Origin: an uncultured Lewinella sp.
GTDB lineage: Bacteria; Bacteroidota; Bacteroidia; Chitinophagales; Saprospiraceae
Direction of reading: 5' to 3'
NCBI GenBank assembly: GCA_937873655.1
Contig: CALMYQ010000021.1
Span: 62,001-126,000 of the forward strand
Length of the DNA: 64,000 nucleotides
This document shows, piece by piece, positions 1 through 64,000 of the stretch. Position 1 is the stretch's first letter. The number at the start of each line of letters is the position of its first letter. A program made the position numbers and the translations under genes. The notes beneath the pieces were generated by a model, which did no database searches, had not been told where the DNA came from, and worked only from the letters and a program-made list of their open reading frames with translations.

Positions 1-2
1 AC

Positions 3-53
3 GGGCAGAGCGGGGCCGTTTTCCGGATCGAGTTCGAACGCGCGAACCGTTAA
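3..53 (+). CDS. C-terminal end of a truncated gene, possibly a histidine kinase
   Basis: Frame 3 is open from the window edge and stops at TAA 51-53. The 16 visible residues end in GAVFRIEFERANR, which resembles the closing strand of the ATPase domain of sensor histidine kinases. That resemblance is an inference from very little sequence. The stop overlaps the stop of the convergent acetyltransferase gene inside a shared TTAA (50-53), which supports a real gene end here. Confidence 0.3.
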   Translation, partial: GQSGAVFRIEFERANR

Positions 54-859
54 CCCAGGTACCCGCCGACCCTGCTGTAGACCATTCCGGGTTTCCACGC
101 TTTCATTTCACCAAACCGCATCATATAGGCCGGGCGCAGGACGGTCCATTCCCGTTCGGTCAGGCGACCGGCCAGGTCGGCGTGTTCTTCCGGGATCACG
201 ACCACCGGTTTTCCAGCACCCTCCCGCAGTTGCAGGAGCGACATGCCGGCCGCCGCGGTTTGCGCAATGACCAGCCCTTCGCCCAGATCGGGCAGGTAGA
301 AGCCTTCAACCCGCCTGTGGTCCCGGGTGTATACCCAGGCATTGTGCAGAAACCGGATCAGTACCCGGCTTCGGTCCTCGCCCATGGCCGCCAGGTCCAT
401 CTGGAGGATTTCGGATAAAAAAACCGGATCGAACCGGCGGATATTCGGATCGGGTCGGGTGGGGGCCGGGAACGAGCCTTCCGGTCTTTTGAAAAACAGA
501 TAGCGCCCGCATTCCTGAAAACCCAGTTTTCTGTAGATAATTTCGCCGGCCGGGGTAGCCAATAAAAAAAGGTTCTTACCTTTGGATATCCCTTTTTGCA
601 TCAGGTGTTCGGTGATCATTTTACCGACGCCGCGTCCCCTCGCAGCTTCCCTTACGACAATATTCCCCAGCCAGGCCGAATTTTCAAGGATCATGAGTTC
701 ACCGACACCTATCAGTTGTGATTCGTCAGTCACTTTGATCGCATAAAAGTAATCCTGGTCCAGGTGTCTGCGGAATACCTGGGAAATATCCCCCCAATCC
801 GGCGGATTGATTTCAGGGATCAGGTCAAGGTCCTTTGCCTCGAGCAGGGATATCTGCAT
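50..859 (-). CDS. GNAT family N-acetyltransferase with a second C-terminal GNAT-like domain
   Basis: Likely transfers an acetyl group from acetyl-CoA to an amine; the substrate cannot be read. Residues about 1-140 form a GNAT fold with the acetyl-CoA loop RGRGVGK, preceded by strands ending in GNIVVREAA and followed by IYRKLGF. Residues about 150-269 resemble the second GNAT-like domain found in YitH-type proteins (MGEDRSRVLIRFL, then GFYLPDLGEG). I chose the ATG at 859 (MQISLLEAKD) rather than the longer frame from 943. A good Bacteroidota promoter (873-905) lies just upstream, and the extra 28 residues do not look like a domain. The gene is a single transcription unit, convergent with the gene fragment at the window edge. 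Confidence 0.82.
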   Translation of the reverse strand: MQISLLEAKDLDLIPEINPPDWGDISQVFRRHLDQDYFYAIKVTDESQLIGVGELMILENSAWLGNIVVREAARGRGVGKMITEHLMQKGISKGKNLFLLATPAGEIIYRKLGFQECGRYLFFKRPEGSFPAPTRPDPNIRRFDPVFLSEILQMDLAAMGEDRSRVLIRFLHNAWVYTRDHRRVEGFYLPDLGEGLVIAQTAAAGMSLLQLREGAGKPVVVIPEEHADLAGRLTEREWTVLRPAYMMRFGEMKAWKPGMVYSRVGGYLG

Positions 860-872
860 GGTTGATTTTTTG

Positions 873-905
873 CAAAGGTAGGCCCTCCGCAAAGGCGACA
901 GACAA
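873..905 (-). promoter_or_regulatory. Bacteroidota-type promoter for the GNAT gene
   Basis: On the minus strand a -7 box TACCTTTG (873-880) lies 22 nt from a -33 TTG (903-905), matching TTG-N-TAnnTTTG. Transcription would begin a few bases before the ATG at 859, giving a very short leader, which supports that start. Confidence 0.5.
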
Positions 906-929
906 AAATTATCAGTAATACCCAACACT

Positions 930-1808
930 ATGCGACACATCATCTATTTGTTCATCGGCCTGATCCCGGTTGCGGCGCTTTGCTTCCGTTGTGGGCCGCC
1001 GACGACCCGGGCCGAGCTGCGCTGGTCGGCCGATCCCGCCGTGATCCTTCCCCGGCCGATGGGCGCGCTGGGCCTGAACGCGATCGGGATTGCCGACAGC
1101 GCAATTCAACTGCAGGGCAAACTGCTGGGTTCCGTACGCAAGACGATCCTCAATTTGTACGGCGACCCGTTCCCCCCCGGATCCAGGTATACCGTCCGGG
1201 TGACGCTGGAGCCGTATAAATTCCGTGCCGATCTGCCGTTTGGGGTCGGTTTTGAGCCGGGCGGCATCACCCTCCTCGACAGCCTGATCAAAGGGCCGTT
1301 ACCCATTCTGGAAGGGGACCGGGCTACGTTTACCGTCCGGTTCAACCGTCAATTGCCGTGCGGATTGTACAAGATGAGTTTCCTGATCGATTCGACCGGC
1401 CGGTATATCGATGATGTCCATAAGGCCGATAACCTGTATGAAAACTTTCTTTTTGTGCAGGGGAAACAACCGTTCGACGCGCAATGGCTCACACCGGATA
1501 CCATGACCATCCGGGCGGCCAACCCGCCGCCGGTGGCCTTTTCTTTAAGGGTCTCCTCGGCAACACCCGACGGACCCGGAGTCATTTATGCCGATATGGA
1601 AGTGAAAGCTCCGCAGGGTTCTACGGCTACCTCCGCGCCGGTACGGGGCATGCGGTTCCCGGAATTGCCGGCGACGGTTGATATCGCCGTTCAGCCGTCA
1701 TCCGCTCAATCCGGGACGGTTGAAGACATGACCGTTATTTTGCGATTCTATGCCGCAGACGGCGGTGCATTCAAACAAAAAACAGCCAGGGTCCGGATTT
1801 TGCATTGA
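930..1808 (+). CDS. Uncharacterised exported protein, probable lipoprotein
   Basis: 292 residues. The N-terminus is a signal peptide with a possible lipobox ending at Cys18 or Cys21 (LIPVAALCFRC). The body is beta-rich, with a segment near residues 70-160 (YTVRVTLEPYKF, then GLYKMSFLIDSTG ending DNLYENFLFV) that looks like an Ig-like or CARDB-like fold; that is inference. The last about 50 residues (PELPATVDIAV to ARVRILH) are clearly related to the C-terminus of the small lipoprotein at 2004-2243: both share an LPA start, VEDM in the middle and an AEVRILH-like end. Function unknown. Confidence 0.7.
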   Translation: MRHIIYLFIGLIPVAALCFRCGPPTTRAELRWSADPAVILPRPMGALGLNAIGIADSAIQLQGKLLGSVRKTILNLYGDPFPPGSRYTVRVTLEPYKFRADLPFGVGFEPGGITLLDSLIKGPLPILEGDRATFTVRFNRQLPCGLYKMSFLIDSTGRYIDDVHKADNLYENFLFVQGKQPFDAQWLTPDTMTIRAANPPPVAFSLRVSSATPDGPGVIYADMEVKAPQGSTATSAPVRGMRFPELPATVDIAVQPSSAQSGTVEDMTVILRFYAADGGAFKQKTARVRILH

Positions 1809-2003
1809 CCCTGAATCCATACTGCCGGACATTTGTCAAAAGGGTAAAGCAAGGGAGAGCCCGCTCTCCCCCTCTCCCCAAATCTCCCACTCCGCCCATT
1901 TTGCCCGGCAGTAAGCGTATATATGCAGGCATGGGCCCGGGAATGGGAAAAATTTTGTATATTGGACTGAATACCATCTTTTTATCATTTAAAACCCAAA
2001 ACC

Positions 2004-2243
2004 ATGAAACCCATTGTCAAGCATCTCCTATGGTTTGTTCCCCTGATTTTGCTTTTTTTCGGATGCCCGAAACCGCCGGTGCGGCTGACGCCGTTGCCCG
2101 CTGCCATCAATGTCACGGTTGCGCCGTCAGCGCCGCCGGTCGATGTGGTGGAGGATATGCTGCTGAAGGTTACCCTGTTTTCGGATGACGGATGCATTTT
2201 GCGGCAACAGACGGCCGAGGTCCGGATCCTGCACGATATTTGA
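2004..2243 (+). CDS. Small lipoprotein, paralogous to the C-terminal domain of the preceding protein
   Basis: 79 residues: a hydrophobic signal sequence with lipobox LFFGC (Cys24), then a about 52-residue domain. The domain matches the last 50 residues of the protein at 930-1808: TPLPAAINVTV against PELPATVDIAV, VVEDMLLKVTLF against TVEDMTVILRFY, QTAEVRILH against KTARVRILH. The gene therefore looks like a partial duplication with its own lipid anchor, or a stand-alone domain that was fused upstream. No function can be named. Confidence 0.7.
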   Translation: MKPIVKHLLWFVPLILLFFGCPKPPVRLTPLPAAINVTVAPSAPPVDVVEDMLLKVTLFSDDGCILRQQTAEVRILHDI

Positions 2244-2325
2244 TGAAAAAAAACTGTCCGAAAACCGCCCTTCGCCTGAAGAGCCGTTTTCGGACAGAAA
2301 TTAAACAACAGTGGATTTTACCCGG

Positions 2326-2763
2326 TCAGGCAACCATCACATCGTATTCCCGGCGCTGGGCTTCCGGCAGTTTCGGGCAGGTGATGATGAGTACGCCGTT
2401 GACCTGTTTGGCGCTGATGTTCTCGACGTCAACGCTGTCATTCAGGACAAACGATTTCTCAAATGCCTTGACGGGGTATTCCTGGTGGATGAAATTGGGA
2501 TTGAATCCATCCTCCACAGTACGTTTCCCGCTGACGTACAGGACGTCTCTGACCACAGAAACGGTGACGTTTTCCTTATCGAATCCCAGTGCGTACAGGT
2601 ATATCTCATAGGAAGTGTCCGTTTCCTCGATATTGACGGGAATGTTGTGCTTCGGCCGTCTGGGGCCGAAAGAAGCGAAGTTTCCGAATTTTCCGGGATG
2701 CCAATGCCTCCCGTATGCACGGCCGTAGTCTCTTGCACGGCCTGCAGCACAGTGTCCAAACAT
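2326..2763 (-). CDS. Small heat shock protein, Hsp20/alpha-crystallin family
   Basis: ATP-independent holdase chaperone that binds unfolding proteins. 145 residues, the usual size for the family. The alpha-crystallin domain spans about residues 35-135: PVNIEETDTSYEIYLYALG, then VTVSVVRDVLYVSGKR, and the conserved end GVLIITCPK with the alternating hydrophobic pattern typical of Hsp20. It is the last gene of a leftward run headed by the hydrolase at 5628 and containing an ECF sigma factor, so it may be part of a stress operon. The Gly/His-rich N-terminus (GRAYGRHWHPGKFG) is short for the family. Confidence 0.9.
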   Translation of the reverse strand: MFGHCAAGRARDYGRAYGRHWHPGKFGNFASFGPRRPKHNIPVNIEETDTSYEIYLYALGFDKENVTVSVVRDVLYVSGKRTVEDGFNPNFIHQEYPVKAFEKSFVLNDSVDVENISAKQVNGVLIITCPKLPEAQRREYDVMVA

Positions 2764-2819
2764 GTTGAAAAACTTATTTAAGGTGAACGATAATTAAGAC
2801 TTGCAATCCTGGTGTTGCG

Positions 2820-3089
2820 CTAAACAAACTCGCTCTCGCGGCGTTGGTTTCTCCAATGGCGGCAGGGCATGGACAGCCTTTCCTGGAAAAGCTCGTATTC
2901 TGCATCGCTCATATGCCGGACTTTATCGGCAAAAGCGGCGATTCCGTGGCGGCGAAACCTGCGGAATCCCCAGAAGCGAAAAGCGAGAAACCCGACGGCA
3001 ACAGCCAGCAGCAATGGAGGAGCAAAAAAGATCAATGCGCCGAAAAACAAGGCGGCGCCGAAAAATGGAAAACGAGGTCGATGATACAT
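2820..3089 (-). CDS. Small membrane protein of a sigma factor/Hsp20 operon
   Basis: 89 residues. Residues about 8-45 are strongly hydrophobic (FFGALIFFAPPLLLAVAVGFL), followed by an Arg-rich stretch and a tail with MSDAEYELFQERL. The tail has the same pattern as the tail of the neighbouring membrane protein (MSDEERQRFKEAW), so the two are probably distant paralogues. It lies between that gene and Hsp20. The tail recalls the MTPEER-type helix of small periplasmic stress or metal-sensing proteins. Inference only; no function assigned. Confidence 0.6.
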   Translation of the reverse strand: MYHRPRFPFFGAALFFGALIFFAPPLLLAVAVGFLAFRFWGFRRFRRHGIAAFADKVRHMSDAEYELFQERLSMPCRHWRNQRRESEFV

Positions 3090-3183
3090 GGTGATCTCCG
3101 TTTGATGAATGAATGCTTTCTTTTAAGGGAAGACGGAGCACCGGAGAAATTACTTTAAACGGAAGTGATTTTTTTGAAAAAAA

Positions 3184-3504
3184 TTATTTTTCGCATCGCT
3201 TACGCCAGGCTTCCTTGAATCTTTGGCGTTCTTCATCGCTCATATTCATCCATTTTTCCCGAAAAAAAGGCGGCTTTTTGCCGTGCATCGGGTTGCCGCC
3301 GGGCGGCCGCATGCGGAAACCGCCGAACAACAACCGCGACAGCAACAACAACCCCATGGCCTGGCCGTAAGTGACGGCAGACACCCCGACGACGACGGGT
3401 TGAAGCGCATAATTCCAGAGGAACATCACCGCGCCGGAAGCCAGGAGGAACAGGCCGATGATGAGCGGGAACAGGAAGGGCCGGTAGTTGTTGTATCTTT
3501 TCAT
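3184..3504 (-). CDS. Small membrane protein, possible sigma-factor partner
   Basis: 106 residues with two or three membrane segments (PFLFPLIIGLFLLASGAVMF and a second around residues 35-62) and a charged helical tail KPPFFREKWMNMSDEERQRF. It starts one base after the stop of the ECF sigma factor gene, so the two are very likely translationally coupled. Membrane anti-sigma factors are typically encoded in that position, but no known anti-sigma domain is recognisable. Anti-sigma or signal-input role is inference. Confidence 0.65.
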   Translation of the reverse strand: MKRYNNYRPFLFPLIIGLFLLASGAVMFLWNYALQPVVVGVSAVTYGQAMGLLLLSRLLFGGFRMRPPGGNPMHGKKPPFFREKWMNMSDEERQRFKEAWRKRCEK

Positions 3505-3505
3505 C

Positions 3506-4060
3506 TTATTTGATGTCGTTTAATTCGTCGTATAAAAATTGGAGCCTTGTGCGCAGGCGTTGTACGGCATATCGCTTCCGGCTGATAACGGTTTTGATGT
3601 TTTCGCTGGTCTTATCGGCGATTTCCTGGAGCGTCATGTCCTCGAGTTCGTTCCACACGAAGACGTTGCGCTGTTCTTCGGGCATTTCCTCGAGGGCGCT
3701 CATCAGTTCATCCCAAAAGAGCTCGTTGAAAAAAGCGGCGTCCGGGTCGCTGTCTTCGGGCAGCAGCCACTCGCGGAGGTAGAGCCCGTCCTCGTTGTCG
3801 CCATCCGAAAAATCTTCCGGTTGTTCCGGTCTTTTGCGCCGGTAGTTATCCGTGATCCGGTTGCGGGCCACCTGATATAGCCAGGCGCTCATGTTCTCGA
3901 TCTGTTCCAGGTCGGTCAGCCTGCTGAGCTGGTACCATACTTCCTGAACGATGTCTTCGGCGTCTTCTTCCGACCGGACCCTGCCCCGAACAAAGCCAAA
4001 TAGCCGCTTGCCATACTGCTGTATGGTTTTGATGAGCCCGGGTTTTGTTTCGTCGGCCAT
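3506..4060 (-). CDS. ECF-type RNA polymerase sigma factor
   Basis: Directs RNA polymerase to stress-type promoters. 184 residues, usual for ECF sigma factors. Region 2 is about residues 12-85 (RLFGFVRGRVRSEEDAEDIVQE and SAWLYQVARNRITDNYRR). Region 4 is about residues 115-170 (ALEEMPEEQRNVFVWNELE, then the helix-turn-helix TLQEIADKTSENIKTVISRK). The start is 9 nt past the stop of the unknown gene at 4070-4672, and the next gene follows after 1 nt, so it sits mid-operon. A classical anti-sigma gene is not recognisable; the adjacent small membrane proteins are the best candidates. Confidence 0.92.
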   Translation of the reverse strand: MADETKPGLIKTIQQYGKRLFGFVRGRVRSEEDAEDIVQEVWYQLSRLTDLEQIENMSAWLYQVARNRITDNYRRKRPEQPEDFSDGDNEDGLYLREWLLPEDSDPDAAFFNELFWDELMSALEEMPEEQRNVFVWNELEDMTLQEIADKTSENIKTVISRKRYAVQRLRTRLQFLYDELNDIK

Positions 4061-4069
4061 GAGCGCGGC

Positions 4070-4672
4070 TTATTTCAGGCTTTTGTAAATTTTCATCCCC
4101 AGTTCGTAGAAGTCCATGACCTCCTCAACCGGTACGCGCCTGGAATACCTGTAGACCAGCAGATAATTGTCCAGCGATTCCACCCTTAGTTTTTTTCCAT
4201 TTTTCAGCAACCTGGTAAAATCGTAATTGACCATCGATTTTACCAGGGCGATCTCTTCCGTTTTGAAAATATAGCGTTCATAAAATGCCGGATCCTTGAT
4301 CAGTTCCGGCATTTTGCTTTTATTGAAATAAGCTGCGATCTTGTGGAAAAAATTGCGTGGATAAATCTTGAAAGCAGGCAGCCGGGATATTTCGGCGGAG
4401 AGCAAAAATACAGTCTGGGCAACGGTTTCGCTGTGGTTGCCCCTGTTGACAATATATTTATAATCAAACAAGCGGACCTTGCCCGGAATTTCCGGGACAT
4501 CCTTTTCAAGCATATTGTAGATTTTGCCTGATTTGTGCCTGAAAAGCGAAAAAGCCTTCAGCCCCTTTCCAAGTCCGGGCTCATCTTTCGGCGTGAAAGT
4601 AAAATGGTTGGATAAAGCGATTTTTCCCATCGCTTCCCTCCTCAAGGCGGCCCTTTTAAAAATATTGAACAT
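4070..4672 (-). CDS. Conserved protein of unknown function
   Basis: 200 residues from the ATG at 4672 (MFNIFKRAALRREAMGK), which lies 2 nt past the stop of the hydrolase gene; the longer start would overlap that gene. Visible pattern: SLFRHKSGKIYNML, then VRLFDYKYIV, SETVAQTVFLL, a phrase IYPRNFFHKIAAYF, and a C-terminal strand LLVYRYSRRVPVEEVMDFYE. This order is familiar from uncharacterised cytoplasmic or membrane-associated proteins of cyanobacteria and Bacteroidota, for which I know no function. No signal peptide or membrane segment is obvious. Confidence 0.7.
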   Translation of the reverse strand: MFNIFKRAALRREAMGKIALSNHFTFTPKDEPGLGKGLKAFSLFRHKSGKIYNMLEKDVPEIPGKVRLFDYKYIVNRGNHSETVAQTVFLLSAEISRLPAFKIYPRNFFHKIAAYFNKSKMPELIKDPAFYERYIFKTEEIALVKSMVNYDFTRLLKNGKKLRVESLDNYLLVYRYSRRVPVEEVMDFYELGMKIYKSLK

Positions 4673-4674
4673 GG

Positions 4675-5628
4675 CTATTGTTGCTGGATAAATGCCCGGA
4701 CATCGGCCAACCACTCCTTTTTGTACTTGTTCAGGTAATTCTCATGGCCGGCGTCCGGATAGGTCACCAGTTTCTTATTCCCCGGGAGGTTGGCAAAGAT
4801 GGCATCGATCTCCCACCGGCTTACCCGTTCGTCCTTTTCACCGTAGAGCAGCAGCGTCGGCACATATACGTCCCTGGCGTATTCCGTCGGTTTGTGGGAA
4901 AAAGCCCAGAATCCGTTTTGCACGCTGCCCCAGAACAGCATCATCCCGACAAAGGGAACGGTCGGAAAATGCTTGGCCTCAAACCGGATGGCCGTCGTTT
5001 GATACAGAGAAGCGAACGGGCATTCGATCATGATCCCGGCCGGCTCGATGCAATAATCGTGGATGGCTTTGAGGATGGCTACCGACCCCATGGAGGTGCC
5101 GTAGAAGTAAATGTTCTTGACCCCGTTCAGGGTGAGGTAATCGTAAGCGGCCTTTACGTCTTCCGCCTCCTTGAACCCCACTGTCGTCTGATTGCCCTGC
5201 GAGCCGCCGCAACCCATGAAATCGACCAGCAGCGTATTGTAGCCCATGCGCAGGAACTCTTCCGATTTGTCGAGCATAAAGGATTTCTGACCGCCGTACC
5301 CATGAAAGAAGACAACCGTGCCTTTGGGGTTGGGGATCTTTATGCTCCAGCATTCCAGTTTTTTGTGGCTGTACAATTTGACGGTTGCAAATGCGCGCCC
5401 CGGCCACAGGTTGTTCATCGGCCTGGGATTGTCGATGCCCAGAAACAGCATTTTCACGATCTGCGGTATGGAGAGTTCGTCCACATCCGGGCGGGTTCCC
5501 TGGCTTGAGGAAAAATGGGTAAACCGGTAAGCGTGGCAAAAGGCGACAAAATTCATCAGCAGGAAGATCACCGCCAGGGACCAGAACAACCGTTTGAACC
5601 ACCTTTTGCCGGGCAATCTGAAACCCAT
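4675..5628 (-). CDS. Membrane-anchored alpha/beta hydrolase
   Basis: Serine hydrolase; substrate unknown. 317 residues from ATG 5628. The longer frame to 5787 adds a non-domain stretch, so I prefer this start, which places a signal anchor (LFWSLAVIFLLMNFVAF) near residues 11-30. Core features: oxyanion region FFHGYGG around residue 109, nucleophile elbow YGTSMGS with Ser179, then Asp266 (YGEKDERVS) and His295 (DAGHENY) as a plausible triad. It resembles the BEM46/FrsA-like group of one-domain hydrolases. It is the first gene of the leftward operon leading to the ECF sigma factor and Hsp20. Confidence 0.85.
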   Translation of the reverse strand: MGFRLPGKRWFKRLFWSLAVIFLLMNFVAFCHAYRFTHFSSSQGTRPDVDELSIPQIVKMLFLGIDNPRPMNNLWPGRAFATVKLYSHKKLECWSIKIPNPKGTVVFFHGYGGQKSFMLDKSEEFLRMGYNTLLVDFMGCGGSQGNQTTVGFKEAEDVKAAYDYLTLNGVKNIYFYGTSMGSVAILKAIHDYCIEPAGIMIECPFASLYQTTAIRFEAKHFPTVPFVGMMLFWGSVQNGFWAFSHKPTEYARDVYVPTLLLYGEKDERVSRWEIDAIFANLPGNKKLVTYPDAGHENYLNKYKKEWLADVRAFIQQQ

Positions 5629-5988
5629 GATCTTTTTATTATGAACCGGTCTGTCATTGGTTTGAATGGGGCCCAGCATATCGGTTTTATCGCCTTGCCG
5701 ATATCCAATCCCGTCCGTCTGCGAAGTGAGCAGCCGTCCGCTTTTGCGGAGGTGGAAGGCGTTGTAAATATCGGTGACAATCCTCATAAAATTAACCCGC
5801 TAAGGTGCAACGTGTTACGATTTTCAGAAATAACGGCAATTGGCCCGTAAAGGTACAGTTTTCAAATTTCCTGCAGGCGCCTACGAATACTCAAAAACCG
5901 GCTACACCTGATAAAGTTGCATTTACAACGCGTTGTCACCCCCCGATCTTGCAGAAAAATTCGATAACACCTTAAAATGTGCTGCAAG
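5629..5988. other. Divergent intergenic region with a 12-bp palindrome
   Basis: 360 bp between the leftward hydrolase operon and the rightward VIT-VWA gene. It holds a perfect palindrome ACAACGCGTTGT (5925-5936), about 50 bp before the VIT-VWA start, and a similar imperfect GCAACGTGTTACG near 5805-5818. These could be binding sites of a dimeric regulator. I see no convincing TAnnTTTG promoter box here. Confidence 0.35.
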
Positions 5989-8900
5989 ATGAAAAAATCA
6001 GTAATCCCAATTCTCCCGCTGCTGTTGCTGCTCGCGTTGCCGGCAGGGAATGGCCTCTGGGGACAAATCGAAAACGACAGGTCCTCGTCTCCTTATTTCC
6101 AGGTCAACTGCGCGGACGAAAAAACCGAACAGTTGCCTTTGATGGCCACCTCCGCCCGGGTCAATATCGCGGGTGTCATCGCGGATGTGCAAGTGACCCA
6201 GCGCTACAGAAATGCCGGAGAAAAACCCATTGAGGCGATTTATGTGTTTCCCGCGTCGACGCGTGCAGCCGTATACGGCATGAAAATGACGATCGGATCC
6301 CGGGTGGTCACCGCAAAGATCGAAGAAAAGGAAAAAGCGCGCCATCAATACGAGCAGGCGTTGGAGGACGGCCGGCGGGCCTCGCTGCTGGAACAGGATC
6401 GCCCCAATGTGTTCCGGATGAACGTCGGCAATATCCTCCCCGGCGATACGATAGAAGTATTGCTGCAATACACGGAATACCTCATACCGGAATCCGGGGT
6501 TTACCGTTTCGTTTACCCCGCGGTGGTCGGCCCCCGGTATACCGGCGGAAAAATCGCCGATGGGCAAGGCGACCGGGCCTATACGGCTGTCCCGTACCAA
6601 CATCAGGGACAGGCGCCGTCCTATGATTTCAATCTGCAGGTGAACCTGTCGGGCGGCATGCCGTTGAGCGATATCCGGTCTTCAAGCCACAAAATATCCG
6701 TCGACAATCCCGGCAACGGCACCGCCGAAATCAGCCTCGATCCCGCAGAACGCAAGGGCGGAAACCGGGATTTTATCCTGGACTACCGCATGGCCGGCAA
6801 CCAGATCCAGACCGGCATGCTCACCTTTGACGACGGGAAGGAGAAATTCTTCCTTTTCATTGCCCAGCCGCCGAAATCGGTGGACAAAACAGATATTCCG
6901 CCCCGGGAATACATTTTTGTGGTAGATGTGTCGGGCTCAATGAACGGCTTTCCGCTGGACGTATCCAAAGCATTGCTCCGGGATCTTGTCGCCGGATTGA
7001 AACCCAACGACCGGTTCAACATCCTCCTCTTTGCCGGCGGCAGCAACCTGATGTCGGAAAACTCCTTGCCCGCCACCCCTGAAAATGTCGAAGCCGCTTT
7101 CAAAGTCCTGGACAACGAGAACGGCGGCGGCGGAACGGAACTGCTGCCTGCCCTGAAACGGGCATTGGCCCTGCCCCGTAACGACGAGGGTTTATCCAGG
7201 TCGATCGTGCTCATTACCGACGGATACATTTCTGTGGAAGCGGAGGCGTTTGATCTGGTCCGGAATAATCTCGATCAGTCCAACCTTTTTGCATTCGGGA
7301 TCGGGAGCAGCGTCAACCGGTTCCTGATAGAAGGCCTGGCCAGGGCCGGTAAAAGCGAACCCTTTATCGTAACCGCACAAAACGAAGCCCCGGCTGTCGC
7401 CAAAAAATTCCGGCAGTACATCGCCTCCCCGGTATTGACCCAGGTGAAGGTCGATTTCGGACAAATGCAGGTCTATGACCAGGAGCCGGTGACCATTCCG
7501 GATGTCCTGGCGGAACGCCCGGTCGTCATTTTCGGAAAATACAAAGGCAAAACGGACGGTACCGTCAAGCTCACCGGTTTTACAGGCGCGAATAAAAAGT
7601 ACAGCTATAAGTTCAACCTCAAGGATGCCGTTTCCGGTGATCAGAACGCGGCGCTGAGGTATTTGTGGGCCCGCGACCGGATCAAAACCCTGGACGACTA
7701 CAACCAATCGGACTATGATATCCAGCGCATCGCCGAGGTGACCCGGCTGGGGTTGCAGTACAACCTGCTCACAGCGTATACCTCCTTTGTGGCCGTAGAC
7801 GAGGAAATTGCCGTGAAGGACGGTGAAAAGGCCGTCGCCGTCAAACAGCCGCTGCCGATGCCGGAAGGTGTTTCCGATTATGCGGTGGGATTTTCGCCCG
7901 GATTCAGCGGCGTGGCCTTTGCAGGAGCATCCCGTCATTTATTCAAAGGACTTTTTAATTTTTCCAATATGAAACCCGTTCATCGTATTTCCCTCATCAT
8001 CGGTCTGATTGCCCTCGTGCTGATTATCGGCCTTCAGGTTAAAACCAGCCGCTCAAAAAACCAAAACAATCCTGTCGCAACACCGGAGGCTGAGGTTTCC
8101 GGCCGGCCGCAGGTCACCTTTGTGCTGGGTGAAGACGATACGGCGGACAACCCGTACTATCGCAACGCCATGGCTTATTGCCGGCAAAACGAAGGGCAGC
8201 TGGGCGGGCAAATCGTCCAATCCTGCCGGTCATTGCTGGAAGTCCGCGATTACCTGGAAAAAAACGCGCCCTCCGGCAGGCCGTGGGGCAAGGTGAGCCT
8301 GATCGTACACGGCAACGAGTGGACGGGGCTGGCAGTACCGGTCGCCCCGGGCGGCCCGCGCGCTTCGGAAATGGAGATCAACAAGGCTTTACAGGCCAAA
8401 ACATTCCCCGAGTTATCCGACCGGATTGTGGACCGGCATTCCGAGGTAGTCGTCTACGCCTGCGGTCTGGGACGCAATACGGCTATTCTGCACAGCCTCG
8501 CCCGTTTGTTGGGCGGGGCTGACGCCCAGCGGCCGGTGATCCGCGCGAGCAAATATTTCAACCTGTACGAACCGGTGGCCTCCGATCCGTCGACCATCCG
8601 GCAATCCAGCGCAGATTACTGGTATGTCTACTACCCTTCCGGGAAACGCCCCGGGAAAGAAGAATTGCTGGCGCGGTTTGAGCATCAATTCCCGGATGAA
8701 GACCTGGATTGGGCAGACGTCTTGTTGCGATTCAACCCCCGCTGGCCCGGCGATACTTACTGCTACCGGGTGCCGGTTCCGATCCAATGGACGGTGGTAT
8801 ACCGGCAACCCGCGGATCTGCCCGATCTGAAATCACCAGCAGCACAAAAGACCTGGCTTGGATCACAAACTGAGCTGATGGACGTCCTGCATGAAATGGG

Positions 8901-9075
8901 GGTCGAACCCGGTGAAGTGAACTGGCAATTTCACAGGCGGCAATACCAGGAAGAAGACGGCGCCCAATGGCCGGCCGTGGTTGCAGAGGGGAAAACGACT
9001 GCATTTTGCGTACTGAAGCCCCTGGTGACTGCGGAAGAGGATGCTCTGGTCAGCGTGTATCCGGAGATAAAATGA
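5989..9075 (+). CDS. VIT-VWA domain protein with a membrane segment and a caspase/CHAT-like C-terminal domain
   Basis: 1,028 residues from ATG 5989 (an ATG at 5977 adds four residues). Signal peptide, then a VIT domain at about residues 35-165 (VNIAGVIADVQVTQRYRNAG, YVFPASTRAAVYGM). A VWA domain follows at about 305-480 with the metal-ion site DVSGSM starting at Asp313. A membrane helix lies at about 665-685. The last about 330 residues are not part of the usual family. They contain IVHGNEWTG (His774) and, 51 residues later, VVYACGLGRN (Cys825), a His/Cys layout like CHAT and other clan CD peptidases. With the signal peptide removed the VIT-VWA part would be periplasmic or surface-exposed and the C-terminus cytoplasmic. 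A signalling or scaffold role is inferred. The kinase gene follows after about 100 bp, probably in the same operon. Confidence 0.85.
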   Translation: MKKSVIPILPLLLLLALPAGNGLWGQIENDRSSSPYFQVNCADEKTEQLPLMATSARVNIAGVIADVQVTQRYRNAGEKPIEAIYVFPASTRAAVYGMKMTIGSRVVTAKIEEKEKARHQYEQALEDGRRASLLEQDRPNVFRMNVGNILPGDTIEVLLQYTEYLIPESGVYRFVYPAVVGPRYTGGKIADGQGDRAYTAVPYQHQGQAPSYDFNLQVNLSGGMPLSDIRSSSHKISVDNPGNGTAEISLDPAERKGGNRDFILDYRMAGNQIQTGMLTFDDGKEKFFLFIAQPPKSVDKTDIPPREYIFVVDVSGSMNGFPLDVSKALLRDLVAGLKPNDRFNILLFAGGSNLMSENSLPATPENVEAAFKVLDNENGGGGTELLPALKRALALPRNDEGLSRSIVLITDGYISVEAEAFDLVRNNLDQSNLFAFGIGSSVNRFLIEGLARAGKSEPFIVTAQNEAPAVAKKFRQYIASPVLTQVKVDFGQMQVYDQEPVTIPDVLAERPVVIFGKYKGKTDGTVKLTGFTGANKKYSYKFNLKDAVSGDQNAALRYLWARDRIKTLDDYNQSDYDIQRIAEVTRLGLQYNLLTAYTSFVAVDEEIAVKDGEKAVAVKQPLPMPEGVSDYAVGFSPGFSGVAFAGASRHLFKGLFNFSNMKPVHRISLIIGLIALVLIIGLQVKTSRSKNQNNPVATPEAEVSGRPQVTFVLGEDDTADNPYYRNAMAYCRQNEGQLGGQIVQSCRSLLEVRDYLEKNAPSGRPWGKVSLIVHGNEWTGLAVPVAPGGPRASEMEINKALQAKTFPELSDRIVDRHSEVVVYACGLGRNTAILHSLARLLGGADAQRPVIRASKYFNLYEPVASDPSTIRQSSADYWYVYYPSGKRPGKEELLARFEHQFPDEDLDWADVLLRFNPRWPGDTYCYRVPVPIQWTVVYRQPADLPDLKSPAAQKTWLGSQTELMDVLHEMGVEPGEVNWQFHRRQYQEEDGAQWPAVVAEGKTTAFCVLKPLVTAEEDALVSVYPEIK

Positions 9076-9173
9076 ACAGCGTGGATCAATTAGACGGGAG
9101 AGCGGCTAAAAACGCCGGGGTATGCAACAATTCCCCGGGGTTTCTTAAATTGGCCGGTAAAGAATCTGGTTTG

Positions 9174-12100
9174 ATGCGAATGCTGGTTTTCTTTTCTTTT
9201 ATTTTGTTTTTGGCGACAGGGGCTGTCCGTGGGCAGTACAACTTTTCCAGGTTTTCCGTCACGGAGGGCTTACCCCAGTCGCAGGTCTTTTGCCTGACCC
9301 AGGACAGCCGCGGCTTCCTGTGGATGGGCACGCAGGGTGGCGGCGTTTGCCGGTTCGACGGCGCCCGGTTTGAAACCTACACGACGGAGGAAGGGCTTTC
9401 GTCCAATTTTGTGAACGCCGTTTTCGAAGACTCCGACCACCGGATCTGGGTCGGCACCAATCAGGGATTATGCCGTTTTGACGGACAGCGGTTCAAGTCG
9501 ATACCATTGAATCAAAACCTGCCGGTGTATGCCGTCTTCGAAGAGCGCAAAGGCCGGTTGCTGATCGGTACCCAACAAGGGATTTGCGTGTTGGACCCGG
9601 TCACGGATAAATTTAAAAAGCTCGAACTCGGCGATTATGAGTTTGCGGCAGTCTATACCTTTTTTCCTACCGAAAAGGGCCTTTGGGCAGGCAGCGCCCG
9701 TGGAGCATATATCCTGGGGGATTCCTTGCCCGCGCTGGCCGACAAGAACGGCGTATCCCTATGGGATATCAGGGCCTTTGCCCGGGATAACCGGGGGCGG
9801 CTGTGGGTGGCTTCTTACGGCAGGGGCGTTTTCCTGGTGGATGAAAACACCCTGACGGTTTCGGATACCCTGAACAGTCCGCTGGTGAACCGGGCGACTT
9901 CGCTTTTTGCGGACAAGGAGGGGCATATGTGGGTGGGAACCCAGCATTACGGGCTGGTCCGGTACGATCCCGATGGGTCGGTGGTGTTGATCTCGGAAAA
10001 GCAGGGCTTGCCGCACAATCATGTCCGGGCCATTTACGGAGACCGGTCCGGCAATATCTGGATAGCAACCTCCGGCGGCGGGGTTGCGCGTTACCTGGGG
10101 CAGCAGTTCCAGCATTTTGACCGCATCAACGGGTTGGCCGGCAACCGGATCTACGCCCTTTGCGAAGACCGGGATAGTCGCCTCTGGATGTCCGTTTCCC
10201 AAAGCGGGATCGCACTGCTGGATCCCGCCGGGTTTCATAAAATGGACCTCGACAGCGGTTGGATCGACGTCAAGGCCAAAACGATCTGTGAAGACCCCGC
10301 GGGCCGCATTTGGGTCGGCACCGAAGGCAAAGGCATCGCTGTTTTCGACTCATCGGGCATGCAGCGGCTGACCGTCGAACAGGGGCTCCCCGGCAACTGG
10401 ATACAGAAGATCGTCGCGGAGCCCAATGGTTGGGTCTGGGCCGCTACCTACGCCGACGGGATCGCTGCCATCCGGCGGGATAGTTCGGCGGGGTTGTCCG
10501 TCATTAAATACGGATCGGCGGAAGGATTGCCGGATCTCCGGATCAATACCCTGCTGCAGGATCAGATGGGAAGGCTTTGGTTTGCTACGGCTGCCGGGCA
10601 GGTGGGCTACCTGAAAGACGGAACGGTCCGGCAGGTGTTCGGTCCGGAAGTGAACCTGCCGGAGGTCCCCATCCGGTGTCTGTACATGGACGAGGAATTC
10701 AAATTATGGGTGGGCACGTCAGGAGCGGGCATTTATACGGCCTATACCGGGGAGGACGATCCGTATTTCGCTCCGCTGTACTACGACAAAAAACTGGCGT
10801 CTCAGAATATTTACCTGCTGGTGGGCGACCTGGAAGGCAATCTGTGGGTCGGTACGGAGAACGGCGTTGATCAGGTTGTGCTCAGTCCGGAGCGGAAGAT
10901 TGCCGATATCCGGCATTTCGGCAAGGAAGAGGGGTTTCTGGGGATTGAAACCTGCCACGATGCGGCCGTTTGCGACCGGAAAGGCAACCTCTGGTTCGGC
11001 ACCATCAACGGGCTGACCAAGCGGGTCCCGGGGTTCAAGAACAAGGAAAAACCGGTACCCGTTCTTCGCATGGGAGAGGTGTCTTTGTTTTACAAACCGC
11101 TTGAGGCCACCCCGTTCGCCGCCTTCGCCGACCCGGACGGCGGGCTGAAACCCGGCCTGAAATTCCCCTGGAACCAGAACCACCTGAGTTTCCGGTTCAG
11201 GGCCGTTGAGCTGAGCGACCCCCGTTCGGTTCGGTATCGCTGGAAACTGGAAGGCGCCGAGGCCGACTGGGCGCCCTGGTCGGATCAGACCCAGGTCAAT
11301 TACGCCAATCTGCCGCCGGGCAGGTACACGTTCATGGTGGAATCCACGACGGATGAAAGCCATATGAGCGAACCCGTCATGGCCGCATTTGTGGTGCTCA
11401 AACCGTTTTGGCAGCACTGGTGGTTTCAGGCGACCGCCGCCGCGCTTGTGTTGTCGGTCATCGGCCTTTGGTTGCGCTTTCGGATCCGGAAGGTGCGGAA
11501 GCAGGAAGAAGCCAAACGCGAAAAACTGGAATTGGAAAACCACCTGTTGCAGCTGGAGCAAAAAGCCCTGCAACTCCAGATGAACCCGCATTTCATCTTC
11601 AATGCGCTGAACAGCATACAGAGCCTGATCGCTACCCGGGATAATGACACCGCCCGCCAGGAGATCAACGGATTTGCGCGGCTGATGCGCTCGGTGCTCA
11701 CCAATTCGAGGAAACAAAAGATCAGCCTAAGCGAAGAAATCGAAACCCTGCGGCAATACCTCCGGGTCGAACAATTCTGTCAGCAGAATCCCTTTGAATT
11801 CGAGATGGAAACAGAAAGCGAAATTCATCCCGAAGAAGTGGAGATCCCGCCGATGCTCCTGCAGCCGTTCGTTGAAAATGCCGTTATCCACGGCGTTTCC
11901 CACCTGAATCACCCGGGAATGATCCAACTGCGCTTCACCTTGAAAGACGACCTGCTTTGCTGCGAAATCCGGGACAACGGCATAGGCCGGGAGCGGGCGG
12001 CGCTGCTGCGGCAGGAAAAGAAACCGGGCCACCAGTCGGCCGCCATGCAGGTGACCAAAGAGCGGCTGGAGGCCATGAGGGCGGGCAGGCCCTACACCCC

Positions 12101-12185
12101 GCTGGAAATTGAGGATGTCCTGGAACGGGGCGTGATCCAGGGGACGGTGGTGCGGGTGCGCATTCCGGGGGAGGTGGGGTTTTGA
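9174..12185 (+). CDS. Beta-propeller sensor histidine kinase, LytS-type catalytic domain
   Basis: 1,003 residues from ATG 9174, chosen because it begins directly with a signal peptide (MRMLVFFSFILFLATG). An alternative ATG at 9072 overlaps the previous stop (ATGA) and would add 34 residues. The extracytoplasmic part carries many ligand-sensor propeller repeats (GFLWMGTQGGGVCRFDG, RIWVGTNQGLCRFDG and so on, residues about 20-620), then a Y_Y_Y domain ending in YTFMVEST, a membrane helix and a coiled coil. The kinase domain has MNPHFIFNALNSI with the phospho-acceptor His806 and the ATP-binding segment PFVENAVIHGV ... EIRDNGIGR. Such kinases normally pair with a LytTR regulator, but none is adjacent; the nearest is at 18667. 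Confidence 0.92.
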   Translation: MRMLVFFSFILFLATGAVRGQYNFSRFSVTEGLPQSQVFCLTQDSRGFLWMGTQGGGVCRFDGARFETYTTEEGLSSNFVNAVFEDSDHRIWVGTNQGLCRFDGQRFKSIPLNQNLPVYAVFEERKGRLLIGTQQGICVLDPVTDKFKKLELGDYEFAAVYTFFPTEKGLWAGSARGAYILGDSLPALADKNGVSLWDIRAFARDNRGRLWVASYGRGVFLVDENTLTVSDTLNSPLVNRATSLFADKEGHMWVGTQHYGLVRYDPDGSVVLISEKQGLPHNHVRAIYGDRSGNIWIATSGGGVARYLGQQFQHFDRINGLAGNRIYALCEDRDSRLWMSVSQSGIALLDPAGFHKMDLDSGWIDVKAKTICEDPAGRIWVGTEGKGIAVFDSSGMQRLTVEQGLPGNWIQKIVAEPNGWVWAATYADGIAAIRRDSSAGLSVIKYGSAEGLPDLRINTLLQDQMGRLWFATAAGQVGYLKDGTVRQVFGPEVNLPEVPIRCLYMDEEFKLWVGTSGAGIYTAYTGEDDPYFAPLYYDKKLASQNIYLLVGDLEGNLWVGTENGVDQVVLSPERKIADIRHFGKEEGFLGIETCHDAAVCDRKGNLWFGTINGLTKRVPGFKNKEKPVPVLRMGEVSLFYKPLEATPFAAFADPDGGLKPGLKFPWNQNHLSFRFRAVELSDPRSVRYRWKLEGAEADWAPWSDQTQVNYANLPPGRYTFMVESTTDESHMSEPVMAAFVVLKPFWQHWWFQATAAALVLSVIGLWLRFRIRKVRKQEEAKREKLELENHLLQLEQKALQLQMNPHFIFNALNSIQSLIATRDNDTARQEINGFARLMRSVLTNSRKQKISLSEEIETLRQYLRVEQFCQQNPFEFEMETESEIHPEEVEIPPMLLQPFVENAVIHGVSHLNHPGMIQLRFTLKDDLLCCEIRDNGIGRERAALLRQEKKPGHQSAAMQVTKERLEAMRAGRPYTPLEIEDVLERGVIQGTVVRVRIPGEVGF

Positions 12186-12209
12186 AAACTGCATCCCGTA
12201 AGCTGCCTG

Positions 12210-12257
12210 AAAAAAAGGACCAACTATAACACCGAACCTACCTGTTATCCTTTTTTT
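12210..12257 (+). terminator. Rho-independent terminator after the kinase gene
   Basis: Left arm AAAAAAAGGA (12210-12219) pairs with TCCTTTTTTT (12248-12257), and an inner ATAACA/TGTTAT pair tightens the structure. The right arm is itself a T-run, as expected for a terminator. Confidence 0.55.
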
Positions 12258-12439
12258 ATCCTGCGAAGTTTGTATTGTCCTAATTTGGTTTTCCCAAAAG
12301 ACCAATTTTATGTACGCTATGCCTGTGTAGAAATGAGGTTAAATCCCGGGTAGTTTTCCAACCCGCCTTTTTCAATCCGCATGATTCAATAAGCCGAAAA
12401 GTATTCCATTGCGTATTTTCTAACTAAAACCTTCATACC

Positions 12440-13579
12440 ATGAACTGTAGATTGCTACTTTTCGCATGCGCCCTTTTTTTGGGCCTGACGTCCTGCCAAA
12501 AAGAATCGTTGACTGAAACGCCCGTACGACCAAGAGATGAGTCTAAAGAACTCCAAACGTTACAGCACCAGGCAGACGGCCTGGATCACGAAATTCAGTT
12601 ACTGTTAAATGCGCCGGCTAACGGCAGAAACGGTTCTGCGGTCATTGTGCCCGCTGGTTCTGTTAATGCATTGGCTGCTGCTATCGCTTCTGTCCCGGAA
12701 GGCGGGACCGTTATCCTTGCCGGCGGAGACCATACCGAAAGCGGGTCGGTGACCGTGAACAAGACGGTAAAGATCATCGGACAGCATGGAGCGCGGTTGA
12801 TCTCCAGCATACAAACCATTCCTCCCGGTATTCCGATCCAATCAGCCCTTTATGTAGCCGATGCTCCCGGAACGACGATCACTGGTTTGGAAATGGTTCC
12901 GGCGGGTGAGGTAGGTGGAACAGGGGTATTGATCTTTAATTCACCAGGTACCCGCGTTTATCGCAACACGATTTCCGAATACCAGTTTGGGGTCCTGGTA
13001 GAGGCCAGCGACGATGTATACCTGGCGAGCAATCAGATCAGCATCAGCCTGGCCTGGACGGTGGGCGCTTTCGGCGAGGCCCATGGCATCGTGATCATTA
13101 ACGGCGAGGATGCCGCTATCTTCAACAACGACATCCAGCACGCAGTTTTCGGCATCTGGGCCTGCGACAAGTACGGTACCGCCGTGGGCAACCGCATGCA
13201 CGACAACCTGATCGGGCTGATCCTGTGCAAAGTGCCGGAAGCAGCACTTCCGCTGCCCAACGGCACTTTTGTCGGCGCTGAATTTTCGGCTACCGGCTGG
13301 ACGGTCACCAATAACCAGGCGAAGAACAACTACGACACCGGTTACCTGGTCATTGACGGTGCGAATAACAATTATGTGGGGATCTCCAACACGGCTTCAG
13401 GGAATGCTCATTATGATATTGAATTGACAACCGATACCTATCGCTTCGGTTTCCTGACACCGGCGGCATTTGAGAACACCGTTTTTGCCCGGCCGAATAT
13501 GACGGTGAAGGATTGCGGGAATGACAATGAGGTGCATGGGGGGATTGCGGTGGATACGAATTTGGATCCTTGTAATTGA
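12440..13579 (+). CDS. Lipoprotein with right-handed parallel beta-helix fold
   Basis: 379 residues. Lipobox LGLTSC (Cys19), a short coiled linker, then a region from about residue 70 to 340 built of beta-helix rungs: GTVILAGGDHTESGSVTVNKTVKIIGQ style entry, followed by GVLIFNSPGTRVYRNTI, FGVLVEASDDVYLASNQI, GIVIINGEDAAIFNND, FGIWACDKYGTAVGNRM, GYLVIDGANNNYVGI. These match NosD-like or pectin-lyase-like proteins. Likely a surface lipoprotein; no catalytic residues of polysaccharide lyases are evident, so binding rather than cleavage is possible. It stands alone between two terminator-like hairpins. Confidence 0.8.
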   Translation: MNCRLLLFACALFLGLTSCQKESLTETPVRPRDESKELQTLQHQADGLDHEIQLLLNAPANGRNGSAVIVPAGSVNALAAAIASVPEGGTVILAGGDHTESGSVTVNKTVKIIGQHGARLISSIQTIPPGIPIQSALYVADAPGTTITGLEMVPAGEVGGTGVLIFNSPGTRVYRNTISEYQFGVLVEASDDVYLASNQISISLAWTVGAFGEAHGIVIINGEDAAIFNNDIQHAVFGIWACDKYGTAVGNRMHDNLIGLILCKVPEAALPLPNGTFVGAEFSATGWTVTNNQAKNNYDTGYLVIDGANNNYVGISNTASGNAHYDIELTTDTYRFGFLTPAAFENTVFARPNMTVKDCGNDNEVHGGIAVDTNLDPCN

Positions 13580-13600
13580 GGGGTATGCTTTTCGGGTTTG

Positions 13601-13645
13601 CCTGCCGGCTTCATGTTGTATATGGGGCCGGCAGGTTGCTTTTTA
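13601..13645 (+). terminator. Terminator after the beta-helix gene
   Basis: CCTGCCGGC (13601-13609) pairs with GCCGGCAGG (13627-13635), followed by TTGCTTTTT. It marks the boundary between the GC-rich segment and the AT-rich island to the right. Confidence 0.6.
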
Positions 13646-13703
13646 GCTAGAATTCCGGTAACTTTCCAAAGGAATTTCCCGATACTGATAAAATCTGAGA
13701 ATT

Positions 13704-16607
13704 ATGTCCTGCCGCTTTTCACAGGTTGTATGTTCTTTTCTATTTATAGGAATGATTTTATTTTATTCTCCCCGGAGGCTTTATTCGCAAACCGACTTAA
13801 AATCGATTGCATTAAAATCGGATTCTCTTATTGAATTGGGAAAATATAACGACTCCTACCAACTATTGGCTCCGTGGCTAGATAATGAAACGGATTTCTC
13901 CGGTAATGAACATTTCATGGTTGCCAAAATCAATCATTCAGCAGGAATATGCCTTGGCGAGATGGGGAAATTCGAGGAAGCGATAAAGTGTTTGAAAATT
14001 GCAGAAAAGGAATATTTGTTATATGATGAAAAACTCCCGGCGCTGGGCGAACTATACATTAATATGGGGGAGATTTTTCTTTATCTGGATGGGAAATCCG
14101 TCCTTGAATGTGTAGAAAAGGTTTTAGTGCGCTTTGGAGAAAATGAGGTTATATCAGGGAAGGCTCTGGCATTAAGAGCCTTCCTGGAAACCTATGGTGA
14201 AGAATATAAATCCGCAAAAATAAATTTCGAAAAGGCGAGAATTATTTTTGAAAATCATCTGCCTGGAGAAGCAATTGAGTTTTCGGACCTTTACGACAAA
14301 TACGCAGATTATTGCCGAAAAATAGGGGATTTATACAATGCTGAATTGTATTCCAAGCAGGCATTAAATATTTTTTTGATGCATAAAACAATAGAACACG
14401 CTCATGCTTTGGGACTTTTGAACAACCATGCAAATGATTTGAAAAATACTCGAGACTTAAAAAATGCTGTCAATGAATATAAAAAGGTTGAAGATTACCT
14501 GTTAAAAAACTATGGGCCAGAGTTTTTTCGGCTGGGCAGCATATATAATAACCTTGGGACGTGCTATTATGAAATGCATGAATTTAACCAATCGCTGGAT
14601 TATTTTTTAAAAGCAGTAAATATAAAGACAAAAAGCGGACCATCCTGGAATTTAGGAATCCAACTGATCGACCTGGGGTTCAACTATCAGGCTTTGGATA
14701 ACAGTGAAAAGGCTATGGGAAGCTTTCAAAAAGCCTATGATATATTGAGTGGATTCGAATTAAGGTCGCTAATCACCCATAAGGCGCGGATCTACAATGG
14801 TATGGGATGGGAAATGGAAAAACAAGATTCGTTATCGAACGCCAGACGATATTACGAAAAAGCGCTTGAGGAACTGAATATTAAATTAAACGATGATAAC
14901 TTTCCTGTTCCTTTTTTTAGCAGAAGTGCGAATACCCTCAGAATAATGACGCGCCTTGCAAATGTGAATTTCAGGATTTACCGGAAAAACGGTCAAAGGG
15001 CAGATCTTTACAGGTCCTTCAGCTTATTCCAAAGAACTTTAGGGTTGTTGGACGAAATAAAGGATAATTTCGGAGAACCTGAATCCAGGCAGGTTATTTT
15101 CGGACAGTCGTTTGAATTGTTTGATCGGGCAATTGAAACCTCTCTCGAATTATTCGATAAGACAAAAGATAAACATTACTTCAATCTCGCATTCCGGGCA
15201 GCTGAAAAAAGTAAAAACTATTTGCTCCTGGAGGTAATAAAAGAGAGAAAAATATTAGAATTATCAATGGTCCCGGATTCCTTGGTTGACGTAGGTTCAT
15301 CGCTGAGAAAAAGGGCTTCTTATCTTGAAGAGGAATTATTTCTCAACAAGGATACAGTATCGAAGGATATTGAATATGAGCTTTTTCAAGTAAAAAAAAG
15401 TTTGATTGAAAACCAGGATAAAATTCATGGGTTCATAAAAAAATTCGACATTACTGATGCACCGGAAGATTATATTAAGTTATTTTTATTTCAAAAGAGC
15501 AACGCCCGGAAATGGGTAATTGAGTATTTTGTCGGCATAGAATACATATACGCATTTGTGTTTTCCAGAGATTCTTCTTTTGTCAAAAAAATACCTAATG
15601 ATTTTTCATTGGAGGAAACGATCAGGAAATTCAGAACAGGCGTTTTTTCGCCGTTCAGTCCGGCTTCTCAGGAAGAAAGGATCCCGAGACAATTAGCTGC
15701 TAAGTATTTAGTTGAAAACGGGTTTTTACTTTTTGAAAAACTACTGTCGCCGTTAGGCGAATTACCTGAAAGTTTAACCATTATCCCGGATGGGGTTTTG
15801 GGATATATCCCATTCGAAGCCTTGCTCAGCAGCTTGCCGGAAGATCGGCTCAATTTCCAGACCTACCCCTTTCTGATAAATGATTATATCATCAGTTACA
15901 GCTATTCCGCGAGCCTTCTGCAGGAAATGGTTCAGAAAAAAAATTTAAAATCTGGTATTAAAAATGTTTTGGCCTTGGCGCCTTTCTCCCGGCAGGGGCT
16001 TTCCGGACCAGAAAAAAAAGACGATAAATATCTGGGAGAGTTACCCAAGAGCAGTGAAGTGTGCTATTCTGTATGCAAGCTATTTGGAGGGGACAGTAAA
16101 TTAGGAGCTGAGGCCACAAAACAAAAATTCCTGGATTTGGCGCCCGGCTACAGGATTCTTCACCTTTCAACACATGCCGAAGCGAATAATGATGACGGAA
16201 ACTTTTCCTTCCTGGCCTTTGCCGATACGCTCGCATCCCGTTATCAGCCTTTATTTGTGAATGAATTGTATCATCTAAAACTGAACGCTGATCTTGTTTC
16301 CCTGAGCGCGTGCGAAACCGGCCTTGGCGAATTGAAAAGAGGAGAAGGAATTATCTCTCTTGCCAGGGCTTTTGCATTTGCGGGAACCAAGAGTATCCTT
16401 ACAACCCTATGGAAAGCCAATGATGAATCGAGTGAGCTTTTGCTGGATGCTTTTTATAGAGAAGTCAAAAAAGGGGAGCCTAAGGACAAAGCACTAAAGG
16501 CCGCTAAAATCCAGTATTTAAAGAATCCTGACCATAAGGGAGGAGCGTCGCATCCATATTTCTGGGCTGGAATCATTGGCATCGGCGACATGAGTCCGAT
16601 TGACTGA
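13704..16607 (+). CDS. TPR-CHAT protein, putative clan CD protease
   Basis: 967 residues: signal peptide-like start, tetratricopeptide repeats at about residues 35-450 (for example AIKCLKIAEKEYLLYDEK, SLDYFLKAVNIKTKSG, NARRYYEKALEELN), a linker, and a C-terminal CHAT domain at about 650-960. The catalytic pair is visible: His824 in LHLSTHAEAN and Cys870 in SLSACETGLGE, followed by the usual ARAFAFAGTKSILTTLW. CHAT domains are caspase-like proteases; substrate unknown. The codon use is much more AT-rich than to the left of 13.6 kb. The stop lies 5 bp from the convergent stop of the membrane anti-sigma gene, whose sigma partner follows; this proximity suggests one functional unit. Confidence 0.9.
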   Translation: MSCRFSQVVCSFLFIGMILFYSPRRLYSQTDLKSIALKSDSLIELGKYNDSYQLLAPWLDNETDFSGNEHFMVAKINHSAGICLGEMGKFEEAIKCLKIAEKEYLLYDEKLPALGELYINMGEIFLYLDGKSVLECVEKVLVRFGENEVISGKALALRAFLETYGEEYKSAKINFEKARIIFENHLPGEAIEFSDLYDKYADYCRKIGDLYNAELYSKQALNIFLMHKTIEHAHALGLLNNHANDLKNTRDLKNAVNEYKKVEDYLLKNYGPEFFRLGSIYNNLGTCYYEMHEFNQSLDYFLKAVNIKTKSGPSWNLGIQLIDLGFNYQALDNSEKAMGSFQKAYDILSGFELRSLITHKARIYNGMGWEMEKQDSLSNARRYYEKALEELNIKLNDDNFPVPFFSRSANTLRIMTRLANVNFRIYRKNGQRADLYRSFSLFQRTLGLLDEIKDNFGEPESRQVIFGQSFELFDRAIETSLELFDKTKDKHYFNLAFRAAEKSKNYLLLEVIKERKILELSMVPDSLVDVGSSLRKRASYLEEELFLNKDTVSKDIEYELFQVKKSLIENQDKIHGFIKKFDITDAPEDYIKLFLFQKSNARKWVIEYFVGIEYIYAFVFSRDSSFVKKIPNDFSLEETIRKFRTGVFSPFSPASQEERIPRQLAAKYLVENGFLLFEKLLSPLGELPESLTIIPDGVLGYIPFEALLSSLPEDRLNFQTYPFLINDYIISYSYSASLLQEMVQKKNLKSGIKNVLALAPFSRQGLSGPEKKDDKYLGELPKSSEVCYSVCKLFGGDSKLGAEATKQKFLDLAPGYRILHLSTHAEANNDDGNFSFLAFADTLASRYQPLFVNELYHLKLNADLVSLSACETGLGELKRGEGIISLARAFAFAGTKSILTTLWKANDESSELLLDAFYREVKKGEPKDKALKAAKIQYLKNPDHKGGASHPYFWAGIIGIGDMSPID

Positions 16608-16612
16608 TCGGG

Positions 16613-17581
16613 CTACTTTCGTTCAACTCTGCTCAGTTTTTCTTTTAAAGAAATCGCATCTTGATAGAAAGTGTGGGTTGGTTTGTTCAAGATTTTTTCC
16701 ATTTGCCGGTCGAATTCTACACGACTGCCGGGTAAAAGCGCCAATTGACAGAGCAGTAAATTCCATTCTGCATCATACTGATAAAAAGTACCTGTAAAGA
16801 TATCGTTCTGGAAATCCTGAGCGGCTTTTTTAAAATGGCCGACCTGAAAATAAGCATTTGCTCTCAATTTCAGACAGTCAAACAGGTTGGTTGAATCGGG
16901 TGGTTCCAGCAGAGCAATAACGTCGTAGAGTTTTGCTGTATCCAGTATATTGTTGATATTCCTTCTTCTGGCATAAGCCAACCAAGCCTTTTCGAGATTG
17001 CTTTTCTGGCTCTGCGGGCTTTTATTTATACCTTGGGCGCCAAGATCAATATATTCGCTATTTGCCAGTGCTATATAATTTATTCTTTGTGGCCGGATAA
17101 TTTTATCGACCTTTGGCGTTGGCAAATCCGAATTGTGCTTTTGCTCATCCTTTGTTTTCTGAGGATCTTGTTCTGCTGCGATCTTTTTTTCTATGTTAGG
17201 TTGGGTGCCTGGATCTTGTTTTTCGCCTGGTATTGAATTATTCTGTTCCGTTTTCAGTGGTTTTGGCTGGGGCTTGAATAGCGGTATCAAAGCTATTGCG
17301 AGAATCACCAGAAAAGTCAGTGGGATAAAAAATCTGCGGGAAAAAATAAATCGGAACGGTTTTATTTTTTTTTGATCATGTTTATTAATGCGTTCAAGTT
17401 TGTTCCGAAAATCCCAATAGCGTTTATTGCCGGTTGCCGTAATGATACCCCGGTAAAGGTTGACATCTTCATTTAGGTCTGGGTTTTTCCTGATCTGTTC
17501 CTCAAACCTGCGGATCTCGTCAGGTAGCATCCGACCCAGTATATAGTCTTCGATATTATTGTAATAGTTATCCTTTCTCAT
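16613..17581 (-). CDS. Membrane protein, probable anti-sigma factor
   Basis: 322 residues. The N-terminal cytoplasmic part (NIEDYILGRMLPDEIRRFEEQI, then NPDLNEDVNLYRG) has the layout of zinc-free anti-sigma domains of Bacteroidota. A single membrane helix lies near residues 82-104 (FFIPLTFLVILAIALIPLF), followed by a charged linker and a helical periplasmic C-terminus of TPR-like character (KLYDVIALLEPPDSTNLFDCL, KAAQDFQNDIF). The gene starts 7 nt past the stop of the sigma factor, the classical order. It presumably holds the sigma factor at the membrane until a periplasmic signal arrives; inference. Confidence 0.75.
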   Translation of the reverse strand: MRKDNYYNNIEDYILGRMLPDEIRRFEEQIRKNPDLNEDVNLYRGIITATGNKRYWDFRNKLERINKHDQKKIKPFRFIFSRRFFIPLTFLVILAIALIPLFKPQPKPLKTEQNNSIPGEKQDPGTQPNIEKKIAAEQDPQKTKDEQKHNSDLPTPKVDKIIRPQRINYIALANSEYIDLGAQGINKSPQSQKSNLEKAWLAYARRRNINNILDTAKLYDVIALLEPPDSTNLFDCLKLRANAYFQVGHFKKAAQDFQNDIFTGTFYQYDAEWNLLLCQLALLPGSRVEFDRQMEKILNKPTHTFYQDAISLKEKLSRVERK

Positions 17582-17588
17582 TCTCCTG

Positions 17589-18176
17589 TTATTTATCGGG
17601 CAAGAAACGTGAAGAAAGCATTTTATAGCGCTTGTCCGACTTGATCAGCGAAAATAGCTTTTTAATGCATTGGGTCTTTCGCTTGCCGGCGTAATTGTCC
17701 GACCATTTCATTATCACGGCAATTTCCTTCCTCTTTTTCCTGTCGTGCAATGAAAGGGTTAGTAGTTTCTGGCAGTTATCAGGCAACTTTGCAATATTTT
17801 CCTGCAGGATCCGGTGTTTTTCTTCCTCTTGCATCAAGCGATCAACATCCTCATCAGGTATTAATAACGCCTGGTTTTCATTTATTACCCTGTTTTCTAT
17901 TTTTTTATGCCGCAATACATTTAGCCATTGATTCCGGCATATCGAAAACAGATAGGTAGAGAAACTTGAAGTCAGAATTAAGTCATCCCCGCAGATTTTT
18001 GTCCAGATGACAATCACAGCATCCGTGAAAATATCCTTTGCATCCTGAACAGTCCCGCTGTTGCTGCAAATGAAAGATTCGACCATGGGCAAAAACTCGT
18101 CAAAGATCTCTTTGATCTTTGCCTCATCCTCTTCCCGGATCGCTTCGATGTACCAGTCATTTGGGTGCTTGGACAT
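17589..18176 (-). CDS. ECF-type RNA polymerase sigma factor
   Basis: 195 residues. Region 2 covers about residues 20-95 (IFDEFLPMVESFI, TVQDAKDIFTDAVIVIWTKI, FSTYLFSICRNQWLNVLRHKK). Region 4 covers about 125-180 (IAKLPDNCQKLLTLSLHD, then RKEIAVIMKWSDNYAGKRK). Divergent but recognisable. First gene of a two-gene operon with the anti-sigma gene, convergent with the TPR-CHAT gene. Sigma factors of this type next to TPR/CHAT genes are common in Saprospiria-like genomes. Confidence 0.85.
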   Translation of the reverse strand: MSKHPNDWYIEAIREEDEAKIKEIFDEFLPMVESFICSNSGTVQDAKDIFTDAVIVIWTKICGDDLILTSSFSTYLFSICRNQWLNVLRHKKIENRVINENQALLIPDEDVDRLMQEEEKHRILQENIAKLPDNCQKLLTLSLHDRKKRKEIAVIMKWSDNYAGKRKTQCIKKLFSLIKSDKRYKMLSSRFLPDK

Positions 18177-18256
18177 TCTCTGGATTGATAAGGGAGTATT
18201 TGGGCTATTCGGAATATAATTAATGGTGGTTCAAACTTTGACAGCCGTATTCGATA

Positions 18257-18264
18257 CAAATATA
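18257..18264 (-). promoter_or_regulatory. -7 box upstream of the sigma/anti-sigma operon
   Basis: Minus-strand TATATTTG fits TAnnTTTG and lies about 80 bp before the sigma factor ATG at 18176. No TTG is found at the expected spacing, so only the -7 element is supported. Confidence 0.35.
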
Positions 18265-18666
18265 AGGACTATTAGAAAAAAATCACCTGGCCAGTCAGGA
18301 TAAGATGACTTAAACAACAATATAAACATTTGATTATTAATATTTAACGATTAAATAAAAAAAATATTTATAACTTTGGGGTAAGAAATTGTTTGTCAGC
18401 GGTATTTACCGGAGAAGGTTCGCAGCAGTGAAAAGGCTTGGGATCTAATAGCATGAGTTTTGATATTAGCCCTGAATATGCATACTAAAATTTTGAACAT
18501 TTGCACGAATCGCAAAAGCACGTGCCGTATATATTTGCAGGATCGGATAAAACTAAACCCCTGAAAAGGTTTCAAAACCAGCAATTTTATGGAAATAAAA
18601 ATGCAATCCTGGAATGGTATCGCCAGCATACCCAAGATATAAAAATAGGCAAACCTCAAATTCAAT
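18265..18666 (+). other. AT-rich intergenic region with a possible promoter
   Basis: About 400 bp before the LytTR gene. It contains TAACTTTG at 18371-18378, a perfect TAnnTTTG -7 box on the plus strand, without a TTG at standard distance. If used, it would give the LytTR-RHS operon a leader of roughly 290 nt. A 64-codon frame (18501-18695) overlaps the LytTR start and is not convincing as a gene. Confidence 0.3.
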
Positions 18667-19395
18667 ATGGTCAAAACAATGATTATCAGCGCTGATGCCG
18701 CTGTCCTGTCGGCCATCGAAAATAGTTTAGACCGTTACGGCCTTATGGCGAATGCCGTCACTTGCTTTGGAACAGACGGCATACTGGCCAGGTTGAGCAC
18801 CGATGAACCCGATTTGGTTTTTGTTGATATCAACCTGTTTAACCTCGACCAACAAATATTCATAGCCGCTTTTGAAACGTGTCTTTTCGAATTGATCCTT
18901 GTTGATCCGGGAAATGGAAGGGAGGGATTGAAGTTCAGGCATTTTAAATCGTTTCCGGGTTTTTCATCCGAATTACCTATGGTTTTGGCTGGAGCTGTCA
19001 AGTGCATCAAGGAGTATTCGGCATTCAGGGATTTGGTCTTTTTTCCGAAAAATGACAGAGTCGTGCAAAGTTCAAATAGAATAGCCTTCTCTGTCGGTAA
19101 TCACCTGGAATTTATCTCCGTAAGCAACGTAATTTACGGCCAGGCAGAGGGAAATTTCACCCGGCTTTACCTGGAAGGAGATCAGGCCTTGTTTGTCTCT
19201 CATGCTTTGAAGGAATTAGAAGTCCGGCTAACGCCCTTTGGATTTTGCAGGATCCATAACAGATTTATTGCCAATTTGCACAAAATACTCCGGTATCATA
19301 AGGGCGATGGTGGAGAGGTGGAGTTAGCCTCCGGGATGAAATTGCCGGTAGCGAGGTCCCGAAAAGCCGGATTTTTGAATCAAGTTGCAAATTAA
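18667..19395 (+). CDS. LytTR-type DNA-binding regulator with degenerate receiver domain
   Basis: 242 residues. Residues 1-120 keep the start of a response-regulator receiver (MIISADAAVLSAIE, then PDLVFVDINLF with Asp54 in the phospho-acceptor position). The second half of that domain is poorly conserved and no clear switch Lys is seen. Residues about 138-238 are a LytTR domain: FSVGNHLEFISVSNVIYGQ, GNFTRLYLEGDQALFVSHALKELE, FCRIHNRFIANLHKI. It is the first gene of a rightward operon with an outer-membrane barrel, a T9SS protein and the giant RHS protein (gaps of 11, 9 and 26 nt), so it probably controls that unit. A second in-frame ATG lies at 18679. Confidence 0.85.
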   Translation: MVKTMIISADAAVLSAIENSLDRYGLMANAVTCFGTDGILARLSTDEPDLVFVDINLFNLDQQIFIAAFETCLFELILVDPGNGREGLKFRHFKSFPGFSSELPMVLAGAVKCIKEYSAFRDLVFFPKNDRVVQSSNRIAFSVGNHLEFISVSNVIYGQAEGNFTRLYLEGDQALFVSHALKELEVRLTPFGFCRIHNRFIANLHKILRYHKGDGGEVELASGMKLPVARSRKAGFLNQVAN

Positions 19396-19406
19396 CTCAG
19401 ATCTAT

Positions 19407-20198
19407 ATGAAATGTAAATCAAAATTTAAAGAATTGGGCATCATTACCTTTTTGGTCATTATTGTCGGCGCTCAATTAAAGGCACAGCATAAAGAAGGAG
19501 AGTTGCATTGGGGGTTTAAAGCGTCTCCGGCGTACAGCTATTTTGCAAAAGATGAGCTGGTGAGTACAATTTATCCGCCATTTGTCCAGTGCCCTTGCCG
19601 AACGCACGAAGACGGTCGAAGGTTTGGCGGCTCATTAGGCTTTTATCTGTATTACAGAGGGCTGAGGAATTATTTTGCTTTCCAGCCGGAAATAAATTAC
19701 TCCTTCAGGATCAAAGGTAAACCGGACAAAATTTATGACCTTAAAATCATTGAAACGTTCCGGGATTCAAACGTTTATTTTCAATTCAATTATGAATATT
19801 TGAATATTGCTCCGATTTTTAAATTTTATCCTTTCAAAGAAAATAAACCATTTTTTATAACCTTCGGAGGACAGGTTGGGATAAATGTCGCAGCGGATAA
19901 AATCGTATTTCAATCCGATTCCCAAACACCGGCCATGAACCTGTTTACGCAACAGGCTTACCGGAACTCAATGAAAGGCATAACCAACCTTTCCGCCGTT
20001 ATCGGCTTAGGCTTCGATGCCGCCGGGCCGGAAAAGGACTCTCCTTTTAACCTCGAGATCAGGTATTACCACGGCTTAAAGGATGTGATAGAAACGAAAG
20101 CCAATAATCTGCAGGCTATTGAAACTTCGAACCGCTTTCATTATGTGGAATTGAGTTTTGGTTTCACCTTCCAATTGGATGATGGTGTAACACATTAA
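19407..20198 (+). CDS. Outer-membrane beta-barrel protein
   Basis: 263 residues. Signal peptide (LGIITFLVIIVGAQLKAQ), then alternating strands typical of PorT-like or OmpX-like barrels: LHWGFKASPAYSYF, RRFGGSLGFYLYYRG, YFAFQPEINYSF, YEYLNIAPIFKFYP, FITFGGQVGINVA, ISTNLS-type turns, and an aromatic end FHYVELSFGFTFQL. It lies between the LytTR regulator and the T9SS protein in one operon and may help display or export the following proteins; that role is inferred. Confidence 0.75.
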   Translation: MKCKSKFKELGIITFLVIIVGAQLKAQHKEGELHWGFKASPAYSYFAKDELVSTIYPPFVQCPCRTHEDGRRFGGSLGFYLYYRGLRNYFAFQPEINYSFRIKGKPDKIYDLKIIETFRDSNVYFQFNYEYLNIAPIFKFYPFKENKPFFITFGGQVGINVAADKIVFQSDSQTPAMNLFTQQAYRNSMKGITNLSAVIGLGFDAAGPEKDSPFNLEIRYYHGLKDVIETKANNLQAIETSNRFHYVELSFGFTFQLDDGVTH

Positions 20199-20207
20199 TT
20201 GAGCCCT

Positions 20208-22205
20208 ATGAAAAACACAATCTTTTTACTGCTGGTAATATTTTTGCATGGTGAGATAGTCAACTCACAAACGGCTTTCCCCGGAGGCGTATCCGCCCCA
20301 TCGATTTGGTTGGGCTCCGAAAAGACACAAGCAGGCAATATGATCTGGAAAAGCCTCCTTTCCTCCCTGCGCAATGGATACCATTTTGAAACCCTGGGCC
20401 AATCTTCATCAAAAGGTGAACACTATCTGAATTTCAATCCCGCACTTTTCCTCAATGGCTTCCACCAGGAGTTGAGAATTGATCTTGAGGAAATGAATTT
20501 TCCGGAAGCCACCATTTTCACTGTTTACCAACCCAAAGATGCCTATTGGGAAAAATCCCTTTGGTATTACGAGATTGACGGCACAAACCGCCTGATTCTG
20601 ACGACGCACCGGGTGGCTGATCTGGAGCGGCTGAATTACATGAACTTTTCTCCTCAAAGAATCGATCTGCCCAGGATCCATACCTATTCGTTTCAGCGGA
20701 AGGATAAAGACGAAGCCCCCCTGCAGCAATATCTGCGATTTGCCAGAATGCCCGAAAAAGGAAATTTACCCATCACCTCCTTTGAAGGTATCATTCCGGA
20801 ATTCATTGCCTTTGACCGTGTCCTTACGCCTGATGAACGCATGCGGGTGGAAACCTATCTCTCATTAAAATACGGCATTTCCGTTTCCCAATTCGGGACG
20901 ACCTTTTTACTGGACGCTGAAAATCGTGTCATCTGGAATGGAAAGGAATGCGAGAATTTTCCTTATTATATCACCGGGATCGGCAGGGATGACGCTTCCG
21001 GGCTGGATCAAAAGCAATCGGCCAGCAGCTACAATCCTTCATTGCTTGCAATCGGAGCTAATAGAATTGCCAGCAACAATCCGGAAAACAAAGCCGTTAT
21101 GCCCGATAAAAGCTACCTGATCTGGGGTGATAACGGAGAATCCCTCCTGTTTGAAAAAGAAGCGCAGGGACATCCTGAAAGGCTCAGCCGAAAGTGGCTG
21201 GTTACGGCATCCGGAGGGATCAATCAGGTTAAAACCGAGGTTCGTTTAGGTGTAAAACAACTGAAGAAGCCCGCAAACCCCGGAGAAACCTACTGGTTGG
21301 TAATTGACCGGTCCGGAACCGGGAAGTTTCCCGCCGGAGCCGTCGAATACTTCAAGGCTGTTAAAACGACTTCGGATGAATTTATTTTCTTTCAAAATAT
21401 CGAATGGGATCCGGACCGATCGGGAAAAGATATTTTTACGATTGCCGCCGGCCCCGAAATGATCGCCGAAACCTGGATCACTCCCCCGCAATGCAATCCC
21501 CGGGAAAACGGTCGAATTCAAGTGGGAGCGGCCGGAGGACAGCCGCCTTATCGGTTTTCACTAATCAATTTGGCTGATCAGTCCGAAAGGAATTGGGTTA
21601 CTTTTTCAAGTGACCTTGAAGAGGTTATGGACGTTGCTCCGGGAGACTACCGGCTGAAAATCACCGATGCCCAGGGCCATAAATATGAGGAAACCCTGTA
21701 CATCCAAAGCGCCGATGCGCCATCATCCGGCCTGAAAAACAGCTACCTGCTGAAACCCGGACAGCCACTCAGACTCGATGCTGTCAGCGGCACATCAACT
21801 TCTGCCGTTTCCTATTGCTGGATCGGGCCCGACGGTTCAAAATCCTATTCGCCGGGAATAACCGTCTCAACCCCTGGAAGCTATCAACTGATCCTGAACC
21901 GGGAAGGCTGCGAATCAAGACAAAATATACGGATCTCCCAACAGGGAGAAGATCCTTTTAAAGATCTGGCTTTGTTCCCGAATCCGGTGAACATCGATGG
22001 GGCATTCAACCTTAAAATTGCCTTGAGCCAGCCCGCGCCGGTTGAGGTGTTTATGTATGACTCATCCGGCCGCCTCGTTCAAAACAGGTCTTCAGGTTCA
22101 GCCCGCGATCACTTCTTGTCCGGCAAGATAAATGCACCGGGAAATTATGTCCTTAAACTGATTTCAATGGGTTTTACGCGCTCCCTGACGCTTACCGTAG
22201 AATAA
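20208..22205 (+). CDS. T9SS-exported protein with type A sorting domain
   Basis: 665 residues from ATG 20208 (MKNTIFLLLVIFLHGE); a TTG three codons upstream touches the previous stop and is less likely. After the signal peptide, residues about 20-230 resemble the lectin-like region of Bacteroidota surface proteins that ends in FDRVLTPDERMRVETYLSLKYG. The middle contains SprB-like modules (NGRIQVGAAGGQPPYRFSL). The last about 80 residues are a type A sorting domain: FPNPVNIDGAFNL, MYDSSGRLVQ, GNYVLKLISMG. Secreted through the type IX system and probably surface-attached. Binding partner unknown; the RHS protein follows 26 nt later. Confidence 0.85.
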   Translation: MKNTIFLLLVIFLHGEIVNSQTAFPGGVSAPSIWLGSEKTQAGNMIWKSLLSSLRNGYHFETLGQSSSKGEHYLNFNPALFLNGFHQELRIDLEEMNFPEATIFTVYQPKDAYWEKSLWYYEIDGTNRLILTTHRVADLERLNYMNFSPQRIDLPRIHTYSFQRKDKDEAPLQQYLRFARMPEKGNLPITSFEGIIPEFIAFDRVLTPDERMRVETYLSLKYGISVSQFGTTFLLDAENRVIWNGKECENFPYYITGIGRDDASGLDQKQSASSYNPSLLAIGANRIASNNPENKAVMPDKSYLIWGDNGESLLFEKEAQGHPERLSRKWLVTASGGINQVKTEVRLGVKQLKKPANPGETYWLVIDRSGTGKFPAGAVEYFKAVKTTSDEFIFFQNIEWDPDRSGKDIFTIAAGPEMIAETWITPPQCNPRENGRIQVGAAGGQPPYRFSLINLADQSERNWVTFSSDLEEVMDVAPGDYRLKITDAQGHKYEETLYIQSADAPSSGLKNSYLLKPGQPLRLDAVSGTSTSAVSYCWIGPDGSKSYSPGITVSTPGSYQLILNREGCESRQNIRISQQGEDPFKDLALFPNPVNIDGAFNLKIALSQPAPVEVFMYDSSGRLVQNRSSGSARDHFLSGKINAPGNYVLKLISMGFTRSLTLTVE

Positions 22206-22231
22206 AAATAAAAAATCAAACCGCCTGAATC

Positions 22232-25200
22232 ATGAAAACCGTTTTGTCATTATCGGCCATCCTGATCTTCGGCCAGCTGGTCAGCAGCAGTGAGAAAAGC
22301 CGTCATTTTGCGCAGCCTTCCGACCAATCCAACCGGGAGGAATCGGCCGGCCCTTCCACATCTTCTCAGCTGCCTGAAAGCGAAAAGCATACTTCAAAGA
22401 CGATTCAGGTTTACATGGCGGATATTCAGGCAGGGATCATCGGCAGCGGCTCCGTTTCGGTTTCTGATGATCCGTTTGATAATGTTTTTCATATCGTTTT
22501 GAATGATCTCCCAGATGGGAATGACAAGGTCTGGTTGCAGTACGAATTGAGCGGTCTCCGGGATCATACCGCCGTGTCCAGAAGCATCAATGACCGGCTG
22601 TCAGTAGGCGGCTATTTTGTGCAGCCTGATGCCCAAACCTGCACCTTTCAACGGGAGCAAATTTCCCCTTCGTGGCTAAAAAAAGGAGATAACGTGATCC
22701 GGTTCACACTTCCGGCCAATATCGGTTACAGTTACAAGGTCTATGATTTGTCGATTTGCGTGGAGAAAAATGGAGCAGATGAAGCATCCCGAGGGAGAGA
22801 TATCATCCTCAATCAGCGACCCGTCATTTTCTATGGCGACCGCGCTTACCTTCAGGGTTTTCTAACGGGCGAGGACGCCGGCCGGGCCAGGTTGTTCATC
22901 GAAGGCTCGCCTGTTGAATTGAACGGCGAAGAATTCGAATATATCCTGGAGCGCCCTGACATGTCCGGGCCCGGAGAAACTGTCCATTTAAAGGCGATTT
23001 TTCCGGATGACCAGGTCGTGTCCTTCCAGACGCCGATTGTTCGGGGCGAAACAACCGCCCTGAACATGCCGATAGCGCCTAAGCCCCCAACCGTTTATAA
23101 AACTATACACAGCGGAGAATCAACTGAACTTACTTTGTCGGGCGCCGGGCTTGAAGTACCGGAAGGCGCAATGATGACCGCCGGCACCTTATCGATCACC
23201 GCCCTCAGAGAACAGGATCTGCCGCCGCTCAATCCGGATATGGTCAATGTGACCCGAACGCACAGGGCTTACCGTTTTTTGCCCCACGGCTCCCAATTTG
23301 ATAAGCCCGTGAACATCCGGCTGGACTACGATGCCGCCTTGATCCCGCAAGGGTATACTCCCGAAGATATCCGCACCTTTTATTTCGATGAGATCAGGCG
23401 GGCATGGCTCGAAGTGTCAAGGGATAGTGTGGATGTCTGCCGGGAGGCGATCGTATCCAGTACGACCCATTTCACCGATTTCATCAACGGCATTATCAAA
23501 GTACCGGAATCTCCCGAAACCCAGGGATATAAGCCAACCGAGATCAAGGACCTGAAAGCCCCCGATCCAAGTGCGGGCATCAATATGATTGCCGCGCCGA
23601 CGGCCAATCAAATGGGGACAGCCAACCTGCAATTCCCCTTGAAACTGCCCGCCGGACGCAAAGGGTTGCAACCTCAGCTGGCAATACAATATAACAGCGA
23701 GGGCGGCAACGGGTGGCTGGGCCTGGGATGGGATCTGAACGTGCCTTCGATCGGTATTGAAACGCGGTGGGGTGTGCCGGCTTATAGCCCCGATCTGGAA
23801 ACGGAGACCTATACAATGGGCGGGGAAATGCTGACCCCTGTGGCTCACCGCGCCGCACCCGTCGCCCGGTCTTCCGGAGACAAACAATTCTACCCCCGGA
23901 TCGAAGGCGGTTTCAGCAAAATTATCCGGCACGGCGACAACCCTGGAAACTACTGGTGGGAGGTGGTTTCGAAGGATGGGACCAGAAGTTATTATGGGGG
24001 TTCTTCATCTGGCAGCCCGGTGGACAGTGCCGTTATCAAGGACGATGACGGTAACATCGCCCAATGGTATTTGCGGGAGGTAAGGGATTTAAATGGGAAT
24101 TTTATCTCATACCGGTATACCACCGTTCAATCTGCCGGGATCCCAGGCGGAACTGAATTCGGAAGGCAGCTCTATATCAGGGAGATTACGTATACCGGGC
24201 ATGGGTCCAAAGAAGGAAAATATGCTGTCAGGTTTTTGCGGGACCGGGATATAGACGACCCGCTGAGGCTGGATGCGCAAATAAGCGGGCGGTTAGGCTT
24301 CAAACAGGTCACGGCCGACCTTTTGCGCCGTATTGACATCACCTTCGACCAGCAGCCCGTCAGAAGTTATGAACTCCTTTATGAAGAAGGCGCATTTTAT
24401 AAAACCCTGCTTTCCCTGATCATTGAGCAGGACATTGAGAAAAAAGAATTTTACCGGCATGGGTTCGAATATTACGATCTGGTCAGAGACGATAACGGAG
24501 ATTATTCCCCATATGAGAGCAATCTGACAGAGTGGACTGCCCAAGCTGATGGCATAGAAGCCGGCATGATCAATCCGGTGCCGGGTTTTGGCGGAGAAAT
24601 GTCGCTCCTGGGCGGATCAGAATCCGGCAATTATGGCTTTGGCGGCACTTTGACAATCGGACTCCCTGTAAAGTGCAGCTCCAAGGATTTTTCAGCCGGT
24701 GTGAATTTCGGCTATTCCGACTCGGACAGCGACGGTTTGGTCGCCTTCGTCGATATCGACGGGGATGATTTGCCAGATAAAGTTTTCAAGGAGGGCAATG
24801 GGTTATACTACAGGCCCAATCCAATGGCCGGGAACGGAACGGCGTTCGGTGAAAAAAGGCCGATTCTGAATATATCCCAATTCAGCGAATCGGAATCAAG
24901 CAGCTATTCTATCGGATTTGAAGCTTCGTTTCACATCTTTGCCGGTCGGACGACGACCAAGTCTAAAACCAAAACAGATGTATATTTCTCCGATTTTAAC
25001 GGGGATGGCCTGCTGGATGTAGCCATTCGCGGAAAAGTCTGGTTTAATCATATCAACCCTCAGGGGTTTCCTGAATTTACAACCAATAGCGAGGATACGC
25101 CAAACAGGATTATACCCGGAGCTCCGCTCAGCAATGATGTACTGGCATTTGGCCCGGAGGAACAGGAAGCGCTGATCGATGAAAATCCGCTCCATGATAT

Positions 25201-28200
25201 GGTGAGGGTTTGGCGGCCGCCATATTCCGGGATAGTTAAAATTAATGCTCCCGTAATCTTAATAGAAGATTCCAGTCCCTCAGCCCAGCAGTACACCTTG
25301 AAAGACGGAGTAACTGTCCAAATACAACATAATGATGACCTGATAGGCGCTCCTACAATGCTCCCGGACAACCCAACAGGCTTTTCAAACCCGTTTTTAC
25401 CCCGTCAGGTTGACACCAGCGACCTTATATATTTTCGACTTCAATCCGAATTCGACGGCGCCTATGATCAAGTGCATTGGGACCCTGAAATAACCTACGA
25501 TACCATTTTTACCGCCAATGTCATACCCGGCGAAAGGGATGCCAACGGAAAATTTGTACACCGATACAAAGCTTCAGAAGATTTCATTTTAGCGAGCCCT
25601 CAAACAGTCACCATGCCCTATAAAGGACAAATCCGAATTGAAGGAAGGTTCGTAAAGCAGATCACTTCTGATAGTGTAGCGGTAGAAATTTTAAAAATGA
25701 ATTCCCTGGGAGAAACCACTGAGCTGTTCAGTAAACAGTACGATTGGAGTCTTCCGGCAGATGAAATAATTCAGTTCGGATTGCCTGTAAATGTGGATGC
25801 AGGTGATGACATTGCTTTCAAGATAAGATCAAAAACAAATATCGACTGGAATGCTATTGTTTTCAGCCCTACTCTTTATTATATTAATGCCTTCAATGAG
25901 GCAATGGAGCCCATAAATGTAACCGCCCCCAACGGAACAGACCCTATTCATGTATTCTGCCCGGCTGTGGAATATTCCATGTTCAATTATACTGTCCGCA
26001 AAACGGAGGTTTTTACCCCTGAATCTGAAGGAATTCTTGAAGTCAACCCCCACATAAATTTTCCGTTTAACCTTGACTTCGATCCGCCTGTACAAGGCGA
26101 GGTGACACTGTCCATCAAAGGAATCAACAAGCTTTATGCCTGCACGACCTTTCAGGTGGTCAACGACTCTATTTCAATTGAAGCGGATCTCCCGTTGACG
26201 GCAAATATCCCTGCCGGCGAGCCGGTTTATATTGAGTACCATATCCCTTCCAGAGGCCTTGCAGATTCTGTAGCCAGAGCGTATTTATTTACGGACATTC
26301 GATTTGACAACCAGCCGGTTTCCTTCGCGACCGGGATGTTTACAACGCTTATTGAGCATGAATTCATACTTGGCCCGCTTTATCGGGGATGGGGGCATTT
26401 TGGCTACAACGGCAATCGGGAAAGGGCAAATCAGCTTATCAACAAGGCAGAGTTAAGGATCAATCCGGCGCTAAAAGACGCTCCAACAGCGGACGAGTTG
26501 GCCCTGATGGTACAGGCCCCGGATAGCGTATACTCCGGCTACGATCCAGTCAAAGACAATTTTATCCTGTTGGTTGCGGATGCCAAACAAAAACGATGGA
26601 TCGGCTACGACCGGTTAACCTGGCTGGCAAAAGACACCTTGAGCAGCTCCCGGTTCGGAGATGATGATATTCTGTTGACGCCTCCTCCTGTTGGAGGTGC
26701 GGGGGTCCTCAATTCACCCAGAAAAATTTCCATCGCAAAAGCAACAACCTGGTCAGGCGGCGTTAACGGGTTCGGCGCCGGAATATCAGGTAGCCGGTCG
26801 GAAAACACCTCCACCACCCGGATCGAAGTAATGGATACAAACGGAGACAGATACCCGGATATCATCGGCCCGGATTTTATCCAGCCCACAACGCCTTTAG
26901 GCGGCAGAGATAACCTGCTTATTTCTCATGAGCTTGGTGTGCATCGATCAACCAGCACCTCAACCGGCGTTTCCGCAAGCGGTTCATTCCCTACCTCAAA
27001 GAACAGTAACTCCAATACCCTGGGCAAAGGATCGGTCTCGACCGTTGCCAACGAGGCCGGGACAGTGAATGGCAGCCCATGCAAGTCCGAAAAAGCTACG
27101 GAAGCCGCAAAATCTTCTATCGGCATCAGCGGCTCAGGCAATTTTAACACCAGTACCGACTTTACGGAATTCACCTGGATGGATGTGAATGGTGACGGAC
27201 TGGTCGATCAGATCCATCGGAATGGCATGGTGAGGCTCAACCTCGGTAATCGCTTTCTTGAACCAGAACTCTGGAGCGGGCAATTTGCCATTCGCGAAGG
27301 CGAAAGCCTGGATTACGGAGCAGGATTGGGATTGGACTTCGCATCTGCTTTCAACTGGGGGAATATGAGCATATCCGGCGGCATAAGCGTATCCAAAACA
27401 GAAAATTTCGCCACCAAAGCCCTTCAGGATGTAAATGGCGACGGCCTCCTTGATTTTGTAGTCGATGTTGAGCCTTTACGGGTTCGATTAAACCTGGGTA
27501 CTCGTTTTTCTGATGTGATCGCCTGGAACGGAGCCTCGCTGCTGGATAAAGGTGTATCGACAGGAGAAGGCGTCAATGCAGCGTTTACCATTTGCATCCA
27601 TATCCCTATCCCATTTGCCCCTTTCAAAATCTGCATCAATCCCAACGGATCGGCAGGCCAGGGGGCAAGCAGGGAGATACAACAATTCACTGACGTCAAC
27701 GGTGATGGATATCCCGACATTGTAAAATCGGATAATGAACAGACCATGCAGGTCAAACTATCCAAAATCGGAAAAACCAACCTCCTCAAAACCATCCATA
27801 ACCCCCTCGGCGGCACCGTTACACTGGATTACAACATCACAAAAAACACCTACGAAATGCCCCAGAGCCGCTGGCTGCTCACCAGCGTGGAAACCGATGA
27901 CGGATTGCCGGACGACGGCCCAAGCCGGATGAGAACCACCATGGAATACCGGGACGGGCGCTATGACCGCCGCCAACGGGAGTTTTACGGTTTCCGGACG
28001 GTCATCTCCCGCCAACTCGATACCGGAAACGATGATGCGCTTTACCGCTATTCCGCTCAGGAATATGAAAACTCGGATTATTACCGTAAAGGCATCCTGC
28101 TGAGCGAGACCCTCCGGGATAAAGACGGCAAAAAATACACCGAGACCCTCAATACCTACGAATACCGGGATATCCATACCGGCGCTGTGCTGCCGGCCGA

Positions 28201-31200
28201 TTATTTCACCGCCAATGAAACCGGTTCCGTTTTCCCTGCCCTGATCCAGACCATTGAAAACTATTACGAAGGCCAACCCGATCCCGGGCTCTTTACGCGC
28301 ATCGCATACAATTATGATGGATACGGGAATGTGATCAGCTATACCGATTTGGCCAATGACGATGCCAATGAACAGATCCACGCCGACGTAACCTACCATT
28401 ATGACACGAACAAGCACCTGGTTTCGGTTCCGGCGGCCATCCGGGTAACCAATTCCGGCGGGGCCCTCCTGCGCAAACGGGAAGCGGATATTGACGATGC
28501 CGGCAATGTAACGCAGATCCGCCAATTCCTGGATGCTTCCTCATCATCCGATCATGATATGGAATACGATGTATACGGCAATCTCACCAGGATCACCCGC
28601 CCGCCGAATGAAAATGGCGAACGGGTTTGGTATGCTTACGAATATGACGACCAGGTACAGACCTACACCGTCCTGGTTCACGACGTATACCAGGACACCT
28701 CCCGGGCGGTTTACGATTATCGCTTCGGCTTACCCCTGGAAACCACCGATAAAAACGGGCAGATCATCCGTTACACCCTCGACGCGGCGGGCAGAATCGC
28801 CACCGTCACCAGCCCTTACGAACTGGCATCCGGGGCTCCGTATACTCTTTCCAATGCCTATTTTCCCCAGGCCGACGTACCCTATGCCGTGACCCGCCAC
28901 TTCGACCCGGAAACCGGACAGGATATCGAAACCTATACCTTTATGGATGGCCTGGCCCGGCCCGTTCAGGTCAAAAAGACGGGGTCCCTGTTTAAAGGGG
29001 AGGATCAGCAGGATGTGCCGGATATGATCGTTTCCGGAAGGGTGGTTTTTGACGGGCTGGGCAGAACGGCAGCTACCCATTATCCCACCCGGGAACCATT
29101 CGGCAATAACAGCCAGTTCAATACCGGCTTTGACAACATTACCCCGACAAAAACCACCTATGACATCCTTGACCGGCCACTGACAACCACCCTGCCGGAC
29201 GGCGCCCAAACCCGGATGACCTACAGCATCGGTCCGGATAATTCCGGACTGACGACCTTTGCCACCGCCGTAACGGATGCGCTGGGCAACGAAAAGGAAA
29301 CCTATAACGATATCCGCAACCGGCAACGAGCCGTCACGGATCATGGCCCGGCCGGGCCGATCTGGACCACCTTCCGGTATAATGTCCTTTCGGAACTCCT
29401 GACCGTAACCGATGTCGGCGGAAATGTAACCCGGTATACGTATGATCAACTGGGCAGAAAGCTGAGTGTGGATCATCCGGACAACGGCCTGACCGAATTC
29501 CGCTATGACCTGGCCGGCAACCTGACCAGCAAGGTTACCGCACAGATCCGGCAAAAATACCCCGATGGGGGCGCCATCCGGTATACCTACGACAAACAGC
29601 GTCTCATACAGATCGACTATCCCGAGAATTTCCAGAACAAGGTGAAATTCTACTACGGCAGCCCGCAGGATACCGCCGGTCACCGCGCCCGCGGCCGGAT
29701 CTGGTTGCAGGAAGACGCCACCGGCGGCCAGGAGTTTTTCTACGGCCCGCTGGGCGAGGTCACCAAGACCATCCGCACAATATTGATCAACACGAATACT
29801 TCCATGACCTTCGTCTGGGAGGATGAATATGACTCCTGGAACCGCATCCAGAAAATGAAATACCCGGACGGCGAGATCGTAGACTACCACTACAACCGGG
29901 CCGGAAACCTGAACCGGATGACCTCCACCAAAGTAGACCAGCCCTACACGATGGTCAGGCAATTGGGCTACGACGAATTTGAACAGCGCATTTTCCTGAA
30001 ATACGGCAACGGAACCACTACAAAATATGAGTACGACCCTAACCGCCGCTGGCTGGACCACCTGGTAGCCAGGGGCCCGGGCCGCCTGATGATGGACAAC
30101 CGCTACGCGTATGACCTGATGGGCAATATCCTCTCCATCCGGAACACCGCACCCGCCGGCGTTTCAGAACTGGGCGGCGCTACCGAAAGCCGGTTTGTGT
30201 ACGATGATCTGTACCGGCTCGTGAGCGCCAGCGGCAACCAGGAAAAACCGGGAGCAACGGAAGCGTATTCCATGATGATGGAATACGACAACTTGCACAA
30301 CATCAATCACAAAACCCAGTCGCACACCCATAACGGCACGGAGATTTCGCTAACCTCCTACACCTTTGATTACCTGTACGATCCGGCCGGCCGGCCGCAT
30401 ACCCCTGCACAGATCGGCGACAAGAAATACGGCTACGACGCCAACGGCAACCAGTCCGGCTGGATACAGGACAACCGCCCCGATTTCCGGAAAATATCCT
30501 GGGATGAGGAAAACCGGATCACCTCCATTCAGGATAACGGCTACCTGAACCGGTACACCTGCGATGCCGGTGGAGAGCGGGTGATCAAAAGTCACGGCGG
30601 CATGCAGGCCGTATTTGTTGACGGCGCGATTGCCGGCCCCATCAGTCACGACGAAAATTATACAGCTTATGTAAGCCCCTACCTGGTCTTCCGCGAACAG
30701 GGTTTTACCAAACATTACTACATGGAAGGCGAGCGGATCATGAGCAAGATCGGCACAGGCGACTTTTATACCAATACCATCCCCCTCGGTACAGGCATCA
30801 CTGCCGGCGGGCTCAATTACGCCGACCGGCGCGACCTGCTGAAGGCGGCCCTGGTCCGGTTTCTGCGGGAACATGTAATGGGCGAAAACCTGGCCACGCT
30901 GGAAGACAGCATCCGGTTTGTCCAGGATGCCGGGATTCCGATCCCCTCCTTCGATCTGGGCGACTATACCAACCCGCCCATCGGCTGGCCTGTACCCGCC
31001 CCAACCCACGCCGACTCCATCTGCGCGCCCTGGCCCCCCGACCCGCGTGAGGCCAACGCCACCAACGGCAACGTGGAAGCGGGCTACGGTTTTATCGGTT
31101 ACGCCGGCGTCCCGGAGTTCAACCAGTTCTACTATCACCCCGATCACCTGGGCAGCACCAGCTATATCACCGACCTGAACGGATCGGTGCGCCAGTACGC

Positions 31201-32122
31201 CGCCTATTTCCCTTACGGAGAGGTCTTCTTCGAAGAGCACCTCAATACCACCAGTCAGCCTTATCTCTTCAACGCCAAGGAGCTGGACCGGGAAACCGGC
31301 CTGTACTACTACGGCGCCCGGTATTATGACCCGCGTATTAGTATGTGGGCGAGCGTGGATCCGATGGCTCATCTCAGAATATGGGCATCACCGTACAATT
31401 TTGTCCAAAACAATCCAATTATGAGAACCGATCCAACTGGAGCCCTTGATTATTATCATAGCGATGGTAAGCATTTAGGAAGCGACGGTAAAAAGGATGA
31501 TAAGGTTTATACTGCTCGGGGTGTCACTAAAAATAGTAAGGGTATTGTAACGAGTGCAGAAGGGGCAAAAGACCTGGGAATCACCCATACCGACTTCAGA
31601 AAACAAGCCTCAACTGTTTACGGTGAAAGTTCTGCCTATAATTTAAATAATGTTAACGAAGATTTGAAAAAGGAAATGTTTGCAATTGCTTCTGTCCACC
31701 AAAAAAATAATGTGGCATATGGCGCTAATTCTGATCAGGCAAAAAAATACTCCTCTCTGACTCCTTCCGAAATAAACTCAAGTGAATTCATGACCACAGC
31801 TAATGCCGCTGTTATTAATGCTTTAACAAGTGGCCCTGATTTTAGTTATGGTGCTTCCATGTGGGATGGTAAAGAGCAGGCATTGTTCCCTGCCTCTGAT
31901 GATAGAAACAGTACGGGGAAGTTTGAATTACATATGAATACAATGGGATGGGATATTTCAGATCCTCATTTCGAAACATGGAAAACAAATGTTGGACCAG
32001 GTTTTCAGGCTCCACAACAAAAAGCGGCACCCGCAAATTTTGGGAATTACAAGAACAAAGGACAGATGCGACTAAAATCAACTGCTGTGTATGGGCAAAC
32101 AATATTTTGGAAAGTTAACTAG
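22232..32122 (+). CDS. Giant SpvB/Tc-type RHS protein with variable C-terminal tip
   Basis: 3,296 residues. A signal peptide is followed by beta-rich modules, one ZU5-like (about residues 285-415). The SpvB-like N-domain of insecticidal toxin complexes begins near residue 450 (ANLQFPLKLPAGRKGLQPQLA, NGWLGLGWDL). VCBS/FG-GAP calcium motifs follow at about residues 837, 922, 1533, 1649, 1732 and 1823 (DVNGDGLLDF type). YD/RHS repeats run from about 2020 to 2900. The RHS core ends in YYHPDHLGSTSYITD (near 2965), GLYYYGARYYDPRISMW and NNPIMRTDPTGALDYY. The last about 225 residues are a distinct tip, AT-rich in DNA, with VYGESSA and SYGASMWDGKEQ. By analogy the RHS part forms a cocoon that encloses the tip, which would be the active cargo. 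No immunity gene follows. Confidence 0.9.
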   Translation: MKTVLSLSAILIFGQLVSSSEKSRHFAQPSDQSNREESAGPSTSSQLPESEKHTSKTIQVYMADIQAGIIGSGSVSVSDDPFDNVFHIVLNDLPDGNDKVWLQYELSGLRDHTAVSRSINDRLSVGGYFVQPDAQTCTFQREQISPSWLKKGDNVIRFTLPANIGYSYKVYDLSICVEKNGADEASRGRDIILNQRPVIFYGDRAYLQGFLTGEDAGRARLFIEGSPVELNGEEFEYILERPDMSGPGETVHLKAIFPDDQVVSFQTPIVRGETTALNMPIAPKPPTVYKTIHSGESTELTLSGAGLEVPEGAMMTAGTLSITALREQDLPPLNPDMVNVTRTHRAYRFLPHGSQFDKPVNIRLDYDAALIPQGYTPEDIRTFYFDEIRRAWLEVSRDSVDVCREAIVSSTTHFTDFINGIIKVPESPETQGYKPTEIKDLKAPDPSAGINMIAAPTANQMGTANLQFPLKLPAGRKGLQPQLAIQYNSEGGNGWLGLGWDLNVPSIGIETRWGVPAYSPDLETETYTMGGEMLTPVAHRAAPVARSSGDKQFYPRIEGGFSKIIRHGDNPGNYWWEVVSKDGTRSYYGGSSSGSPVDSAVIKDDDGNIAQWYLREVRDLNGNFISYRYTTVQSAGIPGGTEFGRQLYIREITYTGHGSKEGKYAVRFLRDRDIDDPLRLDAQISGRLGFKQVTADLLRRIDITFDQQPVRSYELLYEEGAFYKTLLSLIIEQDIEKKEFYRHGFEYYDLVRDDNGDYSPYESNLTEWTAQADGIEAGMINPVPGFGGEMSLLGGSESGNYGFGGTLTIGLPVKCSSKDFSAGVNFGYSDSDSDGLVAFVDIDGDDLPDKVFKEGNGLYYRPNPMAGNGTAFGEKRPILNISQFSESESSSYSIGFEASFHIFAGRTTTKSKTKTDVYFSDFNGDGLLDVAIRGKVWFNHINPQGFPEFTTNSEDTPNRIIPGAPLSNDVLAFGPEEQEALIDENPLHDMVRVWRPPYSGIVKINAPVILIEDSSPSAQQYTLKDGVTVQIQHNDDLIGAPTMLPDNPTGFSNPFLPRQVDTSDLIYFRLQSEFDGAYDQVHWDPEITYDTIFTANVIPGERDANGKFVHRYKASEDFILASPQTVTMPYKGQIRIEGRFVKQITSDSVAVEILKMNSLGETTELFSKQYDWSLPADEIIQFGLPVNVDAGDDIAFKIRSKTNIDWNAIVFSPTLYYINAFNEAMEPINVTAPNGTDPIHVFCPAVEYSMFNYTVRKTEVFTPESEGILEVNPHINFPFNLDFDPPVQGEVTLSIKGINKLYACTTFQVVNDSISIEADLPLTANIPAGEPVYIEYHIPSRGLADSVARAYLFTDIRFDNQPVSFATGMFTTLIEHEFILGPLYRGWGHFGYNGNRERANQLINKAELRINPALKDAPTADELALMVQAPDSVYSGYDPVKDNFILLVADAKQKRWIGYDRLTWLAKDTLSSSRFGDDDILLTPPPVGGAGVLNSPRKISIAKATTWSGGVNGFGAGISGSRSENTSTTRIEVMDTNGDRYPDIIGPDFIQPTTPLGGRDNLLISHELGVHRSTSTSTGVSASGSFPTSKNSNSNTLGKGSVSTVANEAGTVNGSPCKSEKATEAAKSSIGISGSGNFNTSTDFTEFTWMDVNGDGLVDQIHRNGMVRLNLGNRFLEPELWSGQFAIREGESLDYGAGLGLDFASAFNWGNMSISGGISVSKTENFATKALQDVNGDGLLDFVVDVEPLRVRLNLGTRFSDVIAWNGASLLDKGVSTGEGVNAAFTICIHIPIPFAPFKICINPNGSAGQGASREIQQFTDVNGDGYPDIVKSDNEQTMQVKLSKIGKTNLLKTIHNPLGGTVTLDYNITKNTYEMPQSRWLLTSVETDDGLPDDGPSRMRTTMEYRDGRYDRRQREFYGFRTVISRQLDTGNDDALYRYSAQEYENSDYYRKGILLSETLRDKDGKKYTETLNTYEYRDIHTGAVLPADYFTANETGSVFPALIQTIENYYEGQPDPGLFTRIAYNYDGYGNVISYTDLANDDANEQIHADVTYHYDTNKHLVSVPAAIRVTNSGGALLRKREADIDDAGNVTQIRQFLDASSSSDHDMEYDVYGNLTRITRPPNENGERVWYAYEYDDQVQTYTVLVHDVYQDTSRAVYDYRFGLPLETTDKNGQIIRYTLDAAGRIATVTSPYELASGAPYTLSNAYFPQADVPYAVTRHFDPETGQDIETYTFMDGLARPVQVKKTGSLFKGEDQQDVPDMIVSGRVVFDGLGRTAATHYPTREPFGNNSQFNTGFDNITPTKTTYDILDRPLTTTLPDGAQTRMTYSIGPDNSGLTTFATAVTDALGNEKETYNDIRNRQRAVTDHGPAGPIWTTFRYNVLSELLTVTDVGGNVTRYTYDQLGRKLSVDHPDNGLTEFRYDLAGNLTSKVTAQIRQKYPDGGAIRYTYDKQRLIQIDYPENFQNKVKFYYGSPQDTAGHRARGRIWLQEDATGGQEFFYGPLGEVTKTIRTILINTNTSMTFVWEDEYDSWNRIQKMKYPDGEIVDYHYNRAGNLNRMTSTKVDQPYTMVRQLGYDEFEQRIFLKYGNGTTTKYEYDPNRRWLDHLVARGPGRLMMDNRYAYDLMGNILSIRNTAPAGVSELGGATESRFVYDDLYRLVSASGNQEKPGATEAYSMMMEYDNLHNINHKTQSHTHNGTEISLTSYTFDYLYDPAGRPHTPAQIGDKKYGYDANGNQSGWIQDNRPDFRKISWDEENRITSIQDNGYLNRYTCDAGGERVIKSHGGMQAVFVDGAIAGPISHDENYTAYVSPYLVFREQGFTKHYYMEGERIMSKIGTGDFYTNTIPLGTGITAGGLNYADRRDLLKAALVRFLREHVMGENLATLEDSIRFVQDAGIPIPSFDLGDYTNPPIGWPVPAPTHADSICAPWPPDPREANATNGNVEAGYGFIGYAGVPEFNQFYYHPDHLGSTSYITDLNGSVRQYAAYFPYGEVFFEEHLNTTSQPYLFNAKELDRETGLYYYGARYYDPRISMWASVDPMAHLRIWASPYNFVQNNPIMRTDPTGALDYYHSDGKHLGSDGKKDDKVYTARGVTKNSKGIVTSAEGAKDLGITHTDFRKQASTVYGESSAYNLNNVNEDLKKEMFAIASVHQKNNVAYGANSDQAKKYSSLTPSEINSSEFMTTANAAVINALTSGPDFSYGASMWDGKEQALFPASDDRNSTGKFELHMNTMGWDISDPHFETWKTNVGPGFQAPQQKAAPANFGNYKNKGQMRLKSTAVYGQTIFWKVN

Positions 32123-32216
32123 TGGAAGCCGCCAGAAATTTGTAGCCTAAAAAAGGGCCTTTTCCCTGGTTTTTATCCGGGAAATAAATCTAAAAACTTT
32201 TGGAGGCTTCCACTAG
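32119..32216. mobile_element. 98-bp inverted-repeat element, MITE-like, at the end of the RHS gene
   Basis: CTAGTGGAAGCC (32119-32130) is exactly inverted as GGCTTCCACTAG (32205-32216), and the similarity continues imperfectly for about 12 more bases inward. The interior holds a smaller hairpin (TTTTCCC ... GGGAAA). CTAG at both ends could be a 4-bp target duplication, as made by IS5-type elements that use YTAR targets. The RHS stop TAG (32120-32122) lies in the left CTAG. No transposase is present. Alternatively it is only an unusually long terminator. Confidence 0.5.
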
Positions 32217-32319
32217 AGGAGTGCCGGAGTATTCAGTTGAAATAAAATAAATTCAAGCGCACTAAAAAAACAAGAGGCCCGCCCTACCCGGAGCGAGCCC
32301 CCCATTTTCTTGAGTATTC

Positions 32320-32375
32320 GAGGAACCGAGGAATTGATTTCAGTTCCTCAATTCCTCAATTCCTCAGTTCCTCCT
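32320..32375. repeat. 8-bp tandem repeat with inverted leader
   Basis: Four TTCCTCAA-type octamers (32344-32375). The preceding 18 bases at 32320-32337 pair with the last copies with one mismatch, so the whole can fold into a hairpin. It lies between the convergent ends of the RHS unit and the small lipoprotein gene. Confidence 0.6.
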
Positions 32376-32384
32376 AGTCTCCAC

Positions 32385-32945
32385 CTACTTCTTCCCCTTC
32401 GAAGCCATCGAAGCCAGCCCGTCCAGCAAAGTGGTGAACTGCTGTGAAAGGCCGCCCAGGTTGCCGGTGATCCCCGCCAGGGAACCTTTCCAGCCTTCCA
32501 GGCTGGTCGTAGCGGTGCTGACCATCTCTTTCAGCCCTGCGATCTGGCCCATCACATCGCCGCTGAGTTTGCCGGCGGCGAGGCCTTCTTTCAGGGTATT
32601 CACTTCGGCGGCTTTTTCGGTCCATTGGTTGACAAAGCCGGTAACGGTTTCGTTCAGGGTGCTCAGCGAACCCAGTTGTTCGGTAAAGCTGGCTTTCAGT
32701 TCGCCCACCTTGGCGGTAGTCGCCTCGTCCATTTTCCCGGCGAGGTCTTCCGGGACGGTCATTTGGGCCAGCATATTGTTGGCCTTGGTCTGTTCGGCGC
32801 CTAATTGGCCGACAAATTCGGTTACGGCTGCAGTCGTCGTGTCCCAGCTGCCAACCAGCTCTTCGATCGGGGCGCGGAATTTCTCTACGCTGTTACAGGC
32901 AAAAAGGACAAGGGTTAATCCCATCAACAATGCGTTCTTTCTCAT
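32385..32945 (-). CDS. Helical lipoprotein of unknown function
   Basis: 186 residues. Lipobox LVLFAC (Cys17), then an almost entirely helical, Ala/Thr/Glu-rich sequence with heptad-like spacing (AVTEFVGQLGAEQTKANNML, KVGELKASFTEQLGSLSTLNE, ISGDVMGQIAGLKEM-type segments) ending in SKGKK. It looks like a coiled-coil envelope lipoprotein. No catalytic motif is visible. Single gene, convergent with the RHS operon. Confidence 0.7.
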   Translation of the reverse strand: MRKNALLMGLTLVLFACNSVEKFRAPIEELVGSWDTTTAAVTEFVGQLGAEQTKANNMLAQMTVPEDLAGKMDEATTAKVGELKASFTEQLGSLSTLNETVTGFVNQWTEKAAEVNTLKEGLAAGKLSGDVMGQIAGLKEMVSTATTSLEGWKGSLAGITGNLGGLSQQFTTLLDGLASMASKGKK

Positions 32946-33143
32946 GGTACTCTCGATTTTTTGGAATATGTGAAATAATGTGCGAAATTAACAGGTCTTC
33001 CGGAAATTTTTTTTAAAGCTTCGGAAGATTATTTTCAATTGAACGGATTCCTAACCCAAAAAACGGAATCTTGTTCGGTGAGCTCCCCAAAAATCATCCA
33101 CAGACAGGAGTGAAAGGTCGGTAATTCGCCAATCTGCAGTCTG

Positions 33144-33284
33144 GTAGCTGAGCGAAGTCGAAGCTACAACGGACGCCCGGCAATGAAACAGTGAGGCAAT
33201 GAAACAGTTGGCAGTCCGCAGTTGGCAGTTGGCAGTTGGCAGTTGGCAGTCTTTAGCCATTCAACGGACGCCCGGCAATGAAAC
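33144..33284. repeat. Composite intergenic repeat: hairpin, 23-bp direct repeat, heptamer array
   Basis: The 350-bp gap before manA contains three things. A GTAGCT...AGCTAC hairpin (33144-33167) has the GAGCGAAGTCGAAGC core often scattered in Bacteroidota genomes. A perfect 23-bp direct repeat (33167-33189 and 33262-33284, core GGACGCCCGGCAATGAAAC) flanks an array of about six CAGTTGG heptamers (33205-33251). No gene is seen in the gap. Confidence 0.7.
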
Positions 33285-33295
33285 CATGAAACCAT

Positions 33296-34501
33296 TCAAC
33301 CATCCTCCCTTCCAACCGTGGCCTTGAACAGCCGCGCATTTTCCTTCCCCCTGATGTCAAATTCAGCGCCGAAAAAGGCAATGAACGCCTCCCCTTTCCC
33401 ATAGTCCCGGTTGCCGGCTGATACGCGCCCTTCAAGCACGAGGTAAACGGCAGGGCCGCCAAGGGTTTCCTCCTGCAACTCGCCCGCCTTCAGGTCAATC
33501 ACGCTCAATGCAAAATCCGGCGCAGGAGTGGGATAAGCCGATTCGTGCTGACCGGCGTTCACGGCCTGGATCACCCTGGGTACAACCGGCTCAAATCCGA
33601 GATGGGCCAGCAATTCCGGCACGTCGATATGCTTGGGCGTCAACCCGCCGCGGAACACATTATCCGAATTGGCCATCAGCTCCACATTGACGCCTTCCAG
33701 GTACGCATGCGGGATGCCGGCATCCTGGCAAATGCCCTCGCCCGGGTACAGCCGGACTAGGTTGAAAAGGTAAATCGAGAAAATGCCGCGGTCGAAATGC
33801 CCGTCGCAGGTATAATCCTCAAATGCCTGAAATGCCCAATAATCCGGATGGTCCTTTGAAACCGGCCCCCGGCGCATCTCCTGTTGAAGCCGGTGTTGGA
33901 GCGGCCCGAGCATGCGGTCCACTTCTTCCTGCGGCATTTCCATGATATGGCGGTAAAGGGTACGGATATCGTGATTGACGAAAAACGGCGACAATGCCCG
34001 AAATTCGGATACTTCCGACAGGATTTCGGCGATGGCCTTGTCGGTCTTGAACCCATGCAGCAACCAGAAATCGGTCAGCGCCACCATAGCCTCAGGCTTG
34101 TGGTTGTCGTCCTTGTAAATCCGGTTGGAAGCCTCCGGCGGGATGCCCTCCTCGTTTTCGCGCCGGAAACCCGCTTCAGCTTCGGCTTTGGTCGGATGGG
34201 CCTGAATGGACAACATCTTCCTCACATCAAGCACCTTGAACAGGAACGGAAGCCGGTTGTGATAAGTTTTGGCCGTCGCAGGCCCGAGCAGCCCGCCAGG
34301 GTCGGCAGCAATCAGCCGGTCCAGGTCCACTTCACCGGCATCCGTTAGCACCTTGCTCATGCCCTTGGGATGGCTGCCGAGCCAGAGTTCGGCAAATGGT
34401 TTCAGATCGGGGTTGTCCATCCCGAGCAGTGAAGGAATAAAACGGACCCCACCCCATTCGTAGCGCTGGATGAAACCGGTTATGGGTAATGGGTTCTTCA
34501 T
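33296..34501 (-). CDS. manA: Mannose-6-phosphate isomerase, class I
   Basis: Interconverts mannose 6-phosphate and fructose 6-phosphate, a zinc enzyme of cytoplasmic sugar metabolism. 401 residues, normal length. Characteristic segments: IQRYEWGG near residue 12, FAELWLGSHPKGMS around 38-51, FLFKVLDVRKMLSIQAHPTK around 91-110 with the zinc-binding Gln/His pair, and YKDDNHKPEAMVAL around 128-141. Later come AGIPHAYLEGVNVELMANSDNVFRGG around 262-288 and the C-terminal cupin. The stop lies 12 bp from the intergenic repeat region. A -7 box (34527-34534) lies about 25 bp before the start. Confidence 0.95.
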   Translation of the reverse strand: MKNPLPITGFIQRYEWGGVRFIPSLLGMDNPDLKPFAELWLGSHPKGMSKVLTDAGEVDLDRLIAADPGGLLGPATAKTYHNRLPFLFKVLDVRKMLSIQAHPTKAEAEAGFRRENEEGIPPEASNRIYKDDNHKPEAMVALTDFWLLHGFKTDKAIAEILSEVSEFRALSPFFVNHDIRTLYRHIMEMPQEEVDRMLGPLQHRLQQEMRRGPVSKDHPDYWAFQAFEDYTCDGHFDRGIFSIYLFNLVRLYPGEGICQDAGIPHAYLEGVNVELMANSDNVFRGGLTPKHIDVPELLAHLGFEPVVPRVIQAVNAGQHESAYPTPAPDFALSVIDLKAGELQEETLGGPAVYLVLEGRVSAGNRDYGKGEAFIAFFGAEFDIRGKENARLFKATVGREDG

Positions 34502-34526
34502 AGGAATATTGCGTGAGTTATGCAGG

Positions 34527-34534
34527 CAAAGCTA
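34527..34534 (-). promoter_or_regulatory. -7 box for manA
   Basis: Minus-strand TAGCTTTG fits TAnnTTTG, 26 bp upstream of the manA ATG. No TTG is present at the usual distance. Confidence 0.35.
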
Positions 34535-34575
34535 AGGACCTGGGCTCCAAACCGGCTAAAATCCGCACTATTTTT

Positions 34576-34608
34576 TTGTTCTGAATAGCCTGATAAGCTT
34601 TACCTTTC
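34576..34608 (+). promoter_or_regulatory. Weak promoter for the VOC gene
   Basis: TTG (34576-34578), 22 nt, TACCTTTC (34601-34608), one mismatch from TAnnTTTG, 14 bp before the ATG at 34622. Confidence 0.35.
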
Positions 34609-34621
34609 GACAAAAATCACC

Positions 34622-34984
34622 ATGCTGCGCAAATTGACGCCCATGCTCGAAACACCGGAACTGGCGGAAACGATCTCCTTTTATACAAAGGTCCTGGGAT
34701 TCACCTGCAACAACCGTTCGGATGAAATGGGGTGGGCGCACCTCAGCATGGATGATGTGGAGATCATGTTCTCCCGGCCCAATGAACACCGCAATATTCC
34801 GCAACCCATCATGAGCGGTTCCCTTTACCTGTACACCGATCAGGTAGAGGAGATATGGGCCAAACTGAAGGACCAATGCGCGGTTTGTTATCCCCTCGAA
34901 ACCTTTGAATACGGCATGCGCGAATTCGCCGTCTTTGACAATAACGGCTACCTCCTCCAGTTCGGCCAGGACAGCAACGAATAA
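34622..34984 (+). CDS. VOC (glyoxalase/bleomycin-resistance) family protein
   Basis: 120 residues, one VOC module pair: MLETPELAETISFYTKVLGF at the N-terminus, then GWAHLSMDDVEIMFSRP, SGSLYLYTDQVEEIWAKL and the final metal-site strand YGMREFAVFDNNGYLLQFGQ. Family members bind a divalent metal and act in dioxygenase, isomerase or drug-binding roles; the substrate here is not readable. The stop codon is the first triplet of a 10-bp tandem array that fills the gap before cutC. Confidence 0.85.
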   Translation: MLRKLTPMLETPELAETISFYTKVLGFTCNNRSDEMGWAHLSMDDVEIMFSRPNEHRNIPQPIMSGSLYLYTDQVEEIWAKLKDQCAVCYPLETFEYGMREFAVFDNNGYLLQFGQDSNE

Positions 34985-35080
34985 CCACCATAAACCAAAA
35001 TAAACCACCATAAACCACCATAAACCAAAATAAACCACCATAAACCACCATAAACCAAAATAAACCACCATAAACCAATA
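34982..35080. repeat. 10-bp tandem array with a 30-bp higher-order period
   Basis: Ten consecutive decamers of two kinds, TAAACCACCA (A) and TAAACCAAAA (B), in the order A B A A B A A B A A', so that a 30-bp unit repeats three times. Each decamer carries TAA, giving stops in the plus strand, whereas the minus strand stays open. The array begins at the VOC stop and ends 6 bp before the cutC ATG. Confidence 0.85.
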
Positions 35081-35086
35081 CAACCC

Positions 35087-35758
35087 ATGAACACCCTCGA
35101 AATCTGCTGCGACAGCCTCACCTCCGCACTCGCAGCCCAGGCCGGCGGCGCCGACCGCATCGAACTCTGTTCCGCCCTTTCCCTGGACGGACTTACCCCG
35201 AGCGCAGGGCTCCTGGCTGAAGTCAAAAAGCACCTCACCATCCCCGTCTTCGTAATGATCCGGCCAAGGGGCGGCGATTTCTGTTACACCGAAGACGAGC
35301 TCCTGGTCATGCTGGCCGATATCCGGCTGGCCAAAGAACTCGGCGCCGACGGCATCGTATCCGGTCCGCTCGCCGCCGACAGCAGGGTCGATGTGCGCCG
35401 CACCAGGCAATTGCTGGCTGCCGCCTCACCCCTGCCCTTCACTTTTCACAAGGCCTTCGACCGGACACCGGATCTATTGGAAGCGCTTTCCACCCTCAAA
35501 GACCTCGGCGTGGACAGGATACTAACCTCCGGAGGCGCCGAAACAGCCCTGGCCGGAAAAACCCTCCTCGGACAATTGCAGGACCGGGCCGGCGACCGGC
35601 TCCGGATCATGGCCGGCGGCGGCGTTCGCTCGGGCAATCTGGCTGAATTAACGGCTGTGGGCAACCTCCTTGAGTTTCATTCGTCCGCCCGCGGTAAAAA
35701 CGGACATGAGACGGAAGCCCGGGAAGTAGCGGCCCTGAAGGCGCTTTTGTCCGAATAG
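35087..35758 (+). CDS. cutC: CutC family protein
   Basis: TIM-barrel protein named for copper homeostasis; its enzymatic role is not established. 223 residues, slightly short of the usual about 245. Family motifs: LEICCDSLTSALAAQAGGADRIELC at the N-terminus (shown here as separate conserved strands ICCDS and ADRIELC), GLTPSAGLL, IPVFVMIRPRGGDF, GADGIVSGPL, FTFHKAFDRTPD, DRILTSGGA and IMAGGGV. Follows the VOC gene across the decamer array; likely the same transcript. Confidence 0.93.
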   Translation: MNTLEICCDSLTSALAAQAGGADRIELCSALSLDGLTPSAGLLAEVKKHLTIPVFVMIRPRGGDFCYTEDELLVMLADIRLAKELGADGIVSGPLAADSRVDVRRTRQLLAAASPLPFTFHKAFDRTPDLLEALSTLKDLGVDRILTSGGAETALAGKTLLGQLQDRAGDRLRIMAGGGVRSGNLAELTAVGNLLEFHSSARGKNGHETEAREVAALKALLSE

Positions 35759-35838
35759 CAATAATCAGGATTTTTAACCGTCAAAAGTGAGCCGGGCGGC
35801 AGAACCCACCTCCCGGCAGGGCGCAACATTAATTTCCC

Positions 35839-35846
35839 TATCTTTG
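35839..35846 (+). promoter_or_regulatory. -7 box before the PcrB-like synthase gene
   Basis: TATCTTTG fits TAnnTTTG exactly and lies 33 bp before the chosen start 35880. No TTG is at the usual distance. Its position inside the longer open frame favours the 35880 start. Confidence 0.4.
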
Positions 35847-35879
35847 CCCGGTCATCTGTTTCGGCACAAAGCCTGTTGC

Positions 35880-36626
35880 ATGATTTTAACATCATTGGCC
35901 AAAGCCCGCGCAAAGGGTGAAAAAAAACTTGCGGTCCTCCTGGATCCGGACAAACAATCGGAAGGAAGTCTGGAACGGACAATCTCGCTGTCCATAGAAG
36001 CCGGCGTGGATTTCTTTTTCATCGGCGGCAGTTTGCTGCTGCACGACCGGTTGGAGGCTTGCCTGGTTCGCCTGGGCGCCTTGAGCGCTATTCCCCGGAT
36101 TTTATTCCCGGGCAATGTCCTCCAGGTCAGCCGGGAAGCAGAGGCCATTCTGCTGTTGTCCCTGATCTCCGGACGAAACCCGGACCTGCTGATCGGCCAG
36201 CACGTGATTGCGGCCCCGTACCTCAAAGAGAGCGGGCTGGAAATTCTGCCCACAGGTTATCTGCTGATCGACGGCGGCAGTCCTACTTCGGTGAGCTATA
36301 TGAGCAACACGATCCCCATCCCGGCCAACAAACCGGATATCGCGCGCTGTACCGCCATGGCCGGCGAAATGCTGGGGCTCAGGCTGATGTACCTGGATGC
36401 CGGGAGCGGCGCCCGGAATCCGGTCCCGGAGGCCATGATCCGGGCCGTAAGAGCAGAAATTTCTGCACCCCTGATCGTAGGAGGAGGCATTCGCAAACCG
36501 GAACAGGCGATGGCCGCGACAGGCGCCGGAGCGGACGCCGTGGTCATCGGAAATGCCTTCGAACGATCCCCCCAGCTGATCATTGAGATGGCGGAAGCGA
36601 TCGGCATAAGGCGGGAAGTTCGGTAA
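35880..36626 (+). CDS. Geranylgeranylglyceryl/heptaprenylglyceryl phosphate synthase (PcrB/GGGPS family)
   Basis: Joins glycerol 1-phosphate to a polyprenyl diphosphate, forming an ether-linked lipid precursor. 248 residues from ATG 35880, the family's usual length. TIM-barrel motifs: KKLAVLLDPDK near the N-terminus, DFFFIGGSLL, LFPGNVLQVS, QHVIAAPYLKESGLEILPTGYLL (separate conserved strands), MYLDAGSGA, APLIVGGGIRKPEQA and GADAVVIGNAFE for phosphate binding. The family is known from archaea and from some Bacteroidota and Firmicutes. Same strand as cutC but with its own -7 box. Confidence 0.92.
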   Translation: MILTSLAKARAKGEKKLAVLLDPDKQSEGSLERTISLSIEAGVDFFFIGGSLLLHDRLEACLVRLGALSAIPRILFPGNVLQVSREAEAILLLSLISGRNPDLLIGQHVIAAPYLKESGLEILPTGYLLIDGGSPTSVSYMSNTIPIPANKPDIARCTAMAGEMLGLRLMYLDAGSGARNPVPEAMIRAVRAEISAPLIVGGGIRKPEQAMAATGAGADAVVIGNAFERSPQLIIEMAEAIGIRREVR

Positions 36627-36853
36627 TTTCACCGACCAGCCTGTTAATAATCGGGACGTATTGGAAATTTCCCGTTTTCAAGTATCGGAATTCCTTTGTA
36701 GCTTCGCTTGACGTTATCCTCCCGAATGCCGGTAAGACCATCTTGCACCTTGCTTAATATCCTCGAAAAAAAGTTTATCGCCTTGTTCCGGTCGCGGATC
36801 GGAAAATAGCTCAATTACCGTGTTGTTTTTTTTTAAACCTACACCGCTTACTC

Positions 36854-39373
36854 ATGAAATGGAAAAAATTCACCCTCTTTACCGCCCTGCTCCTTTCAGT
36901 TTTCCAATCCGCAGCGGGGCAAGGTTCGGTCGCCTTCCAGTGGAGCGAGGTCATGCTCGACGCCATCCGCAAGGATTTTGCAAGGCCGACCGTGCACGCC
37001 CGGAATTTATTCCACGTATCCATGGCCATGTACGATGCCTGGGCCGCGTATGATACCGAAGCCAGAACCGTATTCCTGGGTAATACCCTGGGGCAATACC
37101 ACTGCGATTTCGCCGGTGTGCCGGCGCCCGCGGATACCCTGGCCGCCCGGGAAAAAGCGATCAGTTATGCCGTATACCGCCTGCTGAAGCACCGTTTTGC
37201 CAATTCACCGGGCGTAGCGGTGACTTATGCCGAGATCGATGCCAAGATGACGGAACTGGGTTACGATCCCAACGTGGAATCAACGGATTATTCGTCCGGC
37301 GACCCCGCTGCACTCGGTAATTATATCGCCGCACAGATCATCCAGTTCGGATTTCAGGACGGCTCCAACGAGCAGGATGTCTACGCCAACCAATATTACG
37401 AACCGGTCAACCCGCCGCTCATCATGGCCTTCCCGGGAAATCCCACCCTGGTGAACCCCAATCGGTGGCAGCCCCTGACCCTGTCCGTCTTTATCGACCA
37501 GAACGGCAATGTGATCCCCATCAATACGCCGCCCTTCCTGAGTCCGGAATGGGGCCAGGTCGTGCCGTTCTCCCTCAAGCCCGAAGACCGCACGATCTAT
37601 AACCGCGACGGGTTCGATTACTGGGTTTACCACGATCCGGGCCCGCCGCCTTACATCGATACCACCGCAGTCGGGGGGATATCCGAAGAATACAAATGGA
37701 CCTTCTGCCTGGTGGCCTGCTGGTCGTCCCACCTGGACGCCACCGACACCACCATGTGGGATATTTCTCCGGGCGCTTCCGGAAATATTCAGCATTATCC
37801 TGAGTCGCTGGCGGAATATCACGACTTCTACAACCTCCTGGAAGGCGGCGATCCGGGTGAAGGACGGGCGCTCAACCCCAAAACAGGCCAGCCTTATGCC
37901 CCCCAAATGGTTCGCCGGGGGGATTATGCCCGGGTCCTGGCCGAGTTCTGGGCGGACGGCCCCAATTCGGAAACGCCTCCGGGGCACTGGTTCACCATCC
38001 TGAATTATGTCAATTCCCGGCCCCAGCTGGTGCGCAGGTTCGGCGGCAAAGGCCCGGTCCTGGACCCCCTGGAATGGGATGTAAAAACCTACCTGACCCT
38101 TGGCGGCGCACTGCACGATGTCGCGATATCCGCCTGGGGCATCAAAGGCTGGTACGATTACATCCGGCCCGTTTCGGCGATTCGCTCCATGGCTGACCGC
38201 GGCCAGAGTTCCGACCCCGGCCTCCCGTCCTATCACCCGGGCGGGATCACCTTGATACCCGGCTATATCGAATTGGTCTACGAGGGCGACCCCCTGGCCG
38301 GCCAGAACAATGTCAATGTCGGCAAGATCAAGCTGAAGGCCTGGCGGGGCCCTGATTACATCAACAACCCCGTAACCGATGTTGCAGGGGTGGGTTGGAT
38401 ATTGGCCGAGAACTGGTGGCCTTACCAGCGGCCCTCTTTCGTGACCCCGCCTTTTGCCGGGTATATATCAGGCCATTCGACGTATTCCCGCGCCGGCGCC
38501 GTGGTATTGACCGAGCTGACGGGCGACCCCTATTTTCCTGGCGGGATGGGCGAATTTCCGGCGCCGCAGAACCAGTACCTGGTATTTGAAGACGGCCCCA
38601 GCCAGGACATCACCCTGCAGTGGGCTACCTACCAGGATGCATCCGACCAGTGCAGCCTTTCCCGGATCTGGGGCGGCATTCACCCGCCTGCCGACGATAT
38701 ACCCGGTCGTTTCATCGGGCAGGAAATCGGAGAAGAAGCGTTCAGCTATGCGCGCACCTTCTTTTACACCGACGCCGATGAGGACGGCTATTACAGCTAT
38801 GAAGACTGCGACGACAACAACCCGGCCATCCACCCGGGGGCGGCTGAAGGTTGCGACGGGCTGGACAACGACTGCAACAACCTGATCGATGACGGACTGA
38901 CCATCCAGACCTATTTTGCTGATGCCGATAATGATTCCTATGGCGATGCTATGGTTTCGATCGACACCTGCGGCGCAGAACCGCCGGCCGGTTATGTTTT
39001 GAACGACCTCGACTGCGACGATACCAATCCGGCTATCCATCCCGGAGCGGAAGAGGTGCTGGACAGTCTCGATAACAACTGCGACGGCCAGGTCGATGAA
39101 GGGTTAGTAGCCGTGAAAGAACCGCAGTCCGACCCAGTCCGGATCTTCCCGAACCCGGCTAGGGATGAGATTGCGATCCTGCATCCCACCGCAACCGGGC
39201 TCAAAGCCCAACTGCTCGGCGCCGACGGTCATGTTTTGCGCGACTACGACCTGAGTCTGGCGGGCGGAAAGGCCGTAATATCCCTTTCCGATGTACCGGC
39301 GGGCGTTTATATCCTGGCGTTGACCGATTCGACCGGCGACCATCGATGGGTGGAAAGGATAGTGAAGATCTGA
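36854..39373 (+). CDS. Secreted vanadium-haloperoxidase-like (PAP2 superfamily) protein with metal-binding repeats and T9SS domain
   Basis: 839 residues. Signal peptide, then a PAP2/vanadium haloperoxidase domain to about residue 640. FVTPPFAGYISGHSTYSRAGA carries the acid-base His541, and WGGIHPPADD, with His610 in the place of the vanadate-ligand region, precedes GRFIGQEIG. The N-terminal motif VMLDAIRKDFARPTVHARNLFHVS is typical of the secreted Bacteroidota branch. Residues about 635-740 hold two MopE-like calcium/metal-binding repeats (DCDDNNPAIHPGA ... DGLDNDC and DCDDTNPAIHPGA ... DSLDNNC). A type A sorting domain ends the protein (IFPNPARDEIAI, DVPAGVYIL). Halide oxidation or phosphatase activity are both possible. 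Confidence 0.88.
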   Translation: MKWKKFTLFTALLLSVFQSAAGQGSVAFQWSEVMLDAIRKDFARPTVHARNLFHVSMAMYDAWAAYDTEARTVFLGNTLGQYHCDFAGVPAPADTLAAREKAISYAVYRLLKHRFANSPGVAVTYAEIDAKMTELGYDPNVESTDYSSGDPAALGNYIAAQIIQFGFQDGSNEQDVYANQYYEPVNPPLIMAFPGNPTLVNPNRWQPLTLSVFIDQNGNVIPINTPPFLSPEWGQVVPFSLKPEDRTIYNRDGFDYWVYHDPGPPPYIDTTAVGGISEEYKWTFCLVACWSSHLDATDTTMWDISPGASGNIQHYPESLAEYHDFYNLLEGGDPGEGRALNPKTGQPYAPQMVRRGDYARVLAEFWADGPNSETPPGHWFTILNYVNSRPQLVRRFGGKGPVLDPLEWDVKTYLTLGGALHDVAISAWGIKGWYDYIRPVSAIRSMADRGQSSDPGLPSYHPGGITLIPGYIELVYEGDPLAGQNNVNVGKIKLKAWRGPDYINNPVTDVAGVGWILAENWWPYQRPSFVTPPFAGYISGHSTYSRAGAVVLTELTGDPYFPGGMGEFPAPQNQYLVFEDGPSQDITLQWATYQDASDQCSLSRIWGGIHPPADDIPGRFIGQEIGEEAFSYARTFFYTDADEDGYYSYEDCDDNNPAIHPGAAEGCDGLDNDCNNLIDDGLTIQTYFADADNDSYGDAMVSIDTCGAEPPAGYVLNDLDCDDTNPAIHPGAEEVLDSLDNNCDGQVDEGLVAVKEPQSDPVRIFPNPARDEIAILHPTATGLKAQLLGADGHVLRDYDLSLAGGKAVISLSDVPAGVYILALTDSTGDHRWVERIVKI

Positions 39374-39393
39374 CAATCGTTGGCCTGAAGATC

Positions 39394-39434
39394 CCGGATT
39401 ACGCATTTTTGGAATACCGGAGTGCGTAATCCGG
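39394..39434 (+). terminator. Hairpin between the haloperoxidase and EAD11 genes
   Basis: CCGGATTACGCA (39394-39405) is perfectly inverted as TGCGTAATCCGG (39423-39434) around a 17-nt loop that starts with TTTTT. It probably ends the upstream transcript; no T-run follows the stem. Confidence 0.45.
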
Positions 39435-39475
39435 ATTATTCGGGGTATATTTGTCTGGAATCCAATCTATTATTT

Positions 39476-40390
39476 ATGGGCCCTGCGGCTTTTAAGGAAA
39501 AGCTTCAACAACTTGTCGCCGACGATCAACTCGATGAGGCTGCAGAGGCATTGACCGGATTCTGGAAAAAGAAACACGCCGGCCTGGAAGCGCTGTCATT
39601 GGCCCAGCTCCGCCGGTTGAAAACCCTGAAGACCGAGCAAAGCAAAGGCACGATCAGCGATAACGACGCGTTTGTGGAGCGGGCCAAAGTTACGGATGCG
39701 CTCCTGCTGATCATCGGCCAGACGGACACCGGCAAACCAACCGTGCCGGAAGAATTGAAAGCCTACCTGCCGCCCAAACCTGCCTTTCAACCGGTTATGC
39801 TGGTTCTTATTGCCGCGTTTTTTATGGCGGTGGCCTTTATAACCTATCGCGCCTTTTTCACCCGGCCGGAAGACTTTACCCTCGCCCTCAATTTCATGGA
39901 ATCCGGCGATGAAAGTAAATTGGTCAACCAGGGAAAAGCCCGAATCATCCTCGGCAGTCGCCCGATGGACGTAAAAGCCATCAATGCGGAAGGCCGGATC
40001 TTTTACGAACAGATTCCCGCTTCGGCACTCAATGATTCCGTCCGGGTGGTCGTTATAGATATGCCCTACCGGGTGACCGGGCAATCGGCCTACACCGCCG
40101 CAAAAAGCCGGTCCATTGCCGTCAGCCTGGAGCCCGTACAGGATACGCTCAGCTGGCGGGGGACGGTAATTGACAATGGCGGTAAACCTGTTGAAGATGC
40201 GATCATTGACGTGGAAAACGGCCTCGCAAAAGGGCAGACCGATGCGATGGGACATTTTCGCATCGCGGTGCCCGGCAAGGCCGGCGACCAGGTGCAGACG
40301 GTTGTCCTGCTGAACGGAAAGGTGGTCAGAAATGCCCGCTTCACTTTATCGGAAACCGCGCCTCCTACCATAGTTTTAGACGATGAATGA
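39476..40390 (+). CDS. Membrane protein with N-terminal effector-associated domain 11 (EAD11)
   Basis: 304 residues from ATG 39476; a GTG at 39422 would lengthen it across the hairpin. Residues 1-80 match the helical EAD11 adaptor: LQQLVADDQLDEAAEAL, then LAQLRRLKTLKTEQSKGTIS and DNDAFVERAKVTDALL. A membrane helix lies at about 107-129. The periplasmic part ends in a carboxypeptidase-regulatory-like Ig fold at about 228-290 (WRGTVIDNGGKPVEDAIIDV, GQTDAMGHFRIAV). EADs recruit partners carrying the same EAD in conflict and signalling systems; here it would be held at the inner face of the membrane. First gene of a three-gene operon (gaps 6 and 10 nt). The domain call is by eye. Confidence 0.7.
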   Translation: MGPAAFKEKLQQLVADDQLDEAAEALTGFWKKKHAGLEALSLAQLRRLKTLKTEQSKGTISDNDAFVERAKVTDALLLIIGQTDTGKPTVPEELKAYLPPKPAFQPVMLVLIAAFFMAVAFITYRAFFTRPEDFTLALNFMESGDESKLVNQGKARIILGSRPMDVKAINAEGRIFYEQIPASALNDSVRVVVIDMPYRVTGQSAYTAAKSRSIAVSLEPVQDTLSWRGTVIDNGGKPVEDAIIDVENGLAKGQTDAMGHFRIAVPGKAGDQVQTVVLLNGKVVRNARFTLSETAPPTIVLDDE

Positions 40391-40396
40391 TCTTGG

Positions 40397-41431
40397 ATGA
40401 TGAAAAAATGGATATTATCGGTCTTGTTGCTGATCCCTTTTCTTGCAAGCAGCCAGGAGGTGATCTTTTCCGGCCGGATCGTCGACGCGGCAACCGGCGC
40501 CGGCGTATCGGGCATCCGTGTGCGGATTCTGGACCAGGGGGAAGGCGTTACCGATGACGACGGCATCTTCCGGATTCCGCTCAAAAAGGGCACGACCGAG
40601 GTCCAGGTGGAACTGTCAAAAGAATGGACGGTGCAATACCCACGCGAAGGGAAAGCCCTGGTGCCGTTGTCGAGCGAGGCCCGGATAGAATTTGAGGTCA
40701 AACGCCTGCGATCGGAAAATGCCCTGCTGCTCAGAGAAGTTGAACGCCTTAAAAACGAGGGCAGGCTCAAGTCGGCTCAGATCGATTCCCTCCGGCAGGT
40801 ATTGGAAGATTCCGCTGCCGTTTTTCAGGAGCGGATAGCGCTTAAAACCGGCATTTATCAGGATTCCATCCGGAAATCTGCCGCCGAAAACGAAGCGCTT
40901 CGCATGAAGCTGTCCGAGCTTACCGGGCAACTGGAACAAACGTTTATCCGCCGGAACAAGGCGGAAGCCCGCGGCCTGATCTCCTCCGAATTGCTGGCTT
41001 ACGCAGACCGGCTCAAAGACCTCCGGGATTTCCTGCCGCATATCCGCGACGTCTTTCTGGAAAACCGGGCATCGGAAAATTTCAACAAGGTCATCATCCG
41101 GTACAATGCCGCCCGCGAACCGGTCAATGACAACCGGGAAGCCAGGCTGGCCAGCGCTCGGCTCTACTGGCCCGATGAATTGACGGAAGACGAATTGGAA
41201 GAGGCCTATGATCTCGTTTTGAAAGATATCCATCAACGCATCATTCTGCCCCTGAACGACGAATTGCTGGAATATATCCGGGCGGCGGCCACAGGAAGAA
41301 TGCCGAGGGTAGCCGCTTCAAAAAAAGCCCGGAAAGCAGCGGACGCCGGTGTCAAATCCCTGGAATATCCCATTGCCCAACTGGAGCAAAAGATTGGGGA
41401 AGTAAACGCCCGGTTGAAAAGTAACCAATAA
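40397..41431 (+). CDS. Exported coiled-coil protein with carboxypeptidase-regulatory-like domain
   Basis: 344 residues. Signal peptide (LLLIPFLASSQ), a carboxypeptidase-regulatory-like module at about 23-95 (FSGRIVDAATGAGVSGIRVRI, GVTDDDGIFRIPL), then a long coiled coil at about 100-195 (EVKRLRSENALLLREVERLK, ENEALRMKLSELTGQLEQ). A helical C-terminal half closes with KSLEYPIAQLEQKIGEV. It shares the regulatory-like module with the EAD11 protein encoded 6 nt upstream, suggesting that the two interact in the periplasm. Function unknown. Confidence 0.7.
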   Translation: MMKKWILSVLLLIPFLASSQEVIFSGRIVDAATGAGVSGIRVRILDQGEGVTDDDGIFRIPLKKGTTEVQVELSKEWTVQYPREGKALVPLSSEARIEFEVKRLRSENALLLREVERLKNEGRLKSAQIDSLRQVLEDSAAVFQERIALKTGIYQDSIRKSAAENEALRMKLSELTGQLEQTFIRRNKAEARGLISSELLAYADRLKDLRDFLPHIRDVFLENRASENFNKVIIRYNAAREPVNDNREARLASARLYWPDELTEDELEEAYDLVLKDIHQRIILPLNDELLEYIRAAATGRMPRVAASKKARKAADAGVKSLEYPIAQLEQKIGEVNARLKSNQ

Positions 41432-41441
41432 ACCGTGATAT

Positions 41442-42170
41442 ATGAAAAATCTGCTGTGGGTACTGATGGCAATAGTAGTTTGCGCCCTGGGTTGCGCCAA
41501 GAATGATTGCGGTGGAGGATCGATCAAGACGGTAGAACCCGACGGTAATCCTGCGGGGTATCAAATAAAGATTAAAGGTTCAGGGTTTGATGCTGATACA
41601 AAGGTTCGGTTCGATGATTTGTATGGAATCGTGCAATTTCAAAGCGTTAGTGAATTATTCGTTACCGTCCCTAATGGCCTTGTGGGTAATGTAACTATTG
41701 TAGCGGAATCAGCAGATAAGACTTGTATCGGCCGTTCCGACCAGCTGTTTACTGTGTTCGGAAATTATCCTGCAGATATTCCGCCCAGCCCCACTTTTAT
41801 CGTCGTACCAGTAGCGCCGACTGTTTATCCATCTGATTTTCAAAACCTCTGGCAGAATCTGAGCGATGCAGGACATTCCATTTTGCTGCAAGGGGTTGAT
41901 GGCATTATCGATCCGGAACAATCCCATGAAAACAGCAATAAAAGCGAATTATTGCAGGATAATCCTATTTCAGGCCATTTTTTTTGGGATGAGGTCGCCA
42001 AAACCACTGATATAGAGGTGATCATTGATCGGTCTTTGAAATCTGGCGGTATCAAAGAGACTTATAAAGGAGAATTGATACTTCCGGGCTCGGTAGGTTC
42101 AGACGCCACCCTGGTCCTTTTGCTTACATCCACCAACGACGGGCGCCAATTATTATTCGGGTATTTTTGA
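41442..42170 (+). CDS. Lipoprotein with an IPT/TIG-like domain
   Basis: 242 residues. Lipobox VCALGC (Cys18). Residues about 28-105 have the IPT/TIG strand pattern (YQIKIKGSGFDADTKVRFDD, LFVTVPNGLVGNVTIVAE). The C-terminal half (FQNLWQNLSDAGHSILLQG, HFFWDEVAKTTDIEVIID) is not recognised. Third gene of the EAD11 operon, 10 nt after the coiled-coil gene; likely its outer-membrane component. Confidence 0.65.
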   Translation: MKNLLWVLMAIVVCALGCAKNDCGGGSIKTVEPDGNPAGYQIKIKGSGFDADTKVRFDDLYGIVQFQSVSELFVTVPNGLVGNVTIVAESADKTCIGRSDQLFTVFGNYPADIPPSPTFIVVPVAPTVYPSDFQNLWQNLSDAGHSILLQGVDGIIDPEQSHENSNKSELLQDNPISGHFFWDEVAKTTDIEVIIDRSLKSGGIKETYKGELILPGSVGSDATLVLLLTSTNDGRQLLFGYF

Positions 42171-42199
42171 TTACCCGGAGGGTATGAATTTCCTTTTCC

Positions 42200-43129
42200 T
42201 TAGTTGCCGGTCAACAGATACCGAACCCCAAGACTGATCTGATTGTAACTCCCTTTTACGATCCGCAACGGGGCATTCGAGGGGCCTTCCTTGATGCTCC
42301 GGTCCAGTGACAGCCCGATGCTCCACGCGTCGGCCGGCAGGAATTGTACACTGATGCCGTACAAAAAACTGGTCCTGACCCGGTTGAACCCGTTATCCGC
42401 TTTAATGTAGTTAAAACCGGACGCATAACTCAGGCTGGGAATGAGGTACCATTTGCGATCCTGCAAAACGGTCACGAAATAAAGGCCTGCCGGTATGGTC
42501 AGGGAAGTTTGATCCCGGTCCTCATTCCTGAATTGATAAACGGCGCCTGCTGTAGCGAATACGTATAGCCAGGGCTGGAACTGCTGGTAGAATACCCCTT
42601 GGACAGTCCATGCCGTACGATCGAAGCCCAACTGCTGGCGGATAAATGCATCTCCCTCAACGGGAAAAGTTAGGCTGGTCTGGACATTGAATTCCGGCAG
42701 GGTTCGGATGGGTTTTATCCGGGCGCCCAATCCAATCGTCCCCAGGGAATGAATGGCTTCATCGTTGAAAACCCCGAAGGGGCCGCTGCTTTCATCGGCA
42801 TCCAAGACCTGGTGGGCGGCGCGGAGCTCCAGTCCGAAATTGATGAAATTGCTTTGAAAAGGGTTGTACCAGACCCGCCCGATCTGATCGAGCCTCGAAG
42901 ACCGGGCCACCCCGTCGGGGTCGTTCATGTCCCTTAGTTTGAGGGTGGAAAGGGTGTTAAACAAATTGAATTCCCACTCGCCTCCGTTAATCACCACCGG
43001 CGCCAGGTTGGAAATGACAATTCCCGGGTTTAATGTGTCGGCTTGAAGAGGGCTCCCGGCGGAGAAAGCCGGCAATGCACGGGTTGCGGTTACAGCCAGG
43101 AACAAAAAAAATTTCACGCTAGCTTTCAT
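42200..43129 (-). CDS. Outer-membrane beta-barrel protein
   Basis: 309 residues from ATG 43129, which begins a clear signal peptide (MKASVKFFLFLAVTATRALPAFSA). The longer frame has a charged N-terminus. The mature part alternates strands and turns like a 10- to 12-strand barrel: WEFNLFNTLSTLKL, INFGLELRAAH, RTAWTVQGVFYQQF, YVFATAGAVYQF, SLTIPAGLYFVTVL, and the final QISLGVRYLLTGN. No ligand can be inferred. Divergent from the first BlaI gene, with a -7 box at 43179-43186, and convergent with the EAD11 operon. Confidence 0.75.
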   Translation of the reverse strand: MKASVKFFLFLAVTATRALPAFSAGSPLQADTLNPGIVISNLAPVVINGGEWEFNLFNTLSTLKLRDMNDPDGVARSSRLDQIGRVWYNPFQSNFINFGLELRAAHQVLDADESSGPFGVFNDEAIHSLGTIGLGARIKPIRTLPEFNVQTSLTFPVEGDAFIRQQLGFDRTAWTVQGVFYQQFQPWLYVFATAGAVYQFRNEDRDQTSLTIPAGLYFVTVLQDRKWYLIPSLSYASGFNYIKADNGFNRVRTSFLYGISVQFLPADAWSIGLSLDRSIKEGPSNAPLRIVKGSYNQISLGVRYLLTGN

Positions 43130-43178
43130 AGGTTCCGGTTTTGGAAAACACCTCATAATCAGCAGGTTGATTTCTACC

Positions 43179-43186
43179 CAAATGTA
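43179..43186 (-). promoter_or_regulatory. -7 box for the barrel protein gene
   Basis: Minus-strand TACATTTG, a perfect TAnnTTTG, 50 bp before the ATG at 43129. The nearest TTG is 29 nt away, beyond the normal range. Confidence 0.35.
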
Positions 43187-43224
43187 ATCCTTCTCCACGA
43201 ATTTTTTACCTGGCGCAATAGGAA

Positions 43225-43278
43225 ACGACGAAAATCGTTTTTTAACTATAAAAATAGTTGAATGACGAAAAAAATAAT
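43225..43278 (+). promoter_or_regulatory. Three BlaI-type operator sites at 20-bp steps (module 1)
   Basis: The central site ACTATAAAAATAGT (43245-43258) is a perfect 5+5 palindrome. A weaker site ACGACGAAAATCGT (43225-43238, arms ACGA/TCGT) lies 20 bp upstream. A half-site beginning ACGA (43265-43278) lies 20 bp downstream. The layout relative to the promoter is the same as in module 2, where all three sites are strong. Likely bound by the BlaI-type repressor encoded at 43324. Confidence 0.6.
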
Positions 43279-43288
43279 TGTAGCTTTG
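43258..43288 (+). promoter_or_regulatory. Promoter of the first BlaI/M56 module
   Basis: TTG (43258-43260), 20 nt, TAGCTTTG (43281-43288): an exact Bacteroidota promoter. The TTG overlaps the last base of the central operator, so a bound repressor would block the polymerase. Start of transcription is expected about 30 bp before the ATG at 43324, supporting that start. Confidence 0.7.
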
Positions 43289-43323
43289 TTGCCAACGGGC
43301 TTGAACCGGGAAAAACAGGAAAA

Positions 43324-43686
43324 ATGAAACGACTCACACCGAAAGAAGAAGAGGTCATGCAGGCAGTCTGGCGATTGGAAAAGGCCTTTGCCAAGGACGT
43401 TCGCGAAGAATTGCCGGAGCCCAGACCGCACGTCAACACCGTGTCGACCGTTATGCGGAAACTGGTGAAGAAGGGGTTTCTCGGTTTCGAGGATTTCGGC
43501 GCCACCCACCGGTATTTTGCCAAAGTGGGCAAGGAGGATTACAGCCAGGAATACCTCGGCGAAAAGCTGGCCGGCTATTTCGGGGATTCCTATAAGGAAA
43601 TGGTCGCCTTTTTTGCCAAGGAAGAAAAAGTCAGCGTGGAGGACCTGAAAGAGATCATCCGCATGATCGAAAATCCGGAAGAATGA
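43324..43686 (+). CDS. BlaI/MecI/CopY family transcriptional repressor (module 1)
   Basis: 121 residues from ATG 43324 (MKRLTPKEEEVMQAVWRLEK); a start at 43258 would lie inside the operator and promoter. Winged-helix domain in residues 1-75: EEVMQAVWRLEKAFAKDVRE, HVNTVSTVMRKLVKKGFL with the recognition helix NTVSTVMRKL. The dimerisation tail carries SYKEMVAFFAKEEKVSVEDL. In Gram-positives such repressors are cleaved after the M56 sensor is activated. The M56 gene follows after 51 bp. The paralogue at 57987-58358 is similar along its whole length. Confidence 0.9.
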   Translation: MKRLTPKEEEVMQAVWRLEKAFAKDVREELPEPRPHVNTVSTVMRKLVKKGFLGFEDFGATHRYFAKVGKEDYSQEYLGEKLAGYFGDSYKEMVAFFAKEEKVSVEDLKEIIRMIENPEE

Positions 43687-43737
43687 CCCTGCTCAATTTG
43701 TCACCCAACTCATCACCCGAATTAAAAAACGAGCGCT

Positions 43738-45912
43738 ATGCCGGTTATCAATACCCTTTTTCCATATATCCTGAAGATCAATATTGCCCTGCTGATTTTA
43801 GGCGCCATTTACTGGTTTCTGCTCCGCAGGGAAACCTTCCACCGGCTCAACAGGTGGATCATGCTGGGCATCCTTTTCACTTCGCTGGCGCTGCCTTTTT
43901 TCATGCTTCGCCAGAACCTGATCAGCAATCCGCTCTACCGTTGGGTTGATCAGGCCGTTTTGCTTGCGGAAGCGCCCGATGCGGCGGCGTTTCCCGGGAT
44001 CGCGCCCGAGGCATGGGCAGTACCTGAACCCTCAGCTCCGGCGGCGCCGGCCGCTTTGCCGGAAGAACCAGCGGAGCCTGCTATCGAAGAGCCGGCGCCG
44101 ATAGCCCTATTCGCCGACGCCCCTGATCGCAATTGGGAACTGATATCCTGGGCCGGGCGTTTGTACTGGCTGGTGGCGTTGATGCTGGGCTTGCGTTTGC
44201 TGATGCAGGTAATATCGGTCGGCCGGGTTTTGTGGTACAGTAACCGGCGCAATGCTCCCGTTTTGCTCAACGACCGGATCCCGGCGCCGTTTTCTTTTTT
44301 CCACTGGATCGTGCTCAACCCGGAACAGCACAGCGGCCGGTTGCGCGACCAGATCATTGCCCATGAGGAAGTGCACGCCCGCGAAGGCCATACAGCCGAC
44401 ATCCTGCTGATGGAGTTGTTTTCCATTTTCTGCTGGTTCAACCCGATGGTCTGGGCGCTGAAAAAGGCCGTGCGATTGAACCTGGAGTTTATCGCCGATG
44501 AAGCCGTTTTGCGTTCCGGACAGGATAAAAAAGAATACCAGTACAATCTGCTCAAATCCATTGTTCCCGACTACCAGCTGATGCTGGCCAATCATTTCAA
44601 CCATTCGTTCATTAAAAACAGAATTGCCATGATGAATGCCAAGAAATCACCCGTTCAATCAAAATGGAAGTATTTCCTCATCCTGCCCGCCGTTCTGGGA
44701 CTGATGCTGGCTTTTAGCCCGGCGGTTGCACAGAACCCGGCGCCGGAAACGACTGCCAGACCCGTCCAGGTTCCAACGCCTGCGCCGGTTGTGGAGCCCG
44801 CCGTGGAAACAATCGTTGAAGCGCCGGATCCGGCGCCCGTGCCTGCGGTTGTGGTAGAATCTGCCGGTTCAGGGGTGTCGGTTAATGTCCGGCCCCAGCC
44901 GTCGGTCGCAGTCGGCATCGGCCAGTCCGCCGGCGCATCCGTATCCGCTTCCGGAGTCGGTGTTTCGACGGCAGTAGCCGGCCGCGCCACCGGATCGATA
45001 AACAGCGCAGTTGCCGGAATGGGCAGCAATTCGGTGACCACAGCGGGTCCGGTCGTGGCGAATTCGGGAACCGCCTCTGCCGGCATCAGCGCCAATGCTC
45101 TGGCGCCTGTCCCGACCAGGGAAGGGGATATCTATGTCGTGATCCGGCAGAATACGAAGGAAGAAACGCTGATGGATATCCGGAAAATCCTGGCCGCCCG
45201 GGGGATCAATTTCGACTATTCAGATCTGAAACTCAATGAAGATAATCTGATCACAAGGATCAACCTGTCAGTCAGGGTTGAAGACCGGTTCCAGGGCCGG
45301 TTGGACGGTTATAATGACGGCCGGCCGATTGATGCTCCGCTGGTGGTATACCTGCGCCCCGAAATGCAGAGTTTTGGCGTATCCAAAGATATTCCCAATG
45401 ACCTTGAACCGGAGGTGAGGAATACACTGGAAAAGCTTTCAGGTCTTTGGATAACGAATGGCAAAAATCAGGTCATTTCAGGAGAATTGTTCAAATATGC
45501 CGTTCGGGGCAGTAACAAAGAAGGCATGACCTATACCCCTTCCGGTACGGCCGGTAAGAAAAATATCTTTGTTGTGATCTCGGGCAATACGACCAAGGCC
45601 GATATCAGGAAAATTGAGGACGAACTGAAGGAAAAAGGATTGTATCTCCGTTTTTCAAAGCTGGATTTTACCTCCGACGGCCGGATCTCCAAAATAAAAA
45701 TCGATGTCAGGGACGACCACGGGCTTTCCGGCAACCTGAGCAATACCTATGATACGCCGGAAGACAAGGTCTATATTTACCGGTTTTACGATGGGGACGG
45801 CGGCTTCGGCATCGGCAGCGGCTCGGACCTGGACAAGGATAAAAAAATGCCCAAAAACGTCCGGAATGCTATCAGGGAAACGAAATCCGGATACAAGATC
45901 GGTACGTTTTAA
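43738..45912 (+). CDS. BlaR1-like M56 membrane metallopeptidase with duplicated C-terminal domain (module 1)
   Basis: 724 residues. N-terminal membrane helices (residues about 8-60, 140-165) and the zinc protease motif HEEVH (His209, Glu210, His213) in IIAHEEVHAREGHTADILL. The HFNHSFIKNRIAMM segment near 290 and a further membrane helix at about 315-335 complete the M56 unit. A Pro/Ala/Val-rich linker follows, and then two copies of a about 60-residue module: IYVVIRQNTKEETLMDIRKI ... INLSVRVEDRFQGRL and IFVVISGNTTKADIRKIEDE ... KIDVRDDHGLSGNL. No penicillin-binding sensor domain is present. Probably cleaves or triggers cleavage of the BlaI repressor on an envelope signal. Confidence 0.88.
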   Translation: MPVINTLFPYILKINIALLILGAIYWFLLRRETFHRLNRWIMLGILFTSLALPFFMLRQNLISNPLYRWVDQAVLLAEAPDAAAFPGIAPEAWAVPEPSAPAAPAALPEEPAEPAIEEPAPIALFADAPDRNWELISWAGRLYWLVALMLGLRLLMQVISVGRVLWYSNRRNAPVLLNDRIPAPFSFFHWIVLNPEQHSGRLRDQIIAHEEVHAREGHTADILLMELFSIFCWFNPMVWALKKAVRLNLEFIADEAVLRSGQDKKEYQYNLLKSIVPDYQLMLANHFNHSFIKNRIAMMNAKKSPVQSKWKYFLILPAVLGLMLAFSPAVAQNPAPETTARPVQVPTPAPVVEPAVETIVEAPDPAPVPAVVVESAGSGVSVNVRPQPSVAVGIGQSAGASVSASGVGVSTAVAGRATGSINSAVAGMGSNSVTTAGPVVANSGTASAGISANALAPVPTREGDIYVVIRQNTKEETLMDIRKILAARGINFDYSDLKLNEDNLITRINLSVRVEDRFQGRLDGYNDGRPIDAPLVVYLRPEMQSFGVSKDIPNDLEPEVRNTLEKLSGLWITNGKNQVISGELFKYAVRGSNKEGMTYTPSGTAGKKNIFVVISGNTTKADIRKIEDELKEKGLYLRFSKLDFTSDGRISKIKIDVRDDHGLSGNLSNTYDTPEDKVYIYRFYDGDGGFGIGSGSDLDKDKKMPKNVRNAIRETKSGYKIGTF

Positions 45913-45916
45913 AATT

Positions 45917-46020
45917 AGTCGTAAGTCGTAAGTCGCCTTTGATCATGCCTTACGACTTACGACTTACGACTTATGACTTACGACTTACGACTTACGACTT
46001 ACGACTTACGACTTACGACT
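45917..46020. repeat. Heptamer array CTTACGA with inverted leader
   Basis: About ten CTTACGA heptamers (45949-46020; one is CTTATGA). They are preceded at 45917-45935 by the same heptamer inverted (AGTCGTAAGTCG), so the region can form a long hairpin. It fills the gap between the convergent ends of the M56 gene and the LolA-like gene. Confidence 0.85.
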
Positions 46021-46028
46021 AAAAAACA

Positions 46029-46772
46029 CTACCATTGTTTTGCAGCAAAATCACCGCTGTCAAAAAGGCCGGACGGCAGTTTTTTAGGCGCCTTGATTTC
46101 GGAGTAGGCTTCGGTCAGCGTTATTTGCCCATTGCGCAGGAAAACGACCTCCGGTGCAATCCAGCCTTTTTTCAGCTTCCGGTATTGATTGAAACGGATC
46201 TCCGACACATTCCCGTCTTTATCCATTTTGCGCAACTTTGTGAATAGCAGGGTTTTGGTGTCGACCCAGAATTGAGCCTGATCCGGGTCGCCGATCGCGA
46301 ACTCCGTTCCGCCGCCCTCTTTCATATCCAGCTCGAAATGGTCGAAATCGTAGCCGGATTCCTCCAATTTGCGGATAGAAACCTCCGGTGACTCGAAATA
46401 GACGCTGAATCCCAAAACGAGCAGGTCGTGAATCCTTTTGGTCTGACTGATCAGCCGGTTGTCCCGGTAAACGTACTGGCTGTCGGATTTGAAAACCAGG
46501 CCGCTTCCGCTATCCATATCGCCGAACTTGATAACCAATCCAAGCGGCATGCTCATGCCTTCAAACCAGGTTTCTTCCCGGTCCGTTTTACCCTCTTTGA
46601 AAAAAGTGGTTTTTTGTTTAAATGTGAGGTTTTTGTACCACTTTTTCTTGTATTTTTGGTACATGGCTTCAATGACAGCCCGGCCGTTTGCCGCGTCTTG
46701 CGCAATGGAGGGAATAACTGCGGCCAATGCCAGCACAAGTATCAAGCAGGATCTAAAGGAAGAAAATGTCAT
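46029..46772 (-). CDS. LolA-like exported protein
   Basis: 247 residues. Signal peptide (LILVLALAAVIPSIAQ), then a beta-rich body with the LolA/LppX pattern: NLTFKQKTTFFKEGKTDREETWFEG, LVFKSDSQYVYRDNRLIS, AQFWVDTKTLLFTKLRKMD, SEIRFNQYRKLKKGWIAPEVVF. Such folds bind lipid or lipoprotein tails in the periplasm. No lipobox. Divergent from the small membrane protein gene to its right. Confidence 0.7.
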   Translation of the reverse strand: MTFSSFRSCLILVLALAAVIPSIAQDAANGRAVIEAMYQKYKKKWYKNLTFKQKTTFFKEGKTDREETWFEGMSMPLGLVIKFGDMDSGSGLVFKSDSQYVYRDNRLISQTKRIHDLLVLGFSVYFESPEVSIRKLEESGYDFDHFELDMKEGGGTEFAIGDPDQAQFWVDTKTLLFTKLRKMDKDGNVSEIRFNQYRKLKKGWIAPEVVFLRNGQITLTEAYSEIKAPKKLPSGLFDSGDFAAKQW

Positions 46773-46862
46773 CGGTATTCAATTTCGGGTGATGGAATAA
46801 AACTCCAAATTAGGGCAAGAACCCCGAAATTCCCAAGCATTTCTGACGAATCCGACTATACG

Positions 46863-47270
46863 ATGAAGAAATTCAAACAAGCGGGTAATTTCACCCTCGC
46901 GGCCGGCATCCTGCTCACGCTGGCCTCTTTAGCTCATTTTTTCCTGGGCTACCCGGCCGTCAACGAAACCATCAGGGCCGAAAATGCAGGCCCGGAAACC
47001 GCCCAAACCCTGCGCGTGATCTGGATCTTCAGTTCCATCACCATGTGCGCCATGGGGCTTTGGGCCGTATTTCTCTCCGGAGACCTTAAAACCGGCAGCC
47101 GGCGGGCCCGGATGCAAGGGCTGATGTGGGGGACTGCTCTTCTGCTTTTCGCCGCGGTCGGCCAAACATTCGAATTCCCTAACTACCACCTCATGTCTTT
47201 CGGGGTGATCGGACTGTTGGTTCTGCTCCCCTTGCTGATCTCTTCAGCCGCGTTCCGGAATGCCGGTTAA
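46863..47270 (+). CDS. Small four-helix membrane protein
   Basis: 135 residues from ATG 46863 (MKKFKQAGNFTLAAGILLTL). The open frame reaches back to 46428, but that part overlaps the oppositely oriented LolA-like gene and lacks membrane character. Four hydrophobic segments: about 8-30, 50-70, 84-102 and 108-130. No recognised motif; DUF4345-like proteins have a similar size and layout. Single gene. Confidence 0.6.
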   Translation: MKKFKQAGNFTLAAGILLTLASLAHFFLGYPAVNETIRAENAGPETAQTLRVIWIFSSITMCAMGLWAVFLSGDLKTGSRRARMQGLMWGTALLLFAAVGQTFEFPNYHLMSFGVIGLLVLLPLLISSAAFRNAG

Positions 47271-47310
47271 ACATAAGCGGTAAGCCGTATCCAGGCCTTT
47301 CATCTCCCCC

Positions 47311-47373
47311 ATACGACTTACCACTTACGACTTATCACTTACAACTTACAACTTACGACTTACGACTTACAAC
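47311..47373. repeat. Second heptamer array, TTACGAC type
   Basis: Nine heptamers related to TTACGAC (variants TTACAAC, TTACCAC, TTATCAC) from 47311 to 47373, ending directly at the stop codon of the gene at 47374. Same repeat family as 45949-46020 but more degenerate. Confidence 0.8.
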
Positions 47374-48675
47374 TCACCTAACCAGCACCTTCTGCTGAAG
47401 GTCAACGCCGTCGCCCTTCAGCCGGACGAGCACCAGTTGCTGATAAGCCTGATTATTCGCAATGCCTTTCAACTCGAGTTCTACCGTGTTGGGGCCGGAA
47501 GCCAATTGTCCGAAAGACCGCCTGGCCAGCAGCCTGCCCTGGATATCATAAATTTCGGCCTCCAAAGCCGTACTTTTTTCCAGTTCAAAACCCAGGTTGA
47601 CGGTGTCGTGGGCCGGGTTGGGCCATGCATTGACCGCACCGGATTTGCCGGGGGCATTCGGATCCCAGATCCCGGTAAGGTTGTCGATCTTGAGAACCGT
47701 CCCGAAAAACAGGCTCGTCACGTAAATTACGCCGTCATCCGTAACCGCCATGCCGGCGCTCGGTCCGAATCCGGTTACCAGCGTATCGCGCGAACCGTCC
47801 GGGTGGGTATGGGTGATCATCGCGCTGTTGAACAGGAACGGCGGGGTTTGCGAAATGTCAAAACTGGCGAATTGCAAGGCGAGCAAACCGCCGTCCTCGG
47901 GGCTGATCGCCAGGTCGGTCACCAAAGAATAATTGGTATCATAAGGCTCAACCGTGCCCGCCTCATCAACAGACCAGATCCTGGATGCGCCGGTTACGAA
48001 CGGGAAGCCGGTCAGTTGGGACACATAAAAACCGCCGTCGGGGTTTTTCACGATCCGGGTCGGAACGGCATCCGAAAACGGCGGGCCGAACGGAAGGGGG
48101 TTGGCAATGGGCGGAAACTGGGCAAAGATCCGCAGCTCTCCCGTGAGGCCGATTCGCCTGACTATGGCATTGGCGCCGGCATCCGCAATGTACATATCGC
48201 ACCCGTCGAAGACCAGGGAATAAGGATTGCTGTCCGGCAGGGTTTTCAGGACGGTTTTGCCTACATAGATCACGCTGCGCGCATCCTCGCGGGAGAGCGG
48301 GGCGCCGGGAGCGTAATCCTCAACGGCAAAAATCAGGATCGTCCTTTCCAGGGTATCCGGTGTCGGGCCAACCAGAACGGCAACCATCCCGTCGCCGAGG
48401 CTCTGTACGCGCTCCGGACCTGAAACCTCGCCTTCGGAGCTCATGGCAGAGGGCAGCCCTTCCACAAATTTCTCCACGCTGCCGTCGGGGCGAATGATGG
48501 AAACGGAACCGTCCGTCTGTCCGGTACCGGATTCAGCTACCCAAAGGTTGCCGTCCGCGTCTAACTCAATACCGATCGGGGCATTCAGCCCGGCGGCGAT
48601 GGTCGTGATCTCCGGTTGGGCCTTCAACAGATAAGCTGCGGTACATGTCAGAAAAAGAAGTAATGCTTTCTTCAT
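47374..48675 (-). CDS. ScyD/ScyE-like beta-propeller protein with T9SS type A domain
   Basis: 433 residues from ATG 48675 (MKKALLLFLTCTAAYLLKAQ). Residues about 20-340 match the ScyD/ScyE propeller family: ITTIAAGLNAPIGIELDADG, LWVAESGTG, GSVSIIRPDG, SLVFDGCDMYIADAGANAIVR, PTRIVKNPDGGFYVSQLTGFPF, GPSAGMAVTDDGVIYVTSL. The last about 80 residues are a type A sorting domain (AWPNPAHDTVNLGF, EIYDIQGRLLARRSF, QQLVLVRLKGDG). Secreted, surface-bound or released; binding function unknown. Confidence 0.87.
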   Translation of the reverse strand: MKKALLLFLTCTAAYLLKAQPEITTIAAGLNAPIGIELDADGNLWVAESGTGQTDGSVSIIRPDGSVEKFVEGLPSAMSSEGEVSGPERVQSLGDGMVAVLVGPTPDTLERTILIFAVEDYAPGAPLSREDARSVIYVGKTVLKTLPDSNPYSLVFDGCDMYIADAGANAIVRRIGLTGELRIFAQFPPIANPLPFGPPFSDAVPTRIVKNPDGGFYVSQLTGFPFVTGASRIWSVDEAGTVEPYDTNYSLVTDLAISPEDGGLLALQFASFDISQTPPFLFNSAMITHTHPDGSRDTLVTGFGPSAGMAVTDDGVIYVTSLFFGTVLKIDNLTGIWDPNAPGKSGAVNAWPNPAHDTVNLGFELEKSTALEAEIYDIQGRLLARRSFGQLASGPNTVELELKGIANNQAYQQLVLVRLKGDGVDLQQKVLVR

Positions 48676-48987
48676 GGTTTTGGTATTTTGAAAATTAGTG
48701 ATTGACGTTTGCAAAATTGCAGGCTTTGCCGGCCGGGTAGTTAACAGTTATGTTGCGAATTGTTTCAATCGCGTCGCAAACCGGCTGTTTTGCGAAATGA
48801 ATTGAATGTAGATCCGCTTTCCCGGACACCCGACAAACCTAAACCATAAGGATGGTCAACATCCGGCCCATTTCCTGGCCATGCTTTGCTCAAAACAAAA
48901 TTAGAAAGGTGGAAAGGCGGCAGGCATCCGTTTAAATGCGGAAAATGATCGGCAGATCTGCGTATCAGGTGAAATAAAGAGCGCGGA
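48676..48987. other. 312-bp gap without a recognised gene
   Basis: Between two leftward genes. It contains a possible minus-strand -7 box TAGGTTTG (48834-48841) about 160 bp before the propeller gene. Its nearest TTG is only 15 nt away, so it is weak. Nothing else recognised. Confidence 0.3.
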
Positions 48988-51900
48988 TTACCTCATCAGC
49001 ACAAGGTCGCCTGAATAGCGGTTGACATGCCCTTCGCCGCCCTCTGCTTCGATATAATACACGTAAACACCCGATGGAAGCTGCAGGCCGTTCCGGGTCC
49101 CATCCCACCCGGTTATTTCGGACAGGAACCGGTCTTTTTCTTCGTAAACCATTCCGCCCCACCGGTCAAATATCCGGATGATCCGGATCGGGCGGTCCGA
49201 ATCGGCATAGGGTTTGAAGAAATCGTTGACCTGATCATTGTTCGGACTGAAAGCGGAAGGAATGTAAAGTTCCGGAGACGGGTTGATCCAAACCTGTACA
49301 TTTGCCGAGACTTCGCAGTCGGATTCATCCCCGATCGTCAGGGTATACAAGGTGCTCTCCTCCGGTGCGGCAACCGGATTGGCGCAATCCGTGCAGGAAA
49401 GCCCGTCGGGCGGCGACCATTGGTAAAATTCCACCCGGTCGAGATTGCCGGACGGTTCCAGGACTACGCTTTCGCCGGGGTCTATGACCAGTTGCTCGGG
49501 CAGGTGGAGGTCCAGCCCCGGCGGCTCTTTCAACTGGGTATCGATGGAGGTGAAACACTTATCCCCAAACTGGATATGGACGGTATACGCTCCGGCCGGG
49601 AGGTTTTCAAAACTCGGCGTTGTGTGGTAGCTCTGGCCGTTCAGGCTGAATTTCAGGCCCGGGTCAGCGGATTCGACCTGGATCAGGCCGTTGGCATCAC
49701 CCGGGCAAAGCACGTCCTCCACCTGCAGTGTGATTTCGGGCTCAGGAAGCGAGCTGACCTCATAGGTTTCAGCAATGCGGCAACCGTTGTCATCCTGGAT
49801 GGATACCGAGTAGAAACCGGGGGATAACTGGTTATTGGCCGGCGTATCTTCACTTTTGTTCGACCATTTGAAATGATAGGGCGGCTCGCCGTCGGTCACG
49901 CTGAGGAGAATGCTGCCGTTGCTGATGCCGGGACAAGCTGACGTGATGCGGGCTTCCGGATCCGGCAATGTATGGAGGGTGACCTCAATGACTGATAACG
50001 AATCGCACCCGTTGGATGAAGTAAACCATTGCTGGAATTTCCCGGATATCCTGACAACCTGATCGAAAACCGAAACCGAATCGCCCGGGCAAAGCTGAAC
50101 GGACAAATACCCGGTATCCAGGGGCAGGAAGGCGAGGTCGACATAATGGGTGGAATCGCAGCCGTTGGCGCCGGCGAAAACCCGGGAATATAGGCCCGGT
50201 TCGGTTTGCGCCTGATCAAAAATGACGGCGGTTTCTCCCTGACAAAGAACCAGGTTCTCCCAGGTCGCAACCGAATCCAGCACCACCAGGTTGATCCGGT
50301 GGATGGAATCACAGCCGGCGACGGTTGAAAAATGACCGGTATATTCACCGGGCTCGCCGGTCGGATTTCCAAAAATATCCGCGTTCTCGCCCCGGCAAAT
50401 GGTGATCGTTTCGGCGGTAGCAACCGTATCAGCCACCTCCAGGCGGATATGGTGAATGGAATCGCACCCCGAAACGGCCGGAAAAACCGCTGAATAATCC
50501 CCGGCCTCAGATTCCTGTTGGCCGAATATCATGGTCGTTTCCCCCTGGCAGATGATCCGGTCTTCCGATGTGACAACCGTATCGCTGACCACCAGGGTCA
50601 CCGTATGCGTGGAATCGCAGGTGTTGGCGCCGGTGAAAGTGGCGGAATAATCCCCGGATTGGGTCTCCGGAATGCCGAAAACAAAAGCCGTATCTCCCTG
50701 GCAGATATGGACAGATTCGGAGGTGGCTGCCGGTTCCCGCACCTCCAACAGGACATAATGGGTGGAATCGCAGCCGTTGGCCATCGGGTACACTGCCGAA
50801 TAAATCCCAGGCGACGATTGAAGCTGCCCGAAAATGATCGCTTCCTCCCCCCGGCAGATGGTGACGGTCTCGCTGGTGGCAACCGTATCCAGCAATTCGA
50901 CAATATAAGTCATGGTGGAATCACACCCCAGCACGCTTTGATAGGTCCGGCTGTACATACCGGCCTCGCCGACGGATTCCCCGAAAAGATCGATCGTTTG
51001 TCCGGCGCAAATCCAGAAAGTATCGGAAGCCTGGTAAGCCTGAACAGTGATGTAAACGGTGTCCGAACTGAGGCACCCCAGGTCATTGGAAGCCACCAGG
51101 ATCAACCTGCCGCTGGCAGCGGGGGCAACCTGGACATCAGGGCAATCAATACAGGGCACGGCTTCTTCCGGATACCAATGGTAGGACGAATAATTGGCCG
51201 TTATGTTAAACGACAGGGTATCGCCGGCGCAAATCGCCTGATCGGGGCCCAATTCAACGGTGAACCCGGGATCCAGGGCAATAACGGCCGTATCCCGGTA
51301 CAGCTGCCCGCAATTGTCGGTTACTTCAAGCCAGTACGTGCCCGGTTCGGAAGCGGTGAAGGTAGGGTCGGCGGTCCCGTCCTGCCAGCGGTATTCCGCG
51401 AAACCCGGTCCAGGCTCAAAGGTGAACACGCTGTTCTGGCAGATCACCTGATCCGGCCCCAGGTCGAGATCCATTTCCTGCGGGTTGGAGATGGTGATCG
51501 TGTCCGTAAACACGCCGCCGCAGATCGTTTCAACCTCCAGGTAATACATGCCCGGCGCCTGGGCCAGGAAAACGCTGTCAACAGAGCCGTCCTGCCAGCG
51601 GTAGGCAACGTAATGCGTGTTGGGCCTGATCAGGAATTGGTCGCCCGGGCAAATTACGGCATCCTCGCCCAGGTCAAGCGGCGGCTCCGCGGTGAATTGC
51701 GGGTTTTCCAGGGAAATGCTGTCCAGGTTGTTGAGAAAATCGCATTCATACTGGCCGTTGACGGGAAAGTCGGTGAGCGGATCAAACGGCGCAGCCAATG
51801 AACCGTCGTCGTTGATCATGGCGTAGATCTTCTGCGGCAGCGGCGGGTGAAATCCGAAGCTCAGCGTCCGGCAGGAATCCGGCTGGATCAATGCCCCGAG

Positions 51901-54900
51901 GTTCAGGGTGGTCAGGCGTCCGGCGTCGGATACGGTGGGGTTGCCGTCATAAAAACTGAGCGGGGTCTCCGGCGGCAAAGGCAGGTTGCCGGTATTGCAC
52001 ACCCGGACAAAAACCTGCATGGAGTCGCCGCAGGCAAAGACTTCATTCCCCTGGAAGGCGGCATCGAACCCCTGAATGCTGGCGGCACAAAGCGGATCAA
52101 TGGCCGGCGAAATATCCATCAGCTCAATCGGCGAGTTTTCAAGGGTATTCGGCATTGAGCTGAGCAGTGTCGTCGGCACGGTCGAAAGGGAGAAATCCAT
52201 TACCGCGTAGTCGGGATCGGTATAGTCGCAGGCAAGCGGGACGCCCAGGGTGTCCGTAAACATCAGGGCCCCACGCAGCAGAAATGCCAGCCGGTTGTTT
52301 TCAAGTTGGGTGAAATGGGTGCAATCCCTGCCGAAGGGATACCGCCGCATCCACAGGAAATTGCCGTCTTTGTCGATGCTGCCGGAGAGGGGGAAATTGG
52401 TGAAATCGGCGGCATAAGCCCTCAATACGAACAGGTTTTGCCCGCCGGGCAACCCCGCCAGGTAGTTCTGATTATAGAACACCTGCCCTTCATTCAGCGA
52501 CAGGTCCTTTCCCCAGATGAAATTGCCCTGGCTGCTGAATTTGACAAACCCGCATTGCAGGCTCGAATTGGACAAACCGATCGAAGCCAGAATGTCCCCT
52601 TCAGGCGTTTCCACGAGTTGGAAAGCCTGGCCGACCGTGAGGGCGGACGCCGTCGGAGAAGGGTAGTAATTGATCCATTGGGTGGCGCCCGCCTGATCCA
52701 GTTTGATGAGGGTGAGTTCCTGACTGCCGGACGGAACGACGATGGTCCCGGCAAGCAGGTATCCTCCGTCCTGGGTTTGGAGGCTGTTGAACAATCGCAC
52801 ATTGTCAAACGACCGGTTGATGAGGATATTCCCGTTGGGATCGATCACCATGAGGGCGGAGTAAAGTTGCGGCAGCGCGTAATAGATGCCCAGCAGGGCA
52901 AAATTGCCGTCACGGGTAGCCTTGAGCAGCAGGTTGGTGGAAAAGTTCAGGTGGAAAAAGATCTCCTTTGACCAGAGAAGGTCGCCGGTTTCGGACAATT
53001 TGAACACGTATTTCCGGTCGTCGTCGCCTTTGAGGTACCCGACGCCGAGGTACCCTCCGTTATTCCGGTCGGCCGCCAGTTGTAGAAAGCTGAACACCTC
53101 GCTGCCTTTTGCCCAGATGATCTGATTCTGGTTGTTGAGCCGGATGATGCTGTTTTCCAGCATCAGGATAAAACCCGGCTGGTTGGCGCGTTCCACGCTT
53201 TTGGCAAAATCGAAGCCCGAAATAATGAACCCGCCGGTTTCAGCACCGTAGTGGCAGGGCCCCTGCACTTCGATGATGACGCTGCCCGATCGCTTGGAGC
53301 AGAACGCGCTGCTTCCGACCGCAAACACCTCATAAAAACCTTGCACCGGGAAGGTATAATTGAAGGTGGTACCGGCGCCCACCAGTTGGCCGTTGACATA
53401 CCATTGCACCCCGGTCAAATTGCTCCCGGAGGCGTAAAACTGGACCGGGCCGCCCTCGTCGATCACCGGGGTTTCCGCCCCTATATTGATGCTCACATCG
53501 CAGTATACCTCCACCGTAAGCGTATCATACGCCTTGCACACGGGGATAAAGGACGTCCCTTCCAGGATAACCTGAAAGTTGCCTTCCGAATTGAAGGCAT
53601 GCGTAAGGTTCTGGCCGAAACCGGCAGGCTGGCCGTCTATAAACCATTGAAAGTTATTGTTGTCGGCCCCCGTGGAATGGATGGTGATCGGCTGCCCGGC
53701 GGGGATGCTGAGTTCGGACTCGATGATGTCGGCATCCGGAAGCACAGCGCAGTAAGTTTCCACCACAACCGTGTCCCGTGCCATGCAGTTGGCGTCATTG
53801 TTGGTCCCGGTCAGCACAACGGTATAGACGCCGAGGTCGTCGAACGTATAATTGAGTTGCGGGGAGTTGGAAACGACCTGGCCGTTGACACTCCATTGGA
53901 ATTGCGTGACCTGGTTGGTGACCGCTGAAATGGTCGTCGATTCGCCGACAGGTGCAGCGAAAGGGCTCTGCGGCAAGGCTATCTGTATGGCCACAGGGCA
54001 GGGATCGAGACAGGACGCGCATCCCAGCAAGCTGCTTCTGGCGGTGGTCAGGAAAAAATGCATGCGGTCGCGTTGCCCGGGAGTGAAGGCATTCCGGCAT
54101 TCGGGCAGGGTATAGTCCATGTAATTGTTGATCATGTCGGGCATATCCGCGCTGAACCCGGAATCGGTATCCGTATTGCATGTATTTGCGCCGATTTCGC
54201 ACGGCACAAAGGCGGTTGACTGGTCCGGCGGGGTGTCGCAAACCCGGTCGCCGTCGATCAGGCAATTGTTGTTGGCGCACCCCCCTTCGAAGGTATGGTA
54301 AAGCCCCAGGTAGTGCCCGGTTTCATGCGCTGCTAGCGCTGTGTATTTCTCATCGCTGCCGAAATACTGGGCTTCGTACACGATGCCGTCGTAAGGCTTG
54401 CCGTGCGATCCCGGGAAAGTAGCGTATCCGGCAATGGAAGGCCCCGATGAATTGCTGGTGATGGATCCGACCAGCCAGATGTTCAGATAACAATCCGGAT
54501 CCCAACGGTTTAGGTTTTTTAGCTGAAGGTCCTGGGATTCCTTGATCATATCCGTCAGGGGGGAAGCGTTCCGGGTGATGCCGGTGGTCAGGTTGCCGTA
54601 CGGATCCTGGCGGGCCAGGCAGAAACGGATGTCGGTATCCAGACCGGTCCCCTGGTCGTAATAGCCGTAATTGCCGAAGGCGGCGTTGAGGTGAGCAATC
54701 CCCTTCAGGACCTGGGCATCCGAAATGTTCTCCGGGCCGTTGTCATGGATGATATGGACGACAACCGGGATGGTAAAGGTTTCCGGCGACCGGCTGCCGG
54801 CATTTGCATGATGATCGGTCAGGTTGCGATACAGCTGGTCCTCCAGGGTCTGCTGCAACAGATATTCCGCGGTGTTTTCCTGCTCGGCCTTTCTCAATAC

Positions 54901-55035
54901 ATCATCAAAACCGCAGGTCGGAATAGAATCGGCCGGAAAAACCGCCGGGGTTGATCGGATTGTTTGTTCAGCGGGCGGAATCGGCCCCTGCAGCCAGGCT
55001 AAAAACAGTAAATATGTCGGGATTACAACATGCAT
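48988..55035 (-). CDS. Giant secreted M43-type metalloprotease with PKD domains, seven 51-residue repeats and T9SS type B domain
   Basis: 2,015 residues. Signal peptide, then an M43 (pappalysin-like) domain at about 60-340 with HETGHYLGLYH (His237, Glu238, His241, His247) and the later Met in NNYMDYTLPECR. Three PKD-type domains lie at about 355-600 (FQWFIDGQPAG style), then a region of YRWQDG domains (LGPDQVICQ) near 1150-1330. Seven tandem repeats of about 51 residues follow at about 1330-1690, each with an ICxG start, a FG turn and GCDST near the end. The end is a gliding-motility-associated domain: LYIPSAFSPNNDQVNDFF, IFDRWGGMVYE, LPSGVYVYYIEAEG. Exported by the type IX system; likely a surface-attached protease or adhesin. 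Repeats are probably stalk-like. Confidence 0.92.
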   Translation of the reverse strand: MHVVIPTYLLFLAWLQGPIPPAEQTIRSTPAVFPADSIPTCGFDDVLRKAEQENTAEYLLQQTLEDQLYRNLTDHHANAGSRSPETFTIPVVVHIIHDNGPENISDAQVLKGIAHLNAAFGNYGYYDQGTGLDTDIRFCLARQDPYGNLTTGITRNASPLTDMIKESQDLQLKNLNRWDPDCYLNIWLVGSITSNSSGPSIAGYATFPGSHGKPYDGIVYEAQYFGSDEKYTALAAHETGHYLGLYHTFEGGCANNNCLIDGDRVCDTPPDQSTAFVPCEIGANTCNTDTDSGFSADMPDMINNYMDYTLPECRNAFTPGQRDRMHFFLTTARSSLLGCASCLDPCPVAIQIALPQSPFAAPVGESTTISAVTNQVTQFQWSVNGQVVSNSPQLNYTFDDLGVYTVVLTGTNNDANCMARDTVVVETYCAVLPDADIIESELSIPAGQPITIHSTGADNNNFQWFIDGQPAGFGQNLTHAFNSEGNFQVILEGTSFIPVCKAYDTLTVEVYCDVSINIGAETPVIDEGGPVQFYASGSNLTGVQWYVNGQLVGAGTTFNYTFPVQGFYEVFAVGSSAFCSKRSGSVIIEVQGPCHYGAETGGFIISGFDFAKSVERANQPGFILMLENSIIRLNNQNQIIWAKGSEVFSFLQLAADRNNGGYLGVGYLKGDDDRKYVFKLSETGDLLWSKEIFFHLNFSTNLLLKATRDGNFALLGIYYALPQLYSALMVIDPNGNILINRSFDNVRLFNSLQTQDGGYLLAGTIVVPSGSQELTLIKLDQAGATQWINYYPSPTASALTVGQAFQLVETPEGDILASIGLSNSSLQCGFVKFSSQGNFIWGKDLSLNEGQVFYNQNYLAGLPGGQNLFVLRAYAADFTNFPLSGSIDKDGNFLWMRRYPFGRDCTHFTQLENNRLAFLLRGALMFTDTLGVPLACDYTDPDYAVMDFSLSTVPTTLLSSMPNTLENSPIELMDISPAIDPLCAASIQGFDAAFQGNEVFACGDSMQVFVRVCNTGNLPLPPETPLSFYDGNPTVSDAGRLTTLNLGALIQPDSCRTLSFGFHPPLPQKIYAMINDDGSLAAPFDPLTDFPVNGQYECDFLNNLDSISLENPQFTAEPPLDLGEDAVICPGDQFLIRPNTHYVAYRWQDGSVDSVFLAQAPGMYYLEVETICGGVFTDTITISNPQEMDLDLGPDQVICQNSVFTFEPGPGFAEYRWQDGTADPTFTASEPGTYWLEVTDNCGQLYRDTAVIALDPGFTVELGPDQAICAGDTLSFNITANYSSYHWYPEEAVPCIDCPDVQVAPAASGRLILVASNDLGCLSSDTVYITVQAYQASDTFWICAGQTIDLFGESVGEAGMYSRTYQSVLGCDSTMTYIVELLDTVATSETVTICRGEEAIIFGQLQSSPGIYSAVYPMANGCDSTHYVLLEVREPAATSESVHICQGDTAFVFGIPETQSGDYSATFTGANTCDSTHTVTLVVSDTVVTSEDRIICQGETTMIFGQQESEAGDYSAVFPAVSGCDSIHHIRLEVADTVATAETITICRGENADIFGNPTGEPGEYTGHFSTVAGCDSIHRINLVVLDSVATWENLVLCQGETAVIFDQAQTEPGLYSRVFAGANGCDSTHYVDLAFLPLDTGYLSVQLCPGDSVSVFDQVVRISGKFQQWFTSSNGCDSLSVIEVTLHTLPDPEARITSACPGISNGSILLSVTDGEPPYHFKWSNKSEDTPANNQLSPGFYSVSIQDDNGCRIAETYEVSSLPEPEITLQVEDVLCPGDANGLIQVESADPGLKFSLNGQSYHTTPSFENLPAGAYTVHIQFGDKCFTSIDTQLKEPPGLDLHLPEQLVIDPGESVVLEPSGNLDRVEFYQWSPPDGLSCTDCANPVAAPEESTLYTLTIGDESDCEVSANVQVWINPSPELYIPSAFSPNNDQVNDFFKPYADSDRPIRIIRIFDRWGGMVYEEKDRFLSEITGWDGTRNGLQLPSGVYVYYIEAEGGEGHVNRYSGDLVLMR

Positions 55036-55074
55036 AAGCGCCTGTTTGGGATGAATTCCAACGCGCTAAATTAC

Positions 55075-55111
55075 GAAAAGCCCGGGGAAACCTGCGCTCC
55101 CCGGGCTTTTC
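55075..55111 (-). terminator. Bidirectional-type terminator between the second M56 gene and the metalloprotease gene
   Basis: GAAAAGCCCGGGGA (55075-55088) pairs perfectly with TCCCCGGGCTTTTC (55098-55111): a 14-bp stem and a 9-nt loop, with T-rich ends in both directions. It separates the M56 gene (stop 55148) from the next start at 55035, so the two are separate transcripts. Confidence 0.8.
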
Positions 55112-55147
55112 CCTGTAATTAACCCCATTCACATGGGGCCTTTAAAC

Positions 55148-57967
55148 CTATTCCTGTTTTTTGCGCGACCTGTACCAGTCACTTTCATGCTCCAGTTTTT
55201 GTTCGAGGTATTGCTCAAGGGTCAGGTTTTCCTTACCCTTGCTGCGCATTTCCCTGATGTCGCTTGCAGAGAGGTCGTGGATCCTGCATTGTACGAGCAG
55301 GTCGACGGGGATATCCTTGAATCCGAGGTCGTTCAGGCTTCGGATATACCGGCCGTCTACGTCGTGAATGCCCAACTGGACAACTTCGTTGATCCCCATG
55401 TTTTTGTATCCCAGCGACTGGAGGTCCTTGATCAAAGCCGGTTGTATGTCATGGATGCTGGCCTGAACGGCTTCATCCAGGCTGAGCTTGAGGCCCAGGT
55501 CCCGAAGTTCCTTGATATAATCCGCGTCCACATCATGGATGGCCAGTTGAGCGATTTCATCTGCCGACATTTTGTCGAACCCGGCGCCGCGCAGGTCCTT
55601 CACAAAATCGGCATCTACGCCGTGAATCGCCAATTCTACGATATCGTCATTCGACAGGTCGGTAATGCCCGATTGTTGCAGCGCTTTCACAAAACTGGCA
55701 TCGACATCGTGGATCGCAAACTGGACGATCTCTTCCGTACCCAGGTTTTTGATGCCCGCCTGCTGCAGCGCCTTGATGTACTCAGCATCGACATCATGGA
55801 TCGCAAATTGCGTGATGGTTTCAACGTCCAGCCCCTGGAGGCCTGCCGCTTTCAGGCCGTTCATGTAGTCGGTATCCACCCCGTGGATGGCAAGCTGGAC
55901 AATTTCGTCCCGGGTGAGGTCGCTGAATCCCGCCTTTTTGAGCGAGTTGATGAACGCCGGATCTACGTCGTGAATGGCGTATTGAACCACTTCCTCCGCA
56001 CTCATATCTCCCATCCCAGCCGATTTGAGGCCCTTGATGAAATCCGCATTGACATCGTGAATGGAAAACTGGACGATCTCTTCCGGGGTCAGTTTCCTGA
56101 ATCCCGCGTCGTCCAGCGCCTTGACATAATCGGCATTCACGTCATGGATGGAGAATTGCACAAGCGTCTCCATCGGCAGATTTGCGTATCCCGCGGCTTT
56201 CAGCGACCGGATATACTCCGGATTCACGTCGTGAATGGAAGCCTGCACGATCTCTTCGGCCGAGAAATCCTTGTACCCCAGGTCTTTCATTTCCCGGACA
56301 TAGGCCGGCGTAACGTCATGGATCTGGAACTGGATCAGGTCCCGAAGGTCCAAACCCTTGAGCCCCGCCGCCTCGAACGCGGGCAATGCCTCTTTGAGGT
56401 AGGGCAGCGTGACGCCATGAATGGCTGCCGCCCTCAGTTCTTCATCGGATATCCTGGTGTACCCGTTCTGTTTGAGGTACGCAAACCAGGCCTTGTTGAT
56501 GTCGGCCAGAAACAGGTGCAGCATGGTTTCATCTTCCAGGCCGGTGAAGCCTTCCTGGGCGAGATAGGTCCTGAATTCGCTGCTTTCGGTAAAGGAGAAT
56601 TTGCCTTCTCCCTCGTTGCCGTCGAATTTTCCGGTAAAGACCATAGTCCCGGCCTCGCGGATCATTTTGAACTCGGTTGTACCGGCAGTAAGCCCTGTGA
56701 ATGCGCTTTTCGGGTAGCAATCGCTGATCACCCAGTTGTGCCAGCGGCTTCCGTTTGAGCCGCTTCCGGTTTCGAGGCACAATTCCCCGTCCTTGGTCCA
56801 GGCCCGCCATTCACCGCTTTTTTCGGCAAAAGGTGCAGGAGTAACGTCTTCCAGCCGGAGCTTTTCAAATTTTACGGGCGGAATGGCCGGCAATTCGGGT
56901 ACGGTCAGTTCGGTGTCGGGCACGGGAGCGGGTTGGGCGGTCGTTCGGACAGCGTTCAGAGTCAATACGGACAGGCCCACCAGCGGAACCAGAATGAAGT
57001 ATTTCCAGCCTGAGCCGACGGATGATTTCTTACTGTTCATCATGACAATTCTCCGTTTTAGAATGGATTGATTATAGTTAGTAGTCAGGTTCAAAGGAAG
57101 TTGCGGCGCGCAAACCTTCAACAGGCTCATCTGATAGGTCTGCTTGTGGGCGCCGGTAGCCAGCATCGAATCGTCGGTGAGGAATTCAAGGTTATTCTCC
57201 ACCGCCTTGCGGTACATCCAGGCGAAAGGGTTGAACCACTGGATGATGACCATCAATTCGGCCAGCAGAATATCCAGCGAATGCCGTTGGGCGACGTGTA
57301 TTTTCTCATGCTGGAGGATCTGGTTGAAGGTGTCCCAGTCATAGCGCGCCGGATTGATGAAAATGTTGTTCCAGAAGGAATAGGGCGACTGGTTTTCGCC
57401 CAGCTCCACAATGCGGTACCGACCGTCGCGGATAGCCGGCCTGGAGATGCGCATATACATGAGCAGACCAAGCTGTACGAAGAAGTTGAGCCCGAAAACG
57501 GCCAGCCCGGCCAGGTAAATGAACGTCAGGATCTGCAGGGCGGAAAAGCGGATCAACGGCTTTCGGGCGGGCGCCGAAACCGATTGGACCGGTTCGGCTG
57601 TTGCAGTCCCGGAAAGGCTCCCTTCGATCCCTTCCGGCCATACGCGCTCAGTGGGGATCGAAGTACGGGCGGATGGTCCGGCAGGGTTTTCCGGGGGCGC
57701 TGCCTGCACCCCGGTTTCCGCTTCGGCCCCGGCCGTCTCAGGCGTTAAACGGCTGGTTTCAATAACGGCCAATGGGAGAGACGGGGTTTCATTCCACAAC
57801 GACCATCCGGAGGGAATGGTCAGCGCCGGCAGGCCGAAAGCCAGCACAATGCAGCCGGCCAGCAATCCGCGGTTCAACCGGAAAAAGGTCTCCTTTTCCA
57901 GGAATAATTTATAAAACAGGTAGAACGAACTTACCAGCAGTGCGGCATGCAGGATATAGCGTACCAT
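55148..57967 (-). CDS. BlaR1-like M56 membrane metallopeptidase with 14 helical repeats (module 2)
   Basis: 939 residues. Membrane helices near residues 5-50 and 145-170, the motif HEKIH (His220, Glu221, His224) in ILQHEKIHVAQRHSLDILL, and NYNQSILKRRIVMMNSKKSS before a further helix at about 320. The middle is beta-rich (VTPAPFAEKSGEWRAWTKDG). From about residue 530 come fourteen repeats of about 29 residues, each beginning IHDV or IHGV: for example IHDVNADYVKALDDAG followed by FRKLTPEEIVQF. These likely form a periplasmic helical solenoid that senses a ligand. Such HGV repeats are known in M56 proteins of other phyla. Start 19 nt past the BlaI stop. Confidence 0.88.
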   Translation of the reverse strand: MVRYILHAALLVSSFYLFYKLFLEKETFFRLNRGLLAGCIVLAFGLPALTIPSGWSLWNETPSLPLAVIETSRLTPETAGAEAETGVQAAPPENPAGPSARTSIPTERVWPEGIEGSLSGTATAEPVQSVSAPARKPLIRFSALQILTFIYLAGLAVFGLNFFVQLGLLMYMRISRPAIRDGRYRIVELGENQSPYSFWNNIFINPARYDWDTFNQILQHEKIHVAQRHSLDILLAELMVIIQWFNPFAWMYRKAVENNLEFLTDDSMLATGAHKQTYQMSLLKVCAPQLPLNLTTNYNQSILKRRIVMMNSKKSSVGSGWKYFILVPLVGLSVLTLNAVRTTAQPAPVPDTELTVPELPAIPPVKFEKLRLEDVTPAPFAEKSGEWRAWTKDGELCLETGSGSNGSRWHNWVISDCYPKSAFTGLTAGTTEFKMIREAGTMVFTGKFDGNEGEGKFSFTESSEFRTYLAQEGFTGLEDETMLHLFLADINKAWFAYLKQNGYTRISDEELRAAAIHGVTLPYLKEALPAFEAAGLKGLDLRDLIQFQIHDVTPAYVREMKDLGYKDFSAEEIVQASIHDVNPEYIRSLKAAGYANLPMETLVQFSIHDVNADYVKALDDAGFRKLTPEEIVQFSIHDVNADFIKGLKSAGMGDMSAEEVVQYAIHDVDPAFINSLKKAGFSDLTRDEIVQLAIHGVDTDYMNGLKAAGLQGLDVETITQFAIHDVDAEYIKALQQAGIKNLGTEEIVQFAIHDVDASFVKALQQSGITDLSNDDIVELAIHGVDADFVKDLRGAGFDKMSADEIAQLAIHDVDADYIKELRDLGLKLSLDEAVQASIHDIQPALIKDLQSLGYKNMGINEVVQLGIHDVDGRYIRSLNDLGFKDIPVDLLVQCRIHDLSASDIREMRSKGKENLTLEQYLEQKLEHESDWYRSRKKQE

Positions 57968-57986
57968 GATCCGATAATTTTTTTGG

Positions 57987-58358
57987 TTAACTGTTCCGGT
58001 TTCCCTCGTTCCGGATCATTTTGAGGATATCTTCCAGCTCTTCGGGGCTTATTTTTTCCTGACGGGCGAAATAAGCGACCATCTTGGGGTAGGAATTGTC
58101 AAAATAGGCTTCAAGTATGTCGCCCAATTCCTGTTGCTGATAGATTTCTTTTTTAAGAATGGGATAGTAGCGGTACGTGTTCCCAAACTGTTCATGGTCC
58201 ACATAACCCTTTTCTTCCAGGATGCGGATGATGGTGGAAACCGTGTTGTAATGCGGTTTGGGCTCCGGGAATTCATCCATGATCTCCTTGACGAAAGCCT
58301 TGTTCAACCGCCACAGGATCTGCATGATCTGTTCTTCTCTTTTGGCCAGTTTTTGCAT
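57987..58358 (-). CDS. BlaI/MecI/CopY family transcriptional repressor (module 2)
   Basis: 123 residues from ATG 58358 (MQKLAKREEQIMQILWRLNK). The longer start at 58388 overlaps the operator. Winged-helix: QIMQILWRLNKAFVKEIMDE, HYNTVSTIIRILEEKGYVDH with the recognition helix; dimerisation tail SYPKMVAYFARQEKISPEEL. About half of the residues match the module 1 repressor by eye, including AFxKxxxxExPEPxPHxNTVST. First gene of a two-gene operon with the M56 protein, controlled by the operators just upstream. Confidence 0.9.
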   Translation of the reverse strand: MQKLAKREEQIMQILWRLNKAFVKEIMDEFPEPKPHYNTVSTIIRILEEKGYVDHEQFGNTYRYYPILKKEIYQQQELGDILEAYFDNSYPKMVAYFARQEKISPEELEDILKMIRNEGNRNS

Positions 58359-58377
58359 GATAATCGTTGATTGAATG

Positions 58378-58408
58378 CAAATGTACAACTAATGATTTAG
58401 TAAGTCAA
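58378..58408 (-). promoter_or_regulatory. Promoter of the second BlaI/M56 module
   Basis: Minus-strand TTG (58406-58408), 20 nt, TACATTTG (58378-58385): an exact Bacteroidota promoter about 20 bp before the repressor ATG. The spacing between elements and operators is identical to module 1. Confidence 0.75.
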
Positions 58409-58441
58409 CTAATTTATTAGTATTTCAACTAAAAAATTAGT
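58388..58441 (-). promoter_or_regulatory. Three strong BlaI-type operators at exact 20-bp steps (module 2)
   Basis: ACTAATGATTTAGT (58388-58401), ACTAATTTATTAGT (58408-58421) and ACTAAAAAATTAGT (58428-58441). Each has arms ACTAA/TTAGT, and starts are 20 bp apart, two helical turns, so bound dimers would line up on one face. The first site fills the space between -33 and -7, beginning 2 nt from the -7 box. The second overlaps the -33 TTG by one base. Confidence 0.8.
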
Positions 58442-58469
58442 GAATTTGGTATTTGCTATAACAAAATAA

Positions 58470-58500
58470 GGCTCCCGGGTCAGATCATGACCCGGGAGCC
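58470..58500 (-). terminator. Terminator of the YceI gene
   Basis: GGCTCCCGGGTCA (58470-58482) pairs perfectly with TGACCCGGGAGCC (58488-58500), loop 5 nt. On the minus strand a T-rich TTATTTTG follows. It isolates the YceI gene from the BlaI module. Confidence 0.8.
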
Positions 58501-58563
58501 GGTGTACAAAAACAAATGAATACCAAAAAACCTAAGCTATGAAGATGAAGAAGATAACATTGT

Positions 58564-59214
58564 TTAATCCATAAGGGCAACCGTGAGATCGAGGTTAATG
58601 GTGATCCGGTCGTTTACCTTCACCAGTCCGAGTAACGCGGTCGGCGGGTCGATCCCGAAATCGGTCATGTGCAGTTCTTTGGAAGCGGTAAACCGGTATT
58701 TGTCATTGCCGGTTTTCTGCACGTTGATATCGAGCCGGACCTTGCGGGTCTGGCCGGCGATCGAGATATACGTTTGGGCCGTCATGGGCGTCCATCCGGA
58801 AAGCACCTGATCGGGGAAAAAGGTATTTGCCCGCAGGCTGGCTTCGCTGAGCTGGATCACGATATTGGGAAAGGTCTCTGCCTTGAGCGCTTTTTGCAGG
58901 TCCTTGTTCATCATCCGGTTTCCGCATTCCAGGCTGCGGGTTTTGAGCGTCAACCTGGTATCGGAGAATCTTACGCTGGTCAGGTTGCTTTCGCTGTTCT
59001 CGAAGGTAAAGGTTGCGACGGGAAAATCCTCTTTGCAGGAACATTTGAACTCGTTGACGTTGCTGGTGCCTTCAAGGAAAAGCTTGCTTTCGTCGAGAAT
59101 GCGGTAGGAGCGGTTGTAGATGGAATCCGATGTGTGAATGGCCGGCATTAATTGACCCTGGGCAAGACAAGAAATGAGCGCGGAGATCAGTGCGATCGAT
59201 TTTAAGGTTGCCAT
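58564..59214 (-). CDS. YceI family exported protein
   Basis: 216 residues. Signal peptide (ALISALISCLAQG), then a YceI-type lipocalin-like barrel: KLFLEGTSNVNEFKC, LTLKTRSLECGNRMMNKDL, FPNIVIQLSEA, and the diagnostic end ELHMTDFGIDPPTALLGLVKVNDRITI. YceI proteins bind polyisoprenoid-like lipids in the periplasm. A cysteine pair (KCSCKED) near the N-terminus is unusual. Last gene of the YceI-porin-YceI cluster. Confidence 0.9.
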   Translation of the reverse strand: MATLKSIALISALISCLAQGQLMPAIHTSDSIYNRSYRILDESKLFLEGTSNVNEFKCSCKEDFPVATFTFENSESNLTSVRFSDTRLTLKTRSLECGNRMMNKDLQKALKAETFPNIVIQLSEASLRANTFFPDQVLSGWTPMTAQTYISIAGQTRKVRLDINVQKTGNDKYRFTASKELHMTDFGIDPPTALLGLVKVNDRITINLDLTVALMD

Positions 59215-59233
59215 ATTGGGTTGTTTTTATGAT

Positions 59234-59312
59234 GAGCTTGCCGGGGTTTTGGATTTCCCGGCAAGCTCGGGGGGAAGGGTAATTTCATCCGGAAGCCCTA
59301 AGGCTTCCGGAT
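59234..59312 (-). terminator. Two hairpins after the porin gene
   Basis: Hairpin 1: ATCCGGAAGCC (59287-59297) with GGCTTCCGGAT (59302-59312), loop CTAA. Hairpin 2: GAGCTTGCCGGG (59234-59245) with CCCGGCAAGCTC (59257-59268). Both are perfect, between the porin stop and the YceI start. Neither has a strong T-run on the minus strand, so they may stabilise the porin mRNA as much as stop it. Confidence 0.55.
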
Positions 59313-59336
59313 AGGGGAATTACTCTAGTTAGGATA

Positions 59337-60677
59337 TCAGAGGCCTACGACGGCTTCGATCATCACACCTTTGAAGTAGCCTTCGGCGCGGTAGTCGCTG
59401 CTCGGGAAATCAACATAGTTCTGGTTGACGTAGGCGGCTTTCAGCATCAGGTTTCTGGTCGGGAACCAGCCTGCAGAAACCTCCATGCGGTTGATGGAAA
59501 CGTCTGCTGCGAATCCGGCAAGACGGCCGCTGGCTTCGTTGTAACGGGCGCCGATGAAGGCTTGTTCGTTCGGGAAGAAGCGGTAGACACCTTCAGCAGC
59601 CCATTGTCCGAATTTGCGTTTGTCGGTTTCGCTGGCAGCCCGGGTACCTTTGGCGGTTTCATAGGTTGCGAATACTTCGAGGCCTTTGTATTTGACGAAC
59701 GGGCTGACCTGTACCGCCATGACTTCATACGTGAAGTCGGGGCTGATACGGCCGGAGGTTGCCCGGTTGTCGGCGGTTGTCAGGACATATACGCCGGTGG
59801 CACGGTCAAGTGTGTAGCGCGGTTCCATCGCAAAGTAGAACCTGGAACCCGTACGGTCGCCTGCATAGAGCGTGTTGCGGCCTGCGCCCGCGTTGGTGTA
59901 TACGGATCCGGAGAGCCTGAACCGGAAGTCTTCGCTGACCTGCTTGTCATAAGCGGCTTTGAAGTAGATGGACGGTTTGCGGGAAGCTGTGCTTGCATCA
60001 ACGCTGCCGCCGATCAAACCGTTGGTGGCGCCGACCATCAACATCAGGTCATTGGTCGGGAACAGGTAAACCTCACCGCCGATCTCGGTCGTAAAGGCAT
60101 CCAGGATGTAGTTGCCTACGAACGGATTGAGGATGGCATTACCGTTGTCGGAACGGCGGAAGCCCTGGTCACCGTAATTCGGTTGGAAGTGGCCGATTTT
60201 AACCCGCAGGTATTTCGTGAACCATTCGGGGTTGTTGAACATCGGCAGTTTGTCGATCTGGATATAACCGCCTTTGACCCAGAATTCGGAGTGGTGCCTG
60301 GAAGACATGTAGTTTTCGAGGGCTACCCGGATGCCGTCATCCAGTTGGAAGTCCAGGTTCAGGTTGGCGGTTGCCAGGTTGAAGCCGGAACCCAGATTGT
60401 ACAGTTCGTTGCCGTTGACGGTTTTACCGTTGTAGGTAATATCCACCGGATCAGCCGTGTTCCCGTGCTTGAGGCCCTGGAACTGTTGGGTAAAGCTACC
60501 GCCTACTCTGACCTTCATCCCTTCGAAAGTGGTGGTTTCGGTTTTGGAAGGTTCAAAAACGTTGAGGCCGTCTTTGTTGTTTGAGCGATAGTATTGAATC
60601 TCGGTCTGTTGAGCGGAAATCATGCTGATTGCTCCTGCGACCAGGATTAAGGACGCGATTAATTTGACCCGTTTCAT
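59337..60677 (-). CDS. Outer-membrane porin
   Basis: 446 residues, a typical 16- or 18-strand porin size. Signal peptide (LIASLILVAGAISMISAQ), then strands such as VALENYMSSRHHSEFWVKGGYIQ (charged turn), YLRVKIGHFQPNYGDQGFRRSDN, FTTEIGGEVYLFPTNDLMLMVG, and an aromatic C-terminal region MIEAVVGL. RVKIGHFQPNYGDQ resembles OprP/OmpL-type beta-barrel porins. Substrate unknown. It sits between two YceI genes, leftward. Confidence 0.8.
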   Translation of the reverse strand: MKRVKLIASLILVAGAISMISAQQTEIQYYRSNNKDGLNVFEPSKTETTTFEGMKVRVGGSFTQQFQGLKHGNTADPVDITYNGKTVNGNELYNLGSGFNLATANLNLDFQLDDGIRVALENYMSSRHHSEFWVKGGYIQIDKLPMFNNPEWFTKYLRVKIGHFQPNYGDQGFRRSDNGNAILNPFVGNYILDAFTTEIGGEVYLFPTNDLMLMVGATNGLIGGSVDASTASRKPSIYFKAAYDKQVSEDFRFRLSGSVYTNAGAGRNTLYAGDRTGSRFYFAMEPRYTLDRATGVYVLTTADNRATSGRISPDFTYEVMAVQVSPFVKYKGLEVFATYETAKGTRAASETDKRKFGQWAAEGVYRFFPNEQAFIGARYNEASGRLAGFAADVSINRMEVSAGWFPTRNLMLKAAYVNQNYVDFPSSDYRAEGYFKGVMIEAVVGL

Positions 60678-60730
60678 AACGCTTTTATTTTTTTGTGAAA
60701 GAATTGTCGAATTGAAAGGTTGAAATTGAA

Positions 60731-61327
60731 TTAGTTGACGGTATCCGCCGTCTGGTTGGTCATAACGACCTCAAAGTTGATCGTGATGTCGTCGCCGGTC
60801 TTCAGCGTACCCAGCAGCGCGGTAGGCGGATCGACTTTGAAATCGGTCATTTTGAGTTTTTTGCTGCCTTTGATCGTCAGGTCGTTTCCTGCCAGCGTGC
60901 AGGTCATTGTAAGGGTTTCGCTCCTCGTGGCGCCGGCGATCGTCAGGTTGCCGGTAGCGGTCAGTTGCCCGCTTTTATCGGAGGTGCTTTTATAGGAAAG
61001 ATCGGTGAGCAAAAACCGGATATTGGGATATTCCTCCGCTTTCAGGGCATCATAGGTTTTGTTATCCATGATCTTGCCCTTAGCGCTTTTAATGCTTTTC
61101 ACCGGTACTTTGACCTCAAAGTTGCCGTTCTTGGCAATGGTGTTGTTGTTTACGGCTAATTGTCCGGTAATAAGCACTTTGCCAGCGTTGGATTCCCAAT
61201 CATGAAGGGAAGAGGTCCCTGCGACGGTGAGCTTGGCGCTCTTGACTGCATAGGAGGCCTGTGCAGTAATATTCTGGATACCCAATCCGAGAATGACCAT
61301 CGCTGTTAGAATCAATAACTTTTTCAT
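60731..61327 (-). CDS. YceI family exported protein
   Basis: 198 residues. Signal peptide (LTAMVILGLGIQNITAQ). YceI barrel: KLTVAGTSSLHDWESNAGKV, NFEVKVPVKSIKSAKGKIMDNKTYDA (two strands), YPNIRFLLTDL, and LKMTDFKVDPPTALLGTLKTGDDITINFE. It resembles the second YceI protein of the cluster but is closer to the family norm. First gene of the leftward cluster, 53 bp before the porin gene, with a promoter at 61344-61372. Confidence 0.92.
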   Translation of the reverse strand: MKKLLILTAMVILGLGIQNITAQASYAVKSAKLTVAGTSSLHDWESNAGKVLITGQLAVNNNTIAKNGNFEVKVPVKSIKSAKGKIMDNKTYDALKAEEYPNIRFLLTDLSYKSTSDKSGQLTATGNLTIAGATRSETLTMTCTLAGNDLTIKGSKKLKMTDFKVDPPTALLGTLKTGDDITINFEVVMTNQTADTVN

Positions 61328-61343
61328 GGCGCTGATTTTTCAA

Positions 61344-61372
61344 CAAAATTAGGCCGGGTTCAATGAGCGCAA
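61344..61372 (-). promoter_or_regulatory. Promoter of the YceI-porin cluster
   Basis: Minus-strand TTG (61370-61372), 18 nt, TAATTTTG (61344-61351), 16 bp before the ATG at 61327. Confidence 0.5.
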
Positions 61373-61453
61373 GATGACTTTCCGCAAGGAGAAAGGTGAG
61401 ATTTATCAATGCCGGGCGCGCCGGACGAAGATTTTTGCAGGAATGATAGGGGA

Positions 61454-61485
61454 TAAAAAAAGAAGAGGATGAATTCATCCTCTTC
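61454..61485 (-). terminator. 24-bp perfect palindrome with T-run
   Basis: GAAGAGGATGAATTCATCCTCTTC (61462-61485, written here as two 12-nt arms GAAGAGGATGAA and TTCATCCTCTTC) is followed on the minus strand by TTTTTTT. A strong terminator shape, placed about 100 bp upstream of the YceI promoter, so it would stop leftward transcripts before that gene. Confidence 0.6.
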
Positions 61486-61625
61486 CGCTGGTTTTTCGTT
61501 CTGACCAAATTATTACGAAGTCTGCCGGTAGGCAGAAATTAAAAAGGGGGACCTTGCCGGCATCCTTTAAGCGGGTAGCCTTGCTTGTTCAGATGCACGG
61601 CGCAAGCTCTTAGCGCGACGGAGCA

Positions 61626-61661
61626 AAAATTGGCAAGCTTCATTTGTCCAAAAGCTTGCCA
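61626..61661 (-). terminator. Terminator downstream of a candidate small RNA or of the helicase gene
   Basis: TGGCAAGCTT (61631-61640) pairs with AAGCTTGCCA (61652-61661), and ATTTTT follows on the minus strand. It could end the helicase transcript or the short transcript proposed at 61626-61815. Confidence 0.55.
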
Positions 61662-61815
61662 TTTATATTGCTGGTTTTTCACTTTGCCTTATGAGGATCC
61701 GGGTTCAGCAAGCGGGCTGATCCGGCATGATCTACCATTGAATTTTGGCTGGGAAATTTGGGGATTGTTACGGTTTGGAAAACTGCACGAGGATGTTCAA
61801 GGAAAATTACAATGT
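61626..61815 (-). ncRNA. Candidate small RNA (weak)
   Basis: Leftward promoter boxes at 61816-61831 lead directly to a terminator at 61626-61661 with no open frame of 60 codons between them on this strand. The predicted transcript is roughly 190 nt. This is an inference from promoter and terminator spacing only. Confidence 0.22.
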
Positions 61816-61857
61816 CAAAGATACAAAAATATTATGATTTGTGTCCGCACACGGCAA
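61816..61857 (-). promoter_or_regulatory. Tandem -7 boxes with a -33 TTG
   Basis: Minus-strand TATTTTTG (61824-61831) lies 23 nt from TTG (61855-61857), and a second box TATCTTTG (61816-61823) adjoins it. A direct repeat GTGyCCGCACACGG (starting 61841 and 61873) overlaps the upstream side. Confidence 0.35.
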
Positions 61858-61992
61858 AAAAAAATTAATGGAGTGCCCGCACACGGTAAAATTAAATTGC
61901 ATTTAACCGCCTGTTTATCCATAGATTCTTCTATTTCAGAGAATTGAAAATTATGCGATTATCCCGAATGAAGCCCCTCCGGAAAGCGTAGA

Positions 61993-64000
61993 TTAATTCA
62001 ATTCAATCACTACGCCAGCGCAAACAAAATGAACGTATGTCCGGATATCCGGCCGGTTGAGGGCGGCCTGGAGGCCTTCCCGGCTGAGGGCCAGCCAGGG
62101 CGCCAGGCCCTGCGCTTTCTTTTTGCAAGCTTCGCCCTGCCCCGCAAACCCGCTGTTCTGGATCAGAACGATCCCGCCGGGCGTATCCAGCAACAGGTCC
62201 AGGGTGGTTTCGAAACGCTGGTCGCCCCGGGGATAGGACAACGGCCATTTCCGGCGGGTCTCGGTGGGTTTGAAATGCAGTTTCTGCCAATTGATCCACG
62301 ATTCGGAGCGCTGCAGCAGGGTCTCGGCGCTCAACCAGGGTTCAACGCCAAATCGCCGGAGAATGCCGGTTGCCATCTGCTGTCGCTGATCCTGCGCATA
62401 ATCGAGGTGGTCGGCCGTGAAAAAGGCTTTGATGGCTTTGGCAACCGTGTACCGGTCGGCATTGTCGTCCAGTACAAGGGGGGCATTGTACGGAAGTTCG
62501 GGCATAATGCTCCCCCGGGCGGCGATCCCGTGGTCGGGTTTGTTCAGGTCGATTAATTCGGGCAGAAAGGTTGCCCGTCCTGTACGTTCCGCCTGGTATT
62601 GCAGCCCTTCTGCTGCGGATTCGATGACCTCGAACTCCCGGTCGAAGGCCAGCGTTTTTGTCCGGATATCCAGAAACCTGCCTTCCCATTCCCAGGGTGT
62701 CTCTTCCGTAAAAGGATCGAGGGTGGGAAATTCTTCGTTGCCGTCGTGCCATACCCGGTTCAACCAGCGGGTCGGCGGATTTTCCCGGGAGGGGATCACC
62801 AGGTAGTCGCGGGCCCGGGTGATGCCCACGTACAGCAGTCTGGCCTCCTCCTGACGGGCCTGCCTCACCTTATCGGTCTTGGCTTGTCCGGCGCTGATCT
62901 GTTCATCCAGCCGCGTATTCCTGAACTGGTCGCCGTAGGGGTTCACCCAATAGCGCAGCCACCGGTTGCCCAGCACATTGTTGAGATCAACCTCCTCGCT
63001 TTCCGGAATAATATCCACGCCCCAGATATCGGAGCGCAGTTGGTCTTCGAGGCTGTAGCAGATCACGATCGGCCATTCCAGTCCTTTGCTTCTGTGGTAG
63101 GTCAGGATATTGACGGCTTCAGGCCCTTCACCGGCGGTTTGCGTGTCCTTGCCTGCATTTTCAAGTTCATTCAGCCACAGCAGGAAACCGCCCAGGGAGG
63201 CGGCCGTATGCATCCGGTTGCAGGCGTCTTCGTATTGGCGGGCAAGCCGGCGCAATACATCCACGTTGCCCAGCCGCTGCTCCGTTCTGCCCCAGCTCAC
63301 GATAGCCCGCCGCAGATCCAGCTCTTCCAGGATCAGCCCGAGGATCTCCGCGCTGGACAACTCGCCTGCTTGCCCGCGGAGTTCGTCCAGCCTTTTGACA
63401 TAGGGGTTCGACTGCCCCCAGGGCAATGTTTCCTGCATCGCCGCCAGATCGAGAAAGTCCAACCGGTCTTCAATGATAGCTTCAATGGGCATGCCGCCGG
63501 CCAGCAGCAGGATCTCCGCCACGGAAAGGCTGTCGTGCTGGTTCAGGATATATTTCAAACAGGCGACGATCAGCCGGATTTCAGCGGAATTCAAGAGGCC
63601 GGAACGCGCCATAGCCCCGCTTAGCCCCGCCAGGTGGAGGGCTTCCGCAACGGTCTGGCATTCGTAATTCGACCGGCAAAGAATGGCGACGTCGCCCGGC
63701 CGGGCTTTTCGATATGCCTTTTCGCCCTTGGGCAGTATCCACACGCCTTCATCGAGCCATTGCCGAAGGGTGAAGGCCAGGCAATTCTCCATCCACGGCC
63801 GCCCCGGGGGCCTGCCTTCGCCCTCAAATTTGAAATGCCAATGGTGCAGGGCCCCTTCCGCCTGCCCGGATTCCCCGGTTTTGGCCCGCTTGGGCTTGAG
63901 CGCTACCTGTTCGGCGGGCAGATCGTTGAAGGCTTTGGTGAAAATGGCATTGGCCGCGAAAACAATATCTTCGCGCGAACGCCAGGAATGTTCCTGGATA
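61993..64000 (-). CDS. UvrD/AddA-type DNA helicase, N-terminal part outside the window
   Basis: The frame stays open to the window edge, so the gene is cut at its 5' end; about 668 residues are visible. Helicase domain 2 motifs: SWRSREDIVFAANAIFTKAF (motif IV) next to the edge, ARPGDVAILCRSNYECQTVA, ILTYHRSKGLEWPIVI (motif V) and EEARLLYVGITRARDYLVI (motif VI). The C-terminal 150 residues end in a region with FETTLDLLLDTPGGIVLIQN, which resembles the nuclease domain of RecB/AddA. Its catalytic residues look incomplete. Probably double-strand-break repair as an AddA-like subunit. The start of the gene is not seen. Confidence 0.88.
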   Translation of the reverse strand, partial: IQEHSWRSREDIVFAANAIFTKAFNDLPAEQVALKPKRAKTGESGQAEGALHHWHFKFEGEGRPPGRPWMENCLAFTLRQWLDEGVWILPKGEKAYRKARPGDVAILCRSNYECQTVAEALHLAGLSGAMARSGLLNSAEIRLIVACLKYILNQHDSLSVAEILLLAGGMPIEAIIEDRLDFLDLAAMQETLPWGQSNPYVKRLDELRGQAGELSSAEILGLILEELDLRRAIVSWGRTEQRLGNVDVLRRLARQYEDACNRMHTAASLGGFLLWLNELENAGKDTQTAGEGPEAVNILTYHRSKGLEWPIVICYSLEDQLRSDIWGVDIIPESEEVDLNNVLGNRWLRYWVNPYGDQFRNTRLDEQISAGQAKTDKVRQARQEEARLLYVGITRARDYLVIPSRENPPTRWLNRVWHDGNEEFPTLDPFTEETPWEWEGRFLDIRTKTLAFDREFEVIESAAEGLQYQAERTGRATFLPELIDLNKPDHGIAARGSIMPELPYNAPLVLDDNADRYTVAKAIKAFFTADHLDYAQDQRQQMATGILRRFGVEPWLSAETLLQRSESWINWQKLHFKPTETRRKWPLSYPRGDQRFETTLDLLLDTPGGIVLIQNSGFAGQGEACKKKAQGLAPWLALSREGLQAALNRPDIRTYVHFVCAGVVIELN

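Follow-up and report, generated by a model that had tools for sequence, protein, structure and literature searches.

A row of three palindromes, spaced exactly 20 bp apart, stands before a blaI-M56 gene pair in the window, which is the whole 64,000-nt stretch of DNA from an uncultured Lewinella sp. that was analysed. The array is most probably the self-repression operator of this gene pair, as judged from its letters and its neighbours. Three repressor dimers would likely sit side by side on it, would likely bind cooperatively and would be released through the M56 protein. BlaI-M56 pairs are known switches of beta-lactam resistance in Gram-positive bacteria, and autoregulation by BlaI-family repressors is also known. 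What is new is the layout of a known kind of operator, with the sites placed in the promoter at a fixed 20-bp step.

The array and gene pair of module 2

The array, the promoter-like boxes and the genes of module 2 are listed in Table 1, together with those of module 1, a second such locus in the window. O1, O2 and O3 are exact copies of ACTAA-N4-TTAGT. They are 14-bp palindromes with 6-bp linkers, and their starts are 20 bp apart. Along minus-strand transcription the order is O3, O2, O1 and then the blaI ATG at 58358. A terminator-like hairpin stands between the yceI gene and the array. The sequence-only reading had placed the palindromes at 58388, 58408 and 58428, one between the promoter boxes, one touching the -33 box and one upstream. 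They were found again at these starts with the exact 20-bp step, and the coordinates agree with that placement. It had also put the repressors on one face of the helix. DNA has 10.5 bp per turn. A step of 20 bp is 1.9 turns and sets neighbouring sites about 34 degrees apart, which is nearly one face.

Table 1. Features of modules 2 and 1, with positions in the window
Feature	Positions	Strand	Sequence and remarks
O1, proximal operator (module 2)	58388-58401		ACTAATGATTTAGT on plus, ACTAAATCATTAGT on minus; inside the -33/-7 spacer
O2, middle operator (module 2)	58408-58421		ACTAATTTATTAGT on plus, ACTAATAAATTAGT on minus; right arm includes the first T of the -33 TTG
O3, distal operator (module 2)	58428-58441		ACTAAAAAATTAGT on plus, ACTAATTTTTTAGT on minus; upstream of the promoter
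-33 element (module 2)	58406-58408	minus	TTG (as GTTG); by eye, consensus from excerpts of PMC7366714
-7 box (module 2)	58378-58385	minus	TACATTTG; by eye, consensus from excerpts of PMC7366714
Terminator-like perfect hairpin	58470-58500	minus	13-nt arms; 3' of the yceI gene, T-rich stretch after it
blaI (module 2)	57987-58358	minus	123 aa, BlaI/MecI/CopY-type repressor; PF03965, MecI/BlaI chains
M56 (BlaR1-like) membrane metallopeptidase (module 2)	55148-57967	minus	939 aa; HEKIH; PF05569
O3-like site (module 1)	43225-43238	plus	ACGACGAAAATCGT; 2 mismatches
O2-like site (module 1)	43245-43258	plus	ACTATAAAAATAGT; exact; right end enters the -33 TTG (43258-43260)
O1-like site (module 1)	43265-43278	plus	ACGAAAAAAATAAT; 2 mismatches; the -7 box follows after 2 bp
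-7 box (module 1)	43281-43288	plus	TAGCTTTG
blaI (module 1)	43324-43686	plus	120 aa; PF03965, 97.7 bits against a cut-off of 22.6
M56 (BlaR1-like) metallopeptidase (module 1)	43738-45912	plus	724 aa; PF05569, 60.2 bits; HEEVH

The -33/-7 pair of module 2 is promoter-like and is predicted from the letters. The available excerpts of PMC7366714 give the Bacteroidetes promoter consensus as TTTG at -33 and TAnnTTTG at -7. The box TACATTTG fits the -7 consensus, and the GTTG into which O2 runs has 3 of the 4 letters of the -33 consensus. Between the TTG and the -7 box there are 20 nt, and O1 stops 2 bp short of the -7 box. The same excerpts report that a -33 motif could not be recovered globally in F. 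johnsoniae (PMC7366714).

The product of blaI scored 110.5 bits against PF03965 (Penicillinase_R; cut-off 22.6), which places it in that family. Its scores stayed under the NCBIfam cut-offs for BlaI of Bacillus (32.7 of 180 bits), MecI (29.9 of 250) and CopY_TcrY (43.4 of 121.95), so the repressor is not BlaI, MecI or CopY proper. Its only sequence matches in the PDB were MecI and BlaI, at about 20% identity, and the S. aureus MecI/BlaI-operator complexes (1sax, 2d45 and 1xsd) are among the matched entries. The fold was predicted from a 13-sequence input with a mean pLDDT of 79.6 and a pTM of 0.58. Its best PDB fold matches were again MecI and BlaI (E 3.5e-7, query TM 0.58-0.66, whole-chain rmsd 6.7-7.7), and the predicted fold is thus a MecI-like winged helix. 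Tyr-Phe is found at the place of N101-F102 in the MecI alignment, and the Phe (F97) is nearly invariant across the 13-row alignment.

The M56 gene starts 19 bp after blaI. Its M56 domain scored 41.1 bits against PF05569 (cut-off 31), and the HExxH motif is present as HEKIH. The C-terminus possesses IHD[VIL] repeats, with 11 matches in residues 549-896 that are mostly 29 residues apart, and no Pfam domain above its cut-off covers this region. Residues 330-939 gave 187 protein matches, and most of the 120 listed have an M56 domain. A search of the C-terminus for a penicillin-binding sensor domain gave no Pfam match at E 0.001, and in the BlaR1 equivalog test the protein scored 18 bits against blaR1_generic, where 400 are needed. 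Beta-lactam sensing by the M56 partner is unsupported, as there is no recognised penicillin-binding domain and the IHD[VIL] repeats are found instead.

Recurrence of the array beside blaI genes

The reading of the palindromes as BlaI operators is supported by the PF03965 repressor gene just downstream and by the recurrence of the array before relatives of this gene at the same step. In the window, ACTA-N6-TAGT occurs 4 times where 0.14 are expected, and 4 occurrences were reached in 0 of 100 shuffles. The single 14-mer is rare in the 8.07-Mb source genome, with 18 copies per strand against 150 of the reversed control, which is a different motif. The exact pair at step 20 was found at module 2 only within this genome. 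Single 14-mer sites were rejected as evidence. Fifteen of the 18 single-site places were returned as loci; the 11 examined have no BlaI ORF within about 1.5 kb, and the remaining four belong to modules 1 and 2.

Five BlaI homologues were identified in the source genome. Module 1 shows the module 2 layout with a degenerate triple, at an equal 20-bp step, 2-bp gap and 20-nt spacer. A third blaI lies on contig C224 (L019), where the gene order is a degenerate triple at step 20 (28972-29025), a small ORF of 116 aa, blaI and an M56-like ORF. With up to 3 mismatches, step-20 pairs were found at 8 places in the source genome versus 41 matches of the reversed pattern. Chance matches are thus common at this threshold, and it is the place beside blaI that speaks for the C224 triple. 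The remaining two homologues have a recognition helix that reads YTTTLK and possess no ACTA array. Elsewhere in the window, the ORF at 39422-40390 possesses Effector-associated domain 11 (EAD11) close to the N-terminal end.

Relatives of the repressor were fetched by protein and not by DNA. The query was the 13-row BlaI alignment, with 12 rows taken from loci that have an array and the remaining one from module 1. It matched 587 loci, and the best 80 of these, whose identity to the query is 49-62%, make up the sample. The sample is not neutral, because 12 of the 13 query rows were derived from arrays and the choice of 80 out of 587 favored close relatives. Represented in it are Flavobacterium, Aquimarina, Mucilaginibacter, Lewinella, Kordia and Saprospiraceae, and many of the loci are Flavobacteriaceae. 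Sites with at most one mismatch were found in the 400 nt before blaI at 78 of these best 80 of 587 loci. Among site spacings of up to 60 bp in the 80 loci, 20 bp was found in 115 pairs and 40 bp in 45, and the next most frequent, 23 and 3 bp, in 5 pairs each. At 74 of the best 80 of 587 loci two or more sites are chained in exact 20-bp steps, and at 60 of them three or more. In 1600 Markov shuffles, two-site chains arose in 0.6% and three-site chains in none. Among the 74 array loci, 56 have their -7 box 2 bp after O1. No TAnnTTTG was found within 40 nt after O1 at 13 of the 74, and those 13 keep the step.

Six of the 80 loci had no chain. At four of them (L106, L117, L120 and L130) an array lies farther upstream, by about 2.0-2.3 kb. 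A single exact site was found at L114 and no site at L112. The ORF tables of L106 and L117 contain a tandem blaI-M56-blaI-M56, with the array before the first copy and the matched blaI as the second. Tandem blaI-M56 copies are probable at L120 and L130 as well.

The order of the window was also sampled, with less selection. Fifty of its genomes, searched by Pfam family, gave 46 matches, and 28 new loci (L138-L165) were examined; the same check also took in four loci of the source genome and L166-L175. Twenty-one of the 28 have a BlaI match, 17 of the ACTA type and 4 of the YTTTLK type, and no BlaI match was found at the weak matches L155-L161. At least two sites in register are present at 10 of the 17 ACTA-type loci, one site at 5 (L138, L142, L146, L147 and L162) and none at 2 (L152 and L163). 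Three or more were found at a single one of the 17, L140, which has five sites. No step-20 ACTA chain was found at the YTTTLK-type loci L149, L151, L153 and L165. Two sites are therefore commoner in the order of the window, and three are typical of the named set rich in Flavobacteriaceae. At L154 an exact array pair precedes a blaI that is split over two reading frames.

The phylum was scanned in 395 genomes for two sites separated by 0 to 30 nt, and matches were found in 79 genomes. Among the 75 pairs listed, which come from 43 genomes, 51 have step 20, 6 have step 18 and 3 have step 40. With the source genome excluded, 49 of the 73 listed pairs are at step 20, versus 2.4 expected if the 31 steps were equal. 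A BlaI ORF was found at 27 of 30 returned loci and at 19 of 20 further step-20/40 places. One family relative, L031, has five sites in register (1501-1594) before blaI-M56. A stricter search of 295 genomes of the class for triples with at most 2 mismatches in all gave 10 places in 10 genomes, the source genome included. All 10 adjoin a BlaI ORF, and the reversed triple had 0 matches in the same 295 genomes. The ACTA pairs with an 18-bp step (6 of the 75 listed) form a minor class. Both of the fetched examples, L038 and L040, precede blaI, and at L040 an additional site lies on the downstream side of the -7 box.

The sequence-only reading had proposed that a genome scan for such arrays would reveal a regulon and that random occurrence would speak against it. 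Step-20 arrays do recur, and 40 of the 43 listed step-20/40 places, the module 2 locus included, adjoin blaI. This count points to a small regulon. There are three exceptions. At L023 the array is followed by an ABC-permease-like ORF, and a TATGTTTG box comes 2 bp behind the last site; at L176 a step-20 array precedes a TonB-like ORF; at L037 the match is a terminator-like palindrome downstream of an HU-like gene. A large regulon was also rejected for the source genome. Its step-20 pairs with up to 3 mismatches belong to the three BlaI loci, with one more each on C96 and C122, and these last two places look like chance. Regulation thus appears to be mostly autoregulatory. A few trans targets outside the blaI operon, such as L023 and L176, are possible.

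A sister BlaI subfamily is present in the same order and also in the source genome (L018/L206). It has the helix YTT[TV]LK and a tandem operator of ACGA-N6-TCGT before blaI. Pairs of ACGA-N6-TCGT were found in 20 of 149 genomes of the order. There are 37 such pairs, with steps of 19-33, a mode of 22 and none at 20. Twenty of these loci were fetched, and a BlaI ORF was found at 12. All 12 have the helix Y-T-T-[TV]-L-K, with steps of 22-33 and never 20. At 10 of the 12 blaI loci a TAnnTTTG box lies in the linker between the ACGA sites, so that these sites straddle the -7 box. In the stretches fetched for the other eight arrays (L195-L202, steps 22-23) no BlaI ORF was found, and these arrays may belong to a different regulator or be trans targets. 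The ACTA half-site goes with a YNTVST-type helix and the ACGA half-site with YTT[TV]LK, and the half-site type thus tracks the recognition helix. The fixed 20-bp step thus belongs to the ACTA subfamily and is not general to tandem BlaI operators.

Readings of the 20-bp step

The step could possibly be set by promoter geometry, with the dimers binding independently. The repeat end TAGTTG would supply the -33 TTG, and the -7 box would follow 20 nt on. The spacing of the boxes equals the step from O1 to O2 at module 2, so promoter constraint alone could explain that step. The TTG after O2 is present at 48 of 71 named loci, and the frequent 2-bp gap between O1 and the -7 box (56 of 74) fits as well. 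Most in-register arrays of the order sample have two sites only. A relative, the CopY of S. pneumoniae, binds its two operators without cooperativity, according to the available excerpts of PMC7253601.

The third site is what argues against this explanation. Of the 80 named loci, 74 were chained, 72 of those were aligned and 71 of the 80 entered the third-site test; loci outside the test had no qualifying O1-O2 pair or too little upstream sequence. O3 lies outside the promoter, yet at 58 of the 71 named loci tested, all of which have a good pair of O1 and O2, a site with at most 2 mismatches is found exactly 20 bp above O2. Other offsets of 14-80 bp above O2 have a mean of 0.45 sites and a maximum of 3, a background that omits offsets 40 and 60 (2 and 0 sites). 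O3 is all-or-none, with at most 2 mismatches at 58 loci, three at 0 and at least 4 at 13. A fourth position is close to background (mean of 5.6 mismatches vs 5.7). The TTG is found after O3 at only 9 of the 71 loci, so O3 is no disguised -33 box. Because O3 is tied to no promoter box, the step between O3 and O2 is evidence beyond promoter constraint. The step is also kept through the five sites of L031 and at the 13 loci that lack TAnnTTTG. An origin of the step in promoter geometry is considered unlikely.

Recent common ancestry of the promoters could also conserve an array whose step has little functional meaning. The abundance of Flavobacteriaceae among the 80 loci would favor this, and the 58 triples are indeed related, as only 8 are left after greedy clustering at under 60% non-core identity. 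Yet the half-sites of the 58 triples are 92% identical pairwise versus 55% for the rest of the array, where 42% is expected from composition, which indicates a drifting spacer beside a preserved step and preserved half-sites. The step is also kept at the paralogues of the source genome and in Saprospiraceae, Mucilaginibacter and Flavobacterium loci, and ancestry alone is thus a very improbable explanation. It is hardly credible that the palindromes arose by chance as AT-rich repeats or belong to a regulator other than BlaI. In favor of this one can cite the three listed places off blaI (3 of 43; L023, L037 and L176) and the 8 of 20 ACGA arrays without a BlaI ORF in the fetched stretch. Against it stand blaI at 40 of the 43 listed places and at all 10 strict triples, the absence of the reversed triple from 295 genomes and the match of half-site type to recognition helix.

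Self-repression through a row of dimers is the preferred reading. We infer binding by BlaI, cooperativity and release by the M56 protease from the computed sites and their step, from the way they line up with the promoter-like boxes, and from the neighbouring genes and the conservation in relatives. Three BlaI dimers would occupy nearly the same face of the helix and, with 14-bp palindromes and 6-bp linkers, would almost touch. The dimer on O1 would block the approach to the -7 box and the dimer on O2 would block the -33 box. The dimer on O3 would steady that on O2 by contact, and binding would then likely be cooperative. On a signal, the M56 partner would inactivate BlaI and the promoter would be freed in a sharp step, by analogy with BlaR1/MecR1. 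An O3 that is weaker in sequence but strictly in register is what cooperative filling predicts, and is no proof of it.

A wider reading can be put forward tentatively, with less than even confidence. One BlaI subfamily of Bacteroidota, that of the ACTA type, might build a stepwise-growing row of two to five dimers in a 20-bp register, with the operator repeat doubling as the -33 element. Cutting by the co-encoded M56 protease, with a sensor domain for something other than penicillin, might then collapse the row at once and provide an all-or-none switch of its own operon.

Known systems and significance

In the literature searched, which most subscription papers lie outside, no paper on BlaI operators in Bacteroidota was found. 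The terms BlaI, MecI and palindrom are absent from the main text of a F. psychrophilum transcriptome study, as far as it was available (PMC9723704), and the available passages of PMC12578637 are not concerned with BlaI or M56.

The closest known layout is that of the three operators of B. licheniformis. The BlaR1 partner in this bacterium is M56-type. In the available excerpts of PMC3305447, the BlaI operators OP1-OP3 of the bla divergon lie between the divergent blaP and blaIR1 operons, and in the model given there a signal from the BlaR1 receptor leads to the inactivation of BlaI by cleavage at N101-F102. The dimeric repressor of the same family, the three operators and the blaI-blaR1 autoregulation described in these excerpts have counterparts at module 2, where dimers and autoregulation are predicted. 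Unlike those of B. licheniformis, the module 2 operators follow one another within a single promoter at a fixed 20-bp step, and the core of the OP1 probe is TACAT-ATGTA versus ACTAA-N4-TTAGT here (PMC3305447).

The CopR/CopY operators have the consensus RNYKACANNTGTMRNY, and CopY promoters mostly possess two operators, usually separated by 24-39 bases with a mode of 26, according to the excerpts of PMC7253601. The repressors are related and the operators share a 16-bp register, in which Y3, K4, A5 and T12, M13, R14 fit ACTA-N6-TAGT. Unlike these operators as described in the excerpts, the sites here have no central CA/TG, and two to five of them stand at exactly 20 bp. The canonical bla/cop core TACANNTGTA was not found in the module 2 sites, and only the outer letters of RNYKACANNTGTMRNY fit. 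The TACA/TGTA core of the family is likewise absent from the ACTAA-N4-TTAGT operator.

An operator register that predicts its regulator provides several handles, namely the operator sequence, the controlled promoter and a spacing rule that can be tested at the bench. Two BlaI subfamilies in one genome are also a clean case for determining how the recognition helix and dimer packing set the operator code and layout. The sister subfamily has the BlaI family and tandem palindromes before blaI in common with module 2, and its steps of 22-33 differ.
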